This document shows positions 1 through 64,000 of a stretch of DNA of 64,000 bases, in pieces. Made by a program: the position numbers and the translations under genes. The notes beneath the pieces were generated by a model, which did not search any database, was not told the origin of the DNA, and was given only the letters and a program-made list of their open reading frames with translations. Origin of the DNA: Oscillospiraceae bacterium (lineage in GTDB: Bacteria > Bacillota > Clostridia > Oscillospirales > Acutalibacteraceae). How positions within the stretch are numbered: position 1 is the stretch's first letter; the number at the start of each line of letters is the position of its first letter. The stretch lies in the NCBI GenBank assembly GCA_022650455.1, contig JALCPO010000005.1, forward strand, positions 1 through 64,000, given 5' to 3'.

Positions 1-1042
1 ATTCCCGGTATCCGTCACGGTTTGTGGTTGAGTAGCGCAGGACCTGGTTGTTTGGGCAGAGAACACAGTCATAATATTGGTCGTACACATATTCGCAGGG
101 CTTGAAATATCCTTTTTTGCTCATTGGCCTTTTGTAAGGCAAAACCGGAATTCGGTGGTCGTCCAGAATCTGTTTGCAGATATATGGGATCTTGTAACCG
201 GCGTCGGCAACAACGTACTTGATTTCAGGGAACGTGGCCTTTACTTTGTCATAAATGCTTTTGAACATCACGCTGTCATGGACGTTGGCGGGGGAAAGTT
301 CTACACCAAGGATAAAGTTGTGCCGGTCGCAGGCTGTGTGCGCGGTGTAGGCGAAACATTTTTCATGCTCCCCTTTGTGGAACATGCCACATTCCGGATC
401 GGTGGTGCTTTTTTCAATCTCTTTCGTCTGTCCGGCCCCGCCGCCTTTTCCCGAGCCGTCATCGTCAAACGGCTTTTTCCCATGAACCTCCCGGTCCTTG
501 TTGATTTCCTCCATCAGCTCTTTTTGGTAATGCCTGACCTCTTCCTGAACCTGCACCTTCATTTTCTTGTTTCGGTTGGCGCTGGCCTTGATATGCGTGG
601 AATCAATGAACACCGCCTTCGGATCCACATACTTCAGCTTCACCGCTTCCAGCAGGATACGGGCGAATATCTTCTCAAAAATATCGGTGCCCTCAAACCG
701 CCGGGAATAGTTTTTTCCAAAGGTCGTAAAATGAGGGATCGGATCGTTCCAGTCATACCCCAAAAACCAGCGGTATGCCGCATTGACCTCGATGTCTTTG
801 ATTGTCTGCCGCATGCTGCGGATTCCAAATAAATACTGGATGAACACGATCTTGAACAACACTACCGGGTCTATACTGGGACGACCGGCGTCTTCGCTGT
901 ACTTGTCCTTCACCAAATCATATATGAAACTGAAATTTATTGCTTTTTCGATTTTCCTGAGAAGATGGTCTTGGGGGACTAAATCATCCATGCAGTAAAA
1001 GCCAATCTGCTCCCGGCTGTCTTCACCTTTTTGGTTCAGCAT
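1..1042 (-). mobile_element. IS1182-family-like transposase, partial (runs off left window edge)
   Basis: Reading the minus strand from ATG at 1042 gives MLNQKGEDSREQIGFYCMDDLVPQDHLLRKIEKAINFSF...IDSTHIKASANRNKK...YAYTAHTACDRHNFILGVELSPANVHDS-type sequence, typical of IS1182/IS4-like DDE transposases. The + strand ORF 77..832 is its shadow. Confidence 0.85.
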
Positions 1043-1079
1043 CTTTCATCACCTGCTTCTATTTTACCATCTTCTAAGC

Positions 1080-1121
1080 ACTAAAAAAAGACAAAGTACC
1101 TCTTTTCGATACTTTGTCTTC
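1080..1121 (-). terminator. Intrinsic terminator-like hairpin between parB remnant and transposase
   Basis: AAGACAAAGTA(11 nt)TACTTTGTCTT perfect 11-bp inverted repeat followed on the minus strand by a T-run (TTTTTTTAG). Confidence 0.6.
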
Positions 1122-1609
1122 ACTCTGAATGGTGTTCAACTTGAACACCATTTTCTTTGGAGAGTCTACCGGCCTGCCGTCGCATGGCTTCCAGCTTCAT
1201 TTTGAACGCAAAGGCCCGTTCGCTGGGCAGGATGGTTTCGCGTTGCAAATTGCTGTCCACCATGAGAATGGTCGCAGCGTCATCGTCGAGGTTGCGCACG
1301 ATCACCGGCATGGTTTTTCGCCCGGCCAGTTCGCAGGCGTGGCGGCGTCGATGCCCGGAAACCAGCTCGTACCCGCCCTCCGGTCGGAGGCGCGCAATGG
1401 CTGGAGAAAGCACCCACCAGCTTCACACTTTTCACGGTGCTTTTCATGGATTCGTCGTCCCGCACCTGAAACGGGTGATTTTTGAACGGGAAAAGCTGTT
1501 CAATTGGAATCTGTTGCACCCGCTCGAGAGTTTCGTCTTTTCGCTCCGCATCGGTCTTGAACAGATCGTCCAGCGGGGTGAGTTGAATATTTTTCGCGCT
1601 GCTTTTCAT
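1120..1609 (-). pseudogene. ParB-like partition protein remnant (frameshifted and 3'-truncated)
   Basis: MKSSAKNIQLTPLDDLFKTDAERKDETLERVQQIPIEQLFPFKNHPFQVRDDESMKSTVKSVKLVG continues only in another frame as LSPAIARLRPEGGYELVSGHRRRHACELAG...; frame break near 1411; C-terminus ends abruptly at SKENGVQVEHHSE. Confidence 0.8.
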
Positions 1610-2106
1610 GGGTACGCTTTCACGCTCCTTCTGCGGGACCGGAGTTGTCCAACTCCAGTCGTGTTTTCCGTTTCGGTCGTATAAACCGGGCTTTTCGGTC
1701 GCATGGTGACCAAAAAATCCTCCAACTGCGTTTTGTCCTCTGTCATCCGCAGGCAGCGGGCTTTGGTACCGCGAAACGCAACAAAGCGTTTCCCGCCCTG
1801 CCGTTCGGCAACCAGCGCATAGGCTTCGGTCACATCCCGGAACGCGCGGGGCTGGCTGCTTTTGTCCAAAACGGGCTGAAAACGATGGGGCGTTTTCGTA
1901 TACATGCCGTCGATACCCGCGCCGCCGATGTAATTCCCGTCCGCATCCTTTTCCGATTCCAACAGGGCAAAGCCGGTTTCCAACAGGTAGCCCGGTTCTT
2001 CGCGCTTTTTCCAGAGGCCGACCGGCACCTTCCGTGACTGAATGGCAATTCCCGCGCTTTCGCGGACGGACAGGAAAAACGCCGCGCCGGTTACTTGATC
2101 GGTCAC
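1606..2106 (-). CDS. Hypothetical protein between parA and parB remnants (ICE/plasmid-type module)
   Basis: Open frame with coherent composition overlapping the parB start; no family recognised with certainty. Confidence 0.45.
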   Translation of the reverse strand: MTDQVTGAAFFLSVRESAGIAIQSRKVPVGLWKKREEPGYLLETGFALLESEKDADGNYIGGAGIDGMYTKTPHRFQPVLDKSSQPRAFRDVTEAYALVAERQGGKRFVAFRGTKARCLRMTEDKTQLEDFLVTMRPKSPVYTTETENTTGVGQLRSRRRSVKAYP

Positions 2107-2124
2107 GGCGGCAATAAGGTTTTT

Positions 2125-2650
2125 TTATCGGGAGAGGGACTGGTCACGGCCTCTTTGTCGTTCACCGCGCAGAACATCCTCCGTCAGTTTTTCATAGGCC
2201 GCCACCTTGCCCTGCGGGTCGTAGGCATAGATGCTTTTCCCGGCTACGGTCGCCTCCGCCGCCCGTACGGAAAACGGGATATTCTGCTCAAAAATGTGCA
2301 GCTTGCCCGTGTAGCTATTCCGCAACAGCGCCATAATGTCCTTTGCGAAATTGGTGCGCGCGTCCACCATCGTAAACAGGATACCGTCGATTTTCAGGTT
2401 CGGATTGATCTGCCTGCGGATCTGCCCGATGGTGCGCAGCAGTTCATCCAATCCCTTGATGGGGGTACTGTGCCTGCACCGGAATGATGGTGCTGTCCGC
2501 CGCCGCGAGGGCATTGACGGGCAGCATCCCTAGGGACGGCTGGCAGTCGATCAGGATGCGGTCGTAGCTGCCGCGCACCGTGTCGATGTACTGCCGCATC
2601 ACGGTTTCGCGGCTCATCGCGTTCACCAATGAAAGCTCCAACCCCGCCAC
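2125..2650 (-). pseudogene. ParA-like ATPase remnant (5'-truncated, frameshifted)
   Basis: SYDRILIDCQPSLGMLPVNALAAADSTIIPVQAQY in one frame, PIKGLDELLRTIGQIRRQINPNLKIDGILFTMVDARTNFAKDIMALLRNSY in another; break near 2460. Confidence 0.8.
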
Positions 2651-2826
2651 TGAAGAAGGAAAAGCTCTATCAGATTCACACCGAAAAGATGCTGATGAGC
2701 CAGGTCAGAAGCATCGTGTTCCGTTACATCATGACTTACTACAACCGGGAGCGAATCTATACCGCCAATCCGGGCGGCCTCGCTCCTGCCATGTATCGTC
2801 AGGCCGCCAGAGGGTTGGCCGCTTAA
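2647..2826 (+). mobile_element. C-terminal remnant of an IS3-family-like transposase
   Basis: EKLYQIHTEKMLMSQVRSIVFRYIMTYYNRERIYTANPGGLAPAMYRQAARGLAA resembles the integrase-core C-terminus of IS3-group OrfB; the ParA remnant breaks at the same point. Confidence 0.55.
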
Positions 2827-2960
2827 CTTGCTGATTTTGGGTGTTCAGGTTCTGCACTGTTCTTGACTTCCCCACATATGACATCATTAACAATGATATG
2901 ACCTTTAGTAAAGGCAATTACGGAACGGGCTCTGCCGCCCGGGCCTGCGAAACGCACGGA

Positions 2961-3596
2961 TCAGACGGTGAAATACGCCAGGCCGCCGCTCATGCGGGTG
3001 GTGAGGTACCACAGGCGCAGATCCAGACGGATCGGCCGCCCTTCGTCGGACGCGCGGACGAAAATATTGTCCTTCCCGATTTCCGCCGCGGTGACGGTGA
3101 GCCAGTGCCAGCCCTGGAGGTTTTTGACCCTGCCCCGTGTCAGGTTGAGAAAGCCCAGCGGGCAGTCACAGGCCAGCCCGGCCCGGATAAACTCCGCGAG
3201 CGCGGAAACATCCGGGCGGTCTTTCGCCCGGTTGCCCGGGACACGGAAAACGTGCGGGTGCAGGGAAACACCCCGGCTCCGGGCAAACGCGGCGACGCCG
3301 TCGGAGAACATCTCGACGCGGTTCAGCCCCATGCTCCCGGGTGTGACGAACCGGTAGACCTCTTCCATGTGCCGCACAAAATCGGGACGGTTCCTCGTTT
3401 CGGGACGGTACAGGGACGAGAGCCCCGGGCGGGAAAAGGCGAGATAGGCCAGAATATTGGCCGCGCAGGTCGGCCCGCAGCCGGCCCTGCGGCTCCATTC
3501 GGCCGAGTACCAGTCCTGCGCGCCGCCGAAAAACGAACGGGCTGTTTCTTCGTCCGCAATCGTCAGCAGATCGGGGCGGGAAATGGAAATCACCAT
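2961..3596 (-). CDS. C39/papain-like cysteine peptidase-like protein
   Basis: Start MVISISRPDLLTIADEETARSFFGGAQDWYSAEWSRRAGCGPTCAANILAYLA...GWHWLTVTA: GCGPT Cys motif and downstream His motif; upstream part of the ORF-track ORF is a read-through. Confidence 0.5.
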   Translation of the reverse strand: MVISISRPDLLTIADEETARSFFGGAQDWYSAEWSRRAGCGPTCAANILAYLAFSRPGLSSLYRPETRNRPDFVRHMEEVYRFVTPGSMGLNRVEMFSDGVAAFARSRGVSLHPHVFRVPGNRAKDRPDVSALAEFIRAGLACDCPLGFLNLTRGRVKNLQGWHWLTVTAAEIGKDNIFVRASDEGRPIRLDLRLWYLTTRMSGGLAYFTV

Positions 3597-3643
3597 AAGG
3601 ACGGGATCGCTCCTTTCAGAGGGAGAAACAAAACGACAGGAAG

Positions 3644-3689
3644 AAAAACCCGCATCCGTACCGGAAATCCGGTATCCATGCGGGTTTTT
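3644..3689 (-). terminator. Intrinsic terminator, PPOX-family gene
   Basis: AAAAACCCGCATCCGTACCGGAAATCCGGTATCCATGCGGGTTTTT inverted repeat. Confidence 0.65.
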
Positions 3690-3718
3690 CTCGGTTCCAC
3701 AGCCGGGCGGAGGCCCGG

Positions 3719-4120
3719 TCAGAATTTCAGGACTTCGGGGGCGCCGTCCTGCGAGAAGATCGTGGCAGTCGCGTCCCTCAGGGAAAAGACCACGGTGTTG
3801 CCGTCGCCGGCCCGGTACATTTTCTGAAGTTCCGGGTAGGCGTCCAGCATACTCTGTGCGGCGGAAATCCGGTCGTCCTCGACCGCCGCCGCGTCGATGC
3901 GGATCCATTTGTCCCCGGCCAGGCCGCAGAGCTCCACCTTGGGATTCGCCTTGAGCTGCCGGTAGACGTTTTTCACCTTTCCGGTCTGGAAGTAGAGCTT
4001 ATCCTCGAAAACATGCGCGGTTCCAAACGGGCGGACGCGCGGCTGGCTTTCGTCTTCCGTCGCGAGAAAATACGCTTTGCACTGTTTTAAAAATCCGCAG
4101 ACCTTTTGAACGTTTTGCAT
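3719..4120 (-). CDS. Pyridoxamine 5'-phosphate oxidase family protein (NimA-like)
   Basis: MQNVQKVCGFLKQCKAYFLATEDESQPRVRPFGTAHVFEDKLYFQTGKVKNVYRQLKANPKVELCG. Confidence 0.85.
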   Translation of the reverse strand: MQNVQKVCGFLKQCKAYFLATEDESQPRVRPFGTAHVFEDKLYFQTGKVKNVYRQLKANPKVELCGLAGDKWIRIDAAAVEDDRISAAQSMLDAYPELQKMYRAGDGNTVVFSLRDATATIFSQDGAPEVLKF

Positions 4121-4412
4121 GACGTTATCCTCCTTATGCCTTGATGCCGGTGTTTTCTTTTATGATATACCTGATCCGTCGATAAAACAATATGAAATTC
4201 CCCGGAGGCCGGTTCCGCATTTCCGGAAGGGTGCCCATCCGGTTGACCGTCCCCGCTTCCGGCTGGTATAATGGGGCCGGCCGGCGCAGAGGCCGTACGG
4301 TTCCCCGCGCGGAGAACGACCGTCTGTCGCCCGGAACCGACCGCTTATCAAAAATCGGTGGAAACCGAGCTCCATATCCCTTATGCTGGAACCGGAACAA
4401 GGAGGTGATGGA

Positions 4413-4853
4413 ATGCAAATTGAGATCAGGATCGATGAAACCTGCAAAGAACCAAAGTTCATCGTTGTGACCGACCGGATGACCGACGAACTGAACGATG
4501 CCGTCCGGAGGCTGTCCGAAACCGCCCCGCAGATGATCGCGGGGTTTCGCGGCGACACCCTGAAGGTTTTGGACCAGCCGCAGATTTCCCGTATCTATGC
4601 CGCGGCGGGAAAAATCCGCGCCGTGACGGACTCGGGGGAATACCTGCTCCGGCTGCGCCTCTACGAGCTGGAGGAACGGCTGGACAAAACCCGCTTCGTC
4701 CGAATCTCCAATTCGGAAATCATCAACCTGAAAAAGGTCCGGGACTTTGACCTGAGCTTTGCGGGAACGATTTGCGTTCATCTGCTGGACGGTACGGTTA
4801 CCTATGTTTCGCGGCGGTATGTCGCCAAAATCAAACAAGTGTTGGGAATATGA
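4413..4853 (+). CDS. LytTR-domain DNA-binding protein
   Basis: RBS AAGGAGGTGATG then MQIEIRIDETCKEPKFIVVTD...FVRISNSEIINLKKV...VTYVSRRYVAKIKQVLGI; LytTR signature. Confidence 0.85.
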   Translation: MQIEIRIDETCKEPKFIVVTDRMTDELNDAVRRLSETAPQMIAGFRGDTLKVLDQPQISRIYAAAGKIRAVTDSGEYLLRLRLYELEERLDKTRFVRISNSEIINLKKVRDFDLSFAGTICVHLLDGTVTYVSRRYVAKIKQVLGI

Positions 4854-4863
4854 GGTGAACGGG

Positions 4864-5331
4864 ATGAAAAAGAAAATCCTTGTAAGGTGTCTTGTGGGCG
4901 CGCCGATCGGCCTCGCCGTCAGCGTTCTCATTTCGATCGCGATGTCGCTCGCCGTGGGGGACGGCGTCTATTACGCCGTGGTGCCGGAACTGGCCCGCGA
5001 CTGCGGGGGCGAGCTGAACGCCGTGGCGCTGCAGGCGGTTCTGTCCCTGGTTTACGGCGCGGCGTGGGGGGGAGCCTCCGCCATTTGGGAGATGGACCGC
5101 TGGAGCCTTTTGAAGCAGACGGCCGCCCACCTTGTCGTCTGCTCCCTGGCGACGTTCCCCATCGCCTATTTTACCCGCTGGATGAGCCACAGCCTGCCGG
5201 GGATTCTCGGCTACTTCGGCGTCTTCTTCCTGATTTACGCGGCCATCTGGGCGTCCCTGTATTCGGCCCTCAAAAGGCGTGTGGCGCAGATGAACCGGAA
5301 GCTGAACGGCGGGGAAAAGCCCGGCCGTTGA
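4864..5331 (+). CDS. DUF3021 family membrane protein
   Basis: Four hydrophobic segments, directly downstream of the LytTR gene (a common pairing). Confidence 0.75.
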   Translation: MKKKILVRCLVGAPIGLAVSVLISIAMSLAVGDGVYYAVVPELARDCGGELNAVALQAVLSLVYGAAWGGASAIWEMDRWSLLKQTAAHLVVCSLATFPIAYFTRWMSHSLPGILGYFGVFFLIYAAIWASLYSALKRRVAQMNRKLNGGEKPGR

Positions 5332-5395
5332 TTTTCGGGAACTTTTCGGCGGCACGGCTCATAAGATGGAAGGATATTTCCGCGCAAAAGGAGCG

Positions 5396-5821
5396 ATGGA
5401 TATGCCGGATGGAGAATTCCGGGACTATGGGCCGGTGCCGATTGTGGTCGACATCGAGGAAGCCGCCGAACGGAACGATACGTTCCGCACGGCGCTGTGG
5501 ACGGGGAACCACCTGCAGCTTACCCTGATGAGCCTGAAAGTCGGGGAAGACATCGGGCTGGAGCTGCACCCCAACGTGGACCAGTTCCTTCGGATCGAGG
5601 ACGGGGAAGGGCTCGTCCGGATGGGAAACCGCCGGGACGATCTGAATTTTCAGAGAAGGGTCGGCTCGGACGACGCGATCGTCGTGCCGGCCGGGACGTG
5701 GCACAACGTGATCAACATTGGAAACAGGCCGTTGAAGCTCTACTCGATTTACGCCCCGCCGCAGCATCCGCGGGGGACCGTCCACCGGACGAAAGCCGAG
5801 GCCATGGAAGCCGAACGCTGA
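5396..5821 (+). CDS. Cupin domain-containing protein
   Basis: LELHPNVDQFLRIEDGEGLVRMG...DDAIVVPAGTWHNVINIGNRPLKLYSIYAPPQHPRGTVH. Confidence 0.85.
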   Translation: MDMPDGEFRDYGPVPIVVDIEEAAERNDTFRTALWTGNHLQLTLMSLKVGEDIGLELHPNVDQFLRIEDGEGLVRMGNRRDDLNFQRRVGSDDAIVVPAGTWHNVINIGNRPLKLYSIYAPPQHPRGTVHRTKAEAMEAER

Positions 5822-5841
5822 CCGATGTTGGGAAAAAGAGA

Positions 5842-5881
5842 GGCCCATGGATTTCCCCGCGGGGAGAAGTCCATGGGCCGA
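5842..5881. terminator. Hairpin between convergent genes
   Basis: GGCCCATGGATTTCCCCGCGGGGAGAAGTCCATGGGCC inverted repeat. Confidence 0.5.
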
Positions 5882-5912
5882 TGCCGGTTGCGGAAAGCCG
5901 CGGGGATTTCCC

Positions 5913-7934
5913 TCAGCCCTTCCACAGGCCGAACAGCTTCAGAAATTTCTGCCATACCGTCAGCGCCGGCGCCGTCTTTTTGGCGGGGACGGCCGTTTCC
6001 GGCACTTCGATGGAACCGGTTTTGAGGACGAACTGCACGGAGTTCACGTCGGTGTTTTCCCCCGAGACGAAGGAAACCGGTTTGCTTCCGCCGCCGGTGA
6101 GCTCCGAGAGAATCTCGTCGGCCTGGCCGCTGATTTCCGTGTCGATTTTCGAGGTTTTTTCCCGGAAGGTTCCCGTTCCGCTTTTCAGGTCGGCCGCGCC
6201 GTCGTAGAGCTGGACGACTCCGTCCATGAGGTCGTTCGTGCCGTCGGAAAGCGTGCCGCTTCCTTCCGCCAGCGCCCGGCTGCCCCCGGCCAGGTCGGAC
6301 GAGCCTTTCACGACCCCCGTGTAGCCGGAAACGAGCTTGGCGACGCCGCCCGTGTAGGCGTTGATCCCGCCGTCCAAAGCGGAATACTTGGCGGCCAGCG
6401 TGTTGATGCCGTTCGAGAGCTCCGCCATGTCCACCAGCATCCCGCCGAGCGCCTGCCCGAGCCGGGCAATTTTGGAATCGAACACCGCGTACTGGGAATT
6501 CAGCTCGGCGGCCCCGCCGGAAAGCTGGGAGACGGCGGAGGACACGCCGCCCAGGTAGGTTTCGGTTCCCCCGATGGCCGCGTTGTTGCCCTCGAGCAGC
6601 GTGACGAGGTTCGTGAGCTGATCGACCTGCGCCTTCAGCCGGGCGGCCTGCGTTTCCTGGCCGGGGATATTCTTGATTGCGTTATAGGTTTGTTCCAGTT
6701 TGGCGATTTGCTTCCGGAGGTTTGTTATTGCCTGGGCGTTGCCGGCCTTCAGCGTGTCGACGTTCAGCCCGCGGGCCGCGAGGGCGGCCTTGTACTGCCG
6801 ATAGCCGACGCTGGATTTTAAAGAGCCGAGGCCGGAGGAGATTCTGCCGATCCCCGCTTTGATGCCGGAGGAGGCGTTCACAAGGGCGCGGATCCGGTCG
6901 GCGGACAGGGAAACCTTGGACAGGGCCGCCTGGATGCGGCCGAGGGCGGATTTGATCTGCGCGGAACCGGAGGTGAGCGAAGAGGATTTCCGGTTCAGCT
7001 CGTTGAGCCCGTCCTGCACCTGATCGATTCCGTCCGTCAGGGCGGCGACGCCGCGGTCCAGGTCGGCCGACCCGCTTTTCAGGCCGTCCGTGCCGGAGAC
7101 GAGCCGACCCGTTCCGTCCTTCAGGCCGGACGCGCCGTTTTTCAGGCTTCCGGCCCCGTCGTCGAGCTGGCGGACGGCGTCTTTCAGCTCGTCGGCTTTT
7201 TTCATGAGCTCGGCGTCGTCCACCTGGATGTTGAGGTTGAGCCGGATCCCGTTGATGGCGACGGCGTCCATCTCAAAATCCGTTACGTCGGAGGTGATGG
7301 TAAGGTCTGCGCCTTTGCCGGGCAGGACCGTGTAGGTCAGCTGCTTTTTCCCGCCCGCGTTGGCGACGGTGGCGCCGTCGGCCTTAATATTGCTGCATTT
7401 GTCCGAATCGAGGGAAAAGGTGGCCTGCAGGGCGTAATTTTTATAAAAGGTTTCGTCGCAGGCCGGGTTCTGGGTGATCCGCATTTTTATGGTGAGCGCC
7501 CCGGATTTTCCGGCGATCTTCTCCGCGGGATACTCTTGCCCGTCCAGAAAATACCGGATGGAGACGTTCCAGGGAAGCTCCGGGTTTTTGAGCTTCCCCT
7601 CGTAGTAAAGCTTTTTGCCGGTATTGGTGACGGTGACCCGGGTGCCGTCCTGCGTGATTTTATCGTCCGTGGTCATGTTGCGCACGGAGGAATAGTCGCC
7701 GTAGTCCACAATAGGGCCTTTTTTGTCGAAGATGTTCACGACGTACGTTCCGCCCACCGAACCGTCGCGGTTCAGCATGGCGTACACGACTTCGTCCTTG
7801 CCGCCGGACGAATCGTCGGCCGCCGCCGGGACGGGCATGGAGACGAGCAGGGCCGCGGCGAGGAACACGGCGCAGGAGCGTTTCAGCCGGCTGAAAACGG
7901 CTGTTCCGTTTTTTCCCTTTCTCATGGTTTTCAT
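5913..7934 (-). CDS. Secreted YhgE/Pip-like coiled-coil protein
   Basis: Signal peptide; long LxxGxxxLxxG-type repeats (LKNGASGLKDGTGRLVSGTDGLKSGSADLDRGVAALTDGIDQ); adjacent to MMPL transporter. Confidence 0.7.
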   Translation of the reverse strand: MKTMRKGKNGTAVFSRLKRSCAVFLAAALLVSMPVPAAADDSSGGKDEVVYAMLNRDGSVGGTYVVNIFDKKGPIVDYGDYSSVRNMTTDDKITQDGTRVTVTNTGKKLYYEGKLKNPELPWNVSIRYFLDGQEYPAEKIAGKSGALTIKMRITQNPACDETFYKNYALQATFSLDSDKCSNIKADGATVANAGGKKQLTYTVLPGKGADLTITSDVTDFEMDAVAINGIRLNLNIQVDDAELMKKADELKDAVRQLDDGAGSLKNGASGLKDGTGRLVSGTDGLKSGSADLDRGVAALTDGIDQVQDGLNELNRKSSSLTSGSAQIKSALGRIQAALSKVSLSADRIRALVNASSGIKAGIGRISSGLGSLKSSVGYRQYKAALAARGLNVDTLKAGNAQAITNLRKQIAKLEQTYNAIKNIPGQETQAARLKAQVDQLTNLVTLLEGNNAAIGGTETYLGGVSSAVSQLSGGAAELNSQYAVFDSKIARLGQALGGMLVDMAELSNGINTLAAKYSALDGGINAYTGGVAKLVSGYTGVVKGSSDLAGGSRALAEGSGTLSDGTNDLMDGVVQLYDGAADLKSGTGTFREKTSKIDTEISGQADEILSELTGGGSKPVSFVSGENTDVNSVQFVLKTGSIEVPETAVPAKKTAPALTVWQKFLKLFGLWKG

Positions 7935-10000
7935 GATTTCAGCTCCTTAGAAAGAAAATGAAGGTTTCCGGATGTTTTTTCAATCGGTTTATCCAGCACG
8001 TACAGCAGCCCCGGCAGGACGAAGAAAACGATGCCCATGGACAGGAGCGTGCCGGTCCCGAGCAGCCTGCCGAGCTGGTTCAGGATCCCGTGGGAGGAGA
8101 TAAACCCGAGAAGGTACCCCACGACGACCAGGATGCTGCCGGAGGTGATGATCGGCACGGTGGTCACCGCGACCGTCCGCCGGACGGCGTCCATTTTGGG
8201 AAGCGTCTTCCGGAAGCCCAGGTACCGGTTCGCGAACAGGATGGCGTAGTCCACCGTCGCGCCGAGCTGGATGGAGCCGATGATCAGGTAGGAGATATAG
8301 AAAAGCGTGGTGCCGGCGAAATAGGGGATGGCCTGGTTGATCCAGATCGCCGTTTCGATGGAGAGCACGAGGACCACCGGGACCGTCAGGGAGCGGAACA
8401 TAACCAGCAGCACGAGGAAGACCGCTCCGACGGCAATCAGGTTGACGCGCACGTCGTCCGCCTGGATGGTGTCCATCAGGTCGTAGGTGCTGACGCTTTC
8501 CCCGGCGAGGTACCATTTCCCCGGGTAGTATTTTTCCGCGGTGCCGCGGATGGTTTTCACCAGCGAGAACGCTTCGTCCCCCTCGTACGAGGTTTTGGCC
8601 GTCAGCACCATGCGGCTGTAATGGCGGGATTCCAGCTTCGAGAGGGTGTCGGCGTCCAGGTACTGGGCCGGGACCTCGGCCCCCACGTTGTTGACGTAGG
8701 ACAGGACGCTGCTGATTTGGGGGATCCCTTTCAGGGCGTTGTTCAGCTCCGTTTCCTTCGCGGTGTCGCCTTTCGGGACGATCAGCACCATGGCGTTGGA
8801 CTTGCCGAACGCGGTGTTGATGGCGTTGATGTCCCGGCCGACCTGCGTGGAGGCCTGGAAGATGTGCTCCGAGCCGTAGTAAAAATCGTTTTTGTCGCGG
8901 GCCAGGAAGCCGGGGGCGATCAGCAGGCAGAAAACGAGGGCCAGCGGCAGCATCGCGCGGCTCACGGCATGGCCAAATTTGTCGAACTTCGGCAGGAACG
9001 GGCGGTGCCTCGTCTTTTCGATCCAATGGTCCGCGAGCAGCATGAGGACGGGGAAAAGGGTAAAGACGGTCAGCAGGCTGAAGCAGATCCCCTTGGCGAG
9101 CGCCAGCCCCAGGTCGGGACCGATGCGGAACCGCATCAGGATCAGCGCGGCAAACCCGATGACCAGCGTGAGCCCGCAGGAAAGGATCGTGCCGAACGAC
9201 CCGCACAGGGCGGCGAGCATGGCCTCTTCCGCGCCCAGCCCCTTCTGCCGGTGCTCCTCGTAGCTGTGCAGGAGAAACACGGAAAAGTCGAGCGAGACGG
9301 CGAGCTGCAGGATGTTCCCCGCGCCGCTCGTGACAAAGGAAATGGTGCCGAACATCAGGTTCGACCCGGCGTTCAGGACGATGGCGATCCCGATGGCGGC
9401 CAGCATGACGACCGGCTCGGCCCAGGAGGTCGTCGTGAGGACCAGGATCAGCAGGACGACGAGGACGGCGATCTTCACGATGACGGAAAGCTCGCTCATG
9501 GTGGACTGCGTGGCGGCCGCCGTCAGCACGGCGGGCCCGCTCATGGCGTTGGAGCCGCCGATCAGCCCGCGGATGGCGTTGACTGCGGACACGCGCTTGT
9601 CGTCCGCGATGGTTACGGTGTACAGCGCGTTGTTGTTTTTATAGTACGTCTGGACGGTGTCCGCGTCCTGCGTTTCCAGCGGCTCCTTCACGTCAACGGC
9701 GTCGTCCAGCCATGTCACGTCGGTGACGCCGTCGATCTTGGCCAGCTTCTGCTTGTATTGCAGCGCCTCGGCGACGGACACGCCGGAGACCATGACCCGC
9801 GCGTTCGGGATACCCCCGCCGAACTCATCCTTCATCACGTCGATGGCCGTGGTGGAAGCGGCGCCTTTGGGGAGATAATCGTTCATATCGTAGTCGACCC
9901 GGATCTGCGGGTAAAGCAGGGCGCATACGAGACAGCCGACCGCAAAGACGGAAAGGACCGCCGCCTTATGCCCTAAGATCCATGAGAATATTTTTTTCAT
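7931..10000 (-). CDS. MMPL/RND family transporter
   Basis: MKKIFSWILGHKAAVLSVFAVGCLVCALLYPQIRVDYDMNDYLPKGAASTTAIDVMKDEFGGGIPNARVMVSG; two sets of RND transmembrane segments. Confidence 0.9.
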   Translation of the reverse strand: MKKIFSWILGHKAAVLSVFAVGCLVCALLYPQIRVDYDMNDYLPKGAASTTAIDVMKDEFGGGIPNARVMVSGVSVAEALQYKQKLAKIDGVTDVTWLDDAVDVKEPLETQDADTVQTYYKNNNALYTVTIADDKRVSAVNAIRGLIGGSNAMSGPAVLTAAATQSTMSELSVIVKIAVLVVLLILVLTTTSWAEPVVMLAAIGIAIVLNAGSNLMFGTISFVTSGAGNILQLAVSLDFSVFLLHSYEEHRQKGLGAEEAMLAALCGSFGTILSCGLTLVIGFAALILMRFRIGPDLGLALAKGICFSLLTVFTLFPVLMLLADHWIEKTRHRPFLPKFDKFGHAVSRAMLPLALVFCLLIAPGFLARDKNDFYYGSEHIFQASTQVGRDINAINTAFGKSNAMVLIVPKGDTAKETELNNALKGIPQISSVLSYVNNVGAEVPAQYLDADTLSKLESRHYSRMVLTAKTSYEGDEAFSLVKTIRGTAEKYYPGKWYLAGESVSTYDLMDTIQADDVRVNLIAVGAVFLVLLVMFRSLTVPVVLVLSIETAIWINQAIPYFAGTTLFYISYLIIGSIQLGATVDYAILFANRYLGFRKTLPKMDAVRRTVAVTTVPIITSGSILVVVGYLLGFISSHGILNQLGRLLGTGTLLSMGIVFFVLPGLLYVLDKPIEKTSGNLHFLSKELKS

Positions 10001-10227
10001 TGTGACGCCTCGTTTTACAACTCATTCTTTCGGGATCCCGGCGCGGAACCCGCCGGGACGGGATCGTTTTCCGAAAGGGCGGGCGCATTCCCGGATTTTT
10101 CGGCACGTTTTGGTCATGCTGGAAACACCTCCGTTTTCTGTGTATAATAGAAGGCGGGCGGTCCGCGCCGGAAGGCGGGGAACCGGGCCTGATTTCTGAA
10201 CACACATATTGTTTTATAGACACGTGA

Positions 10228-10239
10228 GTATTATAATAC
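10228..10239. promoter_or_regulatory. Palindrome in the divergent MMPL/TetR intergenic region (candidate operator)
   Basis: GTATTATAATAC perfect 12-bp palindrome flanked by CACGTGA... Confidence 0.35.
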
Positions 10240-10344
10240 GATTGTAGTTCATTTTCAAGCGTTAATCTTATGCATATTTGTGGGATATCCGACACGGAAT
10301 GGGGCCTGTGTCGAAGATCGATAAAATTGGGATGAAGGAGCTGG

Positions 10345-10920
10345 ATGAAAATGGTGCAGAAAGAGGACAGGCGCATCCGCAGGACAAAGCGGCTGCTGCT
10401 GCAGGGCCTGACCCAGCTGATGGCGGAGAAGAAGATCAACCAGATCAACGTTACGGAGCTCACCGAGCGGGCGGATGTCAACCGGTCGACTTTTTACCTC
10501 TACTACAAGGATATTTTCGACATGCTGGCCCAGGTGGAGACGGAAATCTTCCGGGAGTTCAGCGCGACGCTGGAAAAATACTCGAAAACGGCGGTGACCT
10601 ACGACGACTCGCTTGCTTTTTTCGTCTATGTTTTTGAGTTTATCAAGGAACATGCGGAACTCTGCAAAATCCTGCTCGGACCCGACGGGGACTACACGTT
10701 TGTGGAAAAGTTCAAAAAAGCCATCCACGAGGAACAGCCTCCCATGGGAAACTTCAACGATAAAATCGGCTGCCGCTACGCCATGCCCTTTATCGTGTCG
10801 GGGTGCATCGGAGTGGTGCAGCAGTGGCTGGAGGAAAACATGGCGACGCCTCCGAAGGAAATGGCCGCGTTTGTGCTGGAGATGATCACGAAAGGGGCCG
10901 ACCGGGTTCCCGGGCAGTGA
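10345..10920 (+). CDS. TetR/AcrR family transcriptional regulator
   Basis: RRTKRLLLQGLTQLMAEKKINQINVTELTERADVNRSTFYLYYKDIFDMLAQVE: TetR HTH. Confidence 0.9.
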   Translation: MKMVQKEDRRIRRTKRLLLQGLTQLMAEKKINQINVTELTERADVNRSTFYLYYKDIFDMLAQVETEIFREFSATLEKYSKTAVTYDDSLAFFVYVFEFIKEHAELCKILLGPDGDYTFVEKFKKAIHEEQPPMGNFNDKIGCRYAMPFIVSGCIGVVQQWLEENMATPPKEMAAFVLEMITKGADRVPGQ

Positions 10921-11075
10921 AAACCGCGGCGCGCGGCGCTTCCCCGGGGGTTGCGCGCCGTTTTTGTTTACATTGGGCCGGAATATGGTTATAATAAGGG
11001 ATAAACGACCGGGCCCGGAAAACGGGGCCCTCGGAAAGCTGCTTTTTGACGAGACGGTAAAAAGGGGATTGCCAA

Positions 11076-11873
11076 ATGGAAAAGAAGATCGGTTTTATCG
11101 GATGCGGCAGCATGGCGAACGCCATGATCGGGGGGATTTTGTCTTCCGGCGCGCTGAAGCCGGAGGACATCGTCGCTTCCAACCCCACCCTGCCGAAGCT
11201 GGAGAAGGCGAAGGAGAAGTTCCGCATCGACGTGACGCAGAACAACTGCGAGGCGGCCCGCAGCGAGATTCTGGTGCTGGCCGTGAAGCCGCAGTTTTAC
11301 TCCGCGGTGATTGAGGAGATTTCGGACGACGTGCCGGAAAACACCGTCGTGGTGACCCTTGCCCCCGGCAAAACGCTGGAGAAGCTTCAGGATATGTTCG
11401 GCAGGGACCTCAAGATCATCCGCACCATGCCGAACACCCCGGCGCTGGTCCGCGAGGGCATGACGGCCCTGTGCCCCAGTAAAATGGTGACGGAGGAAGA
11501 GCTGGCCCGGGTGCGCCGCCTGTTCGACAGCTTCGGCAGGTCGGAGGTCGTGAGCGAGGCGATGATGGACGCGGTGGTGGCGGTCAGCGGCAGTTCCCCC
11601 GCCTATGTGTTCCTGCTGATCGAGGCGATGGCGGACGCGGCCGTGATGGGCGGAATGCCGCGCGAAAAGGCTTACACGTTCGCCGCCCAGGCCGTTCTGG
11701 GCAGCGCCAAGATGGTGCTGGAGACGGGAAAGCACCCCGGCGAGCTGAAAGACATGGTCTGCTCCCCGGCGGGCACGACCATCGACGCCGTCGCCGCGCT
11801 GGAGCAGGAAGGTTTCCGCGGCGCGGTGATCGACGCCATGCGCGCCTGCATGGAAAAATCGCGCTCCATGTAA
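11076..11873 (+). CDS. proC: Pyrroline-5-carboxylate reductase
   Basis: MEKKIGFIGCGSMANAMIGGIL...RTMPNTPALVREGMTAL...SPAGTTIDAVAALEQEGFRGAVIDAM. Confidence 0.95.
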   Translation: MEKKIGFIGCGSMANAMIGGILSSGALKPEDIVASNPTLPKLEKAKEKFRIDVTQNNCEAARSEILVLAVKPQFYSAVIEEISDDVPENTVVVTLAPGKTLEKLQDMFGRDLKIIRTMPNTPALVREGMTALCPSKMVTEEELARVRRLFDSFGRSEVVSEAMMDAVVAVSGSSPAYVFLLIEAMADAAVMGGMPREKAYTFAAQAVLGSAKMVLETGKHPGELKDMVCSPAGTTIDAVAALEQEGFRGAVIDAMRACMEKSRSM

Positions 11874-11890
11874 AAAGCGGTTTTACAGGG

Positions 11891-11924
11891 CGAGGGCCCC
11901 GGAGCTTTTGCTCCGGGGCCCTCG
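11891..11924 (+). terminator. Terminator-like hairpin after proC
   Basis: CGAGGGCCCCGGAGCTTTTGCTCCGGGGCCCTCG. Confidence 0.7.
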
Positions 11925-11949
11925 CTGTTGAGATCCGGTTTTCGAGCCG

Positions 11950-12366
11950 TCAGTTCGCGGAACCGACCGCCGCAGAGGCGGGGGCTTCCGCCTGCTCCGG
12001 CAGGAGCGCTGCGCGGCCCTTGTTCACCTCGCCCGCGACCGCCTGCCGGAGCTGCTCGATCTCCGCGTCCGTCACGGCGGGGATGAGCTTTTTCAGCTCT
12101 TCGGCAAATTTCCGCTGCTTGGCTTCAATGGTATTCCGCGCCGCCGGCGTGATGCGGAAATACTCGTCCACCACGTTCCACGCCTGGCGCGCGAAGGCGA
12201 GGGAGCGGTCATATTTTTCCGCGCCGATGCGGGCCCGGAGCTGCTCCTGCTTTTGCCGGAGGTATTCGATTCCGGCGTCGCCGAATGCCTTTACGGCCGC
12301 CGCAAGGACCGCCGCGAGCGCCGCGGCCGCCGCCGTCAGGATGGTGTTCCATGCCGTCTGCCACAT
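11950..12366 (-). CDS. Phage holin, LLH-family-like
   Basis: MWQTAWNTILTAAAAALAAVLAAAVKAFGDAG...YDRSLAFARQAWNVVDEYFRI...KLIPAVTDAEIEQLRQAVAGEV: one N-terminal TM plus the Ala/Glu-rich amphipathic tail typical of LLH holins. Confidence 0.65.
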   Translation of the reverse strand: MWQTAWNTILTAAAAALAAVLAAAVKAFGDAGIEYLRQKQEQLRARIGAEKYDRSLAFARQAWNVVDEYFRITPAARNTIEAKQRKFAEELKKLIPAVTDAEIEQLRQAVAGEVNKGRAALLPEQAEAPASAAVGSAN

Positions 12367-12794
12367 TGGGCACCTCTTTCCGCCGGGGAAACCGGCATTT
12401 TTTTTACGCGCTCAAACAGCTCGGTTCCGGTCCCGTTGCCGCCCAGAGCGTGGTAGGGGCGGTACAGGGATTCGAGGTTCCTGATGTCGTCCACGTCCGC
12501 GAAGCCCTTTTGCAGGCACCGGACGCACTCGCCGTAGATGCGGTCGCGGAGAAGAGCCTGGACGCCGGCTTCCAGCGCCTTCCGGCGTTCCGTCCGCGCC
12601 GCTTTCCGTCTACGCAGGCGGCGGGCCGCCATGACCAGAAATCCGACGGCGGCGCTGAGCAGCGGGGCGAGACAGGCATGCGCCCAGTCCGCGCCCGCGT
12701 CCAGCCCGGCGGAAAGCATGCTGCCCCAGCCGGATTCCGGGCCGTTCCGGCCGAAGCCGCCCAGACAGCGGCCGGCGTCGATTCCGCGAATCAT
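12336..12794 (-). CDS. Phage-type small membrane protein (holin-associated)
   Basis: RBS AGGAGGTGAACC; MIRGIDAGRC...LLSAAVGFLVMAARRLRRRK...LLRDRIYGECVRCLQKGFADVDDIRNLESLYRPYHALGGNGTGTELFERVKKMP; overlaps the LLH gene. Confidence 0.5.
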   Translation of the reverse strand: MIRGIDAGRCLGGFGRNGPESGWGSMLSAGLDAGADWAHACLAPLLSAAVGFLVMAARRLRRRKAARTERRKALEAGVQALLRDRIYGECVRCLQKGFADVDDIRNLESLYRPYHALGGNGTGTELFERVKKMPVSPAERGAQCGRRHGTPS

Positions 12795-13024
12795 CGGTTC
12801 ACCTCCTTTGCTTTTGGAATTTGCCCCGGTTTCCCGGGGCAGGAGGGGCCCGCGCCGGTTTTTTTCGGCCGCCGCGGCCGTATCCGGTAAAAAGTCCTTC
12901 CATATAACCCGCAAACGGGGGGGATTTTTAGTTCGGAGAGGCTAATTTTTCAAAAATTTTTTTAATTTTTCTTTTTTCCGGGTCACGCGGCGCCGGAAGC
13001 AGGGGAACGGATGGGAGAAAGAAA

Positions 13025-13061
13025 GCGTCCCGAAAATGCCGTTTCGGCATTTTCGGGACGC
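13025..13061 (-). terminator. Terminator-like hairpin after motB
   Basis: GCGTCCCGAAAATGCCGTTTCGGCATTTTCGGGACGC. Confidence 0.65.
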
Positions 13062-13100
13062 GGATTTTGATCGAAAGCCGCCCGGAAAGAGCGGGGAAGA

Positions 13101-14027
13101 TCAGCCTTTCGGCGCGGAGGAAGAGGTCTGGGAGGAAGGCGCCCGCGAAGAAGTCTCTTCGGAGGAAGCCCCGGAAGAGGACGGCGCCGGCGAAACCGAC
13201 GAAGAAGCCTGGGAGTCCATGGTGGCTTTGTCGCGCCCCGTGGAGCCGACACCCGTCGTCGGATTCTTGAAGACCGTGATCTCGACCCTGCGGTTTTTGG
13301 CCTGGCCTTCCGTCGTGCTGTTGGTCGCGATGGGGTCGTAATGCGCGTAACCCTGGATGGAAAGCTTGTTTTCGCTCAGGCCGTAGCGGATCAGCTCGTT
13401 CAGGACGGTGACGGCGCGGTCCGTGGAGAGTTGCCACGAAAGCTCGTCGCTGTGCACGGGGTCGACCACGACGTCCGCCGTATGGCCGCTGATGGTGATG
13501 TGGTCCACGCGGCCGTACACCTTGGCCAGCGCGGCCTCGATCTCCTTCATGATCGGTTCGCTGCTGCTGAGCATCTTGGCGCTGTTCGGGTTGAACAGGA
13601 CCACGTCTTTCAGATGAATCTGGACGTAGGTCCCGGTGTTTTCCAGCCCGATCTCGTTTTCCAGGTGGTTCTGCTGGATGTAATCCGAGAGGGCGTCGAA
13701 AATCTCGCTGAGCGCGTCGGACGAATGGCCCGCGACGGCGGGCGACTTGCCGCTCGAGGTGCTGCCGGAGGCCGCGGACGACGCGTTCCCCACCACGATG
13801 GGAAGGCCGGACCCGGTTCCTCCGCCGGTGCCCGTTCCCGTCCCGGTGCCGCCGTTGAACGCGTAGCGGATGCTTTTCGCGATTGCTTCGTATTTCTTTT
13901 CATTGATGGAACTCATGGAATACAGCATAATGAACAGGGCGAGCAGCAGGGTAATCATGTCGGAATAGGTCAGGAACCACCGGCTGCCGTTGGTGGGGAC
14001 GTCTTCCGGCTTTTTTCGCAGTTTCAT
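13101..14027 (-). CDS. motB: MotB/OmpA-family flagellar-motor-type protein
   Basis: WFLTYSDMITLLLALFIMLYSMSS (MotB plug/TM) plus C-terminal OmpA-like ISGHTAD...NRRVEITVFK; GT-rich linker and Ser-rich tail. Confidence 0.85.
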   Translation of the reverse strand: MKLRKKPEDVPTNGSRWFLTYSDMITLLLALFIMLYSMSSINEKKYEAIAKSIRYAFNGGTGTGTGTGGGTGSGLPIVVGNASSAASGSTSSGKSPAVAGHSSDALSEIFDALSDYIQQNHLENEIGLENTGTYVQIHLKDVVLFNPNSAKMLSSSEPIMKEIEAALAKVYGRVDHITISGHTADVVVDPVHSDELSWQLSTDRAVTVLNELIRYGLSENKLSIQGYAHYDPIATNSTTEGQAKNRRVEITVFKNPTTGVGSTGRDKATMDSQASSSVSPAPSSSGASSEETSSRAPSSQTSSSAPKG

Positions 14028-14045
14028 ACCATAAGTTCCCCCCGG

Positions 14046-14849
14046 TCAGTTTTCAATTCCGGCTTTGTACTTTTTCTCGCCGTTCGGGAACGCGTGATAG
14101 TACAGGGCCAGTTTGTTTTCGATGTTTCTGGAGCTTTCGCCGCTCGCCAGCATGCACATGCCGTCCACGATCATGTCGCGGTAGATGAGCTGGCGCTTCA
14201 GGCAGGCCTTCAGGTGGTTTGCCGCCGGAAGGTAGATGACGTTGGCGAAAAAGATGCCGTACAGGGTGGCGATGAACGCGGTGGCGATGGATTTTGCCAG
14301 CGCGTTGGCGTCGGTGATGTTGGAGAGCACCTGCACCAGGCCCATGACCGTGCCGATAATGCCGAGGGTCGGGGAGAAGCCGCCGGCCTCGGTGAACACG
14401 TCGATCTCCAGTTGCTTTTTCTGGGTGTAGGACGTGATGTCCGCCTGAAGGGTCTCCTGCATCGTCTCCATGTTTTTGGTGTCCGTCGCAAGCACCATGG
14501 CTTCCTTCAGCATCAGGAAGTTTTCGCCTTCCAAGTCGGAGTCGTTCAGCCTGGACTGCAGCTGCAGTAGCCCCTGGGAGCGGCAGAGGTCCGCCATTTC
14601 GCAGACCTTTTTAATCAGCTTGTCGGGGTCGGGCAGGTTCTTTTTAACGTAGCTCTTGAAAAGGGCCTTGACCGCCTGGGCCGTGTCGGACAGGCCGAAG
14701 GAGATAATCGTGGCGCCGATGGTGCCGACGACGACGATCAGGAACGGGCTGATGAGGAACAGCGACGCAAGGTTTCCCTTGTCGACCAGGTACCCGGCAA
14801 TGATGCCGCCGACTGCCACCAGTAGTCCGACGAGTGTTGAAATATCCAT
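14046..14849 (-). CDS. motA: MotA/TolQ/ExbB proton channel family protein
   Basis: MDISTLVGLLVAVGGIIAGYLVDKGNLASLFLISPFLIVVVGTIGATIISF...GGFSPTLGIIGTVMGLV. Confidence 0.85.
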   Translation of the reverse strand: MDISTLVGLLVAVGGIIAGYLVDKGNLASLFLISPFLIVVVGTIGATIISFGLSDTAQAVKALFKSYVKKNLPDPDKLIKKVCEMADLCRSQGLLQLQSRLNDSDLEGENFLMLKEAMVLATDTKNMETMQETLQADITSYTQKKQLEIDVFTEAGGFSPTLGIIGTVMGLVQVLSNITDANALAKSIATAFIATLYGIFFANVIYLPAANHLKACLKRQLIYRDMIVDGMCMLASGESSRNIENKLALYYHAFPNGEKKYKAGIEN

Positions 14850-15065
14850 TTACCGAACGTCCTTCCTTATGTAGAATGGTGAAAAGCCGCATGGAACCAG
14901 TTAGATTTAGACACAAATTCCATGATAATACTTGTAGCATACCATGTTCAAGACCAACTTTCAATTAATTTGAGGAAAATGCAATAAAAATGTCGAAAAC
15001 GACCGTGTCAACGCCCCCATTCCTTTGTTGACGGGGTCCGATCCGCGTGATAGAATAAACGTACT

Positions 15066-15086
15066 GTCGAAAACTTCGAAAATTTT
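15066..15086. promoter_or_regulatory. Candidate LacI-family operator downstream of own promoter
   Basis: TCGAAAACTTCGAAAATTTTT just downstream of a TTGACG-N18-TAGAAT promoter-like pair; same core recurs at 16199-16219 and 18928-18961. Confidence 0.4.
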
Positions 15087-15108
15087 TAGAACGCGGGTGC
15101 GAAACGGT

Positions 15109-16116
15109 ATGACAACGATTCGGGATATTGCGGAAAAGCTGAACTTATCCGTCAGCACGGTTTCCAAGGGGCTGAACGGGGCGAGCGACGTCAGCGACGA
15201 GACCCGCCGGCTGGTTCTGGACACCGCTTTGAAGATGGGGTATGCGCCCAAACAGGCGCGCGCGGCGGCACCATACAAAATATGCGTTTTCATTGAAAAC
15301 ATGGGGTATGAGCGGATCGAGCAGTTCGGGTACGACATCATCGTGGGGTTCCGCCTTGCGGCGGCCGCCAAGCAATGGGACGTTTCCATCGTCCCCATGG
15401 CGCTGAACGAGGGGAGCGGCCTGAAATACGAGGAATTCATGCGCGCGAACCGCTACGCGGCCGGTTTTCTGCTCGGCTTTGTGCTGCACGACGACTTTCT
15501 CCGCCAGCTGGAGAAAACGACGGTCCCGACGGTCCTTCTGGACAACGTGATCTACAACAGGCATGTGGCGTGCGTCGGCGTGGACAACCAGCAGGGCATC
15601 TTCTGCGCCGTGCAGCACCTGGCGGAGCTGGGCCACACTTCCATCGCCATGCTCAACGGCGAGCCGCAGAGCCGCGTTTCCGGCGAGCGCCTGAGCGGGT
15701 TCCGGCTTGGGATGGAGCACTTCGGCCTTCCCGTGCGGAAAGAGCTGATCGGCTACGGCGACTACACCGCGGACTGCGCCGGAAAATTCGTGGACCGCTT
15801 CGTGGAAGCGGGTGCGACGGCCATCGTCTGCGCGAGCGACCGCATTGCGCACGGCGCGATGCGGGAGCTTTCCCGCCTGGGCCTGCGCGTGCCGGACGAC
15901 GTGAGCGTGGTCGGCTTCGACGACCTGCCCATCGCGGCTTACGCGACCCCCCCGCTGACCACCGTGCGCCAGGACCGTCTCGCCATCGGCAGGAACGTCT
16001 GCCTGCTGCTGGAGCAGCTGATGCAGGGAAACTGCATCAACCGCCTGCTCCTGATGCCGGAGCTTGTGGTGCGGGAATCGACGGGAAAACCCAAAAATAG
16101 TTCCGCCACTAAGTAA
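15109..16116 (+). CDS. LacI family transcriptional regulator (maltodextrin locus)
   Basis: MTTIRDIAEKLNLSVSTVSKGLNGASDVSDETRRLV HTH plus periplasmic-binding-like domain. Confidence 0.92.
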   Translation: MTTIRDIAEKLNLSVSTVSKGLNGASDVSDETRRLVLDTALKMGYAPKQARAAAPYKICVFIENMGYERIEQFGYDIIVGFRLAAAAKQWDVSIVPMALNEGSGLKYEEFMRANRYAAGFLLGFVLHDDFLRQLEKTTVPTVLLDNVIYNRHVACVGVDNQQGIFCAVQHLAELGHTSIAMLNGEPQSRVSGERLSGFRLGMEHFGLPVRKELIGYGDYTADCAGKFVDRFVEAGATAIVCASDRIAHGAMRELSRLGLRVPDDVSVVGFDDLPIAAYATPPLTTVRQDRLAIGRNVCLLLEQLMQGNCINRLLLMPELVVRESTGKPKNSSATK

Positions 16117-16198
16117 TATCGGCTCGTTATAGGAAAAAAATTAATCCTTTTTTATACTTTCGCCGCGTTTTTGCCGCTTTTTCTGAATCCCGGGCCAC

Positions 16199-16219
16199 TG
16201 TTTCGACAAATTCGAAACA
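16199..16219. promoter_or_regulatory. Candidate LacI-family operator at phosphorylase promoter
   Basis: TGTTTCGA-CAAAT-TCGAAACA, perfect 8-bp arms, immediately upstream of TTGCCT-N17-TATGCT. Confidence 0.5.
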
Positions 16220-16289
16220 ATTGCCTTGATATTATCGAAAAGTTATGCTATCCTTTTCTCATCCATTTGATGCAGGGAGGAACAGCCCG

Positions 16290-18683
16290 ATGACTGATTT
16301 TTTGGATTCCGAATTTTCTTCCGAGATGAAGCGGAAGCTTTTGCTGCGGAGCGGGGGCGCGCCGGAGGCGGCCGCCCCGCAGGAACTGCACGAGGCGCTT
16401 TCGGAGTGCCTGATGGAGCGCGTCGCGCCCGTCTGGGAGGAAAGCCGGAAACGGTACGCGCGGGGAAGGCGGGTCTTTTACCTTTCCGCGGAGTTCCTGG
16501 TGGGGCGCGCGGTCTACAACAACGTTCTCGCCCTGGGGCTGACGGAAAAGGCGCGGGAGCTTTTCAAGAGTCTGGGCGCGGACTGGAACGCCATGGAAGA
16601 GGTGGAGGACGCGGCCCTCGGGAACGGGGGGCTCGGGCGGCTCGCCGCCTGCTACATGGATTCCGCCGCGACGCTCGGGCTGCCGGTGCGGGGCTACGGG
16701 ATCCGCTACCGGTTCGGCCTGTTCCGCCAGAAGTTTAAGAACGGTTTCCAGACGGAACAGGCGGACGACTGGACGCGCTACGGCGACCCGTGGTCGGTCC
16801 GCCGGGAGCGGGACGCCGCAACGGTGCGCTACGCGGACGGGGCCGTCCGCGCCGTGCCGTACGACATGCCGGTGATCGGGTACGGGGGGAAGAACGTCAA
16901 CACCATCCGCCTGTGGCAGAGCGAGCCGGAGGAGCCGTTCGACTTCGGGAAGTTCAACGGTCAGCGGTACGACGAGGCGGTCGGGCGGAAGAACCGGGCG
17001 GAGGACATTTCCCGCGCGCTGTACCCGAACGACACGACGGACGAGGGGAAGATCCTGCGCATCCGGCAGGAGTATTTTTTCTGCAGCGCCTCGATGCAGG
17101 ATATCCTGCATACTTATACCGCCCGGCACGGGGAGGATTTTTCGAAGCTCGCGGATTTCTGCGCCGTGCAGATGAACGACACGCACCCGGCGGTGGCGGT
17201 CTGCGAGCTGATCCGCCTGCTGGAAGGGCGCGGCGTCGGTTTCGAGACGGCGTTCGGAATCGCCCGCAGGACGTTCCGGTACACCAACCACACCGTGATG
17301 GCGGAGGCGCTCGAAACGTGGGACGAGGGCCTGTACGCCTCCGTCCTGCCGGAAATCTGCAAAATCATCGGCGAGATCGCCCGGTACCAGAAAGCGGAGT
17401 TCACGCGGCTCGGGGGGAAGTTCGCGGAGAACCTCGCGCCCTGCGCCGTCGTGACGGGGGAAACCGCCCGGGACGGCGCCCCGGAAAAAAGGACCGTCCG
17501 CATGGCGAACCTCGCCGTCTACGCCTCGGCCGCGGTGAACGGCGTGGCGAAGCTGCACACGGAGATCCTGAAAAACGACGTTCTGAAAGCGTGGTACGAG
17601 CTTTACCCGGAACGCTTCCACAATGTGACGAACGGCATCACCCAGCGCCGGTGGCTCGCCCTGTGCAACCCCGGGCTTGCGGCCCTGATCACGCGGCTGC
17701 TCGGTTCGCGGGCGTGGGTGACCGACCTTTCGCAGCTGAAAAAGCTGGAGCCGTTCGCCGCCGACGGAGCCGTGCTGGATGAATTCCGCAGGATCAAACA
17801 GGAGCAGAAGCGGCGGCTTTCGGAGTTGATCGCCCGGCGGGAGGGCGCGGAGATTCCCCCGGACTTCCTGTTCGACATCCAGGCCAAGCGCCTGCACGAG
17901 TACAAGCGCCAGTTTCTGAACGCGCTCTCCATCCTCGACCTGTACTACGGCATCAAGGATGGAAGCGTGCGGAATTTCACGCCGACGGCGTTCCTGTTCG
18001 GGGCGAAAGCGGCCCCCGGCTACGTGCGCGCGAAGGGGATCATCAAGCTGATCAACGAGATCGCCCGGCTGGTCGATTCCGACCCGGCCGTGCGGGACCG
18101 CCTGCGCGTCGCGTTCGTCCAGAACTACGACGTGTCCTACGCGGAGAAGCTGGTGCCCGCCGCGGACCTTTCCGAGCAGATCTCCACGGCGGGGACCGAG
18201 GCATCGGGTACCGGGAACATGAAGTTCATGCTCAACGGCGCGCCGACTCTCGGCACCTACGACGGGGCGAACATCGAGATCGTGGAGCGGGCCGGGCTGG
18301 AAAACAACTATATTTTTGGCGCGCGCGTGGAGGAGCTGGACCGCATCCGGGAAACGTACGACCCGGCAGGAATCTACCGGTCGGACGCCCGCGTGCGGCG
18401 CGTCCTCGACGCCCTGACGGACGGCACGCTGGACGACGGAGGCACCGGCGTTTTCGCGGAGCTGCGCGATTCCATCCTGAAAGGGGCGAGCTGGCACCGG
18501 CCGGACCAGTATTTCCTGCTGTACGACTTCAACTCGTACCGGGAGGCGCGCCTGCGCGCCAACCGGGATTTCCGCGACGGGCGCGCGTTCGCCCGCAAGG
18601 GGTTCCTCAACGTTGCGAACGCCGGGTATTTCTCCAGCGACCGCAGCGTGCGGGAGTATGCGCGGGAGATCTGGGGCCTCTGA
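16290..18683 (+). CDS. glgP: Glycogen/starch/alpha-glucan phosphorylase
   Basis: KRYARGRRVFYLSAEFLVGRAVYNN...LGNGGLGRLAACYMDSAATLGLPVRGYGIRY...AGTEASGTGNMKFMLNGAPTLGTYDGANIEI. Confidence 0.95.
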   Translation: MTDFLDSEFSSEMKRKLLLRSGGAPEAAAPQELHEALSECLMERVAPVWEESRKRYARGRRVFYLSAEFLVGRAVYNNVLALGLTEKARELFKSLGADWNAMEEVEDAALGNGGLGRLAACYMDSAATLGLPVRGYGIRYRFGLFRQKFKNGFQTEQADDWTRYGDPWSVRRERDAATVRYADGAVRAVPYDMPVIGYGGKNVNTIRLWQSEPEEPFDFGKFNGQRYDEAVGRKNRAEDISRALYPNDTTDEGKILRIRQEYFFCSASMQDILHTYTARHGEDFSKLADFCAVQMNDTHPAVAVCELIRLLEGRGVGFETAFGIARRTFRYTNHTVMAEALETWDEGLYASVLPEICKIIGEIARYQKAEFTRLGGKFAENLAPCAVVTGETARDGAPEKRTVRMANLAVYASAAVNGVAKLHTEILKNDVLKAWYELYPERFHNVTNGITQRRWLALCNPGLAALITRLLGSRAWVTDLSQLKKLEPFAADGAVLDEFRRIKQEQKRRLSELIARREGAEIPPDFLFDIQAKRLHEYKRQFLNALSILDLYYGIKDGSVRNFTPTAFLFGAKAAPGYVRAKGIIKLINEIARLVDSDPAVRDRLRVAFVQNYDVSYAEKLVPAADLSEQISTAGTEASGTGNMKFMLNGAPTLGTYDGANIEIVERAGLENNYIFGARVEELDRIRETYDPAGIYRSDARVRRVLDALTDGTLDDGGTGVFAELRDSILKGASWHRPDQYFLLYDFNSYREARLRANRDFRDGRAFARKGFLNVANAGYFSSDRSVREYAREIWGL

Positions 18684-18880
18684 GAAGGATGGGAAAAGCC
18701 GGCGGGTCCGCCGGCTTTTTTTGCCCCGCGGCGGCGGAGCGCGGAAGGGTGTCCGGAACACCTTTTGTAAATTCGAAAATATTCATTCAAAATTTTCGGT
18801 AAGATTATTTTTAAACCGGATACTTTTGAAAATAAAAGGACAAATTGCGCAATTATTTGGACACAATCCCTAATTTATGG

Positions 18881-18961
18881 TTGACATTTTCGGAATCGGA
18901 TGCTAATATAAAGACAAAGAGCCGGAAAATTTTCGAAATTAATGATCTCATTATTTTCGAA
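18881..18961 (+). promoter_or_regulatory. malE promoter with downstream TTTTCGAA repeats
   Basis: TTGACA (18881) N17 TAATAT (18904); AATTTTCGAAATT at 18928-18940 and TTTTCGAA at 18954-18961. Confidence 0.5.
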
Positions 18962-19095
18962 TTGGACGATCCGCGGAAGCCCTTCCGGTTCCGAAGGCCC
19001 GGCGGGCTCCGCCCTCGTTTTGGGGACGGGCGCGGAAGCCGCCGCGGCAGTCCTGCCGGCGGACGACACCGGCCATGAATGAAGGAGGATACAGG

Positions 19096-20514
19096 ATGAA
19101 ACAGTGGAAAAAAGGTTTGGCAGCCGTTCTGGCTATGCTGACGGCGGGGTCCATAGCCGCCTGCGGAAGTTCGAACACGGCGTCTTCCGGGACGGCGCCG
19201 GCCGGAACGGGGAGCGCGCCGGCGAAGAGCGCCTATGCGGGCGAAACGGTCTATTACCTGAATTTCAAGCCGGAAGTCGCGGACGTTTACAAGGAGATCG
19301 CCCAGGAATATGAGATGGAAACGGGCGTAAAGCTGAAAGTGGTCACCGCTGCCAGCAATACATACGAGCAGACCCTGAAGTCGGAACTCGCGAAGTCCCA
19401 GGCGCCGACGATCTTCCAGATCAACGGGCCGGTCGGGTACAACAACTGGAAGGACTACTGCCTCGACCTGAAGGACACCGACCTTTACAAGCACCTGACC
19501 GACAAGACGCTCGCGGTTACGAGCGGTAGCGGCGTCTACGGCATCCCGAACTGCGTGGAAGGCTACGGCATTATTTACAACGACGCGATTATGAAGAAAT
19601 ACTTCGCGCTGGCGGACAAAGACAAATCCGTAACGGCAACGTCGGCCGACCAGATCAGGAATTTCGCGACGCTCAAGGCCGTTGTGGAAGACATGACGAA
19701 GCACAGGGACGAACTGGGGATCAAGGGCGTGTTCTCCTCGACATCCTTCAGCAACGGCGAGGACTGGAGATGGCAGACCCACCTGCTGAACATCCCCCTG
19801 TACTATGAATGGAAGGACATCAACGCCACCCAGAACCCGGCGGTGACCGGCTATGCGCAGAAGGAGATCGCCTTCCGATACGCCGACAACTATAAGAATA
19901 TTTTCGACCTCTACCTGAACAACTCCGTCACCCGGAAGACGCTGCTCGGCGGCAAGTCGGTCGACGACTCCATGGCGGAATTCGCGATGGAAAAAAGCGC
20001 GATGGTCCAGAACGGAAGCTGGGCGTGGTCGCAGATTTCAAAAGTCGGCGGCAATAAGGTCCGCAAGAGCGACATCAAGTTTCTGCCGATTTACACCGGC
20101 GTTTCCGGCGAAGAAAAGCAGGGCATCTGCTACGGCACCGAGAATTTCCTGAGCGTCAACAAGAAGGCGGACGAAAAGCTGCAGAAGGCATCCGTCGAGT
20201 TTCTGAACTGGCTGTATACGAGCAGCTCCGGCAAAAAGTATGTCTACCGTTCCGACAAGCTGGGCTTTATCGCTCCGTTCGACACCTTCTCCGAAAAGGA
20301 ACGCCCGGACGACCCGCTGACGCAGGAAGTCTCCAAATGGATGAGCGGCAAGGACGTCACCAACGTGACCTGGTCTTTCCAGGCGTTCCCGAGCCAGAAC
20401 TTCAAGAACGCTGTGGGCGCGTCGCTCCTGAAATATACGCAGGGCAAGGAAGACTGGAACGGCGTGAAAGCCGACGTGGTCAACGACTGGAAATCGGAAA
20501 AAGAAAAATCTTAA
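19096..20514 (+). CDS. malE: ABC transporter extracellular (maltodextrin-type) substrate-binding lipoprotein
   Basis: Lipobox ...GSIAACGSS; family-1 solute-binding features; followed by two permeases. Confidence 0.85.
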   Translation: MKQWKKGLAAVLAMLTAGSIAACGSSNTASSGTAPAGTGSAPAKSAYAGETVYYLNFKPEVADVYKEIAQEYEMETGVKLKVVTAASNTYEQTLKSELAKSQAPTIFQINGPVGYNNWKDYCLDLKDTDLYKHLTDKTLAVTSGSGVYGIPNCVEGYGIIYNDAIMKKYFALADKDKSVTATSADQIRNFATLKAVVEDMTKHRDELGIKGVFSSTSFSNGEDWRWQTHLLNIPLYYEWKDINATQNPAVTGYAQKEIAFRYADNYKNIFDLYLNNSVTRKTLLGGKSVDDSMAEFAMEKSAMVQNGSWAWSQISKVGGNKVRKSDIKFLPIYTGVSGEEKQGICYGTENFLSVNKKADEKLQKASVEFLNWLYTSSSGKKYVYRSDKLGFIAPFDTFSEKERPDDPLTQEVSKWMSGKDVTNVTWSFQAFPSQNFKNAVGASLLKYTQGKEDWNGVKADVVNDWKSEKEKS

Positions 20515-20604
20515 CAAAATCCGGATAAACGGAATCGGATGAGAACCGCGGGGCGCGGGCCGAAATCGGCCCGCCCCCGGTTTCCTTCCGACAGGGAGGC
20601 ACCA

Positions 20605-21450
20605 ATGCAAAAAGCTCTGAAAAAATACGCCGCTTTCTTCACACTCCCGACCCTGCTTGCGTTCGCCGTCGCCTTTTTGGCGCCGTTCCTGATCGGGATC
20701 TACCTGTCCTTTACCAAATTCTCAACGATCACCGACGCGCAATGGGTGGGGTTCGGCAATTACGCCAAAGCTTTTGAGCAAGGCGGGGATTTCTTACATT
20801 CCCTCGGCTTCACGGCGTGCTTTGCCGCGATCACCATCGTCAGTATCAATGGGATCGCCTTCCTTTTCGCGCTGATGCTGACGCGGAAACTGAGGGGGAC
20901 GAATTTTTTCCGCACGGTCTTTTTCATGCCGAATCTGATCGGCGGCATCGTTCTGGGGTATATCTGGCAGCTGATCCTCAACGGGGTCCTGTACCACGTG
21001 GGGCAGACCGTTATCTCCGACGCGACGTACGGGTTCTGGGGCCTGGTTGTGCTGGTAAACTGGCAGATGATCGGCTATATGATGGTGATTTACATCGCGG
21101 GGATCCAGAACGTCCCGCAGGATCTGCTGGACGCCGCGGCCGTGGACGGGGCGTCCAGCGGGCAGGTCCTGCGCCATGTGACCATCCCGATGGTCATGCC
21201 GTCCATCACCATCTGCCTGTTCCTGACCCTGACGAACTCGTTCCGTCTCTTCGACCAGAACCTGGCCCTGACCGGTGGGCAGCCCGGCAAGGACTCGGCA
21301 ATGCTCGCCCTGAATATTTACCAGACTTTTTACGGGACGCCGGGGTATGAGGGTGTCGGCCAGGCCAAAGCGGTCGTCTTCTTCCTTCTGGTTGCCGGCA
21401 TCGCGCTTTTACAGCTCCGCCTGACCAAGAGAAAAGAGGTGGAAGCCTGA
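20605..21450 (+). CDS. malF: Carbohydrate ABC transporter permease (MalF-like)
   Basis: MQKALKKYAAFFTLPTLLAFAVAFLAPFLIGIYLSFTKF...EAA-loop DLLDAAAVDGASSGQVLRHVTIPMVMPS. Confidence 0.88.
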   Translation: MQKALKKYAAFFTLPTLLAFAVAFLAPFLIGIYLSFTKFSTITDAQWVGFGNYAKAFEQGGDFLHSLGFTACFAAITIVSINGIAFLFALMLTRKLRGTNFFRTVFFMPNLIGGIVLGYIWQLILNGVLYHVGQTVISDATYGFWGLVVLVNWQMIGYMMVIYIAGIQNVPQDLLDAAAVDGASSGQVLRHVTIPMVMPSITICLFLTLTNSFRLFDQNLALTGGQPGKDSAMLALNIYQTFYGTPGYEGVGQAKAVVFFLLVAGIALLQLRLTKRKEVEA

Positions 21451-22289
21451 TGGATCGGACGAAAAAATTCGGCAGGAACGCCATGTTCCTGGTCCTCTGC
21501 GTCCTGTCGCTGGCTTTCATCGCGCCGGTTCTGGTTGTCCTGATGAATTCCTTCAAGGACCAGTTTTCCATCTCCTCCGACGAAGCGTTTCATTTCCCGA
21601 CGGGCGACACGTTCGTGGGTTTTCAGAACTATGTCGGCGGCGTGGAGAAAACAGACTACTGGAACGCTTTCGGCTGTTCCCTTTCCATAACGGTGTGCGC
21701 TCTGGCGGTGATCGTCCTGTTCACCTCGATGACGGCCTGGTATGTGACGAGAGTGAAGTCGCGGTATTCTTCCGCGCTCTATTACGGATTGATCTTTTCC
21801 ATGGTCGTTCCGTTCCAGATGGTCATGTTCTCCATGTCGAAGCTGGCGAACATGCTGCACCTGGACAATCCGGCCGGCCTGGTGGCGCTGTACCTCGGGT
21901 TCGGCGCGGGGCAGGCGGTTTTTCTGTTCTCGGGCTTTGTCAAATCGATCCCGGTCGACATTGAAGAGGCGGCCCTGATCGACGGCTGCAGCCCGATCCA
22001 GGAATTCTTCCTTGTGGTATTCCCGATTCTGAAGCCGATCTCCATCACCGTGGCGATTCTGGACGCGATGTGGATCTGGAACGACTACCTGATGCCGTAC
22101 CTGGTGATCGGCTCCGACTACAAGACGGTTCCGATCGCCGTGCAGTATCTGCAGGGCGGCTACGGCTCCAAGGACATGGGCGCCATGATGGCGGTGCTGG
22201 TGCTTTCCATCATACCGGTTGTGGTGTTTTACCTTTTCTGCCAGAAATATATTATCCGAGGAAGTGTCGCCGGGGCGGTAAAGGGATAG
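21450..22289 (+). CDS. malG: Carbohydrate ABC transporter permease (MalG-like)
   Basis: ATGA overlap with malF; EAA-loop DIEEAALIDGCSPIQEFFLVVFPILKPI. Confidence 0.9.
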   Translation: MDRTKKFGRNAMFLVLCVLSLAFIAPVLVVLMNSFKDQFSISSDEAFHFPTGDTFVGFQNYVGGVEKTDYWNAFGCSLSITVCALAVIVLFTSMTAWYVTRVKSRYSSALYYGLIFSMVVPFQMVMFSMSKLANMLHLDNPAGLVALYLGFGAGQAVFLFSGFVKSIPVDIEEAALIDGCSPIQEFFLVVFPILKPISITVAILDAMWIWNDYLMPYLVIGSDYKTVPIAVQYLQGGYGSKDMGAMMAVLVLSIIPVVVFYLFCQKYIIRGSVAGAVKG

Positions 22290-22346
22290 CCGCGTTCGCC
22301 GCAAAATCCATGCTACAGACGAACTCATTGCAAAGAAGGGGTACCG

Positions 22347-23867
22347 ATTCGCACCAGTGGGATCCTGCTGCCCGTAAGCAGTTTACCTTCCCCGTACGGG
22401 ATTGGGAGCTTGGGGAAAGAAGCGTTTCAGTTTGTCGATTTTCTAAAAAAGGCGGGCCAGAGGTACTGGCAGATTCTTCCCGTCGGGCCGACCGGGTGCG
22501 GCGACAGCCCGTACCAGAGTTTTTCCGCGTTCGCGGCGAACCCTTACCTGATTGATCCGGGCCTGCTTGCGGAGCGGGGGCTTCTGACACGCGGGGAGAT
22601 CGGGCGGTTCGATTTCGGGGACGACCCGGGGCAGGTGGACTACGGCGCGCTGTTTGCCAACCGGTTCGGCCTGCTGCGCCTGGCGGCCGGCCGATTTCCG
22701 GTGGAAGACGCGGGGTTTGAGGCGTTCCGCCGCTCCAATGCCGGATGGCTGGAGGATTACGCGCTCTTTATGGCCCTGAAGGAAGAGAACGGCATGGTGT
22801 CGTTCCAGGAGTGGCCGGCCGGCATCCGCCTGCGGAAAGCCCCCGCGCTGGAAGCGGCGCGGGCGCGGCTGGCGGGGGAGATCCGGTTCTGGAAAGTGAC
22901 GCAGTACCTGTTTTTTACCCAGTGGCGCGCGCTGAAAAACTACGCGCACCGGAACGGGGTCTTTCTCATCGGCGACCTGCCCATTTACGTTTCGCCGGAC
23001 TCGGCCGACCTGTGGGCGCACAGCGGGCTGTTCCAGGTCGACGGCGACCGCCGCCCCACGGAGGTGGCGGGCTGCCCCCCGGATGCCTTCACGGCGGAGG
23101 GGCAGCTTTGGGGAAACCCGCTGTACCGCTGGGAAAAGCACGCCGCCACCGGTTACCGCTGGTGGGTCCGGCGGCTTTCCAGCGCGGCGAGGGTGTACGA
23201 CGTGGTGCGGATCGACCATTTCCGCGGTTTTGAAAGCTACTACGCGGTTCCGGCGGGAAGCCGGAACGCCGTGCACGGAATCTGGCGCAAAGGGCCGGGT
23301 GCCGACTTTGTGGACACCGTCAAACGGAAGCTGCCGCGCCTTTCGGTCATTGCGGAGGATCTGGGCTTCCTGACGGACGACGTGCGCCGGCTGCTGGCCC
23401 GCAGCGGCTTTCCGGGGATGAAGGTGCTGCAGTTCGCTTTCGACCCGAACGGGGAAAGCGAGTATCTGCCGCACCGTTATACCCGGAACTGCGTGGTCTA
23501 CACCGGGACCCACGACAACACCACGGCCGAAGGATGGCGGCTTTCCGCCCCGGAAGAAGAAGTTGCGTTCGCCCGCCGGTACCTCGGCGCCGGTCCGGAC
23601 GGCGACCTGACGGGGGCTCTGATCCGGGCCGCGCAGGCCAGCGTGGCCGACACCTGCATCATCCCGCTGCAGGATTACCTGCGGCTCGGCGCCGAAGCGC
23701 GCATCAACACGCCCGGCACGGTCGGCGGCAACTGGCGCTGGCGGGTTCGGAGCGAACAGCTTACCCCCGGGCTCGCAGCCGGAATCCGGGGCGTCACCGA
23801 GCTGTACGGGCGCGCGAAACACAGGCGAAGAGCCGCAGGGAAGACAAAGCCCTCATCAGCCGGCTGA
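22347..23867 (+). CDS. malQ: 4-alpha-glucanotransferase; apparent ATT start codon
   Basis: GH77 motifs (WQILPVGPTGCGDSPYQSFSAFAANPYLIDP, RIDHFRGFESYYAVP, YTGTHDNTTAEGW). Conserved N-terminus (M)RTSGILLPVSSLPSPYGIGSLGKEAF is in frame back to ATT at 22347; the track's 22410 start is an internal TTG. Confidence 0.85.
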   Translation: MRTSGILLPVSSLPSPYGIGSLGKEAFQFVDFLKKAGQRYWQILPVGPTGCGDSPYQSFSAFAANPYLIDPGLLAERGLLTRGEIGRFDFGDDPGQVDYGALFANRFGLLRLAAGRFPVEDAGFEAFRRSNAGWLEDYALFMALKEENGMVSFQEWPAGIRLRKAPALEAARARLAGEIRFWKVTQYLFFTQWRALKNYAHRNGVFLIGDLPIYVSPDSADLWAHSGLFQVDGDRRPTEVAGCPPDAFTAEGQLWGNPLYRWEKHAATGYRWWVRRLSSAARVYDVVRIDHFRGFESYYAVPAGSRNAVHGIWRKGPGADFVDTVKRKLPRLSVIAEDLGFLTDDVRRLLARSGFPGMKVLQFAFDPNGESEYLPHRYTRNCVVYTGTHDNTTAEGWRLSAPEEEVAFARRYLGAGPDGDLTGALIRAAQASVADTCIIPLQDYLRLGAEARINTPGTVGGNWRWRVRSEQLTPGLAAGIRGVTELYGRAKHRRRAAGKTKPSSAG

Positions 23868-24042
23868 CGCCGGCAGCTTCCCCAGCGGGGAAGCCGGTTT
23901 AGGAAGGGTTTCCGGCGGAGTCGTAACTCTGTCCAGGGGGAAAGCCGGTCCATGACCGGCGCGGAAAGGCGCCCGAAAAGGCATAAATCCGGCGGAACCG
24001 CAATACAATGACTTGTTGAGAGAATTCAGCGGGGTGATTGCA

Positions 24043-25311
24043 TTGAGAGTTCTGCGTTTGGGAACGACGGGCAGCGACGTGATGGAGGTGCAGTCCGTCC
24101 TGCGGAGGATGGGCTTGTATGCGGGCGGCGTGGACGGGGTTTTCGGGCCGCAGACGCAGCGGGCCGTGACGGAGTTCCAGAGGCGGTTCGGCCTTGCGCC
24201 GGACGGCGTGATCGGCACGGAAACCCGGCGGGTGCTGGAGCATTTCCTGCTCGGGTACGACACATATGTGATTCAGCCCGGCGACACGTTTTACGGGATC
24301 GCCCGGAAGTTCGGCGCGGACCCGTCCCTCGTCGCCGCCGCAAACCCGGAGCAGGCCCCCGATTCCCTGGTCCCCGGGGCGCGGATCGTGGTGCCGTACG
24401 GGTACGACGTCGTCGCGACGGACACCGACTATACCTACGAGGTCCTGATGCGGAACATCCAGGGGCTGAAAATGCGGTACCCGTTCCTCGCGGTGGGGAA
24501 TATCGGCGCGAGCGTGCTGGGGAAAACGCTTTACAGCCTGCGGCTCGGCGTGGGGGAGAACCACGTGTTTTACAACGCCGCGCACCACGCGCTGGAGTGG
24601 ATCACCTCGCCGGTGCTGATGAAGTTTGCCGAGGATTACCTGAAGGCCTACGCCCTGGGCCGGCCGATCGGCGGGTACGACCCGCGGGAGCTGTGGAGCT
24701 CCTCGAGCATCTGGATCGTGCCGATGGTCAACCCGGACGGGGTGGACCTCGTCCTCAACGGGCTGCAGGCGGAGAACCCCTACTACGACCGGCTGATTCG
24801 CTGGAACGGCGGGAGCACGGACTTTTCCCGTACCTGGCAGGCAAATATCCGGGGCGTGGACCTGAACCACAACTACGACGCGGCGTGGACGCAGTCGAAG
24901 CAGGCCGAGGCGGAGCTGGGCATCACCGGCCCGGGGCCGACGCGGTTTTCGGGCCCCTACCCCGTTTCCGAGCCGGAAACGCGCGCGATGGTCTCCTTCA
25001 CGCGGAGCCATGATTTCCGCCTGACCATGGCGTACCATTCGCAGGGGCGGGTGATCTACTGGAATTTCATGAACCTCGCCCCGGAAGAGGCGCGGGTGAT
25101 CGGCGAGAACCTTGCGCGCATCAGCGGCTACACGCTGGAGCAGGCGACCGGCGTGGCGTCCTACGCGGGGTACAAGGACTGGTTCATCCAGGATTTCCGC
25201 CGCCCCGGCTACACCATCGAGGTCGGCGAGGGGCAGAACCCGCTCCCGATTTCACAGTTCGGGCAGATTTACGGGGAAAACCTGGGCATGCTGCTTTATG
25301 CGGCAACCTGA
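24043..25311 (+). CDS. Peptidoglycan-binding/LysM/M14 family metallocarboxypeptidase
   Basis: PG_binding_1 repeat (LRLGTTGSDVMEVQSVLRRMGLYAGGVDGVFGPQTQRAVTEFQ), LysM (TYVIQPGDTFYGIARKFGADPSLVAAANP), M14 Zn motif region (GVGENHVFYNAAHHALEWIT); TTG start. Confidence 0.88.
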   Translation: MRVLRLGTTGSDVMEVQSVLRRMGLYAGGVDGVFGPQTQRAVTEFQRRFGLAPDGVIGTETRRVLEHFLLGYDTYVIQPGDTFYGIARKFGADPSLVAAANPEQAPDSLVPGARIVVPYGYDVVATDTDYTYEVLMRNIQGLKMRYPFLAVGNIGASVLGKTLYSLRLGVGENHVFYNAAHHALEWITSPVLMKFAEDYLKAYALGRPIGGYDPRELWSSSSIWIVPMVNPDGVDLVLNGLQAENPYYDRLIRWNGGSTDFSRTWQANIRGVDLNHNYDAAWTQSKQAEAELGITGPGPTRFSGPYPVSEPETRAMVSFTRSHDFRLTMAYHSQGRVIYWNFMNLAPEEARVIGENLARISGYTLEQATGVASYAGYKDWFIQDFRRPGYTIEVGEGQNPLPISQFGQIYGENLGMLLYAAT

Positions 25312-25482
25312 CGGGCCGGGAAGCCGGCGGGATCGGACAGGGCGGCCCGCGGCGCGTGAAAACGCCGCGGGCCGCTTTTTCCGCCGCGGGGGACGGCCCG
25401 GATTTGATTTGCGTCCCGGAATTTGATAAAATATTTCTAAGAGCAAAAAGTCGGAAGGAAAATCGGAATCAAAGGAGGCCCT

Positions 25483-26343
25483 ATGAAGAAAGAGCAAAGA
25501 AACGCGGCCGTTCAGACAATTTCACGCATCCTGTTCATCGTCCTGGGCGCGACGCTGGCGTCCGTCGGGCTGGAAATTTTCCTGATCCCGAACAATGTCA
25601 TCGACGGAGGGGTTACGGGAATCTCCATCATGGCGAGCCACCTGACCGGGGTTCCGCTGGGCGTCTTTACGTTTGCCCTGAACATCCCGTTCCTGGCCGT
25701 CGGCTACCGGCAGATCGGCAGGACGTTCGCCCTTTCCACGCTGTTCGCCGTCGGGTGCCTGTCGCTCGGCGTGTCGCTGCTGCACCCGGTCGCGGGGATC
25801 ACGCAGGACGTGCTGCTGGCGACGTTTTTCGGCGGGATTATCCTCGGCGCGGGCGTGGGGCTGATTATCCGCAACGGCGGTTCGCTGGACGGGACGGAGG
25901 TCGTGGCGATCATCCTCGACCGGAAATCGAGCTTCTCCGTCGGGGAGATCGTGATGTTCTTCAACCTTTTCATCCTGGGCGGCTCGGGGTTCGTGTTCGG
26001 CTGGGACCGGGCCATGTATTCCCTGCTCGCGTATTTTATCGCGTTCAAGGTGATCGACATCACCATCGAGGGACTGGACGAGACGAAATCCGCCCTGATC
26101 GTTTCGGAAAAATACGCGGAGATTTCGCAGGCCCTTATGGACCGGCTGGGGCGGGGCGTCACGCTGCTCCACGGCGAAGGCGGCTACCTCGGGGCATCCA
26201 TGAACGTGATTTACGTGGTGGTTTCCCGGCTCGAGATCGCGAAGCTCAAGCAGATCGTGCACGGGTTCGACGGGGACGCCCTGGTCACCATCACGAACGT
26301 GGAGGCGACGGGCAAGCGGTTCCGCAAAAAAGCGATTCACTGA
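25483..26343 (+). CDS. YitT family membrane protein (DUF161/DUF2179)
   Basis: IPNNVIDGGVTGISIMASHLTGVPLGVFTFALNIPF...GGSLDGTEVVAIIL; C-terminal DUF2179 region. Confidence 0.92.
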   Translation: MKKEQRNAAVQTISRILFIVLGATLASVGLEIFLIPNNVIDGGVTGISIMASHLTGVPLGVFTFALNIPFLAVGYRQIGRTFALSTLFAVGCLSLGVSLLHPVAGITQDVLLATFFGGIILGAGVGLIIRNGGSLDGTEVVAIILDRKSSFSVGEIVMFFNLFILGGSGFVFGWDRAMYSLLAYFIAFKVIDITIEGLDETKSALIVSEKYAEISQALMDRLGRGVTLLHGEGGYLGASMNVIYVVVSRLEIAKLKQIVHGFDGDALVTITNVEATGKRFRKKAIH

Positions 26344-26418
26344 CGCGAATCTGCGGCCTTCATCCAATCTTCACATCGTTCGGTTAGAATGGAAGCGCCG
26401 ACGAAAGGGGGCTTCCCG

Positions 26419-26712
26419 ATGAATTGTTGTGGACAGGACCATAACGAAAAGAACAAAAGGGCGAAGGGCGGGATGGCGCACCTGTGGATGATGGCGCTGT
26501 GCTGCGGCGCCCCGCTGCTGATTGTGCTGGCGGTTTCCGCGCTCGGGGCGAATTTCCCGGTCGTGCGGGCATGGCTGGTTTCCATCCTGCCGTTTGCCTG
26601 CCCGGTCCTGATGCTGCTGATGATCCCGCTGATGCTTTTCCGCGGGCGGCGCGGCCGCCGCGGGGGCGTCCCGGCGGAACCGGACGGCAAAACGGACGAA
26701 AAAGAAAAGTAA
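26419..26712 (+). CDS. Small two-TM Cys-rich hypothetical protein
   Basis: MNCCGQDHNEKNKRAKGGMAHLWMMALCCGAPLLIVLAVSALG...; RBS GAAAGGGGG. Confidence 0.6.
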   Translation: MNCCGQDHNEKNKRAKGGMAHLWMMALCCGAPLLIVLAVSALGANFPVVRAWLVSILPFACPVLMLLMIPLMLFRGRRGRRGGVPAEPDGKTDEKEK

Positions 26713-26777
26713 CGGAAAAAAGAACGGGGGCGCCGGGTTTCGGACGGCGCCCCCGTTTTGGCGGAAACGGGAAGGGT

Positions 26778-28046
26778 TCAGGAAGCTTCCCCGCGGAGCC
26801 AGCGGACCAGCTCCCCGCGGGTGAAAACCGCGATGAGCGCCAGCAGCGCCAGCGTGACGCCGCCGCAGAAGAGGAAGCCGGAATCCCCGCCCGCCCGTTC
26901 CATCACGGCGCCGGCGAGGAAATTGCCGATGGGCGTCGAACCCATGATCAGGAACGAATAGACGCTCATGACCCGGCCGCGGTATTCGTTCGAGGAGCTG
27001 ACCTGGAAAATGGAATTTGCCGTGTTCATGAAGATCAGGTTGAAAAAGCCGACTACCAGAACCAGGACGGCGCTGACGGCGTACTGGCGGGTCAGGCAGG
27101 TCGCGAGCTGCACGGCCGCCGTGCCGGTGCCGCTGATGAGGAGCAGGCGCCGGCTGACGCCGTTTTTGCTGCGGTAGGCCATCAGGATCGCCGCGCAGAA
27201 CGCGCCGAGCCCCGCCATGGAGAGCATGAACGAGTACCCGTGGATCCCCCCGTTCAGGTACTCCCGCGCGAAGACCGGGATGACGACGTCGTTGTTGAAG
27301 GCGAACGTGCAGACCACCGCCATGACGAGCACGTTGATGACGAGCGTCCGGTTCCGCCGGATGTACCGCATGCCGTCCGCGATCTCGGGGAGCATGCTCG
27401 GGACGCGGCGCGCGGCGCGCGCTTCGTCCGTCCGGATCATCAGCAGGCCGGCGATGACCGGCAGAAAGCTGACGGCGTTAAGAAAGAAACAGGCCGTGGC
27501 GCCGAGTTTTACCATCAGGATGCCGGAGACCGCCGGGCCGAGGATGCGGGCGAGGTTGACGATGGTGGAGTTCAGCGAGATGGCGTTCATCACGTTTTCC
27601 GGCCCGACCAGGTCGATGAAAAAGGACTGGCGGGCGGGCATGTCGAGCGTCTGGGTGAGGCCGAACAGGAAGCTGAGCAGAAGAATATGCCAGTACTGAA
27701 TGATTCCCAGATGGGTCAGAAGCGTCATGGCGACGGCCTGCGCCAAAAACAGGGCCTGCGTGAGCACCAGCAGCCGCCTTTTGGGGAACCGGTCGACGAT
27801 CACCCCCGCGAAGAGCGAAAGGAAGAGCAGGGGAAGGAACTGCGCCACCCCCACGAGGCCGACCCGCAGCGGGGAGTTGGTGACGGAGTAAACCAGCCAG
27901 GTCTGCGCGGTGCGCTGCACCCACGTGCCGGTCAGGGAGATGCACTGGCCGAACCAGAACAGCCGGAAGTTGCGGTACCGCAGCGAGCGGAATGTTGTTT
28001 TGAGAAAAGCGCCGGTTTGTTTGCGCAGTGTTTTGGGATGTATCAT
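26778..28046 (-). CDS. MFS transporter (EntS/MFS_3-like)
   Basis: TFRSLRYRNFRLFWFGQCISLTGTWVQRTAQTWLVYSVTNSPLRVGLVGVAQFLPLLFLSLFAGVIVDRFPKRRLL. Confidence 0.9.
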   Translation of the reverse strand: MIHPKTLRKQTGAFLKTTFRSLRYRNFRLFWFGQCISLTGTWVQRTAQTWLVYSVTNSPLRVGLVGVAQFLPLLFLSLFAGVIVDRFPKRRLLVLTQALFLAQAVAMTLLTHLGIIQYWHILLLSFLFGLTQTLDMPARQSFFIDLVGPENVMNAISLNSTIVNLARILGPAVSGILMVKLGATACFFLNAVSFLPVIAGLLMIRTDEARAARRVPSMLPEIADGMRYIRRNRTLVINVLVMAVVCTFAFNNDVVIPVFAREYLNGGIHGYSFMLSMAGLGAFCAAILMAYRSKNGVSRRLLLISGTGTAAVQLATCLTRQYAVSAVLVLVVGFFNLIFMNTANSIFQVSSSNEYRGRVMSVYSFLIMGSTPIGNFLAGAVMERAGGDSGFLFCGGVTLALLALIAVFTRGELVRWLRGEAS

Positions 28047-28254
28047 AAGGCGGGAACGACCTCCTGTGGCATGGCCGGGACCCGGAAAGAAAAGCCGGAT
28101 GGGCGGAATATAATTTCCTATTATAAACCCGGAAAGGCGAAAGTGCAACGCGTCCCCGCCGCGGGCGGCATGTTACAGATTTGATACTTTCTTTTTACAC
28201 GGGTTATGCTATAATAATTTTGATTACACAGAATCGGCGAAAGGGGTGGGGAGC

Positions 28255-29604
28255 ATGAAACGGTGGGCGGCAGTTCCGGCGCTTTTCCTCGCGGTGGCGC
28301 TGACGCTTTCCGGCTGCTCGTTCGCGGGGCTGGATGCCCAGACGCTGATGCACGCCCCCAAGCCGACCGGGGAAAACGAGGCGGATATCCAGGAGCTGCT
28401 GGACCAGACCGCGGGCGACCAGATCATTCTGAAATATCCCGCGACCGGGGAGTACCGCTCCGCCATTCTGGAGCACGACGTCTGCGGCGACCAGAACCGG
28501 GAAGCCATCGCGTTCTACCAGAAGGACGAGGATTCCGCGACGACGAACGTCATGTTTATGCAGAAGGACGGGAAAAGCTGGAAGAGCATCGGCACGTTCG
28601 GCAGCCAGGCCGCCCAGCCCGACCGCGTCTGCTTCGGAGACCTGGACGGCGGCGGCCGGGACGAGGTGGTCGTGGGCTGGGGAAGCGGGATGAACAACAC
28701 CGGCTCCATCTGCGTCTACTACTACAAAGACGGCAGGATGAACGAGCAGAAGCTGAACCAGAGCTACACGGACCTGGAAGTGATGGATTTCGACGGCGAC
28801 GGCCGGGACGAAATCTTCACGGCGAACGTGACGGTGGGCGACCAGCCCGCCGCGGCGCATCTGCTGCGCGTTAAGGACGGCGCTATGGAAGTGATGGGTT
28901 CCGCCCCGCTGGACACCGGCGTGACGAAGTACGTTTCCGTGCAGACCGGCCTCATCAACGAGAAGCAGAAGGGCGTGGTGCTGGACGGCGTGAAAACCGG
29001 GAACGCCATGGTGACGGAGCTGCTGTACTGGGACGGGAAGAAGAAGGCGCTGGAAGCGCCGTTCTACGACCCCGCGACCAAGACGGCCAAAAGCACCGCG
29101 CGGAACACGTCCGTCGTTTCGCGGGACATCAACGGCGACAAGATTATTGAGATCCCCATCGTGACGCTGATGCCGGGGTACACCGGCACGACGGCGGACG
29201 AGGCGGATTACCTGACGGACTGGCACCGGTACGACACGGCGACGAACACGTTCGTGCGGGTGATGAGCGTGGTGATCGACTACCCCGACGGGTACTGGTT
29301 CTCGGTGCCGGACATGTGGCGGGGAAAAATCACCGCGAAAACGGACCCGTCCACGCGGTCGTTTCTGTTTTACCAGTGGATGCAGTCGCCGCAGAACGCC
29401 GCTGGGGTCTTGGGGCCGCAGCTTTTAAAAATCGAAGTATTTACGAAAAAAGAATGGGAGTCGCACGCGGGGACGAAAGGGTATTTTGAGCTCTACGAGC
29501 AGGACAGCGCCGTGTTCGCGGCGTACCTGCCGTCCCCGAAGAACCAGCTTTCCATGACGGAGCAGGAAGTCCGGGAGGCTTTTGAGCCGATCGCCCGGGA
29601 ATAA
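28255..29604 (+). CDS. Lipoprotein with VCBS/FG-GAP-like repeats
   Basis: Lipobox TLSGCSF; CFGDLDGGGRDEVVVGW, VMDFDGDGRDEIFTANV, SRDINGDKIIEIPI repeats. Confidence 0.75.
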   Translation: MKRWAAVPALFLAVALTLSGCSFAGLDAQTLMHAPKPTGENEADIQELLDQTAGDQIILKYPATGEYRSAILEHDVCGDQNREAIAFYQKDEDSATTNVMFMQKDGKSWKSIGTFGSQAAQPDRVCFGDLDGGGRDEVVVGWGSGMNNTGSICVYYYKDGRMNEQKLNQSYTDLEVMDFDGDGRDEIFTANVTVGDQPAAAHLLRVKDGAMEVMGSAPLDTGVTKYVSVQTGLINEKQKGVVLDGVKTGNAMVTELLYWDGKKKALEAPFYDPATKTAKSTARNTSVVSRDINGDKIIEIPIVTLMPGYTGTTADEADYLTDWHRYDTATNTFVRVMSVVIDYPDGYWFSVPDMWRGKITAKTDPSTRSFLFYQWMQSPQNAAGVLGPQLLKIEVFTKKEWESHAGTKGYFELYEQDSAVFAAYLPSPKNQLSMTEQEVREAFEPIARE

Positions 29605-29625
29605 AATGGATTTGGGGGGAAGCCT

Positions 29626-30336
29626 TTGAAAACCGTCCTTGTTGCGGAAGACGAGCAGGCGATCCGTGAATTTGTGGTGATCAACCTGAAACGCGCGGGG
29701 TACGAGACGCTGGAAGCCTCCGACGGAGACCAGGCCCTGGAAGTCTACGGCCGGCGGGGGCCGGAGATTGACGTCGCCGTGCTCGACATCATGATGCCCG
29801 GCACCAACGACGGGCTTGCGGTCTGCAAGGAGCTGCGCCGGCGCAGCGGCTCCATCGGGATCATCCTGCTGACGGCGAAAACCCAGGAGATGGATAAGGT
29901 CGGGGGACTGATGATGGGCGCCGACGACTATGTGACGAAGCCGTTCAGCCCGAGCGAGCTGGTGGCGCGCGTGGACGCCGTTTACCGCCGCGTGGCGCTG
30001 GAGCAGGAGCGCGGCCGCGGCGGCCTGCGCGAGGAGATCCGCTCCGGGGATTTCGTGCTCAACCTGCGCAACCGCACGCTCCTGAAGAACGGGCAGCCCG
30101 TGGAGCTGACGCAGGTGGAGTTCCAGATTATGGAATATTTCTTTTCCAACCCGGGCGCGGCGCTCGACCGCACCGATATCCTGCGCCACGTATGGGGCGA
30201 GTCGTACTACGGCGAGGAAAAGATCGTGGACGTGAACATCCGCCGCCTGCGCATGAAGGTGGAGGACGAACCCTCGAACCCCAGGCATATTGTGACGGTC
30301 TGGGGCCTCGGCTACAAGTGGGAAAAGGGGGAATAG
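29626..30336 (+). CDS. OmpR/PhoB-family response regulator
   Basis: VLVAEDEQAIREFV...DVAVLDIMMPG...LTAKTQEMDKVGGLMMGADDYVTKPFSPSELVARV plus winged helix; TTG start. Confidence 0.93.
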   Translation: MKTVLVAEDEQAIREFVVINLKRAGYETLEASDGDQALEVYGRRGPEIDVAVLDIMMPGTNDGLAVCKELRRRSGSIGIILLTAKTQEMDKVGGLMMGADDYVTKPFSPSELVARVDAVYRRVALEQERGRGGLREEIRSGDFVLNLRNRTLLKNGQPVELTQVEFQIMEYFFSNPGAALDRTDILRHVWGESYYGEEKIVDVNIRRLRMKVEDEPSNPRHIVTVWGLGYKWEKGE

Positions 30337-30523
30337 CTCTTTTCGGCCGGCGGCCGGGAACATCCGCGCCGTCCCTGATCCGCTGCGTTTTCACGCGTAC
30401 CCGGACGGATTTGGAGAAAATAATCTTACGGCTCCGTAAGCGCCGGCCCGCCCGGCCTGAGGACGGAGAACCGGAGAGAACCGCAGCAAATCGGCAGGCC
30501 CGGCCTGCAGGGAGGGAAACGGC

Positions 30524-31990
30524 ATGGGGAAAAAGAGCATTGCGCACCGGTGGATTGCGAACAGCCTCGGGATCATCCTGCTGATTGTCGTGATCCTCAT
30601 CGCAACGCTGTCCTTCGTGGTGCAGGGCTATGTCTACAACGGAATCCAGTCCGCGCTGAACGGGCGGTCCGACGAGCTGACCAACGTCTTTTCCAGCTAC
30701 GGGAGAAAATCTCCCTCCGAATTTGTGGACGCGGCGCGCGGCTATGTCGAGGATTTCCCCAACAAGGAGAGCATGGAGCTGATGGTCATCAGCCAGTCCG
30801 GCAAGATCGTGACCACGTCCATCGGCTTCGCGCCCGACCAGACGCAGGAGATGCCGGACTACCGGTCCGCCCTTTCCAGCAAGGGCGACTACGGCTCCTG
30901 GACGGGCAAGCTGAAAAGCGGCGAGCGGGCGATGGCCGTCACCCGGGTGATCCGGAACGAGACCGGCTCGCCGGTCGGGGCCATCCGGTACGTGGTTTCG
31001 CTGGCCGAGGCGGACCGGCAGATTTTCACCATCGTCGCGGCCCTGCTTCTGGCCGGGGGAGTCATCCTGCTCTTCGTGTTCGTTTCCAGCCACTATTTCA
31101 TCCGCTCCATCCTCACGCCGATCAAGCGCATCGGTACGACGGCAAAGCTGATCGCGCAGGGCGACTTCAAGGCGCGCATCGAGAAAATGAACGACGACGA
31201 GATCGGCGAACTGTGCGACACCATCAACGACATGGCGGACGAACTCGGGCAGAGCGAGAAGATGAAAAACGACTTCATCTCGTCGGTTTCCCACGAGCTG
31301 CGCACCCCGCTGACCGCCATCAAAGGCTGGGCCGAGACCATCCAGTCCGGCGAGACCGACAGGCAGACCTTCCGCCGCGGCATGGGCATCATCGTGAGCG
31401 AGACGGAGCGCCTTTCCGGCATTGTGGAGGAACTGCTGGACTTTTCGCGCATGCAGAGCGGCCGCATGACGCTCACCATGGACAAGATCGACATTCTGGC
31501 GGAGCTGGGCGCCGCCGTTTACATGTTCAGCGAGCGCGCGCGCGGCGAGCACAAGTTCCTGATCTACGACGAGCCGGCCATGCTCCCGCCCGTGCTCGGC
31601 GACATCAACCGCCTGCGGCAGGTGTTCATCAACGTGCTGGACAACGCCCTGAAATATACGAAGGAAGGCGGGACCATCACCGTGACCGCCGAGGAAGAGG
31701 AAGGCTTCATCCGCGTGGTGATCGCCGACGACGGGTGCGGCATCCCGTCGGAGCACCTGCCCAACGTCAAGAAAAAATTCTACAAGGCGAACCAGACCGT
31801 GCGCGGCTCGGGAATCGGCCTGGCGCTCGCGGACGAGATCATGGCCCTGCACTCCGGCAGCCTGGAGATCGACAGCCACGAAAACGTGGGCACGGCCGTG
31901 ACCATCCGCATCCCGACGTTCCGGATGCTGGAAAACGGCACGCGGGAGACGGCAAAGGCGGAAACGGAAGAAAGGAACCCCAATGCATAG
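30524..31990 (+). CDS. HAMP-domain sensor histidine kinase
   Basis: Two TMs, HAMP, FISSVSHELRTPLTAIKGWAETI, HATPase N/G boxes (NALKYTKEGGTITV, IADDGCGIP, GSGIGLALA). Confidence 0.93.
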   Translation: MGKKSIAHRWIANSLGIILLIVVILIATLSFVVQGYVYNGIQSALNGRSDELTNVFSSYGRKSPSEFVDAARGYVEDFPNKESMELMVISQSGKIVTTSIGFAPDQTQEMPDYRSALSSKGDYGSWTGKLKSGERAMAVTRVIRNETGSPVGAIRYVVSLAEADRQIFTIVAALLLAGGVILLFVFVSSHYFIRSILTPIKRIGTTAKLIAQGDFKARIEKMNDDEIGELCDTINDMADELGQSEKMKNDFISSVSHELRTPLTAIKGWAETIQSGETDRQTFRRGMGIIVSETERLSGIVEELLDFSRMQSGRMTLTMDKIDILAELGAAVYMFSERARGEHKFLIYDEPAMLPPVLGDINRLRQVFINVLDNALKYTKEGGTITVTAEEEEGFIRVVIADDGCGIPSEHLPNVKKKFYKANQTVRGSGIGLALADEIMALHSGSLEIDSHENVGTAVTIRIPTFRMLENGTRETAKAETEERNPNA

Positions 31991-32945
31991 AGAAAAGACA
32001 AAGACCATCACGTCCATCGGCGGACAGGCCGTGGTCGAAGGCATTATGATGCGCGGCCCGAAGAAAACGGAGCTTGCCGTGCGCATGCCGGACGGGAGCG
32101 TCTCGGTGGAGGAGGTGGCCGCACAGAGCCTGCGGGACAGAAGCGGCGTCTGGCGCCTGCCGTTCTTCCGCGGGATCGCCGGGTTCCTCGACGCGCTGTC
32201 CGTCGGGTACAAAGCCCTTTCGCGCTCCGCGGAAAAGGCGGGGACGGAGGACGGCGAAGACTCGAAGTTCGACCGGTGGCTGGAAAAACGGTTCGGCGAC
32301 AAAGCCATGAACGCGGTCGCGGCGGTCGGCTCGGTGTTCGGGGCGGTGCTGGCGGTCGCGCTGTTTTTCGTCCTGCCGACCTGGGTGTTCAACCTGCTGG
32401 AAGCCGCCGTTGGGCCCTCGCTCGCCGGTTGGCGCTCGCCGCTCGAGGGCGTGATGCGGATTCTGATCTTCCTCGGCTACCTGCTGCTGTGCGCCGCCAT
32501 GCCGGACATGCGGCGCGTCTTTCAATACCACGGCGCGGAGCACAAGACGATCTTCTGTTATGAGAACGACGAGGAACTGACCGTGGAGAACGTGCGGAAG
32601 CACCAGCGGTTCCACCCGCGCTGCGGGACGAGCTTCCTCGTGCTGATGCTGCTCATCGGTATCCTCGTGGGCTTCCTGATCCCGTTTACCAACCCGTTCC
32701 TGCGGACGTTCGCAAAGCTGCTGTGCATCCCCGTGGTGGTGGGGGCAGGCTACGAGCTGATCCGCTACTGCGGGCGCAACGACAACACGCTGACGCATGT
32801 GATTTCCGCGCCCGGCCTGTGGATGCAGCGGATTACGACGAAGGAGCCGGACGACGGGATGATCGAGGTCGCCATCGCCGCGATGCGCGGGGTCATCCCG
32901 GAAAACGGCGAGGACAGGGTCGGGGTTCCCGGGGACGCGAAATGA
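31983..32945 (+). CDS. DUF1385 family membrane protein
   Basis: ITSIGGQAVVEGIMMRGPKKTELAVRMPDGSV...YHGAEHKTIFCYENDEELTVENVRKHQRFHPRCGTSFL. Confidence 0.93.
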   Translation: MHREKTKTITSIGGQAVVEGIMMRGPKKTELAVRMPDGSVSVEEVAAQSLRDRSGVWRLPFFRGIAGFLDALSVGYKALSRSAEKAGTEDGEDSKFDRWLEKRFGDKAMNAVAAVGSVFGAVLAVALFFVLPTWVFNLLEAAVGPSLAGWRSPLEGVMRILIFLGYLLLCAAMPDMRRVFQYHGAEHKTIFCYENDEELTVENVRKHQRFHPRCGTSFLVLMLLIGILVGFLIPFTNPFLRTFAKLLCIPVVVGAGYELIRYCGRNDNTLTHVISAPGLWMQRITTKEPDDGMIEVAIAAMRGVIPENGEDRVGVPGDAK

Positions 32946-33835
32946 ACCTGGGTGAGGCGTACCGCGCGGGCAAAAGGCTGCTGGATGCGGCGGGGAACGA
33001 GTCTCCCGCGTTCGACGCGGGGTGCCTGTTCCAAAAAGCCTTCGGCCTGGACCGCCAGCAGAGGATCCTGCGTTCCGCGGCGCCGGCGGACAGGGAGAAA
33101 ACGGCGGCGTACCTCGGCATGGCGCGGGACCGCGCCGCGGGAAGGCCGCTCCAGTACATTCTGGGCGAATGGCCGTTCCTCGGCCTGACGCTCGCGGTGG
33201 GCGAGGGCGTCCTGATCCCCCGGGAAGAAACGGAGCTTCTGGTGCGCGCGGCGGCGCGGCGGCTGAAACCGGTCCGCCGCCCCGAAGTCGTTGATCTCTG
33301 CTCCGGGTCGGGGGCGGTTGCGCTCGGCCTCGCCTCGCTGCTGCCGGGCGCGCGGGTGGCCGCCGCCGAAAAATACGAAGGGGCGCTGGCATTTCTGCGG
33401 CGGAACATCCGGGAAACGGGGGTCCCCGGTGTGACGGCGGTGAAGCTGGACGTGCTCGACCCGAAGGCGGCGGAAGGCTTCCATGAACTGGACGCCGTCG
33501 TTTCCAACCCGCCCTATGTGCGCCGGGGCGAGCTTGCCTCGCTGCAGCGGGATGTGCGGCGCGAGCCGCGCGAAGCGCTGGACGGCGGGGACGACGGCCT
33601 GGCGTTTTACCGGGCGATTGCGGCCGTCTGGCTCCCGAAGCTGAAGCCGGGCGGCGTCGCGGCAGTGGAGATCGGTGAGGGGCAGGCGGCGGACATCCGC
33701 GCGCTTTTCAGCGGTATTTTGGAAGACATCCGGGTTTATCAGGACTTTAACGGGCTGGACCGGGTCGTCGCGGGGCGCCGCGGGAAAACGGAACCCGCGC
33801 CCGACCCGGGGAAAGGACAATCGTTATGGAATTGA
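32942..33835 (+). CDS. prmC: Peptide chain release factor N5-glutamine methyltransferase
   Basis: PLQYILGEWPFLGLTLAVGEGVLIPREETELLV...VVSNPPYV motif. Confidence 0.93.
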   Translation: MNLGEAYRAGKRLLDAAGNESPAFDAGCLFQKAFGLDRQQRILRSAAPADREKTAAYLGMARDRAAGRPLQYILGEWPFLGLTLAVGEGVLIPREETELLVRAAARRLKPVRRPEVVDLCSGSGAVALGLASLLPGARVAAAEKYEGALAFLRRNIRETGVPGVTAVKLDVLDPKAAEGFHELDAVVSNPPYVRRGELASLQRDVRREPREALDGGDDGLAFYRAIAAVWLPKLKPGGVAAVEIGEGQAADIRALFSGILEDIRVYQDFNGLDRVVAGRRGKTEPAPDPGKGQSLWN

Positions 33836-34625
33836 GCGAATTGCAGAAAAACGCGGACCGCTTTACGGGCTACGCGGACCTCTACGAGAAAGCAAGGCCC
33901 CGCTGCCCCGGCGCGGTTCCGGAAATCCTGACGGCGTACCTCGGCCGCAGGCCGGACACGGTGGTGGACCTGGGGTGCGGGACCGGGCTTTCCACGCTGG
34001 CGTGGTCGGCGTGGAGCCGAGCGCCGATATGCGGAAAACGGCGGAGAAAAAGGCGCGCGGTGTCCCGAATGTGGAATTCCGCGCGGCGTTCGCGCACGCG
34101 ACCGGCTTGGACGCGCGCAGCGCGGACCTTGTGACGTGCTCGCAGTCGTTCCACTGGATGGAGCCGGTGGGCACGCTTGCGGAGGTCGACCGGATTTTAA
34201 AGCCGGGCGGCATTTTTGCGACCTACGACTGCGACTGGCCGCCCGTCTGCAGCTGGAAGGCCGAAATGGCCTACGAAAAGCTGTTCGGCCTGGTGAAACG
34301 CCTGGAGCGTGACCTTCCGGACGTGCGGGATTCCTTTGTCCGGTGGGAAAAAAGCGGGCACCTGAAACGGATCACGGACAGCGGCTATTTCTGTTACACG
34401 AGGGAAATTGTGTTTTCCAGCACGGAAGACTGCACCGCGGACCGCTTCCTTCTGCTTGCGGAAAGCCAGGGCGGGCTGCAGAAGATCCGCAAAACCGCGC
34501 CGGACGCTGTGGAAGCGGAATGGGAGGAATTCCGGAAGACGGTGCGGAGCCTGTTCGGGGAAAAACGGTTCAAGATCCGGCTGTGCTACCGGATGCGCGT
34601 CGGCGTGAAACCGGAAGGCGCGTGA
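33826..34625 (+). pseudogene. Class I SAM-dependent methyltransferase, frameshifted
   Basis: N-part MELSELQKNADRFTGYADLYEKARPRCPGAVPEILTAYLGRRPDTVVDLGCGTGLSTLAW in one frame, C-part VVGVEPSADMRKTAEKKARGVPNVEFRAAFAHATGLDARSADLVTCSQSFHWMEPV in another; break near 34000-34012. Confidence 0.8.
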
Positions 34626-34816
34626 CCCGGGCGTTTTCTGCCGGGAAGCCGCGCCGTTCCGCGGAAATGAGGAAAAATGAAAGTTTCGTGAGAAACGCGG
34701 GCGGTGCGTCCCCGGCGGTCCGCGGGTAAGGCGGATGCCATGCGCCCGCCTTGCTTTTCCGCCCGGAATCCACTATAATGAATTTGTTGGAAAAGTGCAG
34801 GACGGGAGGAACGATT

Positions 34817-35995
34817 ATGGCGGAAAAGGGAATGGCAAGCCGGAAGCCGACAAAAACGGTGAACACCAGCGCCGACAAAAAAGCGGCCCTGGAAACGGCC
34901 CTGGCACAGATTGAAAAACAGTTCGGCAAAGGGGCGGTCATGCGCCTGGGGCAGGACCGGACCATGCAGGTGGAAGCCATCTCAACCGGCTCCATCGGGC
35001 TCGACCTCGCGCTGGGGATCGGCGGGCTGCCGCGCGGCCGCATTGTGGAAATCTTCGGGCCGGAAAGCTCCGGCAAGACGACTCTCGCCCTGCACTGCAT
35101 CGCACAGGGACAGAAAAAGGGCGGAAACGCCGCGTTTATCGACGTGGAGCACGCCCTCGACCCGGTTTACGCCGCGGCCCTCGGGGTGGACGTGGACTCG
35201 CTGCTGGTTTCGCAGCCGGACACCGGCGAGCAGGCGCTGGAGATCACCGAGGCGCTGGTCCGCTCCGGCGCGATCGACGTGATCGTTATCGACTCCGTGG
35301 CGGCGCTGGTTCCGCGCGCGGAGATCGAGGGGCAGATGGGCGACAGCGTGGTCGGCCTGCAGGCGAGGCTGATGTCGCAGGCGCTGCGCAAGCTGGCGGG
35401 AGCCATCTCCAAATCCAACTGCGTCGCCATCTTCATCAATCAGCTGCGCGAAAAGATCGGTGTCGTCTACGGGAACCCGGAGGTCACGACCGGCGGCCGC
35501 GCGCTGAAATTCTACGCTTCGGTGCGGCTCGACGTGCGCCGGGGCGAGGCCCTCAAGTCCGGCAGCGAACAGGTCGGCTCTCGCACGCGCGTGAAGGTCG
35601 TGAAGAACAAGATCGCGCCGCCGTTCCGCACTGCGGAATTCGACATGATGTTCGGCCACGGCATTTCCCACGAGGGCGAGGTGCTCGACCTCGGCGTGGA
35701 GCTGGAGATCATCCAGAAGAGCGGGGCATGGTTCTCCTACGGCGAGACGCGCCTGGGGCAGGGCCGCGACAACGTGAAGAATTTTCTGGCGGAACACCCC
35801 GAAATGGAGCAGGAGATCGAGGCCAGGATCCGGGAAAACACCGACAAGCTGTTCGGCAGGCCCGGCGCCTCGAAGCCCGGCGTTTCCAAACGCGGGGAAC
35901 CCGGCGTGAAGCCCGTGAAGGCGAAAGAGCCTGAAACCGGAGGCAAGGATTCCCGCTACGGCGCGGATATCGACATTGAGGCGGACGACACATGA
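34817..35995 (+). CDS. recA: Recombinase A
   Basis: [26 protein letters not shown]...[39 protein letters not shown]. Confidence 0.98.
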
Positions 35996-36606
35996 TGCTT
36001 TCCGCCGTGGAGCCGCGCGGGAAAGGGCTTGTGGCGCTTTTCGCCGACGGGGAAAAGGCGGCCGACCTCGACGCGGAAACCTACCTGAAATCCGGCCTGA
36101 AGCCGGGCGACTGCCTGACGGACGAGCGTCTGCGCGAATTGGTCGGGGCGAGCGACATCCGCAGGGCGGAGCAGAAGGCGATGAACCTGCTGGGCTACCG
36201 CGCCCATTCCCGGAGGGAGCTTGCCCGGAAGCTGGGCAGGACGTTCCCCCGGGAAGCCGCCGAAAAGGCGGCGGAGAAAATGGAAGAACTCGGGCTTGTG
36301 GACGATGCGGAGTACGCGCGATCGCTGGCGGCGGAGCTGTTCCGCGGGAAAGGCTACGCCGCTTCGCGCGTGCGGCTGGAGCTGATGCGCAGGGGCGTGG
36401 ACCGGGAGCTGGCCGAACAGGCCGCGGCAGAGGCGGAGCCGGAGCCGCGCGAGGCGGTCCGGCGGATCGTGGAGCGCAAATACGCGCGCTTCCTGGGCGA
36501 CGAAAAGGGCCGCCGCCGGACGGCGGCGGCCCTGCAGCGCCTGGGTTACCGGTGGGACGACATCCGGGGCGCGCTCCGGGAATTTACAGTGGATGAGGAT
36601 GAATAA
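35992..36606 (+). CDS. recX: Regulatory protein RecX
   Basis: [75 protein letters not shown]; overlaps recA stop. Confidence 0.92.
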
Positions 36607-37953
36607 ATGGCGGATTCGGTGGGGCTGGTCAATCTCGGCTGTGCGAAAAATCAGGTGGACGGCGAAAGGATGCTGGCCGCCCTGCAAGGGGCCGGCTACA
36701 CGGTAAAGGACGACGCCGCGCTCGCGGACGCCGTCCTGGTGAACACCTGCGGGTTCATCACCTCCGCCAAGCAGGAGGCCATCGGGGAGATCCTCGAAAT
36801 GGCGCGCCTGAAAAAAGAGGGAAAGATCCGGGCGATCATCGTCACGGGGTGCCTGGCCGAGCGCTACCGGGAGCAGGTGAGGAAGGAAATCCCCGAGGCC
36901 GACGCCGTGGTGGGGATCGGCGGGGACGCGGACATCGTTTCGGTGGTGAGGAATGCGCTCGCCGGGCGGAAGGAAGAGCTGTTCCCGGAAAAGACGGAGC
37001 TTCCGCTGTGCGGCGAGCGCCTGCTGCTGACGCCGAGCTGGTCGGCCTACCTGAAGATTGCGGAGGGGTGCGACAACCGCTGCTCCTACTGCGCCATCCC
37101 GATGATCCGCGGGCGGTACCGTTCCCGCACGATGGAGGACGTCGAGCGGGAAGCCCGGTCGCTGGCGGAAAACGGCGCGAAGGAATTGATCCTGATCGCG
37201 CAGGACACCACGCGGTACGGCGCCGACCTTTACGGAGAGCCCTCGCTGCCGGAGCTGCTCCGCCGCCTGTGCCGGGTCGACGGGGTCGAGTGGCTCCGCG
37301 TGCTGTACGGGTACCCGGAGACGGTGACGGACGAGCTTCTGCGGACCATGGCGGAAGAGGAAAAGGTCGTGAAGTACATTGACCTTCCGCTCCAGCACTG
37401 TAACCGGGCGATCCTGCGCTCCATGAAGCGCGGAGGGAGCCGGGAGGAGCTGACCGCGCTGATCCGTAAAATGCGGAAAGCCGTGCCCGGCCTTGTGCTG
37501 CGCACGACGCTGATCGCCGGCTACCCCGGCGAGACGGAGGAGCAGTTCGACGAGCTGTGCTCCTTCGTGCGGGAAATCCGCTTCGAGCGCCTCGGGTGCT
37601 TCGCCTACTCGCAGGAAGAGGACACGGCCGCGGCGGGGCTGCCGGGACAGATCGACGAAGAGGAAAAGCAGCGGCGCGCGGAAATGATCCAGGAAATCCA
37701 GATGAACATCATGCAGGAGCAGGGAGAGCGGATGGCGGGAAAGACCCTGCGCGTGCTGGCGGAAGGCTTCGACCGCTACGCGGACTGCTGGTTCGGGCGG
37801 TCGTACAGGGACTCGCCCGACGTGGACGGGAAAATCTTTTTTCAGGCAAAAGGGAAAAAGCCTGTGCCGGGCCGTTTCGTCCGGGTGAAAATCACGGGCT
37901 GCGTCGACGGTGACCTGACGGGGGAAGCCGTGGAACAGGGGGATGAAAAATGA
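36607..37953 (+). CDS. rimO: Ribosomal protein S12 methylthiotransferase
   Basis: LVNLGCAKNQVDGERMLAALQ; radical SAM motif KIAEGCDNRCSYCAIPMIRGRYRSR. Confidence 0.95.
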   Translation: MADSVGLVNLGCAKNQVDGERMLAALQGAGYTVKDDAALADAVLVNTCGFITSAKQEAIGEILEMARLKKEGKIRAIIVTGCLAERYREQVRKEIPEADAVVGIGGDADIVSVVRNALAGRKEELFPEKTELPLCGERLLLTPSWSAYLKIAEGCDNRCSYCAIPMIRGRYRSRTMEDVEREARSLAENGAKELILIAQDTTRYGADLYGEPSLPELLRRLCRVDGVEWLRVLYGYPETVTDELLRTMAEEEKVVKYIDLPLQHCNRAILRSMKRGGSREELTALIRKMRKAVPGLVLRTTLIAGYPGETEEQFDELCSFVREIRFERLGCFAYSQEEDTAAAGLPGQIDEEEKQRRAEMIQEIQMNIMQEQGERMAGKTLRVLAEGFDRYADCWFGRSYRDSPDVDGKIFFQAKGKKPVPGRFVRVKITGCVDGDLTGEAVEQGDEK

Positions 37954-38522
37954 ACCTGCCGAACAAGCTGACTCTGCTCCGCGCCCTGCTGGTGCCGGTG
38001 TTTGTGGTCTTTGCGCTGTACCCGCAGATCCCCATGCACTACCTTTGGGCGCTGATCGTGTTTCTGGCCGCGTCCCTGACCGACCACTACGACGGGAAGA
38101 TTGCGCGGAAGCGGAACCTGATTACGAATTTCGGAAAATTCCTCGACCCCCTCGCGGACAAAATCCTCGTGATCTCCGCCCTCGTCTGCCTGATGCAGCT
38201 CGGGTTCGCGAACGTCTGGTGCGTGCTCATCATCATCGCCCGCGAGCTGATGGTGACGTCGCTGCGCCTGCTCGCCGTGGAAGCGAACGGCACCGTGATC
38301 GCGGCGAACAAGTGGGGGAAAGTGAAGACCGCGAGCCAGATGACGGCCGTTCTGTTCATCCTGTTCTTCCAGAGCCTGCGCGACCTTCTGCACCTCACCG
38401 CCGGCGCCGGGACGCTGCTGCTGATCGGGAACATCCTGGTCTGGACCGCGGCCCTGTTCACGGTGATCTCCGGCGCCGTTTACATGAAGGAAAATCTCCA
38501 TTTTATCAGCACCACGAAGTAA
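37950..38522 (+). CDS. pgsA: CDP-diacylglycerol-glycerol-3-phosphate 3-phosphatidyltransferase
   Basis: MNLPNKLTLLRALLVPVFVVF...ASLTDHYDGKIARKRNLITNFGKFLDPLADKILV. Confidence 0.93.
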   Translation: MNLPNKLTLLRALLVPVFVVFALYPQIPMHYLWALIVFLAASLTDHYDGKIARKRNLITNFGKFLDPLADKILVISALVCLMQLGFANVWCVLIIIARELMVTSLRLLAVEANGTVIAANKWGKVKTASQMTAVLFILFFQSLRDLLHLTAGAGTLLLIGNILVWTAALFTVISGAVYMKENLHFISTTK

Positions 38523-38563
38523 AGGGTGTTTACAGATGCGGCTTTCTGTATTATACTGAAAAG

Positions 38564-38837
38564 TAACAGCCGGACGGGGTCCGGATTATACTGGAATGAG
38601 AAAATGCGATGAGCGGAAGAAGTAACCGCCAACGAGGGCACCAGAGAGAAAGCGTCACCGGCTGAGAGCGCTTTTTTGCCCGGCAGGCGGCCAAATGCGT
38701 CCGTGAGCGGGCGGGGGGAAACGAAGTATCCCCGCACGGGTGGCTCCGTTAACGGCCGCCATGAGCAAGAAAACGGAGTGGAACCGCGGATTTTTTCGCC
38801 TCCGTCCCCTTTTTGGGGGACGGAGGCTTTCTTTTTG
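38564..38837 (+). promoter_or_regulatory. T-box leader, Cys-type (specifier TGC at 38696-38698)
   Basis: Promoter TTTACA-N17-TATACT; CCAGAGAG distal element; CCAAATGCGTCCGTGAGCGGGC; T-box GGAGTGGAACCGCGG (38775-38789); terminator GCCTCCGTCCCC..GGGGACGGAGGC + T-run. TGGA in the T-box bulge fits tRNA-Cys discriminator U73. Confidence 0.9.
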
Positions 38838-38938
38838 CAGGCCGGTGAAACCGGGGAAAGGAAGGACCCCGCCGGTCTCCCATGACAAAACGCGAAAGTT
38901 TTCGCAGGGCCTTTTCCAAGAGGCCGAGGAGGGTTTCT

Positions 38939-39613
38939 ATGTTTGACGAACTGAAGGCGGAACTGGATTCCATCATGGACCGTGACCCGGCGGCCCGGTC
39001 CCGGCTGGAAGTCTACTTTCTGTATTCGGGGTTCAAGGCGGTGCGCTCCTACCGCAGGGCACACTGGTTTTACGAGCATAACCATAAATTCATCGCGCGG
39101 TATATTTCCCAGCGCTGCCGCCATAAAACGGGGATTGAAATCCACCCGGGCGCGAAAATCGGGAAAGGGCTGTTCATCGACCACGGGATGGGCGTCGTTA
39201 TCGGCGAGACGTCGGAGATCGGCGACAACTGCACGCTGTACCAGGGCGTGACGCTCGGCGGCACCGGCAAGGACCACGGCAAGCGCCACCCGACGCTGGG
39301 CAACAACGTACTGGTGGGCGCGGGCGCGAAAATCCTCGGGCCCTTCCGCGTGGGGAACAACGCCCGCGTGGCCGCGGGCGCCGTGGTGCTGGACGAAGTC
39401 CCGCCGAACGCGACGGCGGTGGGCGTGCCGGCCCGCATCGTGCGCCTGGACGGCGTGCGGCCGGCGAACCTGGACCAGATCCACATCGGCGACCCGGTTT
39501 CCCAGCAGCTCTGCTACCTGGGCTGCGAAATCGGGCGCCTTCAGAGGCAGCTGGAAGCAATGGGGAAAAAACCCGGGGGAACGGATTCCGGGAAGAATTC
39601 CGGAAAAAAATAA
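38939..39613 (+). CDS. cysE: Serine O-acetyltransferase
   Basis: GIEIHPGAKIGKGLFIDHGMGVVIGETSEIGDNCTLYQGVTLGGTGKDHGKRHPTLGNNVLVGAGAKILGP; RBS GAGGAGGG. Confidence 0.96.
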   Translation: MFDELKAELDSIMDRDPAARSRLEVYFLYSGFKAVRSYRRAHWFYEHNHKFIARYISQRCRHKTGIEIHPGAKIGKGLFIDHGMGVVIGETSEIGDNCTLYQGVTLGGTGKDHGKRHPTLGNNVLVGAGAKILGPFRVGNNARVAAGAVVLDEVPPNATAVGVPARIVRLDGVRPANLDQIHIGDPVSQQLCYLGCEIGRLQRQLEAMGKKPGGTDSGKNSGKK

Positions 39614-39661
39614 GAGAGACGGCCCGGCTGGCCGGATAAAAACAGACAGGAGGAAACAAAA

Positions 39662-41068
39662 ATGAAAATCTACAACACGCTGACCCGGAAGAAGGAAGAA
39701 TTTGTCCCCCTTGTTCCCGGCGAGGCGAAAATCTACGCCTGCGGCCCGACCGTTTACAACTTCATCCACATCGGAAACGCGAGGCCGATCTGCATTTTCG
39801 ACGTACTGCGCCGCTACCTGGAGTACCGCGGCATGAAGGTGACCTTCGTGCAGAATTTCACCGACATCGACGACAAGATCATTCGCCGCGCGAACGAGGA
39901 GCACACCGATTACCTGACGGTTTCCCGCCGGTACATCGAGGAATACAAGACTGACGCGAAAGGGCTGAACGTGCGCCCGGCGACCGTCCATCCGCTCGCG
40001 ACCGAAAACATCGACGAGATCATCGGCATCATCTCCACGCTGGTGGAAAAGGGATACGCGTACCCCGTCCCCGGCGGCGACGTGTATTTCCGGACCCTCA
40101 GGGACAGGGAATACGGGAAGCTTTCGCATCAGCCGCTGGACGACCTGAAGTCCGGCGCGCGCATCGCCGTTGGGGAGCAGAAGGAGGACCCGCTGGACTT
40201 CGCCCTGTGGAAAGGCTCGAAGCCCGGCGAGCCGAGCTGGATCTCCCCGTGGGGGAAAGGGCGCCCCGGCTGGCACATCGAGTGCTCCGCCATGGCGCGC
40301 CGCTACCTCGGCAGGACCATCGACATCCACTGCGGCGGGCAGGACCTGATCTTCCCGCACCACGAAAACGAGATTGCGCAGAGCGAATGCTGCAACGGCG
40401 TGCCGTTCGCCCATTACTGGATGCACAACGGGTACATCAACATCGACAACCGGAAAATGTCGAAATCCCTCGGCAATTTCTTCACCGTGCGCGACGTGGC
40501 GGAAAAGTACGGCTACGAGCCGATCCGCTACCTGATGGTTTCGGCGCATTACCGCACGCCGATCAACTACAGCGTGGACGTCATTGAGCAGTGCCGCGCC
40601 TCGCTGGAGCGTCTTTACAACTGCCGCGGCAACCTGGAATTTTTGATGCGGCATTCCCCCTCGGGCGAAAAAGAAGGGGAAAGAGCCGTCCGCCGCAGGC
40701 TGGAAGGCTACCAGGACAAATTCATCGAGTCCATGGAGGACGACCTGAACACCGCCGACGCGCTTTCGGCGCTGTTCGACCTGGCGAAGGACATCAACAC
40801 CAGCCTGAACGCCGCGGCCGCGCCGTCGAAGGAGCTCTGCGCGTCTGCGCTGGACCTTTTCAACGAGCTGGCGGACGTGCTCGGCCTTCTGTACGCAAAA
40901 AAGCAGGACTCCGCCGACGGGGAGATCGAGAAGCTGATCGAGGCGCGTGCGAAAGCCCGCAGGGAAAAGAACTGGGCGGAAGCCGACCGCATCCGCGACG
41001 AGCTGAAAGCCCGCCATGTGGTTGTGGAGGATACTCCGCAGGGCGCGAAGTGGAAGATCGTGGAATAA
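39662..41068 (+). CDS. cysS: Cysteinyl-tRNA synthetase
   Basis: [53 protein letters not shown]...[10 protein letters not shown]. Confidence 0.98.
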
Positions 41069-41146
41069 AGCATGGGCGCTCGATAATATCCGAAACCGGA
41101 TGCCGGCGGTCCGGTATTTCGTGATTCAGACTCCGTTTCTTTTCAC

Positions 41147-41220
41147 CCGGCCTTTTCTTTCCGGAGAGAAAAGGCTGGCACAAAAATCCCCCGGGGCATA
41201 AACTGCTCTGGGGGTGTTTT
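41147..41220 (+). terminator. Two tandem hairpins between cysS and the Nramp-like gene
   Basis: GCCTTTTCT-N8-AGAAAAGGC and CCCCCGGGGCA-TAAAC-TGCTCTGGGGG (with G.U pairs) followed by TGTTTTC. Confidence 0.5.
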
Positions 41221-41221
41221 C

Positions 41222-42442
41222 ATGCGCGGAAAAAAGCGGCGGCCCTTTTTTCTGTTCCTGTTCCTCGGGCCGGGCCTTCTGGCCGCCATGGCGGACAACG
41301 ACGCGGGCGGGCTGATTTCCTACACCGTGACGGGCACGAAATTCGGCTGGGCGGTATTCGTGCCGCTCACCCTGTGCCTTGCCGCCGTGACCTACACCGT
41401 GCAGGAAATGGCGATGCGGCTCGGCGTGGCTTCCGGCCGCGGGTACACCCGGCTGCTGCGCGAACGCTATGGCACGGGCTGGATGGTGTTTCAGGTCGCG
41501 GCGCTTTTTCTGGAAAACCAGCTCACGCTCCTGACGGAATTCGTGGGGATGTCCGCCGGGCTGGAGCTTCTGGGCTTCCCGGTCTGGGCTGCCGTGGCCG
41601 TGAGCGTGGGGCTGGCGCTCTCCATCGCCGTGCTGAGCGGGTATAAGGCGAAGGAGCGCTTCGGGCTGCTGATCGGCTCGTTTCACCTGCTGTTTCTTTT
41701 TTTCGCGCTTTTTGCGCGCCCCGCCGCCGGGGTACAGGAGAGCGTGCGGCTCTGCTCCGGGCCTTCGTTCCGGTGGTACGCGGCGGCACTGGCGGGAAAC
41801 GCGATCGCCCCGTGGATGATCTTTTACCAGAACGGGGCCTATGCGGACAAAGGGATGAAAGCGCGGCACATCCGCGCCGGCCGGGCGGATACGCTGGCCG
41901 GCTGCGTGTGCCAGGGGCTTGTGGCGGCGGCCCTGATCTTCATCGGCTCCTCGCTGTACGGGATGGTCCCGGACCTGGAGAACGCGGGGGCGCCGCAGAT
42001 CGTCGCGGCTCTGGACGCGCGGTTCGGGCCGGCCGCGGGCGTGCTGTTCGCGCTGGGGCTGTTTGATTCCGGCCTGCTCGCGGCCGTGACGGTTTCGCTT
42101 TCTTCCTCGTGGAGCATCGCCGAGTCGTTCGGATGGTCGAAAAGCCTGAACGACAGCGTCCGCGAGGCGCCCGGGTTTTACGGAATCTACGCGTTCAGCG
42201 TCCTGCTTGCGGCGGGGATGGCCCTGGCGCCGGGCCTCAGGCTGAACGGGATCTCGGTATTCGTCCAGGTTGCGGGGGGCGCGCTGATGACCCCGATCCT
42301 TTTTTTCCTGACGCTGCTCACGTCGAATCGGGATGTGATGGGGGAACATGCGAACAGCCTCCGGCAAAAGGTCCGGGCTTGGGTCTGCGTGGGAATTTTA
42401 ATGGCGGTGTCGGCGTTTGCGGCCGCTCTGGCTATTGTTTAG
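41222..42442 (+). CDS. Nramp-family-like divalent metal transporter, divergent
   Basis: GPGLLAAMADNDAGGLISYTVTGTKFGWAVFVPL...NAIAPWMIFYQNGAYADKG; 11-TM Nramp-like layout. Confidence 0.8.
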   Translation: MRGKKRRPFFLFLFLGPGLLAAMADNDAGGLISYTVTGTKFGWAVFVPLTLCLAAVTYTVQEMAMRLGVASGRGYTRLLRERYGTGWMVFQVAALFLENQLTLLTEFVGMSAGLELLGFPVWAAVAVSVGLALSIAVLSGYKAKERFGLLIGSFHLLFLFFALFARPAAGVQESVRLCSGPSFRWYAAALAGNAIAPWMIFYQNGAYADKGMKARHIRAGRADTLAGCVCQGLVAAALIFIGSSLYGMVPDLENAGAPQIVAALDARFGPAAGVLFALGLFDSGLLAAVTVSLSSSWSIAESFGWSKSLNDSVREAPGFYGIYAFSVLLAAGMALAPGLRLNGISVFVQVAGGALMTPILFFLTLLTSNRDVMGEHANSLRQKVRAWVCVGILMAVSAFAAALAIV

Positions 42443-42524
42443 GGGGAACCGGAGCTTGCGCGGTTCCCGGTTTGGGGATACAATGGGAAGCGGACGGATT
42501 TGTGAATCGGGAAGGGAAAGCGGA

Positions 42525-43013
42525 ATGGCAAAAGAGCTGAAGACCAATGTGATGCGGATTCTGGAACAGGCGAAAATCCCTTACAAGGCGTGGTTTTACG
42601 ACAACAAGGACGGGAAGATCGACGGCGTTTCCGTCGCGCGCAAGCTGGGCGAGAACGTGGACCAGGTATTCAAGACGCTGGTGACGCGCGGCGCGGACAA
42701 AAACTACTATGTGTTCGCGGTTCCCGTCGCGATGGAGCTCAACCGGAAGGCCGCGGCGAAAAGCGTGGGCGTCAAGTCGGTCGAGATGATCCATGTGAGT
42801 GAGATCAACCGGGTAACCGGATATATCCGCGGCGGATGCTCGCCCGTGGGGATGAAAAAGCAGTTCCGCACGGTCATCGACCGGCGGTGCGAGGCGCTGG
42901 ACACGATCCTGGTGAGCGGCGGGAGAATCGGCACGCAGGTCGAGGTGAACCCGAAACGGCTGCTGGACCTGATCGGCGGCACGACGGCGGAGATTGCCGA
43001 GCAGGCAGACTGA
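42525..43013 (+). CDS. ybaK: Cys-tRNA(Pro) deacylase (YbaK/EbsC)
   Basis: TNVMRILEQAKIPYKAWFYDNK...TLVTRGADKNYYVFAVPVAMELNRKAAAKSVGVKSVEMI...GYIRGGCSPVGMKKQFRTVID. Confidence 0.93.
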   Translation: MAKELKTNVMRILEQAKIPYKAWFYDNKDGKIDGVSVARKLGENVDQVFKTLVTRGADKNYYVFAVPVAMELNRKAAAKSVGVKSVEMIHVSEINRVTGYIRGGCSPVGMKKQFRTVIDRRCEALDTILVSGGRIGTQVEVNPKRLLDLIGGTTAEIAEQAD

Positions 43014-43084
43014 GTCTGCACGTACGGCCCGGCGCGGGGCATGGAGTGGATTTTCGGCTTGTGCGGATTTCGGAAAACGGATCC

Positions 43085-43462
43085 TTATTTCAAAACCGCG
43101 GTGACCTCGACCTCGCACAGGGCGCCCTTCGGAAGGGCTTTGACCGCCACGCAGGAGCGCGCCGGCTTCCCGGTGAAATACTTGGCGTAGACGGCGTTGA
43201 ACGCGGCAAAGTCGTTCATATCCGCAAGAAAACAGGTGGTTTTCACCACGTCGGCGTAACCTGCCCCGGCGGCCTTCAGAATCTCGCCAACGTTCCGGAT
43301 GGCCTGCTCCGCCTGCGCGGAAATATCGCCCCTTGCGAGCTCGCCCGTCGCCGGGACGATGGGAATCTGGCCGCTGGCAAAGACGGTGTTCCCCGCCACG
43401 AGGGCCTGCGAATAGGGCCCGATCGCGGCCGGGGCGCTTTTTGTGGAAACGGTTTTCAGCAT
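43085..43462 (-). CDS. ridA: RidA family reactive imine/enamine deaminase
   Basis: MLKTVSTKSAPAAIGPYSQALVAGNTVFASGQIPIVPATGEL...VVKTTCFLADMNDFAAFNAVYAKYF. Confidence 0.94.
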   Translation of the reverse strand: MLKTVSTKSAPAAIGPYSQALVAGNTVFASGQIPIVPATGELARGDISAQAEQAIRNVGEILKAAGAGYADVVKTTCFLADMNDFAAFNAVYAKYFTGKPARSCVAVKALPKGALCEVEVTAVLK

Positions 43463-43686
43463 GACAATGCTTCCTTTCTGAATTCGGCTTTGTCTTAGTT
43501 TAATCTCTGGCCGGGAAAATGTAAAGCGGAGGTTTCGGATCCGCCCGGGCGGGCGGCCCCGCCGGGAAGCCGTCCTTTTTGCCGCAGCGTCTTTTTGAAC
43601 CGCTCCCGGCCGGAAAACTTTCAAAACTTCCGTTTTCGGGGGAATTTCGTTTCTTTTTGCGGAATTGCTGTCCCGCGGGGAAAAGC

Positions 43687-44880
43687 TCAGCCGATAATCC
43701 GGTAGCCGGCTTTGACGATGGCTTCGCGGATTTCGTTCCGGTGTGCGCGGTTCCGCGTTTCGATGCCGATGGAGAGCGTGCAGGCGGTGATGTCGGTTTC
43801 CTCGCCGCTGCGGTCGTGCCGCACGCTGATAACGTTGCCGCCGAGGTCGGCAATGATGGCGGAGACTTCTTTCAGCTCCCCGGGGCGGTCGGTCAGCTCG
43901 ATGGTGAGCCGCCCCTGGCGCCCTTCCTTGAGCAGGCCTCGGTTGATGACGCGCGAGAGGATGGTCACGTCGATATTGCCGCCCGAGACCACGCAGACCG
44001 CTTTTTTCCCTTTGATGTCCGCCTTGCCGAACATGGCGGCGGCCACGGACACGGCCCCCGCGCCCTCGGCGACCATTTTGTGCTGCTCCATTAAGGCAAG
44101 AATGGCGGTGGCGGTCTCGTCGTCCGTCACGGTGAGGATGCCGTCGACATAATTCGCGCAGAGGTTGTAAGTCAGCTTGCCGGGGCATTTGACGGCGATG
44201 CCGTCCGCAAACGTGGAGACGCTTTCGAGCGGCTCGATCTTTTTATCCCGGAGAGCCCGGGCCATGCTGGGCGCCCCCGCCGCCTGGACGCCGTAGACCC
44301 TGCACTGAGGACGGAGCGCCTTCACCGCGTAGGCCACGCCGGAGACCAGACCGCCGCCGCCGACCGGGACGAACACCACGTCCGCGTCCGGGAGCTGCTG
44401 GAGGATTTCGAGCCCGATGGTTCCCTGCCCGGCAATGACGTCCTCGTCGTCGAAGGGATGGATCAGCACGGCGCCGCTTTCCTTTTGCAGGCGGCACGCC
44501 TCGCGGTAGGCGTCGTCGTAAACGCCCTTGACCAGCCGGACCTCCGCGCCGTAGCGGCGCGTCGCCTCGACCTTGGAAATCGGGGCGCCGTCCGGGATGC
44601 AGATGAGCGCCGGGATCCCGTTCTTCGCCGCGGCGAGGGCGACGCCCTGCGCGTGGTTCCCGGCGGAGCAGGCGATGACGCCGCGTTTCTTCTCTTCCGG
44701 GGACAGGCGGCTGATCTTGTTGTACGCCCCGCGGACCTTGAACGAGCCGGTCACCTGAAGATTCTCCGTTTTTAAGTAGATGTCGCTTTCCGGGTTGAGG
44801 CGGGGCGCCTTGATCAGGTCCGTCCGGCGGGCCACGTCCTTCAGGGTAAAGGCCGCCTGGTAGATTTTGTCCAGCGTCAT
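43687..44880 (-). CDS. ilvA: Threonine ammonia-lyase with C-terminal ACT domain
   Basis: TDLIKAPRLNPESDIYLKTENLQVTGSFKVRGAYNKISRLSPEEKKRGVIACSAGNHAQGVALAAAKNGIPA; C-terminal ACT region. Confidence 0.93.
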   Translation of the reverse strand: MTLDKIYQAAFTLKDVARRTDLIKAPRLNPESDIYLKTENLQVTGSFKVRGAYNKISRLSPEEKKRGVIACSAGNHAQGVALAAAKNGIPALICIPDGAPISKVEATRRYGAEVRLVKGVYDDAYREACRLQKESGAVLIHPFDDEDVIAGQGTIGLEILQQLPDADVVFVPVGGGGLVSGVAYAVKALRPQCRVYGVQAAGAPSMARALRDKKIEPLESVSTFADGIAVKCPGKLTYNLCANYVDGILTVTDDETATAILALMEQHKMVAEGAGAVSVAAAMFGKADIKGKKAVCVVSGGNIDVTILSRVINRGLLKEGRQGRLTIELTDRPGELKEVSAIIADLGGNVISVRHDRSGEETDITACTLSIGIETRNRAHRNEIREAIVKAGYRIIG

Positions 44881-44932
44881 GGCCGGTTCCTCCTTTTCTG
44901 TGCTGTTCTGTGTTGTTTGATCTGCTGCGCCG

Positions 44933-45421
44933 TCACGTTGCCATGGCCATGGAGCCGGTGCGCAGGATCTTGAGAATGTGGTAGGGGCTGTAAAGCTCGA
45001 TGAGGGAGTTGAGGGTACCGGCGTCGCCGGTCAGCTCGACGATCATGAAATCTTCCGCCACGCTGAGAATGTTCGCGCGGAACACGGCGGCGATCTGAAC
45101 CAGGTGCCAGCTGTTCCGGGGCGTGCGTCTCACTTTCAGCAGGAGATGCTCGCGCACCACGGATTTTTTGGGGTCCAGAATGTCGACTTCCTCGATGTCC
45201 ACCAGCTTGCAGAGCTGTTTGTCCGCCTGGCGCACGATGCGGTCGTCGCCCGAAACGACGATTAAAATGCGGGAATACTCCGCGTTTTCCGTCTGCGACG
45301 CGACAATGCTGAGAATGTTGTAGCACCTGCGGCTGAACAGCCCCGCGATCCGGAGCAGGACCCCCGGGTTGTTTTTTGCCAGCACCGAAAGAATATATTC
45401 CTTTTCGCCTGTCTCCTGCAA
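44933..45421 (-). CDS. ilvN: Acetolactate synthase small subunit
   Basis: EKEYILSVLAKNNPGVLLRIAGLFSRRCYNILSIVASQTENAEYSRILIVVSGDD. Confidence 0.93.
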   Translation of the reverse strand: MQETGEKEYILSVLAKNNPGVLLRIAGLFSRRCYNILSIVASQTENAEYSRILIVVSGDDRIVRQADKQLCKLVDIEEVDILDPKKSVVREHLLLKVRRTPRNSWHLVQIAAVFRANILSVAEDFMIVELTGDAGTLNSLIELYSPYHILKILRTGSMAMAT

Positions 45422-45487
45422 TTCCGTTTCCCCCTTCGATAAAATTTCGTTTTTGCAACGGAGTCTGCTGACGGGAGATTCCCCGCG

Positions 45488-47155
45488 CTACATTTCCAGG
45501 ATCGGGTCTTCCACCGACCCGCCCGCGGGGACCATGGGCAGCACGTTCTCGTCTTTGCTGATGAGACAGTCGATCAGCACCGGGCCGCGGGACGAAAGCG
45601 CCTCGCGGAGGACCGGCTCGATCTCGTGCTTTTTGGCGATTTTCAGGGCCTTCACGCCGAACGCGCCGGCGAGCTTGGCATAGTCCGTATTGCCGTCCAC
45701 GTCCGTCTGGGAGAACCGGCCGCCGTAAAACAGCTTCTGCCACTGGCGCACCATGCCGAGCGTGCGGTTGTCGAAGATCAGCTCGACGACCGGGATGCTG
45801 TACCGCGCCAGCGTGGAGAGCTCCGCGCAGTTCATGTGGAAGCTGCCGTCGCCCGCGCAGTTGACGACGGTTTCCTCGGGCTCCGCCGTTTTCGCGCCGA
45901 TGGCCGCCCCCAGCCCGAACCCCATGGTGCCGAGCCCGCCCGAGGTGATGAAATGCCGCGGTTTGCGGAAGGTGTAGTACTGCGCCGCCCACATCTGGTG
46001 CTGGCCGACCTCCGTCGTGAGGACCGCCCCGCCGCCCGTGAGGCGGGAGAGCGTTTCCAGCACGGCCTGCGGCGTGACCTCGTCCGGCCCGCCGGCCTGC
46101 CGGAGCGGGAAATCGCGCTTCCAGCCTGCCGCCTGTTTCATCCAGCCGGCGTGGTCCTGCTGCGGAAGCAGCCCGTTGAGCCTGGCGAGGATGCTTTTCA
46201 CGTCGCCCTGCAGCTTCCAGTCGACATCGATGTTCTTGCCGAACTCCGCAGCGTCGATGTCGATCTGAAGGATTTTGCAATGGCGGGCGAACAGCCCGGC
46301 GTTGCAGAGGACGCGGTCGGAGAACCGGGTGCCCGCCGCGACCAGAAGGTCGCAGTTCTTGATCGCCTCGGCGGAAGCCTTGGTTCCGTGCATGCCGAGC
46401 ATCCCGAGGTAGCGGCCGCCGCTCTGGTCGTAGCCGCCCTGGCACATCAGCGAGCAGGAGACGGGCGCGTCGGCCTTTTCCGCGAACTCCGCCGCTTCCC
46501 GCGCCGCGCCGCCGGAAACGACGCCGCCGCCGCAGTAGAAGAACGGCCGTTTGCTGCTCCGGAGCATCGCGAGCGCCCGGGAGAGCTGCCCGTCGGGCGG
46601 AAGGTCCGCGGCGGGGAAAGGCTCCGGGCGGCGCGGCGTAAACTCGGTTTTGAGCGCGGTGATGTCCTTCGGGATGTCCACCAGGACCGGGCCCTTGCGG
46701 CCGGAGCCGGCGATTCGGAACGCGCTGCGCAGCGTGTCCGCCAGGCGCTCCACATGCTTGACGAGGTAATTGTGCTTGGTGACCGGCATGGTGATGCCGG
46801 TGATGTCCACTTCCTGGAAGCTGTCCAGCCCCAGGAGGTCGCGGGTCACGTTGCCGGTGATGGCCACCACGGGGACGGAATCCATGTACGCCGTGGCGAT
46901 TCCCGTGACCAGGTTGGTCGCGCCCGGGCCGGAAGTGGCGATGCAGACCCCCGTCCGGCCGGAGGCACGCGCGTAGCCGTCCGCCGCGTGGGCCGCCGCC
47001 TGCTCGTGGCAGGTGCGGATGTGCCGGATCCGGTCCCGGTACTCGTACAGGGCGTCGTAGAGGTTCAGCACGGCGCCGCCCGGGTAGCCGAAAACGGTGT
47101 CCACCCCCTGCTCCAGCAGGCATTCCATTACGATTTGCGCTCCCGTCAGCAACAT
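45488..47155 (-). CDS. ilvB: Acetolactate synthase large subunit
   Basis: MLLTGAQIVMECLLEQGVDTVFGYPGGAVLNLYDALY...RTCHEQAAAHAADGYARASGRTGVCIATSGPGATNLVTGIATAYMDS. Confidence 0.96.
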   Translation of the reverse strand: MLLTGAQIVMECLLEQGVDTVFGYPGGAVLNLYDALYEYRDRIRHIRTCHEQAAAHAADGYARASGRTGVCIATSGPGATNLVTGIATAYMDSVPVVAITGNVTRDLLGLDSFQEVDITGITMPVTKHNYLVKHVERLADTLRSAFRIAGSGRKGPVLVDIPKDITALKTEFTPRRPEPFPAADLPPDGQLSRALAMLRSSKRPFFYCGGGVVSGGAAREAAEFAEKADAPVSCSLMCQGGYDQSGGRYLGMLGMHGTKASAEAIKNCDLLVAAGTRFSDRVLCNAGLFARHCKILQIDIDAAEFGKNIDVDWKLQGDVKSILARLNGLLPQQDHAGWMKQAAGWKRDFPLRQAGGPDEVTPQAVLETLSRLTGGGAVLTTEVGQHQMWAAQYYTFRKPRHFITSGGLGTMGFGLGAAIGAKTAEPEETVVNCAGDGSFHMNCAELSTLARYSIPVVELIFDNRTLGMVRQWQKLFYGGRFSQTDVDGNTDYAKLAGAFGVKALKIAKKHEIEPVLREALSSRGPVLIDCLISKDENVLPMVPAGGSVEDPILEM

Positions 47156-47219
47156 TTCGGCTCCTCCTATCAGACTTGTTTTCCCGGGCCGGCGGATTTT
47201 TCCGCGCGGTTTGGGAAAT

Positions 47220-47488
47220 AAAAAAAGCTTCCGCCTCTTTGTTAGAGGCGAAAGCTGTAAGCTTCGCGGTACCACTCTACTTGCCGCAGCGATGCGGCAT
47301 CTCTGTGTGCATCCGACAATGCACTTCCCTGTAACGGGGGAAAACCGGGATCCGCTTACTCGCTGACGCTTTCGGCATCCTGCTCCAGGGTGATCTCCTG
47401 CAGACTCCGCACCGCCTCACACCAACCGGCGGCTCTCTGGATGCGGGATGTTCTGCAATCCTTCCCTTTCGGCGCATTTGATTTGATT
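47220..47488 (-). promoter_or_regulatory. T-box leader, Ile-type (specifier ATC at 47394-47392)
   Basis: Minus-strand promoter TTGACA-N17-TATGCT; AGAGTGGTACCGCG at 47278-47265; terminator hairpin 47255-47226 followed by T7; GGAGATCACCCTGGAGC specifier context. TGGT fits tRNA-Ile A73. Confidence 0.9.
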
Positions 47489-47645
47489 GCCTTCCAGCAT
47501 ATGCCGTTTCCGCGGATTTGTCAACCGGTTTTTGATAAAAATTTTAAAAAATTGTTGCCGGAAACGAAATTTGTTGGATTTTAACAATTTAATCTGCAAA
47601 AGTGGAGAAGCGGTTTGGAGTTTTCCACAATTCGTGAAAAAACGG

Positions 47646-47675
47646 TTGACAAAGTTTCAAAGCGCGTGCTAAGAT
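47646..47675 (+). promoter_or_regulatory. Sigma-A-type promoter of the cstA T-box transcript
   Basis: TTGACA-N18-TAAGAT. Confidence 0.7.
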
Positions 47676-47684
47676 GGTGCACAA

Positions 47685-47968
47685 AGAATACTGCGAAATG
47701 CAGCGATCGGGTAAAAGTTTCGGATTTTTCCCTTGCAGAGAGCCGCTGGCTGGTGCAAAGCGGAAGGGTATTCCGGGACGACATCTCCCGTGAGCAGCCG
47801 GGTTGAACGCGCAGCCATTAGATCCGGCCGGTTCTAGACCGTTACATCTGGCCGCATGGGGCGGGGCCCGCCCGTTGCGGATGAGCAGGCCGCGAAACAG
47901 CGGCAAGCAGAGTGGTACCGCGGAACAGAACCTCCGTCTCTGAATCAATCAGAGACGGAGGTTTTTTA
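47685..47968 (+). promoter_or_regulatory. T-box leader upstream of CstA-family gene, probably Ile-type (specifier ATC at 47783-47785)
   Basis: GCAGAGAGCC distal element; GACGACATCTCCCGTGAGCAG specifier region; T-box AGAGTGGTACCGCGG (47909-47923); terminator AACCTCCGTCTCTGA-ATCAA-TCAGAGACGGAGGTTTTTT (47929-47968). Confidence 0.88.
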
Positions 47969-48050
47969 ATTTGCCGGAAACCGCCGCGGCGGTGTTCTTT
48001 GCGGGGATCCATCATCGTTTTTTATACGGATGAGGAAGGGAAGAGAAGGT

Positions 48051-49781
48051 ATGAACGGTTTGGCGATCATCTTAGTTTCCATGGCCGTTTTGGGCGGCGG
48101 CTACCTCTTTTACGGCAGGTGGCTGGTAAAAAAGTGGGGCATCGACCCGAAGGCGAAGACCCCGGCGTATGCCCATGAGGACGGGCAGGACTATGTCCCC
48201 GCCCCGAAATCCATCGTCTTTGCGCACCAGTTTTCCACCATTGCGGGCGCGGGGCCCGTTACGGGGCCGATCATCGCGGCGATGTTCGGCTGGGTGCCGG
48301 CGCTGCTGTGGATCCTGGTCGGCGGCGTGTTCTTCGGCGCGGTGCAGGACTTCGGTTCTTTGTACGCGTCGGTGAAAAACGAGGGCAAGTCCATCGGGCT
48401 GATTATCGAGCAGTACATCGGAAAGACCGGCAAGCGCCTGTTCCTGATGTTCTGCTGGCTGTTCTCGCTGCTTGTGATCGCGGCGTTCGGCGACATGGTG
48501 GCCTCGACGTTCAACGCCTCCGCGGTGAAGGCTTATTCGCTCGGCGCGCCGGCGGTCGTGAACGGCGCGACCGCCCCGGGCGCGGCGGCGGGGGCGATCT
48601 CCCTGTTTTACATCCTCGGCGCGGTTCTGTTCGGCCTTTTCCTGAAATACGCGAAGCCCAACCAGGCCGTGATGTTCTTCGCCGGCGTCGCCCTGTTCGT
48701 CGCCATGATGGCGGCGGGCATGGCGTTCCCGGTCTACCTGAACAAAATCCAGTGGCTGCTGGTCGTGTTCGCCTATATTTTCTTCGCGGCGGTCGTGCCG
48801 ATGTGGATCCTGATGCAGCCGCGCGACTACCTGAGCTCGTTCCTGCTGATCTTCATGATCCTCGGCGCGGTGGTCGGCATTTTCATGACGAACCCGGACA
48901 TGAACCTGAAGGCGTTCACCGGGTTTCAGGTGGACGGGAAGCTGCTTTTCCCGACGCTGTTCGTCACCATCGCCTGCGGCGCGATTTCCGGCTTTCACAG
49001 CCTGGTTTCCTCCGGGACGTCGTCCAAGCAGGTGAAAAATGAGAAAGACATGCTTCCCATTGGCTACGGCGCGATGGTTGTGGAGTGCGTGCTCGCGGTT
49101 GCGGCGCTCGTTGTGGCGGGCGCGGCGGCGAAAAACGGCAGGCTGCCGGACGGCACCCCGTTCCAGATCTTTTCCGCCGGGGTCGCGGGCTTCTTCCAGA
49201 AATTCGGGATGTCGCAGTATGTGGCGAAGTGCAGCATGACGATGTGCGTTTCCGCCCTGTGCCTGACGACGCTCGACTCCGTCGCCCGCATCGGCCGCAT
49301 GTCCATGCAGGAGCTGCTGTATGACGAGGACGGCAAGGCGCACACGCCGGTGACCAGGTTCCTGACCAACAAGTATGTTTCCACGGTCGTCACCCTGCTG
49401 TTCGGGTTCCTGCTTTCGCTCGGCGGCTACAACAACATCTGGTCCCTGTTCGGCTCCGCCAACCAGCTTCTGGGCGCGCTCGTGCTCATCGCGCTGGCGG
49501 TGTTCCTCAAGACGACGGGCCGCCAGGGCTGGATGCTCTACGTGCCGATGACCGTCATGCTGGTCGTCACCATGACCGCCCTCGCGATGGCTGTCGCCAA
49601 CATTTTTGTAAAGATCGGCGCGGGCAAGTTCGCGTTCCTGACGGACGGGATGCAGCTGATTGTGGCGGTCGCCCTGATGGCTCTCGCCGTTCTGGTGGCC
49701 TACCACTGCCTGCGCAAGCTGGTGGAAAAGCCGGAAAAGAAACGGGACCCCGCAAAAAGCGCCGCAAAGGACGCCGTATGA
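48051..49781 (+). CDS. cstA: CstA-family carbon starvation/peptide or pyruvate transporter
   Basis: HEDGQDYVPAPKSIVFAHQFSTIAGAGPVTGPIIAAMFGWVPALLWILVGGVFFGAVQDFGSLYASVKNEGKSIGLIIEQYIG. Confidence 0.93.
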   Translation: MNGLAIILVSMAVLGGGYLFYGRWLVKKWGIDPKAKTPAYAHEDGQDYVPAPKSIVFAHQFSTIAGAGPVTGPIIAAMFGWVPALLWILVGGVFFGAVQDFGSLYASVKNEGKSIGLIIEQYIGKTGKRLFLMFCWLFSLLVIAAFGDMVASTFNASAVKAYSLGAPAVVNGATAPGAAAGAISLFYILGAVLFGLFLKYAKPNQAVMFFAGVALFVAMMAAGMAFPVYLNKIQWLLVVFAYIFFAAVVPMWILMQPRDYLSSFLLIFMILGAVVGIFMTNPDMNLKAFTGFQVDGKLLFPTLFVTIACGAISGFHSLVSSGTSSKQVKNEKDMLPIGYGAMVVECVLAVAALVVAGAAAKNGRLPDGTPFQIFSAGVAGFFQKFGMSQYVAKCSMTMCVSALCLTTLDSVARIGRMSMQELLYDEDGKAHTPVTRFLTNKYVSTVVTLLFGFLLSLGGYNNIWSLFGSANQLLGALVLIALAVFLKTTGRQGWMLYVPMTVMLVVTMTALAMAVANIFVKIGAGKFAFLTDGMQLIVAVALMALAVLVAYHCLRKLVEKPEKKRDPAKSAAKDAV

Positions 49782-49965
49782 TTGGAGCCGACCATCCCGC
49801 TTTTCAAGCCGGGCTGCCGGGGAACTTTCCCCCTGCCCGGCTTCCTTTTTTGCCAAAAGAAAAAGGAAGCGAAAAAGAAACGGCGGAAGGGAAGGACGGG
49901 TCCGCCGGACGGCCGGACAAGGATTGCCGCAGGCAAGGATAGAATTCGGCGCCCAACCGCGCGGC

Positions 49966-50775
49966 CTACTTGCGGTAGCGGATTTTTTTCGCGCGGTTCT
50001 GCAGGGCCTTGCGGACGCGCTGTAAGGACTCGTTGCTGCGGAGCGACTCCATATGCGGGAACGCGCGGATGATGCGGCGCTGGATGGCGTACAGGCCGGA
50101 CTCCAGCCTGGACTTGTTTTCGTAGAGGACCCGCAGGCGGGCTTTGGTGGTGTCGTCCAGGTGCACCAGGATGGAAGCCTGCAGGGCTTCCACGGTTTCG
50201 ACGGTTGCGGTGTGCGCGCGCTCCTTGATTTCGTCGAGGACGTTCTGGAGCTCGGCGAGCTTCCCGTTCAGGTTGTAGATCGCGTTGACGGTGAGGGCGG
50301 TGTCGAGCAAAAAATAAACGGAGAGGACGATGCCGGCCGCCGGGATCAGCAGAGGGTGGGCCCGCGCGGTCAGAAACGTGAACGCCGGCTGGAGAACGTC
50401 CACCGCAAGGACGCTCAGCCCCCCGAACATCAGGGAATTTTCCAGGCAGACGCGTCCCTGAATATTAAACCGGAGGCCCGAATAATCCCAGTATTTTGTG
50501 TGGAACAGCGCTTCCAGCAGGACGGCCGTCAGGTATTCCAGCAGGCTGGTCAGCACGACGGCGGCGAGAAACAGCAGGAACAGGTTGTCCCGGAAAGGGT
50601 CCAGCACGGTTACGACAAGGACCGCCCCGAACCCGTAAACGGGGCAGAACGGCCCGTTCAGGAAGCCGCGGTTGATCCATTTCCGGGCATGGAGGGAACA
50701 GTAGATGCTTTCGACAAGCCACCCCAAAAAACTGTAAACGGTAAAGGCCAGGAATAGAATCCAGAATTGATTCAT
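49966..50775 (-). CDS. Putative ABC-transporter type IV (CmpB-like) membrane protein
   Basis: FTVYSFLGWLVESIYCSLHARKWINRGFLNGPFCPVYGFGAVLVV...LLEYLTAVLLEALFHTKYWDYSGLRFNIQGRVCLENSLMFGGL. Confidence 0.85.
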   Translation of the reverse strand: MNQFWILFLAFTVYSFLGWLVESIYCSLHARKWINRGFLNGPFCPVYGFGAVLVVTVLDPFRDNLFLLFLAAVVLTSLLEYLTAVLLEALFHTKYWDYSGLRFNIQGRVCLENSLMFGGLSVLAVDVLQPAFTFLTARAHPLLIPAAGIVLSVYFLLDTALTVNAIYNLNGKLAELQNVLDEIKERAHTATVETVEALQASILVHLDDTTKARLRVLYENKSRLESGLYAIQRRIIRAFPHMESLRSNESLQRVRKALQNRAKKIRYRK

Positions 50776-50787
50776 GCCGACTCCTCG

Positions 50788-50853
50788 AAACGGATCCGCG
50801 GACGGACAGCGTCCTTCTCCCCGGCCTTCCGAAAGACACCGGGGGATCCGTTT
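50788..50853 (-). promoter_or_regulatory. Structured 5'UTR (candidate three-way junction) upstream of CmpB-like gene
   Basis: AAACGGATCC/GGATCCGTTT closing stem enclosing CCCCGG..CCGGGG and GGACG..CGTCC hairpins; minus-strand promoter TTGACA-N17-TAAACT just upstream. Confidence 0.45.
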
Positions 50854-50920
50854 TGTTCTTTTTCGCAGGATTTCGTACCCATAGTTTATCTTTTTTCCGC
50901 TGTTTTGTCAATTCGGCGCG

Positions 50921-52297
50921 TCAGGCCCAGAATCCGATCAGCTTTTTCAAAAAGAGCAGGACATAGTAGGCGAGCCCGCCGCAGACTGCCGGAAAGACGA
51001 TCCATTCCGAAATGCTGACCTTCAGCGCGGTGATTTTCAGCAGCTTCCCGATGCTGAAAGAGGCATTGAATATCTCGCTGGCGAATAGAATTACAAGGTA
51101 CGCCCGGATTCCGAACCGCGGGACGAGGACGGCGATCAGCGCGACGCGCATCAGGGAGTCGCACAGGTTGATTTTCAGGGAATACATCTGCTGGTCGAGG
51201 CCTTTCAGGAGGTTGTCGACCACGTTGTCCACGTACATCAGCGGGGCCAGGGGAGCCACGATGCGGAGAATTTGGGCGGCCTGTTCGCTTCCGAAGAAAA
51301 CGGTGCCGAGCTCGCCGGCGAACACGAGGAAAACGGCCGCCGCCGGAAAGCCGAAAAGCAGGGTGTACCGGAAGGCGTATTCCGCCGAGCGCCGCACCGA
51401 GCGGGGGTTGCGGTGCGCCGTGGCCTCGGCGATCTCCGGGATCAGGAGCATGGCCGCCGAGCTGATGAGCGACATGGGAAAGGAAAGAATCGGCATGACC
51501 ATGCCCTGCACCACGCCGTACTGCGCCAGGGCCGCCGTTCCGCCCGCCCCGTTTTTCTGCAGCCCGATGGGAATCAGGACGTTTTCCGCGCTGGCGAGGC
51601 CGTTGCGCAGGAACGACCCCGCCAGCATCGGCCCGGCGATATGGACGATGCTGCCCATGACGCCCCCGCAGCTTTCCGCCATGCCGTGCTTCCGGGTGTA
51701 ATGCAGGAAGACCGGAACGAGGTAGAGGATGGAAGCGACTTCCCCGAGCGTGGAGCCGGCCATCAGGCTCTCCAGCGGGGGGAGGGGGGAGCGGTCCATC
51801 AGGACGAGGGACACGGCGATGGTGACGGTCTGCTCCCAGAAATCGCCCAGAACGGGGATGACGGTGTTGCGCAGCGCAAAGAAATATCCCTTGAGGCAGG
51901 CGCAGCAGGCGATGAACGGCAGCCCGAGCGCGAGGATCCGGAGGGGACGGACCGCGAGCGGGCTGCGGATGAAGTGCAGGGAGATGAAGTCCGCGCCGGC
52001 GAACAGCGCGCCGAGCGCCGCTCCGCTGAGCGCCAGGGCAAGGGCAAGGCAGCGGAGCACGCATCCCCGGGAGCCGCGGCCTTCCGCCACCAGGCGGGTC
52101 ATCGCGAGGCCGAAGCCGGAGGTGCAGACGGTGATCCCCAGCAGGAAGATGGAGAAGATCAGCTGGTACAGCCCCATGCCGCTGGCCCCGATCCGCCCGG
52201 TGATGACCGAGCGGAACCACAGCCCTAAAAAGCGCAGCAGGATGGAACTTACGGTCAGCACGGCGGCGTTCATGATGAACTTGTGTTTTCTTCCCAT
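50921..52297 (-). CDS. SpoVB/MurJ-like oligosaccharide flippase family protein
   Basis: MGRKHKFIMNAAVLTVSSILLRFLGLWFRSVITGRIGASGMGLYQLIFSIFLLGITVCTSGFGLAMTRLVAEG; MATE/polysaccharide-flippase topology. Confidence 0.85.
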   Translation of the reverse strand: MGRKHKFIMNAAVLTVSSILLRFLGLWFRSVITGRIGASGMGLYQLIFSIFLLGITVCTSGFGLAMTRLVAEGRGSRGCVLRCLALALALSGAALGALFAGADFISLHFIRSPLAVRPLRILALGLPFIACCACLKGYFFALRNTVIPVLGDFWEQTVTIAVSLVLMDRSPLPPLESLMAGSTLGEVASILYLVPVFLHYTRKHGMAESCGGVMGSIVHIAGPMLAGSFLRNGLASAENVLIPIGLQKNGAGGTAALAQYGVVQGMVMPILSFPMSLISSAAMLLIPEIAEATAHRNPRSVRRSAEYAFRYTLLFGFPAAAVFLVFAGELGTVFFGSEQAAQILRIVAPLAPLMYVDNVVDNLLKGLDQQMYSLKINLCDSLMRVALIAVLVPRFGIRAYLVILFASEIFNASFSIGKLLKITALKVSISEWIVFPAVCGGLAYYVLLFLKKLIGFWA

Positions 52298-52436
52298 TTG
52301 AAAATCACCCAAAGAGTCGTGATAGTCAAATGTATTCGCAGAAAGCCGAAAATAAGTCTATATTTTTTTGCCGGAATCGGATATAATGAGTTTTACACGT
52401 CGCCGACGGCACGGGCGGCAGAGGGAGGAAACAGAG

Positions 52437-52925
52437 ATGCCTGCCGATATGCTGGTGAAACTTTACGACTTGAAAGAAAAACGGGAGCTTTACGAAAACC
52501 TGAAGAAGCAGGGGATTTCCATCAAACGGGCCATGCCGGCGGACGAGTCGCGCGTGGTGCAGTTCGTGAAGAACAATTTCGGCGGCGGCTGGGCGCACGA
52601 CTGCTCGTACGCGTTCTCGAACCACCCCGTGAGCTGCTATGTCGCCGTGCGGGAGAAAAAGCCGATCGGGTTCGCCTGCTACGACTCCGCGGCAAAGAAC
52701 TTTCTTACGCCCGTGGGGGTTTATGAAAAATTCCGGGGCATGGGGATCGGCGAGGCCCTGCTGCGCGCGTGCCTGGAAGCGATGAGAGGCGAAGGGTACG
52801 GCTACGCGGTCGTCGGCTGGGTGGAGGACAATACGGCCGGATTCTTTGAAAACACGGTGGGGGCCGCGGCGATTGCGGGTTCGTTTCCCGGGGTCTACCG
52901 AAACCTGATTGCCGTGGAAGAGTGA
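52437..52925 (+). CDS. GNAT family N-acetyltransferase
   Basis: VGVYEKFRGMGIGEALLRACLEAMRGEGYGYAVVGWVEDNTAGFFENTVGA. Confidence 0.85.
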   Translation: MPADMLVKLYDLKEKRELYENLKKQGISIKRAMPADESRVVQFVKNNFGGGWAHDCSYAFSNHPVSCYVAVREKKPIGFACYDSAAKNFLTPVGVYEKFRGMGIGEALLRACLEAMRGEGYGYAVVGWVEDNTAGFFENTVGAAAIAGSFPGVYRNLIAVEE

Positions 52926-52936
52926 GGAGACGGGAA

Positions 52937-53860
52937 ATGGACTGGACGGAAGTTAAAATCACGGTGGACGCGGAAAACGTGGACCTGGCCGGGGATATTG
53001 CGCAGATGACGGTTCCCTGGGGCATCTACATTGAGGACTATTCCCACCTGAACGAGGAAGTGGAAGAAGTCGCGCACATCGACCTGATCGACGAGAAGCT
53101 GCTGAAAAAAGACCGCACCAAGGCGGTCGTGCACGTTTACATCAGCCCGGAAGACAACCCGAACGAGGCGGTCGCGTTTCTGCGGGAGCGCTATGCCGCG
53201 GCGGGAATCCCGAACCGGATCAAGACGGACCCGTGCGTGCAGGAGGACTGGATCAACAACTGGAAAAAGTATTTCCACCCCATCCCGGTCGGGAAGAAGC
53301 TGCTCATCCGGCCGGACTGGGAGAAGGCGGAGAACCCGGAGGGCCGCGTGGTCGTGGACCTGGAGCCGGGCATCGCGTTCGGCACCGGCACCCACGAGAC
53401 GACGCGCCTGTGCATGGAGTTTCTGGAGGAAACCGTCACGCCCGGCTGCTCAATGCTGGACGTGGGCTGCGGAAGCGGGATCCTCTCCGTGGCGGGGCTG
53501 TTGCTCGGCGCGGGGCGCGCGGTCGGCGTGGACATCGACCCGCTCGCCGTGAAAACCGCCGCGCAGAACGCGGAGCGCAACCATGTGGCGGACCGCTTCA
53601 CGGGGATCTGCGGCAGCCTGACGGAAAAAGTCGAAGGAAAGTTCGACGTGGTGGCGGCGAACATCGTCGCGGACGTGATTCTCCAACTGGCGCGGGACAT
53701 TGAAAAGTTTCTGGCGCCCGGCGCGGTTTTCCTTGTCAGCGGCATCATCGACGAGCGGGAACAGGATGTGCTGGACGCGCTGAAAGGCAGGTTCGACGTG
53801 ACCGCCCGCAAAGAGGAAAAGGGCTGGGTGGCGGCGTGCTGCCGCCTCCGCGCGAAGTGA
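52937..53860 (+). CDS. prmA: Ribosomal protein L11 methyltransferase
   Basis: MDWTEVKITVDAENVDLAGDIAQ...GIAFGTGTHETTRLCMEFLEETVTPGCSMLDVGCGSGILSVAGLLLGA. Confidence 0.93.
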   Translation: MDWTEVKITVDAENVDLAGDIAQMTVPWGIYIEDYSHLNEEVEEVAHIDLIDEKLLKKDRTKAVVHVYISPEDNPNEAVAFLRERYAAAGIPNRIKTDPCVQEDWINNWKKYFHPIPVGKKLLIRPDWEKAENPEGRVVVDLEPGIAFGTGTHETTRLCMEFLEETVTPGCSMLDVGCGSGILSVAGLLLGAGRAVGVDIDPLAVKTAAQNAERNHVADRFTGICGSLTEKVEGKFDVVAANIVADVILQLARDIEKFLAPGAVFLVSGIIDEREQDVLDALKGRFDVTARKEEKGWVAACCRLRAK

Positions 53861-53923
53861 GTTTTCGGCTTTTCCGGGCGGACATTCGCGGGATATTTGT
53901 TGGATGGAAACGGGGCGGGGAGA

Positions 53924-54535
53924 ATGCGAAAACGCGTCCTTGTGTTTCTGCTTCTGGTTCTTGCCGCGGGTTTGATTATCCGGCAGTGCCGGGCGGGCAG
54001 GGCCGCCGCCCCGGCGGCGAAGGCGGCGTCATCCGCCGCGCAGGTCATGACGGCGGCGCAGGTGAAAACCGGGAAGCTGAACAGCCTGACGGTTCAGCGG
54101 GGAAAAACGGCCCGGGAAAAATTTCCGAACGACCCGTCGGACGTTCTGCATACCGCGGGCAGCTATGGGATCGCGCGCGACGTGGAGAGCCTTCTGTGGA
54201 TTTCCGCGCGCGGCGGCGCGGGGATCGAAGCGAGCTCCGTGGAACAGGACGCGTCGAAGCTCCCCGCCGTTCAGGAGAGCGAAAAAAGCGGCCCGGCGGG
54301 CGACGGCGTATGGGTCCGGCTCGCATACGATGCCTATACCCCGGCCGCGGGGGAAAACGCCCGGGCGCATCAGGACGTGATGGTCTACGCCGACCCGGCG
54401 GACGCGAAAAACGCCGTGCTGGCGGTGCAGAACCCGAAGGAGACGGCGAAGTGGAGCGTGACTGAACTGCCGGGCTACGGGGACTGGCTGCGGCGGGAGG
54501 CCGACGTCCTGCTCCGCGTCACGAAGGGATACTGA
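53924..54535 (+). CDS. Hypothetical exported protein
   Basis: N-terminal signal anchor MRKRVLVFLLLVLAAGLIIRQC; coherent ORF followed by terminator. Confidence 0.6.
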   Translation: MRKRVLVFLLLVLAAGLIIRQCRAGRAAAPAAKAASSAAQVMTAAQVKTGKLNSLTVQRGKTAREKFPNDPSDVLHTAGSYGIARDVESLLWISARGGAGIEASSVEQDASKLPAVQESEKSGPAGDGVWVRLAYDAYTPAAGENARAHQDVMVYADPADAKNAVLAVQNPKETAKWSVTELPGYGDWLRREADVLLRVTKGY

Positions 54536-54537
54536 AA

Positions 54538-54568
54538 CAGCCTCCGGCATAAAAACCGGAGGCTGTTG
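54538..54568 (+). terminator. Intrinsic terminator
   Basis: CAGCCTCCGGCATAAAAACCGGAGGCTGTTGTT. Confidence 0.65.
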
Positions 54569-54587
54569 TTGTGCCGGGACAAGGAAG

Positions 54588-55700
54588 TCAGGAGATTTCC
54601 CGATAGTTGCCGAGGAAGGTAAAGAGCGGAAGCTCGTCGCGCAGGGCGCACAGAAGATCGAGCGTGTGCCCGTCGCGCACGTCCCCCGCGAAATCGAGGT
54701 AAAAATCGTACTCGAAATTTTTCCCCGGAATGGGGCGCGACTCGATTTTCGTCAGGTTCAGCCCGGCGGCGGCGAAGCGCGCCAGCACGGCGGAAAGCGT
54801 TCCGGTGCGGTGGGGCAGGGAAAAGCACAGGCTGATTTTATCCGCGTCCGGCGGAAGGCACAGCCTGCGCCCGACGGCGAGGAAGCGCGTGCGGTTGGCG
54901 CTGGTATTCTGAATGTCCCGCGCGAGGATGTTCAGGCCGCGTTCCCCTGCCGCGCGCAGGGAGCAGACCGCCGCGGCGCCCGGCTTTCCGGCCGCTTCCG
55001 CCGCTTCCGCCGTGCTGGAGAACGGCTCCGTTTTGAGGCGGTGCGCGGTAAGAAATTCCGAGCACTGGCGCAGCGCCTGCGGGTGGGAATACACGACGCG
55101 GACGTTTTCCAGCACGGGCTCCGCGGACGCGAGGCAGTGCCGCACCGGCAGGCTGAGGGCGCCCGCGATGGAGAACCGGTACTTCAGGATGAGGTCGTAC
55201 ACCTCGCCCACGGAGCCCGCCGAGGAATTCTCCACCGGAAGGACGCCCAGCCCGGCCCGGCCGGTTTCGACCGCTCGGAAAACGGCCGGGAAATCCGGGA
55301 AGAACAGCGGCTGCGCGTCCGGGTACAGGCGCAGGAGCGCTTCGTGCGAAAAGGAACCCTTTTTCCCCAGGCAGGCGACGGTTTCCGCTTTGGGAAGCTC
55401 CCGGGGCGCGCGCTCCACGGCTTCGCGCAGCGGCGCCCCGCTGCCGAGCAGACGGTGCTGCGCCGCGCGGCTCATGGCCAGCAGGTCGGAAAACAGGGCG
55501 CGCGCTTCGCCGCCGTACTCCCCCGCGCTTCGCGCGATGCCGTCCAGAATCTCCCGCTCGCGCTTCTCGTTGAAAACCGGGAGCTTCTGTTCCCGTTTGA
55601 CCGCGGCGACCCGTTCGGCGCATTTCATGCGGCGCAGGAACAGCGGCAGGAGCTCGGCGTCGATGGCGTCGATTTCTCCGCGGATTTCTTTGAGTGTCAT
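54588..55700 (-). CDS. pheA: Bifunctional chorismate mutase/prephenate dehydratase
   Basis: MTLKEIRGEIDAIDAELLPLFLRRMKCAERVAAVKREQKLPVFNEKREREIL (CM) + VENSSAGSVGEVYDLI... + ACT IESRPIPGKNFEYDFYLDFAG. Confidence 0.95.
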   Translation of the reverse strand: MTLKEIRGEIDAIDAELLPLFLRRMKCAERVAAVKREQKLPVFNEKREREILDGIARSAGEYGGEARALFSDLLAMSRAAQHRLLGSGAPLREAVERAPRELPKAETVACLGKKGSFSHEALLRLYPDAQPLFFPDFPAVFRAVETGRAGLGVLPVENSSAGSVGEVYDLILKYRFSIAGALSLPVRHCLASAEPVLENVRVVYSHPQALRQCSEFLTAHRLKTEPFSSTAEAAEAAGKPGAAAVCSLRAAGERGLNILARDIQNTSANRTRFLAVGRRLCLPPDADKISLCFSLPHRTGTLSAVLARFAAAGLNLTKIESRPIPGKNFEYDFYLDFAGDVRDGHTLDLLCALRDELPLFTFLGNYREIS

Positions 55701-55732
55701 TTTCCCATCCCCTAAAACTTTGGCTTTCAACG

Positions 55733-56800
55733 TCAGGAGAGCAGATCCAGCAGCGCCACCGCCGCCGCGGCTTCCACGGCGGGGACGGCGCGCGGGACGA
55801 TGCAGGGGTCGTGCCGGCCGCGTACGGTCAGCTTGGCATTTTTCTTTGCCGCGAGGTCGACGCTGTCCTGTTCCCTGCCGATGGACGGCGTGGGCTTGAA
55901 CGCCGCGCGGAAGACGAGCGGCATCCCCGTCGTGATGCCGCCGAGGATCCCGCCCGCGCGGTTGGTTCGCGTTCTGACCGTGCCGCCGTCGTAGTAAAAC
56001 GGGTCGTTGTTCTCGCTGCCGAACAGGTCCGCCGCGGCAAACCCCGCGCCGAACTCGACGCCCTTGCAGGCTGGGATGGCGAACAGCAGCGAGGAAAGCA
56101 CGGACTCCGCCCCTTCGGAAAGCGGCCCGCCGAACCCGGCGGGAAGCCCGACGGCGGCGCACTCCGCGACCCCGCCGACGCTGTCGAGGTTCCGGCGGGC
56201 GGCCTCGATCTCGGCGCGCATGGCCCGCTCGGCATCCGGTCCGAGGGTCGGAAAATAGCGCGATGAAAGGTCTTCCAGAAGGGCGGCGGGCAGATGGACC
56301 GGGTCAAACGGGACGTCTTTCACGCCGTGGACGGAGAGGACGTGTGCGCCGACCGTCACGCCGCGCCGCTTTAAAATTTGGCGGCAGACCGCGCCCGCGA
56401 AAACCAGCGGGGCGGTCAGGCGGCCGGAAAAACGGCCCCCGCCGCGCACGTCCTGAAACCCGTGGTAGCGGACGTACGCCGTGTAATCCGCGTGGCCGGG
56501 GCGCGGAATGTTTTGAATCTCCCCGTAGTCGGAAGAACGGGTGTCGGCGTTGGCGATCACGGCGCAGAGCGGCGCCCCCGTAATCCTGCCGTTCCAAAGG
56601 CCGCTCAGGACGCGCGGCTCGTCGCTTTCCTTCCGCGGCGTGGAAGAACGGTCGTGCCCCGGAGCGCGGCGCGCCATCTGCGCCAGGACCTCCTCCATGT
56701 CGATCTCCCCGCCCGCGGGCAGGCCCTCCAGCACCGCGCCGACGGCAGGCCCGTGGCTTTCGCCGAAAACGGTCAGGCGGATTTTATTCCCCCATGTCAT
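55733..56800 (-). CDS. aroC: Chorismate synthase
   Basis: MTWGNKIRLTVFGESHGPAVGAVLEGLPAG...RAPGHDRSSTPRKESDEPRVLSGLWNGRITGAPL. Confidence 0.97.
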   Translation of the reverse strand: MTWGNKIRLTVFGESHGPAVGAVLEGLPAGGEIDMEEVLAQMARRAPGHDRSSTPRKESDEPRVLSGLWNGRITGAPLCAVIANADTRSSDYGEIQNIPRPGHADYTAYVRYHGFQDVRGGGRFSGRLTAPLVFAGAVCRQILKRRGVTVGAHVLSVHGVKDVPFDPVHLPAALLEDLSSRYFPTLGPDAERAMRAEIEAARRNLDSVGGVAECAAVGLPAGFGGPLSEGAESVLSSLLFAIPACKGVEFGAGFAAADLFGSENNDPFYYDGGTVRTRTNRAGGILGGITTGMPLVFRAAFKPTPSIGREQDSVDLAAKKNAKLTVRGRHDPCIVPRAVPAVEAAAAVALLDLLS

Positions 56801-58019
56801 ACGCTTTTCCCCCCAGACGGTTGTAGTCCCGGAAAAAGCCCGGGTAGCTTTTGCGGACGCTCTGCGCGTCCGTCAGGACGGTTTCGCCGTCCGCTTTCAG
56901 CGCGGCCACGGCGAGGGCCATCACGACGCGGTGGTCGCCGCGGCCTTCCGCCTCGCCGCCGCGCAGGCGCTCCACGCCGGCGATCTCCAGCCCGTCCGGC
57001 CGTTCGCGCACCCGCGCGCCGAGCCGGTTCAGGCCGTCCGCCATGGCCGAAAGACGGTCGCTTTCCTTCAGCCGCAGGCGTTCCGCATGGGCGATCACCG
57101 TGCGCCGTCCGGGAAGGAGCGCCGCCGCGGCGGCGAGAGCCGGGACGAGGTCGGGAATCTGCGACGCGTCGATGGCGCGGTCCGAATCCGGAAGCCGCCC
57201 CGCTTCCGCCGTGAGAATTCCGTCCTTCCATGCGGTCTTTGCGCCGAACCGGCGGAACAGGGTTTCCGCGGCGCGGTCACCCTGGCAGGACGCGGGGTTC
57301 AGCCCGCGCAGGCGGACCGGCCCGCCGAGCATCCCGGCGGCGAGGAAAAACGCCGCCTGCGACCAGTCGCGTTCCACGGGAAAGCCGGGACGGGGCCGGT
57401 AGCTCCGGTTTCCCGCGACCGTCCAGCCGGTTGCCGTCCGTCCGGCGGGAACGCCGAACGCGCCCATCGTCCGCACCGTCATGTCCGCGTAGGCCGCGGA
57501 CTGGAGCGGCGAGGTCAGGACGATCTCGCTGTCCCCGTCCAGGAGCGGGAGGGCGAGCAGCAGGCCCGTGACGAACTGGGAGCTTACGTCGCCGGGAAGG
57601 GAAAAGACGCCTGGCCGAAGGGTTCCGCTCACCGTCAGCGGCAGGCCGCCGCGCGTTTCGCAGCGCACGCCGTGCCGCGGCAGGCAGGCGAGGTAGACCC
57701 CGAGGGGCCGCTCCGGCAGGCGGCCGTGCCCGGTGAACGTGGCCTTCACCCCCAGAGCGCAGGCGAGCGGGATCAGAAAGCGGAGCGTGGAGCCGGATTC
57801 CCGGCAGTCCAGCGTGACGGGCCCGCCGCCCGCCGCAAGCAGCCGAGCGACGGAATCCCGCGTGGCGAGAAGGTCGTCGCTCAAAGGCCCGCCCGGCGGA
57901 AGGACGTCCCCGCCGCCCGCGAGGGCGGAGCAGATGACGGCGCGGTGCGCGGCGCTTTTGGAGAGCGGGACGTCCAGCGTCCCGCTCAGCGCGGACGGAA
58001 GGATGCGGACCCGGCTCAT
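56784..58019 (-). CDS. aroA: 3-phosphoshikimate 1-carboxyvinyltransferase
   Basis: GTLDVPLSKSAAHRAVICSALAGG...LDCRESGSTLRFLIPLA...HAERLRLKESDRLSAMADGLNRLGA. Confidence 0.96.
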   Translation of the reverse strand: MSRVRILPSALSGTLDVPLSKSAAHRAVICSALAGGGDVLPPGGPLSDDLLATRDSVARLLAAGGGPVTLDCRESGSTLRFLIPLACALGVKATFTGHGRLPERPLGVYLACLPRHGVRCETRGGLPLTVSGTLRPGVFSLPGDVSSQFVTGLLLALPLLDGDSEIVLTSPLQSAAYADMTVRTMGAFGVPAGRTATGWTVAGNRSYRPRPGFPVERDWSQAAFFLAAGMLGGPVRLRGLNPASCQGDRAAETLFRRFGAKTAWKDGILTAEAGRLPDSDRAIDASQIPDLVPALAAAAALLPGRRTVIAHAERLRLKESDRLSAMADGLNRLGARVRERPDGLEIAGVERLRGGEAEGRGDHRVVMALAVAALKADGETVLTDAQSVRKSYPGFFRDYNRLGGKAYDMGE

Positions 58020-59071
58020 CGCAGCGCCTCCGCCAGCTTCAGCAGCCCGGCTTTGTCCACGGGGCGGAGGAAGCTTTCCCCGATTTTCCGGAGCATGACG
58101 AGGCTGAGGACGCCCCCGCGGGCCTTTTTGTCCAGCATGGCGGTGTCCACGATTTTGGAAACGTCCGCGCCGTCGGAGACCGGGAGACCGTATTTCCGCA
58201 GCACGCCGGCGATCTCATCCGCGGTGCCCGGTTCGGTCAGCCCGGCTTTTTCGCCGCACCTCGCCATCATGACCATGCCGATGCCGACGGCCTGCCCGTG
58301 GGAAAGCCCCCGGTATCCGTGCAGCTTTTCGAGGGCGTGGCCGAACGTGTGGCCGAAGTTCAGGAGCATGCGCTCCCCGTTGTCGAATTCGTCCTGCTCG
58401 ACGGCGGCGCGCTTGATTGCGAGGTTTTCCGCGATGACGCGCTCCATGTCGGCGCGGACGTCGGTGTCCCGAATGCGGTCGAACAGCGGGCGGCTCTTGA
58501 TGCACCCGTGTTTGACGGCCTCGCCCATGCCGTCCGCAAAAAAGCGGGGCGGCAGGGTTTCCAGCGTGCGGGGGTCGATGAGGACGAGCGAAGGCTGGTG
58601 GAACGCGCCCACGAGGTTTTTCCCCTGCAGGATGTCCACGCCCGTCTTGCCGCCGATGGACGAGTCGATCTGCGCGAGGAGCGAGGTGGGAATCTGGATG
58701 AACCGGATGCCGCGCAGCCAGGTCGCCGAGGCAAACCCGGCCATGTCGCCCGTTACGCCGCCGCCGAGGGCGACGGCAAAGTCGCTGCGGGTCAGGCCGT
58801 TTTCCGCAAACGAGCGGTACATGGCCTCCACGGTGGAAAGCCGCTTGCTCGTTTCGCCCGCCGGGAACTCGAACGTCCCGACGGAAAAGCCCGCCGCGCC
58901 GAGGGAAGACGCCACCCGCTCCGCGTACAGCGGCGCCACGTTCGAGTCGGAAACGACGACCGTCCGGGTCCCGGGCCGGAACAACCCGGCGGCGTACTCA
59001 CCCGCGCGGTCCAGGCAGCCGCGCGCGAGAATGATCTTGTAAGGGGACGATGTGTGTACGGTAAGCTCCAT
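58016..59071 (-). CDS. aroB: 3-dehydroquinate synthase
   Basis: MELTVHTSSPYKIILARGCL...GGGVTGDMAGFASATWLRGIRFIQIPTSLLAQIDSSIGGKTGVD...LNFGHTFGHALE. Confidence 0.96.
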   Translation of the reverse strand: MELTVHTSSPYKIILARGCLDRAGEYAAGLFRPGTRTVVVSDSNVAPLYAERVASSLGAAGFSVGTFEFPAGETSKRLSTVEAMYRSFAENGLTRSDFAVALGGGVTGDMAGFASATWLRGIRFIQIPTSLLAQIDSSIGGKTGVDILQGKNLVGAFHQPSLVLIDPRTLETLPPRFFADGMGEAVKHGCIKSRPLFDRIRDTDVRADMERVIAENLAIKRAAVEQDEFDNGERMLLNFGHTFGHALEKLHGYRGLSHGQAVGIGMVMMARCGEKAGLTEPGTADEIAGVLRKYGLPVSDGADVSKIVDTAMLDKKARGGVLSLVMLRKIGESFLRPVDKAGLLKLAEALR

Positions 59072-59907
59072 TATTCTCCCAGTCCTTCCTTTACCAGCCT
59101 TCCCCTGCGCAGCAGCGCCCGCAGGGCGGCGCCGTCGCCCGCGGCGACCGCGTTGCGGATCTCCGCGATGTGGCCGGTCAGCGTGTCCAGCTCTTCCACG
59201 AGGGCTTCCCGGTTCTCGAGGAACAGCTCCGCCCACATGGTTTCGTTGATGTTTGCCACGCGCGAGACGTCGCGGTAGCTCCCGGCGGAAAAGCCCTTGT
59301 GCCCGGGGCACCGGGGGCTCATCACATACGAGCATGCCAGCACATGCGGCACCTGGCTGGTGAACGCGATCATCCGGTCGTGCTCTTCCGGCGTGGTTTC
59401 CACCGTGCGGGCAAAGCCGAGCTTCGGCGCGAGGCCTTTCAGGGCTTCCACCGCCTGCTTCGGCGCGCCGCACGGAACCAGGATGTAGCTGGCCCCGCGG
59501 AACAGGTCCGCGTCGCTCTGCGCGAAGCCGTTCTTTTCTTTCCCGGCCATCGGGTGGCCGCTCACGAAAGAGAATCCGCGTTCCTTCGCAAGCCCCGCCA
59601 GGCGGGGGCAGAGGCGGGACTTGACCCCGCAGGTGTCCGTGACCAGGCAGCCGGGCCGGATGGAGGCAAGGTGCTTCCGCACAAAATCGACGTCCGCTTT
59701 CGGGTAGAGGCACAGGAAGAGGATGTCCGCCTTTTTGAGGTCCTCTTCCGTGCCGATCTTCCCGACCGCGCCGGATGCGAGGGCGGCGACCCGCGCGCTT
59801 TCGTCGCGGTCGATCCCGGCGACGGAGCAATCCGTGTATTTTCGAAACGCTTTGGCGAGCGAGCCGCCGATGAGCCCCAGACCGACGATGACCACATTCC
59901 GTTTCAT
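59071..59907 (-). CDS. tyrA: Prephenate dehydrogenase
   Basis: MKRNVVIVGLGLIGGSLAKAFRKYTDCSVAGIDRDE...VSGHPMAGKEKNGF...TSQVPHVLACSYV. Confidence 0.94.
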   Translation of the reverse strand: MKRNVVIVGLGLIGGSLAKAFRKYTDCSVAGIDRDESARVAALASGAVGKIGTEEDLKKADILFLCLYPKADVDFVRKHLASIRPGCLVTDTCGVKSRLCPRLAGLAKERGFSFVSGHPMAGKEKNGFAQSDADLFRGASYILVPCGAPKQAVEALKGLAPKLGFARTVETTPEEHDRMIAFTSQVPHVLACSYVMSPRCPGHKGFSAGSYRDVSRVANINETMWAELFLENREALVEELDTLTGHIAEIRNAVAAGDGAALRALLRRGRLVKEGLGE

Positions 59908-59959
59908 GGGCGATTCCTCCGCTTTTCCAGTTTCCCCTATTATAGCAGAAAAGCGCCCG

Positions 59960-60985
59960 CTATTCCACCGCCCGCCCCAGGGCTTTCGCGGCGGCCCGGA
60001 CCCGCCCGGCGGTGTGGTCGAACTGGTCCGGCGTGAGAGACTGCGCGCCGTCGGACAGGGCCTTTTTCGGGTTGTTGTGGACTTCGATGAGAAGGCCGTC
60101 GGCCCCCGCGGCGACGGCCGCGAGCGCGAGCGGCTCCACCAGCCACGAAATGCCGGAGGCGTGGCTCGGGTCGACGACGACCGGCAGGTGGGAAAGCCGT
60201 TTCAGCACCGGCACGGCGGAGATGTCCAGCGTGTTGCGGGTGTACGTCTCGAACGTGCGGATCCCCCGCTCGCACAGGATGACCTGCTCGTTGCCGCCCG
60301 CCATGATGTACTCGGCGCTCATCAGGAGCTCTTCCATCGTGTTGGAGAGGCCGCGCTTCAGGAGAATCGGCTTGCGGATTTTGCCGAGCTCCTTGAGCAG
60401 CTCGAAGTTCTGCATGTTCCGCGCGCCGACCTGGATGATGTCGACGCCCTTTTCGAGGAACAGGTCGATGTACTTTTCGCTCATGATCTCCGTCACGATG
60501 GGGAGGCCGGTTTCCCGTTTCGCCTGCGTGAGGAGCTCCAGCCCTTCCGCCCTCAGGCCCTGGAACGAATAGGGCGAGGTTCTCGGCTTGAAGGCGCCGC
60601 CGCGCAGGAACTGCGCCCCCGCCGTCTTGACGCGCCGCGCCACTTCGCAGATCTGCTCCGGGGTTTCGACGGAGCACGGGCCGGCGATGAGCGCGAGGCC
60701 CCCGCCGCCGATCTTCTGGCCGCCGGGGAGCGTGACGACGGTGTCGTCCGGGTGAAATTTGCGGTTCGCCTTTTTGTAAGGCTCCTGCACGCGCTTGACG
60801 TTTTCCACGCAGTCCTGCGCGGCGACGGAATCGATGTCGATCGACGAGGTGTCGCCGATCAGGCCGAGCACGGTGCTCTGGGTGCCGAACCAGATGTTGA
60901 CCTTGACGTTATACTCTTTTTCCAGCGCCGCAGCGAATTCTTTGGCCTGCCCGGGAAGACAGCCGGGCTTCAGTACGATGATCAT
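59960..60985 (-). CDS. aroF: 3-deoxy-7-phosphoheptulonate synthase (AroF/AroG type Ibeta-like)
   Basis: MIIVLKPGCLPGQAKEFAAALEKEYNVKVNI (FDL domain) + ALIAGPCSVETPEQICEVARRVKTAGAQFLRGGAFKPRTSPYSFQG. Confidence 0.95.
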   Translation of the reverse strand: MIIVLKPGCLPGQAKEFAAALEKEYNVKVNIWFGTQSTVLGLIGDTSSIDIDSVAAQDCVENVKRVQEPYKKANRKFHPDDTVVTLPGGQKIGGGGLALIAGPCSVETPEQICEVARRVKTAGAQFLRGGAFKPRTSPYSFQGLRAEGLELLTQAKRETGLPIVTEIMSEKYIDLFLEKGVDIIQVGARNMQNFELLKELGKIRKPILLKRGLSNTMEELLMSAEYIMAGGNEQVILCERGIRTFETYTRNTLDISAVPVLKRLSHLPVVVDPSHASGISWLVEPLALAAVAAGADGLLIEVHNNPKKALSDGAQSLTPDQFDHTAGRVRAAAKALGRAVE

Positions 60986-61003
60986 GACGGTTTCCTCCAT
61001 TCG

Positions 61004-61030
61004 TTCTTTTCGGTTCGGAACCGAAAAGAA
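61004..61030. repeat. 27-nt perfect palindrome just upstream of aroF RBS
   Basis: TTCTTTTCGGTTC-G-GAACCGAAAAGAA, 13-bp arms. Confidence 0.7.
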
Positions 61031-61062
61031 AAAAGCGGCGGAGCTGCTGTCAGCTCCGCCGC
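61023..61062 (-). terminator. Attenuator-type intrinsic terminator in aroF leader
   Basis: Minus strand GCGGCGGAGCTG-ACAG-CAGCTCCGCCGC-TTTTTTCTTTTC, 12-bp GC-rich stem plus T-run, before the first structural gene. Confidence 0.85.
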
Positions 61063-61080
61063 GCTTTTTGTCCGAAGACC

Positions 61081-61224
61081 CTACGAGTTGCGCGCCAAGG
61101 GTTCCGATACTGCGGAACCCAAGCTTACCGGCAGTTTTCTGCATGGCGAAACACCCCACGCCGCAAAGAAATAGCGGGGGTAGCAATAGCCTGTAAATCG
61201 TGCGCTGCAGAAAAACCGCTTCAT
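61081..61224 (-). CDS. Candidate aromatic-rich leader peptide of the aro operon
   Basis: ATG at 61224: MKRFFCSARFTGYCYPRYFFAAWGVSPCRKLPVSLGSAVSEPLARNS-stop; followed by terminator then aroF; not in the supplied ORF track. Confidence 0.65.
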   Translation of the reverse strand: MKRFFCSARFTGYCYPRYFFAAWGVSPCRKLPVSLGSAVSEPLARNS

Positions 61225-61574
61225 GGTTAAGTTTCACACCTTTGCCGTTTGTTGACTATCTTAGTACATTCCCCAGTGGGTGTCAAGCAATTTTTCGGAA
61301 AACCGGGGACCGACAAAATGGGGCAAAATGGAAAGAAAATTAATATTTTCAAAATATATACATTATTTTACTTGAAATGCCGAAAATTTATTGATAGAAT
61401 AAAGAAGTAAGTATTTAATATAGGATAAACTTAGAAATATTGGCACTGCGATTTCTGCAAAAAAATATATCGAAAACCGATAGTTTCCGACATGACGGTT
61501 CTGTTTTAAAAGTGTCCCGGATCGGGCCGGGCGGCCAAACAGGTCCGGCCTGAAAGACGAGAGGAACGGTTGGG

Positions 61575-63287
61575 ATGGGTGAAATCGATCGCATTGATTC
61601 GGAACGGCTCCTGGGGGAACTGGGCTACAGCGTTTTGTGCGTCCGCAGCGATGAGGAACTCACCATTGCCTATGCCGGCGAGCCGTTTTACGAGGCCCTG
61701 GGCTTTCGGGACGGGGAAATCACCGCCCTGCTGCAACGGGGGGAAGATACGGTCCTGCGCAACGAACCGCCGATCGACTGGAAACGGGTCAGGGACGAGA
61801 TCCGGAAAAACGGCTATGCCGAGCTGGAGCTCCGGCTGATTAAAAAAAACGGCCACCACATCTGGGCGGCCTTCCGCACGCGGCTTTTTTCCGAAAACGG
61901 GAAAGAGTATTTCTGCGGCATCCTGAACGACATCACGCTGACGCGCCGCTCCCGCAGGATCCAGCGGGAGCAGGCGGAAGAGCTGGAAGCCCTGACCGCC
62001 AACGTGCCCGGCGGCGTCCTGTGCTGCCGCGCGGACGAAAACATGACGCTGAACCTCGTCAGCAGCGGGTTCTGCCGGATCACGGGCTACACGGCCGGGG
62101 AGATCGCCGAACGCTTCGGGAACCGGTTTATCGAGATCGTTTACCCGGAGGACCGCGGCCGGCTGATGCTCCACCTGAAAAACTGCACCTGCCGGAACGA
62201 CATCACGGAAATCACGTTCCGTATCGTGGGGAAGGACGGGAACGTGATGTGGGTGCTGGACAAGGCACGCTGCACGGCCGACTGCAGCGGGAACCTCTGG
62301 GTTTACAGCGTCCTGATCGACATTACCGGCATGAAGAAGGCCCAGGACGAGCTGGCCGCCAGCGAGGAACGCTACCGCCTGATCCTGGAGCATGTGGCGG
62401 ACCCGGTGCTGGACTGCAACTTCAAGACGCAGCAGCTTTACTATTCGCCGACATTTCTGCAGAAATTCGGCGATTTTTATCCCGATCACGGCGATATTCT
62501 GGAGATTGCGGAGAAAAGCGGAATCCTGTACGACGGGGACCGGGATGTGCTCCGCAAAAAGGTCCGGGAGCTGTCGCAGGCGAAATTCCATGAAAAAGAC
62601 TTCGGGAACATGGAGTTCCGCCTGCGGGACCGGAACGGGAAGTACCTCTGGTGCAGCATCCACGCCTTTCTGTTTAACGACGGGATGGGGGAGCCCGAGC
62701 GGATGATCGCCGTCGTTTCGGACATCGACCGGCAGAAGCGGGAGAATATCGATCTCCGCCGGAAGGCGGAGCACGACCTGCTGACCGGCCTTTACAACCG
62801 CGTGACTACCACCGCCATGGTCGACGGGGCCATCGCGCGCAGCGGACCCGGCCAGCGGCACGCGCTTTTCGTGATCGACATCGACAACTTCAAGCTGGTG
62901 AACGACAGCCTCGGCCATCTTTGCGGCGACCAGCTGATCGTGGAAACGGCCGGGCAGATCCGCAGGCAGTTCCGGGAGGATGACGTCGTCGGGCGGGTCG
63001 GCGGCGACGAGTTCGTCATCTTTCTCAAAAACGTTACGTCCGGGCTTGTTCTGAATAAGGCCGGCATCCTGCAGCGCATGTTTGCGGACCTGCAGATCAA
63101 CGAAAAAGTCAGCAATCCCATTTCCGGGAGCATCGGCGTGTCGTTTTACCCCATTGACGGGCGGAATTACGAGGAATTGTTCCGGAAAGCGGACGCGGCG
63201 ATGTACGCCGCGAAAAACAGCGGGAAAAACGCGTTCCGCATTTATGTGCACGGCATCGAGGCCATCGCGCACGGGGACGTCAGGTAG
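61575..63287 (+). CDS. PAS-domain diguanylate cyclase (GGDEF)
   Basis: Multiple PAS/PAC segments; DLLTGLYNRVTTTAMVDGAI...FVIDIDNFKLVNDSLGHLCGDQLI...VVGRVGGDEFVIFL. Confidence 0.92.
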   Translation: MGEIDRIDSERLLGELGYSVLCVRSDEELTIAYAGEPFYEALGFRDGEITALLQRGEDTVLRNEPPIDWKRVRDEIRKNGYAELELRLIKKNGHHIWAAFRTRLFSENGKEYFCGILNDITLTRRSRRIQREQAEELEALTANVPGGVLCCRADENMTLNLVSSGFCRITGYTAGEIAERFGNRFIEIVYPEDRGRLMLHLKNCTCRNDITEITFRIVGKDGNVMWVLDKARCTADCSGNLWVYSVLIDITGMKKAQDELAASEERYRLILEHVADPVLDCNFKTQQLYYSPTFLQKFGDFYPDHGDILEIAEKSGILYDGDRDVLRKKVRELSQAKFHEKDFGNMEFRLRDRNGKYLWCSIHAFLFNDGMGEPERMIAVVSDIDRQKRENIDLRRKAEHDLLTGLYNRVTTTAMVDGAIARSGPGQRHALFVIDIDNFKLVNDSLGHLCGDQLIVETAGQIRRQFREDDVVGRVGGDEFVIFLKNVTSGLVLNKAGILQRMFADLQINEKVSNPISGSIGVSFYPIDGRNYEELFRKADAAMYAAKNSGKNAFRIYVHGIEAIAHGDVR

Positions 63288-64000
63288 CGGGCCTCAGCGC
63301 TTCCAGCACCGCCGCGGCCGTTTCTTCGGGGGAACGGCCGGCGTCCACCGCAAGGTCGGCGGCGGCCCGGTAGGCCGCGCTGCGCGCGAGGTACAGCTCC
63401 GCCAGGCGGTCCCCTCCGCCGTCCCGGCGGAGCAGCGGGCGGGACCGGTCGCCTTTCAGGCGTTCCCGCACCGTTTCGAGGGGAGCGTCCAGCAGCACTA
63501 CGACGCCGTTTGCGCGGAAGGCGGCGGCATTCTCCGGGTCCAGCACGGTGCCGCCCCCGGCGGCGACGACCAGCCTGCCCGACCGGGAAAGCCCGCGCAC
63601 CGCCCGCCGCTCCATTTCTCGGAAAGCCGCTTCGCCTTTTTTTGCAAAGATCTCGGGGATGGACATCCCTTCCTCCCGCTCGATGGACTCGTCCAGGTCG
63701 AGAAACCCGCAGCCCGTTTTTTCGGCGAGAAGGCGGCCCGCGGTGGTTTTCCCGCTTCCCATGAAGCCGCAGAGCACCACGCTGCCGAACTTTTTTTTCA
63801 TTTCAAACGCCGTGTCCGCGCAGAGGCGCTTGAGGCTGTCTTCGGAAAAACGGGAGCCGAGCCAGATCTCCTCCGACGCCGCGGCCTGGAACACCAGCAT
63901 TCCGACGCCCCCCACGGCTTTTCTGCCGTGCTTTTTCGCCAGGGCGAGCAGCTTCGTTTCGTTCGGGTTGTAGACCGCGTCGAACACGCAGGCGGAACCG
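63280..64000 (-). CDS. aroEK: Shikimate dehydrogenase (C-terminal part)-shikimate kinase fusion, partial at right edge
   Basis: GSACVFDAVYNPNETKLLALAKKHGRKAVGGVGMLVFQAAASEEIWLG (AroE C-terminus) continuing in frame into VVLCGFMGSGKTTAGRLLAEKTGCGFLDLDESIEREEGMSIPEIFAKKGEAAFREMERRAV (AroK). Confidence 0.88.
   Translation of the reverse strand, partial: GSACVFDAVYNPNETKLLALAKKHGRKAVGGVGMLVFQAAASEEIWLGSRFSEDSLKRLCADTAFEMKKKFGSVVLCGFMGSGKTTAGRLLAEKTGCGFLDLDESIEREEGMSIPEIFAKKGEAAFREMERRAVRGLSRSGRLVVAAGGGTVLDPENAAAFRANGVVVLLDAPLETVRERLKGDRSRPLLRRDGGGDRLAELYLARSAAYRAAADLAVDAGRSPEETAAAVLEALRPAT

Follow-up and report, generated by a model that had tools for sequence, protein, structure and literature searches.

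An isoleucine-type T-box leader upstream of a CstA-family transporter gene in an Oscillospiraceae bacterium and its relatives

A gene for a CstA-family transporter, in the 64,000-nucleotide stretch of an Oscillospiraceae genome analyzed here (hereinafter the window), is very probably controlled by a transcription-attenuating T-box that senses tRNA-Ile(GAU), as judged from the sequences of its leader and of related leaders. T-boxes, including Ile T-boxes, are already known, and the element is best regarded as adding a new regulon member to this known RNA class. The first-pass annotation had described a complete leader before cstA, and a promoter, a match to the Rfam T-box model RF00230 above its gathering score and a terminator are indeed all found between 47646 and 47965:

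47646..47675, + strand: sigma-70-type promoter of the cstA leader (TTGACA, 18 nt, TAAGAT; 10 of 12 matches in a consensus scan)
47694..47944, + strand: T-box leader RNA, Stem I to antiterminator (Rfam RF00230)
47708..47711, + strand: CGGG, 5′ strand of the helix beneath the specifier loop in Stem I, pairing with CCCG at 47787-47790 (Rfam alignment)
47783..47785, + strand: specifier codon ATC (Ile), 1 nt before the 3′ helix strand and conserved in relatives
47910..47922, + strand: T-box sequence GAGTGGTACCGCG, with the bulge UGGU (47913-47916) pairing with the ACCA of an A73 tRNA
47927..47965, + strand: intrinsic terminator competing with the antiterminator (17-bp stem, then a T tract)
48051..49781, + strand: cstA, CstA-family transporter of ~576 aa (PF02554; relatives start at the same methionine)

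The leader matches the full length of RF00230 in a covariance search with 100.6 bits (E 5e-21; gathering score 93 bits), and its folding energy has a z-score of -4.8 against shuffled sequences, with none of 200 shuffles as good. A gene-free interval of ~85 nt separates the end of the terminator from the start codon at 48051, and the next gene after the leader encodes a PF02554 protein, in agreement with the CstA-family identity assigned to the controlled gene at first pass. The element had been counted as the second T-box of the window; it is by count the third, with a cysE element (38600-38806; 92.6 bits, just below the 93-bit Rfam cut-off) also present. When tRNA-Ile is charged the terminator would form, while the uncharged tRNA would bind AUC through its anticodon and UGGU through its ACCA end. 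This binding would hold the antiterminator and let cstA be transcribed, simultaneously with the divergent ilvBN-ilvA-ridA genes. As cstA would be transcribed in the presence of uncharged tRNA-Ile, the transporter would be induced by isoleucine shortage, and it most likely imports something that relieves this shortage.

The assignment to tRNA-Ile was originally drawn from the spacing ATC-TCCCG-TGAGC, which is found as described, with ATC at 47783-47785 and the bulge TGGT at 47913-47916. It is now supported by the conservation of AUC in relatives, the discriminator bases of tRNA-Ile and tRNA-Asp, and an Asp T-box internal to the genome that serves as a control. The proposed Rfam check returned the T-box match but not the specifier from the model alone: in this single sequence, the specifier columns of the alignment contain insertions and deletions with low posterior. 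As these columns are ambiguous, the codon call rests on the relatives and the genome's other T-boxes. In the latter the codon is followed by one nucleotide and then the helix, and it fits the gene wherever the gene tells the amino acid: ATC for ilvB, TAC for tyrS, TTC for pheS, TGC for cysE, CTC for leuA, ACC for thrS and GAC for hisS(-aspS), with target genes outside the window named by eye from their translations. The helix beside the cstA specifier shows compensatory changes in relatives (CGGG/CCCG, CAGG/CCTG, TAGG/CCTA, CAGA/TCTG), which fix the specifier register. One point against the Ile reading is the base after the specifier, which is U where the Rfam consensus has A. A specifier-finder script gave plausible results for 23 of 29 cstA leaders (22 ATC, 1 CTC) but set the helix wrongly in the remaining six, and two more permissive variants were often off by one base. 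The codons were therefore taken from Rfam alignments and from reading the leaders directly. The script likewise misread four control T-boxes (alaS, L007, L008 and thrS), for which the Rfam alignment was used.

Discriminator bases and bulges in the host genome pair as Thr T73/UGGA, Trp G73/UGGC and Asp G73/UGGC, and the host tRNA-His carries C73. A tRNA-Ile gene was not found in the host assembly, which is incomplete (2.1 Mb in 81 contigs, 90% complete); in two genomes of the same genus tRNA-Ile has a GAT anticodon and A73, to which the UGGU bulge is complementary. The earlier argument that this bulge calls for A73, and thereby speaks against a GAC specifier, is thus upheld by tRNA-Ile from the same-genus genomes and by the G73 of tRNA-Asp in the host itself. 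Under that GAC reading, with the codon three bases upstream of AUC, the leader would bind tRNA-Asp and respond to aspartate starvation. A GA(C) element does precede this triplet at about the canonical distance, an A follows it as in many T-boxes, and GAC stands before ATC in several close relatives as well. However, the distance upstream of the specifier varies in leuA and thrS, so the nearness of this element weighs little; GAC is missing while AUC is kept in L043, L044, L051, L055, L075, L093, L270 and other loci; and a GAC specifier would stand four bases from the helix, where the genome's controls have one. Moreover, the clean Asp control of the host genome, a T-box with a GAC specifier before hisS, probably hisS-aspS (L012, G000:C23:885-1087), has the bulge UGGC, whereas the UGGU of the cstA leader forms no Watson–Crick pair with G73. 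The aspartate reading is therefore largely refuted, and we give it next to no chance.

Two further T-boxes of the host genome are recorded here in their own right. L010 (G000:C6:2911-3157) is a Trp-type element (UGG) before an ABC-transporter substrate-binding protein that by eye resembles TrpX, and its bulge is UGGU although tRNA-Trp has G73, implying a wobble pair. L008 (G000:C22:2228-2491) has an apparent AUG (Met) specifier, and the start of its downstream gene resembles PatB-type C-S lyases.

A search across Firmicutes, as the first-pass annotation had suggested, finds the T-box–cstA pairing recurring in several families. The closest relatives by CstA are members of the Ruminococcaceae/Oscillospiraceae and Caproicibacter fermentans, a species available in culture that carries the cstA and the ilvB T-box alike. 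Among the 80 closest CstA loci 26 carry a T-box (AUC in 24, CUC in 2), as do all eight genus genomes with cstA (all AUC), some of these being the same strains as loci among the closest 80. Six more leaders outside both sets (L134, L275, L276, L277, L278, L282) read AUC in four cases and CUC in two. Counting the leader of the window and that of L270, a single CstA subfamily yields 34 distinct leaders, of which 30 read AUC and four CUC (Leu). When 120 CstA proteins are placed on a FastTree phylogeny, T-box presence is strongly clustered, needing 8 changes where shuffles need 32; several branches of this tree are long, and gains, losses and transfers are therefore not exactly countable. The T-box-bearing subfamily spans Acutalibacteraceae/Oscillospiraceae, Lachnospiraceae, Selenomonadaceae (Anaerovibrio, Propionispira and Megamonas) and one Acholeplasmataceae MAG. 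By the T-box sequence pattern, no element was found before cstA in subfamily members of Selenomonas, Clostridium, Synergistaceae and Sutterellaceae, and in the phylum as a whole few CstA genes are preceded by one (4 T-boxes in ~125 upstream regions), absence by this pattern being a judgment that can miss divergent elements. In the host's own family, cstA is present in only 11 of 200 genomes. One of the four phylum-wide T-boxes, of Val type (GUC, 123.9 bits), directly precedes a more distant CstA gene (L224, G376:C2:943328-944127). Given its absence from most CstA genes and from some members of the subfamily, the T-box–cstA link is lineage-bound.

The cstA leader is like the known Ile-type T-boxes of RF00230 in its full architecture, AUC specifier, UGGU bulge and terminator. 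It differs from them in its target, which here is a CstA-family transporter and there ileS, ilv genes, brnQ or an ABC transporter. A 2008 survey of T-box-controlled transporters lists seven families; CstA is not among them and goes unmentioned in its main text (PMC2494555). A precedent is Bacillus methanolicus MGA3, where a T-box lies upstream of cstA1 and was dismissed as a remnant of rearrangement (PMC4342826). Beyond this, a text search of open papers returned no other report of a T-box–cstA pair; an earlier listing in TBDB or a supplementary table is possible. The B. methanolicus pair resembles ours in the order of T-box and cstA gene. It differs in that the pairing described here is conserved, has Ile or Leu specifiers and is linked to ilv genes, while theirs was judged a remnant and has no specifier given in the part of the report consulted. 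The proposal made for cstA1, that of a T-box left behind by some other transcription unit and exerting no control over cstA, draws on an interruption of transcription reported between that gene and the start site (PMC4342826), and T-boxes can move between genes. We consider it very improbable for our leader, as no gene lies between terminator and cstA in the window, and the pairing and the compensatory helix changes persist across several families.

The probable control of cstA by a tRNA-Ile switch is placed in context by the genes on the other side of the promoter region. As the first-pass annotation had it, the cstA T-box is divergent from the Ile T-box of ilvB, the two lying on opposite strands and both matching RF00230:

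47241..47481, − strand: divergent T-box leader of the ilvB operon (RF00230, 102 bits; specifier ATC-A, bulge UGGU)
45488..47158, − strand: ilvB, acetolactate synthase large subunit (Pfam TPP-enzyme domains)
44933..45421, − strand: ilvN, acetolactate synthase small subunit (Pfam ALS_ss_C, ACT_AHAS_ss)
43687..44880, − strand: ilvA-like threonine deaminase (PALP + ACT; Pfam)
43085..43462, − strand: ridA (Ribonuc_L-PSP; Pfam PF01042)

The start codons of cstA and ilvB are ~0.9 kb apart, and ilvB-ilvN-ilvA-ridA make up a gene set for the isoleucine branch, with ilvC and ilvD elsewhere in the host genome. The divergent arrangement recurs in eight relatives (L043, L044, L047, L049, L081, L270, L275, L276), where each ilvB leader examined is a T-box with AUC. 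In L048, the gene divergent from cstA and its Ile T-box is instead ilvE, headed by a Leu-type T-box of its own (CUC; L048:1633-1870); this single divergent promoter pair reads two different branched-chain tRNAs. Selenomonas ruminantium S137 (L117) has ilvB-ilvN just upstream of cstA on the same strand without a T-box, although the interval contains what may be a hairpin and a sequence resembling a promoter. Directly downstream of a T-box-controlled cstA, L108 carries lrgAB-like genes (L108:4344-5413), a linkage sought in all loci and found in this one only.

The cstA product is a clear member of PF02554 (E 2e-146; 489 bits against a 27-bit cut-off), the domain it shares with the E. coli pyruvate/H+ symporters CstA and BtsT (TC 2.A.114). 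It differs from them in being shorter, in standing under a tRNA-sensing leader, and in scoring 247 bits against NF011590, the model of the E. coli pyruvate symporter CstA, whose curated cut-off is 1188. With a score so far under this cut-off, the substrate is not transferable by homology. The YbdD partner (PF04328) was sought in the host genome and not found, and a PDB sequence search returned no solved relative.

The earlier suggestion of pyruvate or peptide uptake under branched-chain starvation is plausible and is strengthened by the linkage to ilvB, ilvE and ilvBN. Our candidate substrates are, in order, pyruvate or another 2-oxo acid of the acetolactate-synthase pathway, a branched-chain 2-oxo acid or amino acid, and peptides. 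Import of pyruvate (or 2-oxobutyrate) that feeds acetolactate synthase is a serious if tentative candidate. In E. coli, both CstA and BtsT are pyruvate/H+ transporters of narrow specificity (PMC7730263, PMC5847655). Here, cstA adjoins ilvB(N), and the specifiers seen before CstA genes include those for Ile, Leu and Val, whose pathways all use pyruvate. The lrgAB-like genes after cstA point the same way, LrgAB being a pyruvate transporter of Staphylococcus aureus (PMC12632267), but they are linked to it in a single locus, and the low NF011590 score and the missing YbdD partner also count against pyruvate. Import of isoleucine, leucine or valine, or of their 2-oxo acids, is possible but somewhat more doubtful. 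A transporter under T-box control usually carries the amino acid that its leader specifies, and in other families T-box specificity predicts the transporter substrate (PMC2494555). The specifiers before CstA genes here are those for Ile, Leu and Val only. Against an amino acid substrate, we know of no characterized CstA member that transports amino acids, and E. coli CstA is very narrow in substrate. Peptide import, for which CstA members were originally described, is unlikely: the E. coli data favor pyruvate, and peptides are not amino-acid-specific, which makes control by branched-chain tRNAs alone hard to explain.

Transporters of the CstA type are widespread, and little is known of what they carry in organisms other than E. 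coli and Salmonella. A conserved tRNA-Ile/Leu switch, with genes for acetolactate synthase or a branched-chain aminotransferase close by, points to a defined physiological role for this CstA subfamily, plausibly one dedicated to branched-chain amino acid supply, and lets a small number of uptake assays be decisive. It also suggests that the published T-box–cstA pair of B. methanolicus, set aside as a remnant, merits re-examination. We hold in even balance the fuller proposal that this Firmicutes subfamily serves specifically to import a 2-oxo acid or a branched-chain substrate for branched-chain supply, under a T-box that reads Ile in some lineages and Leu in others, with Val before a more distant CstA. 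If true, it would provide a regulatory handle on the disputed CstA substrate outside enterobacteria.
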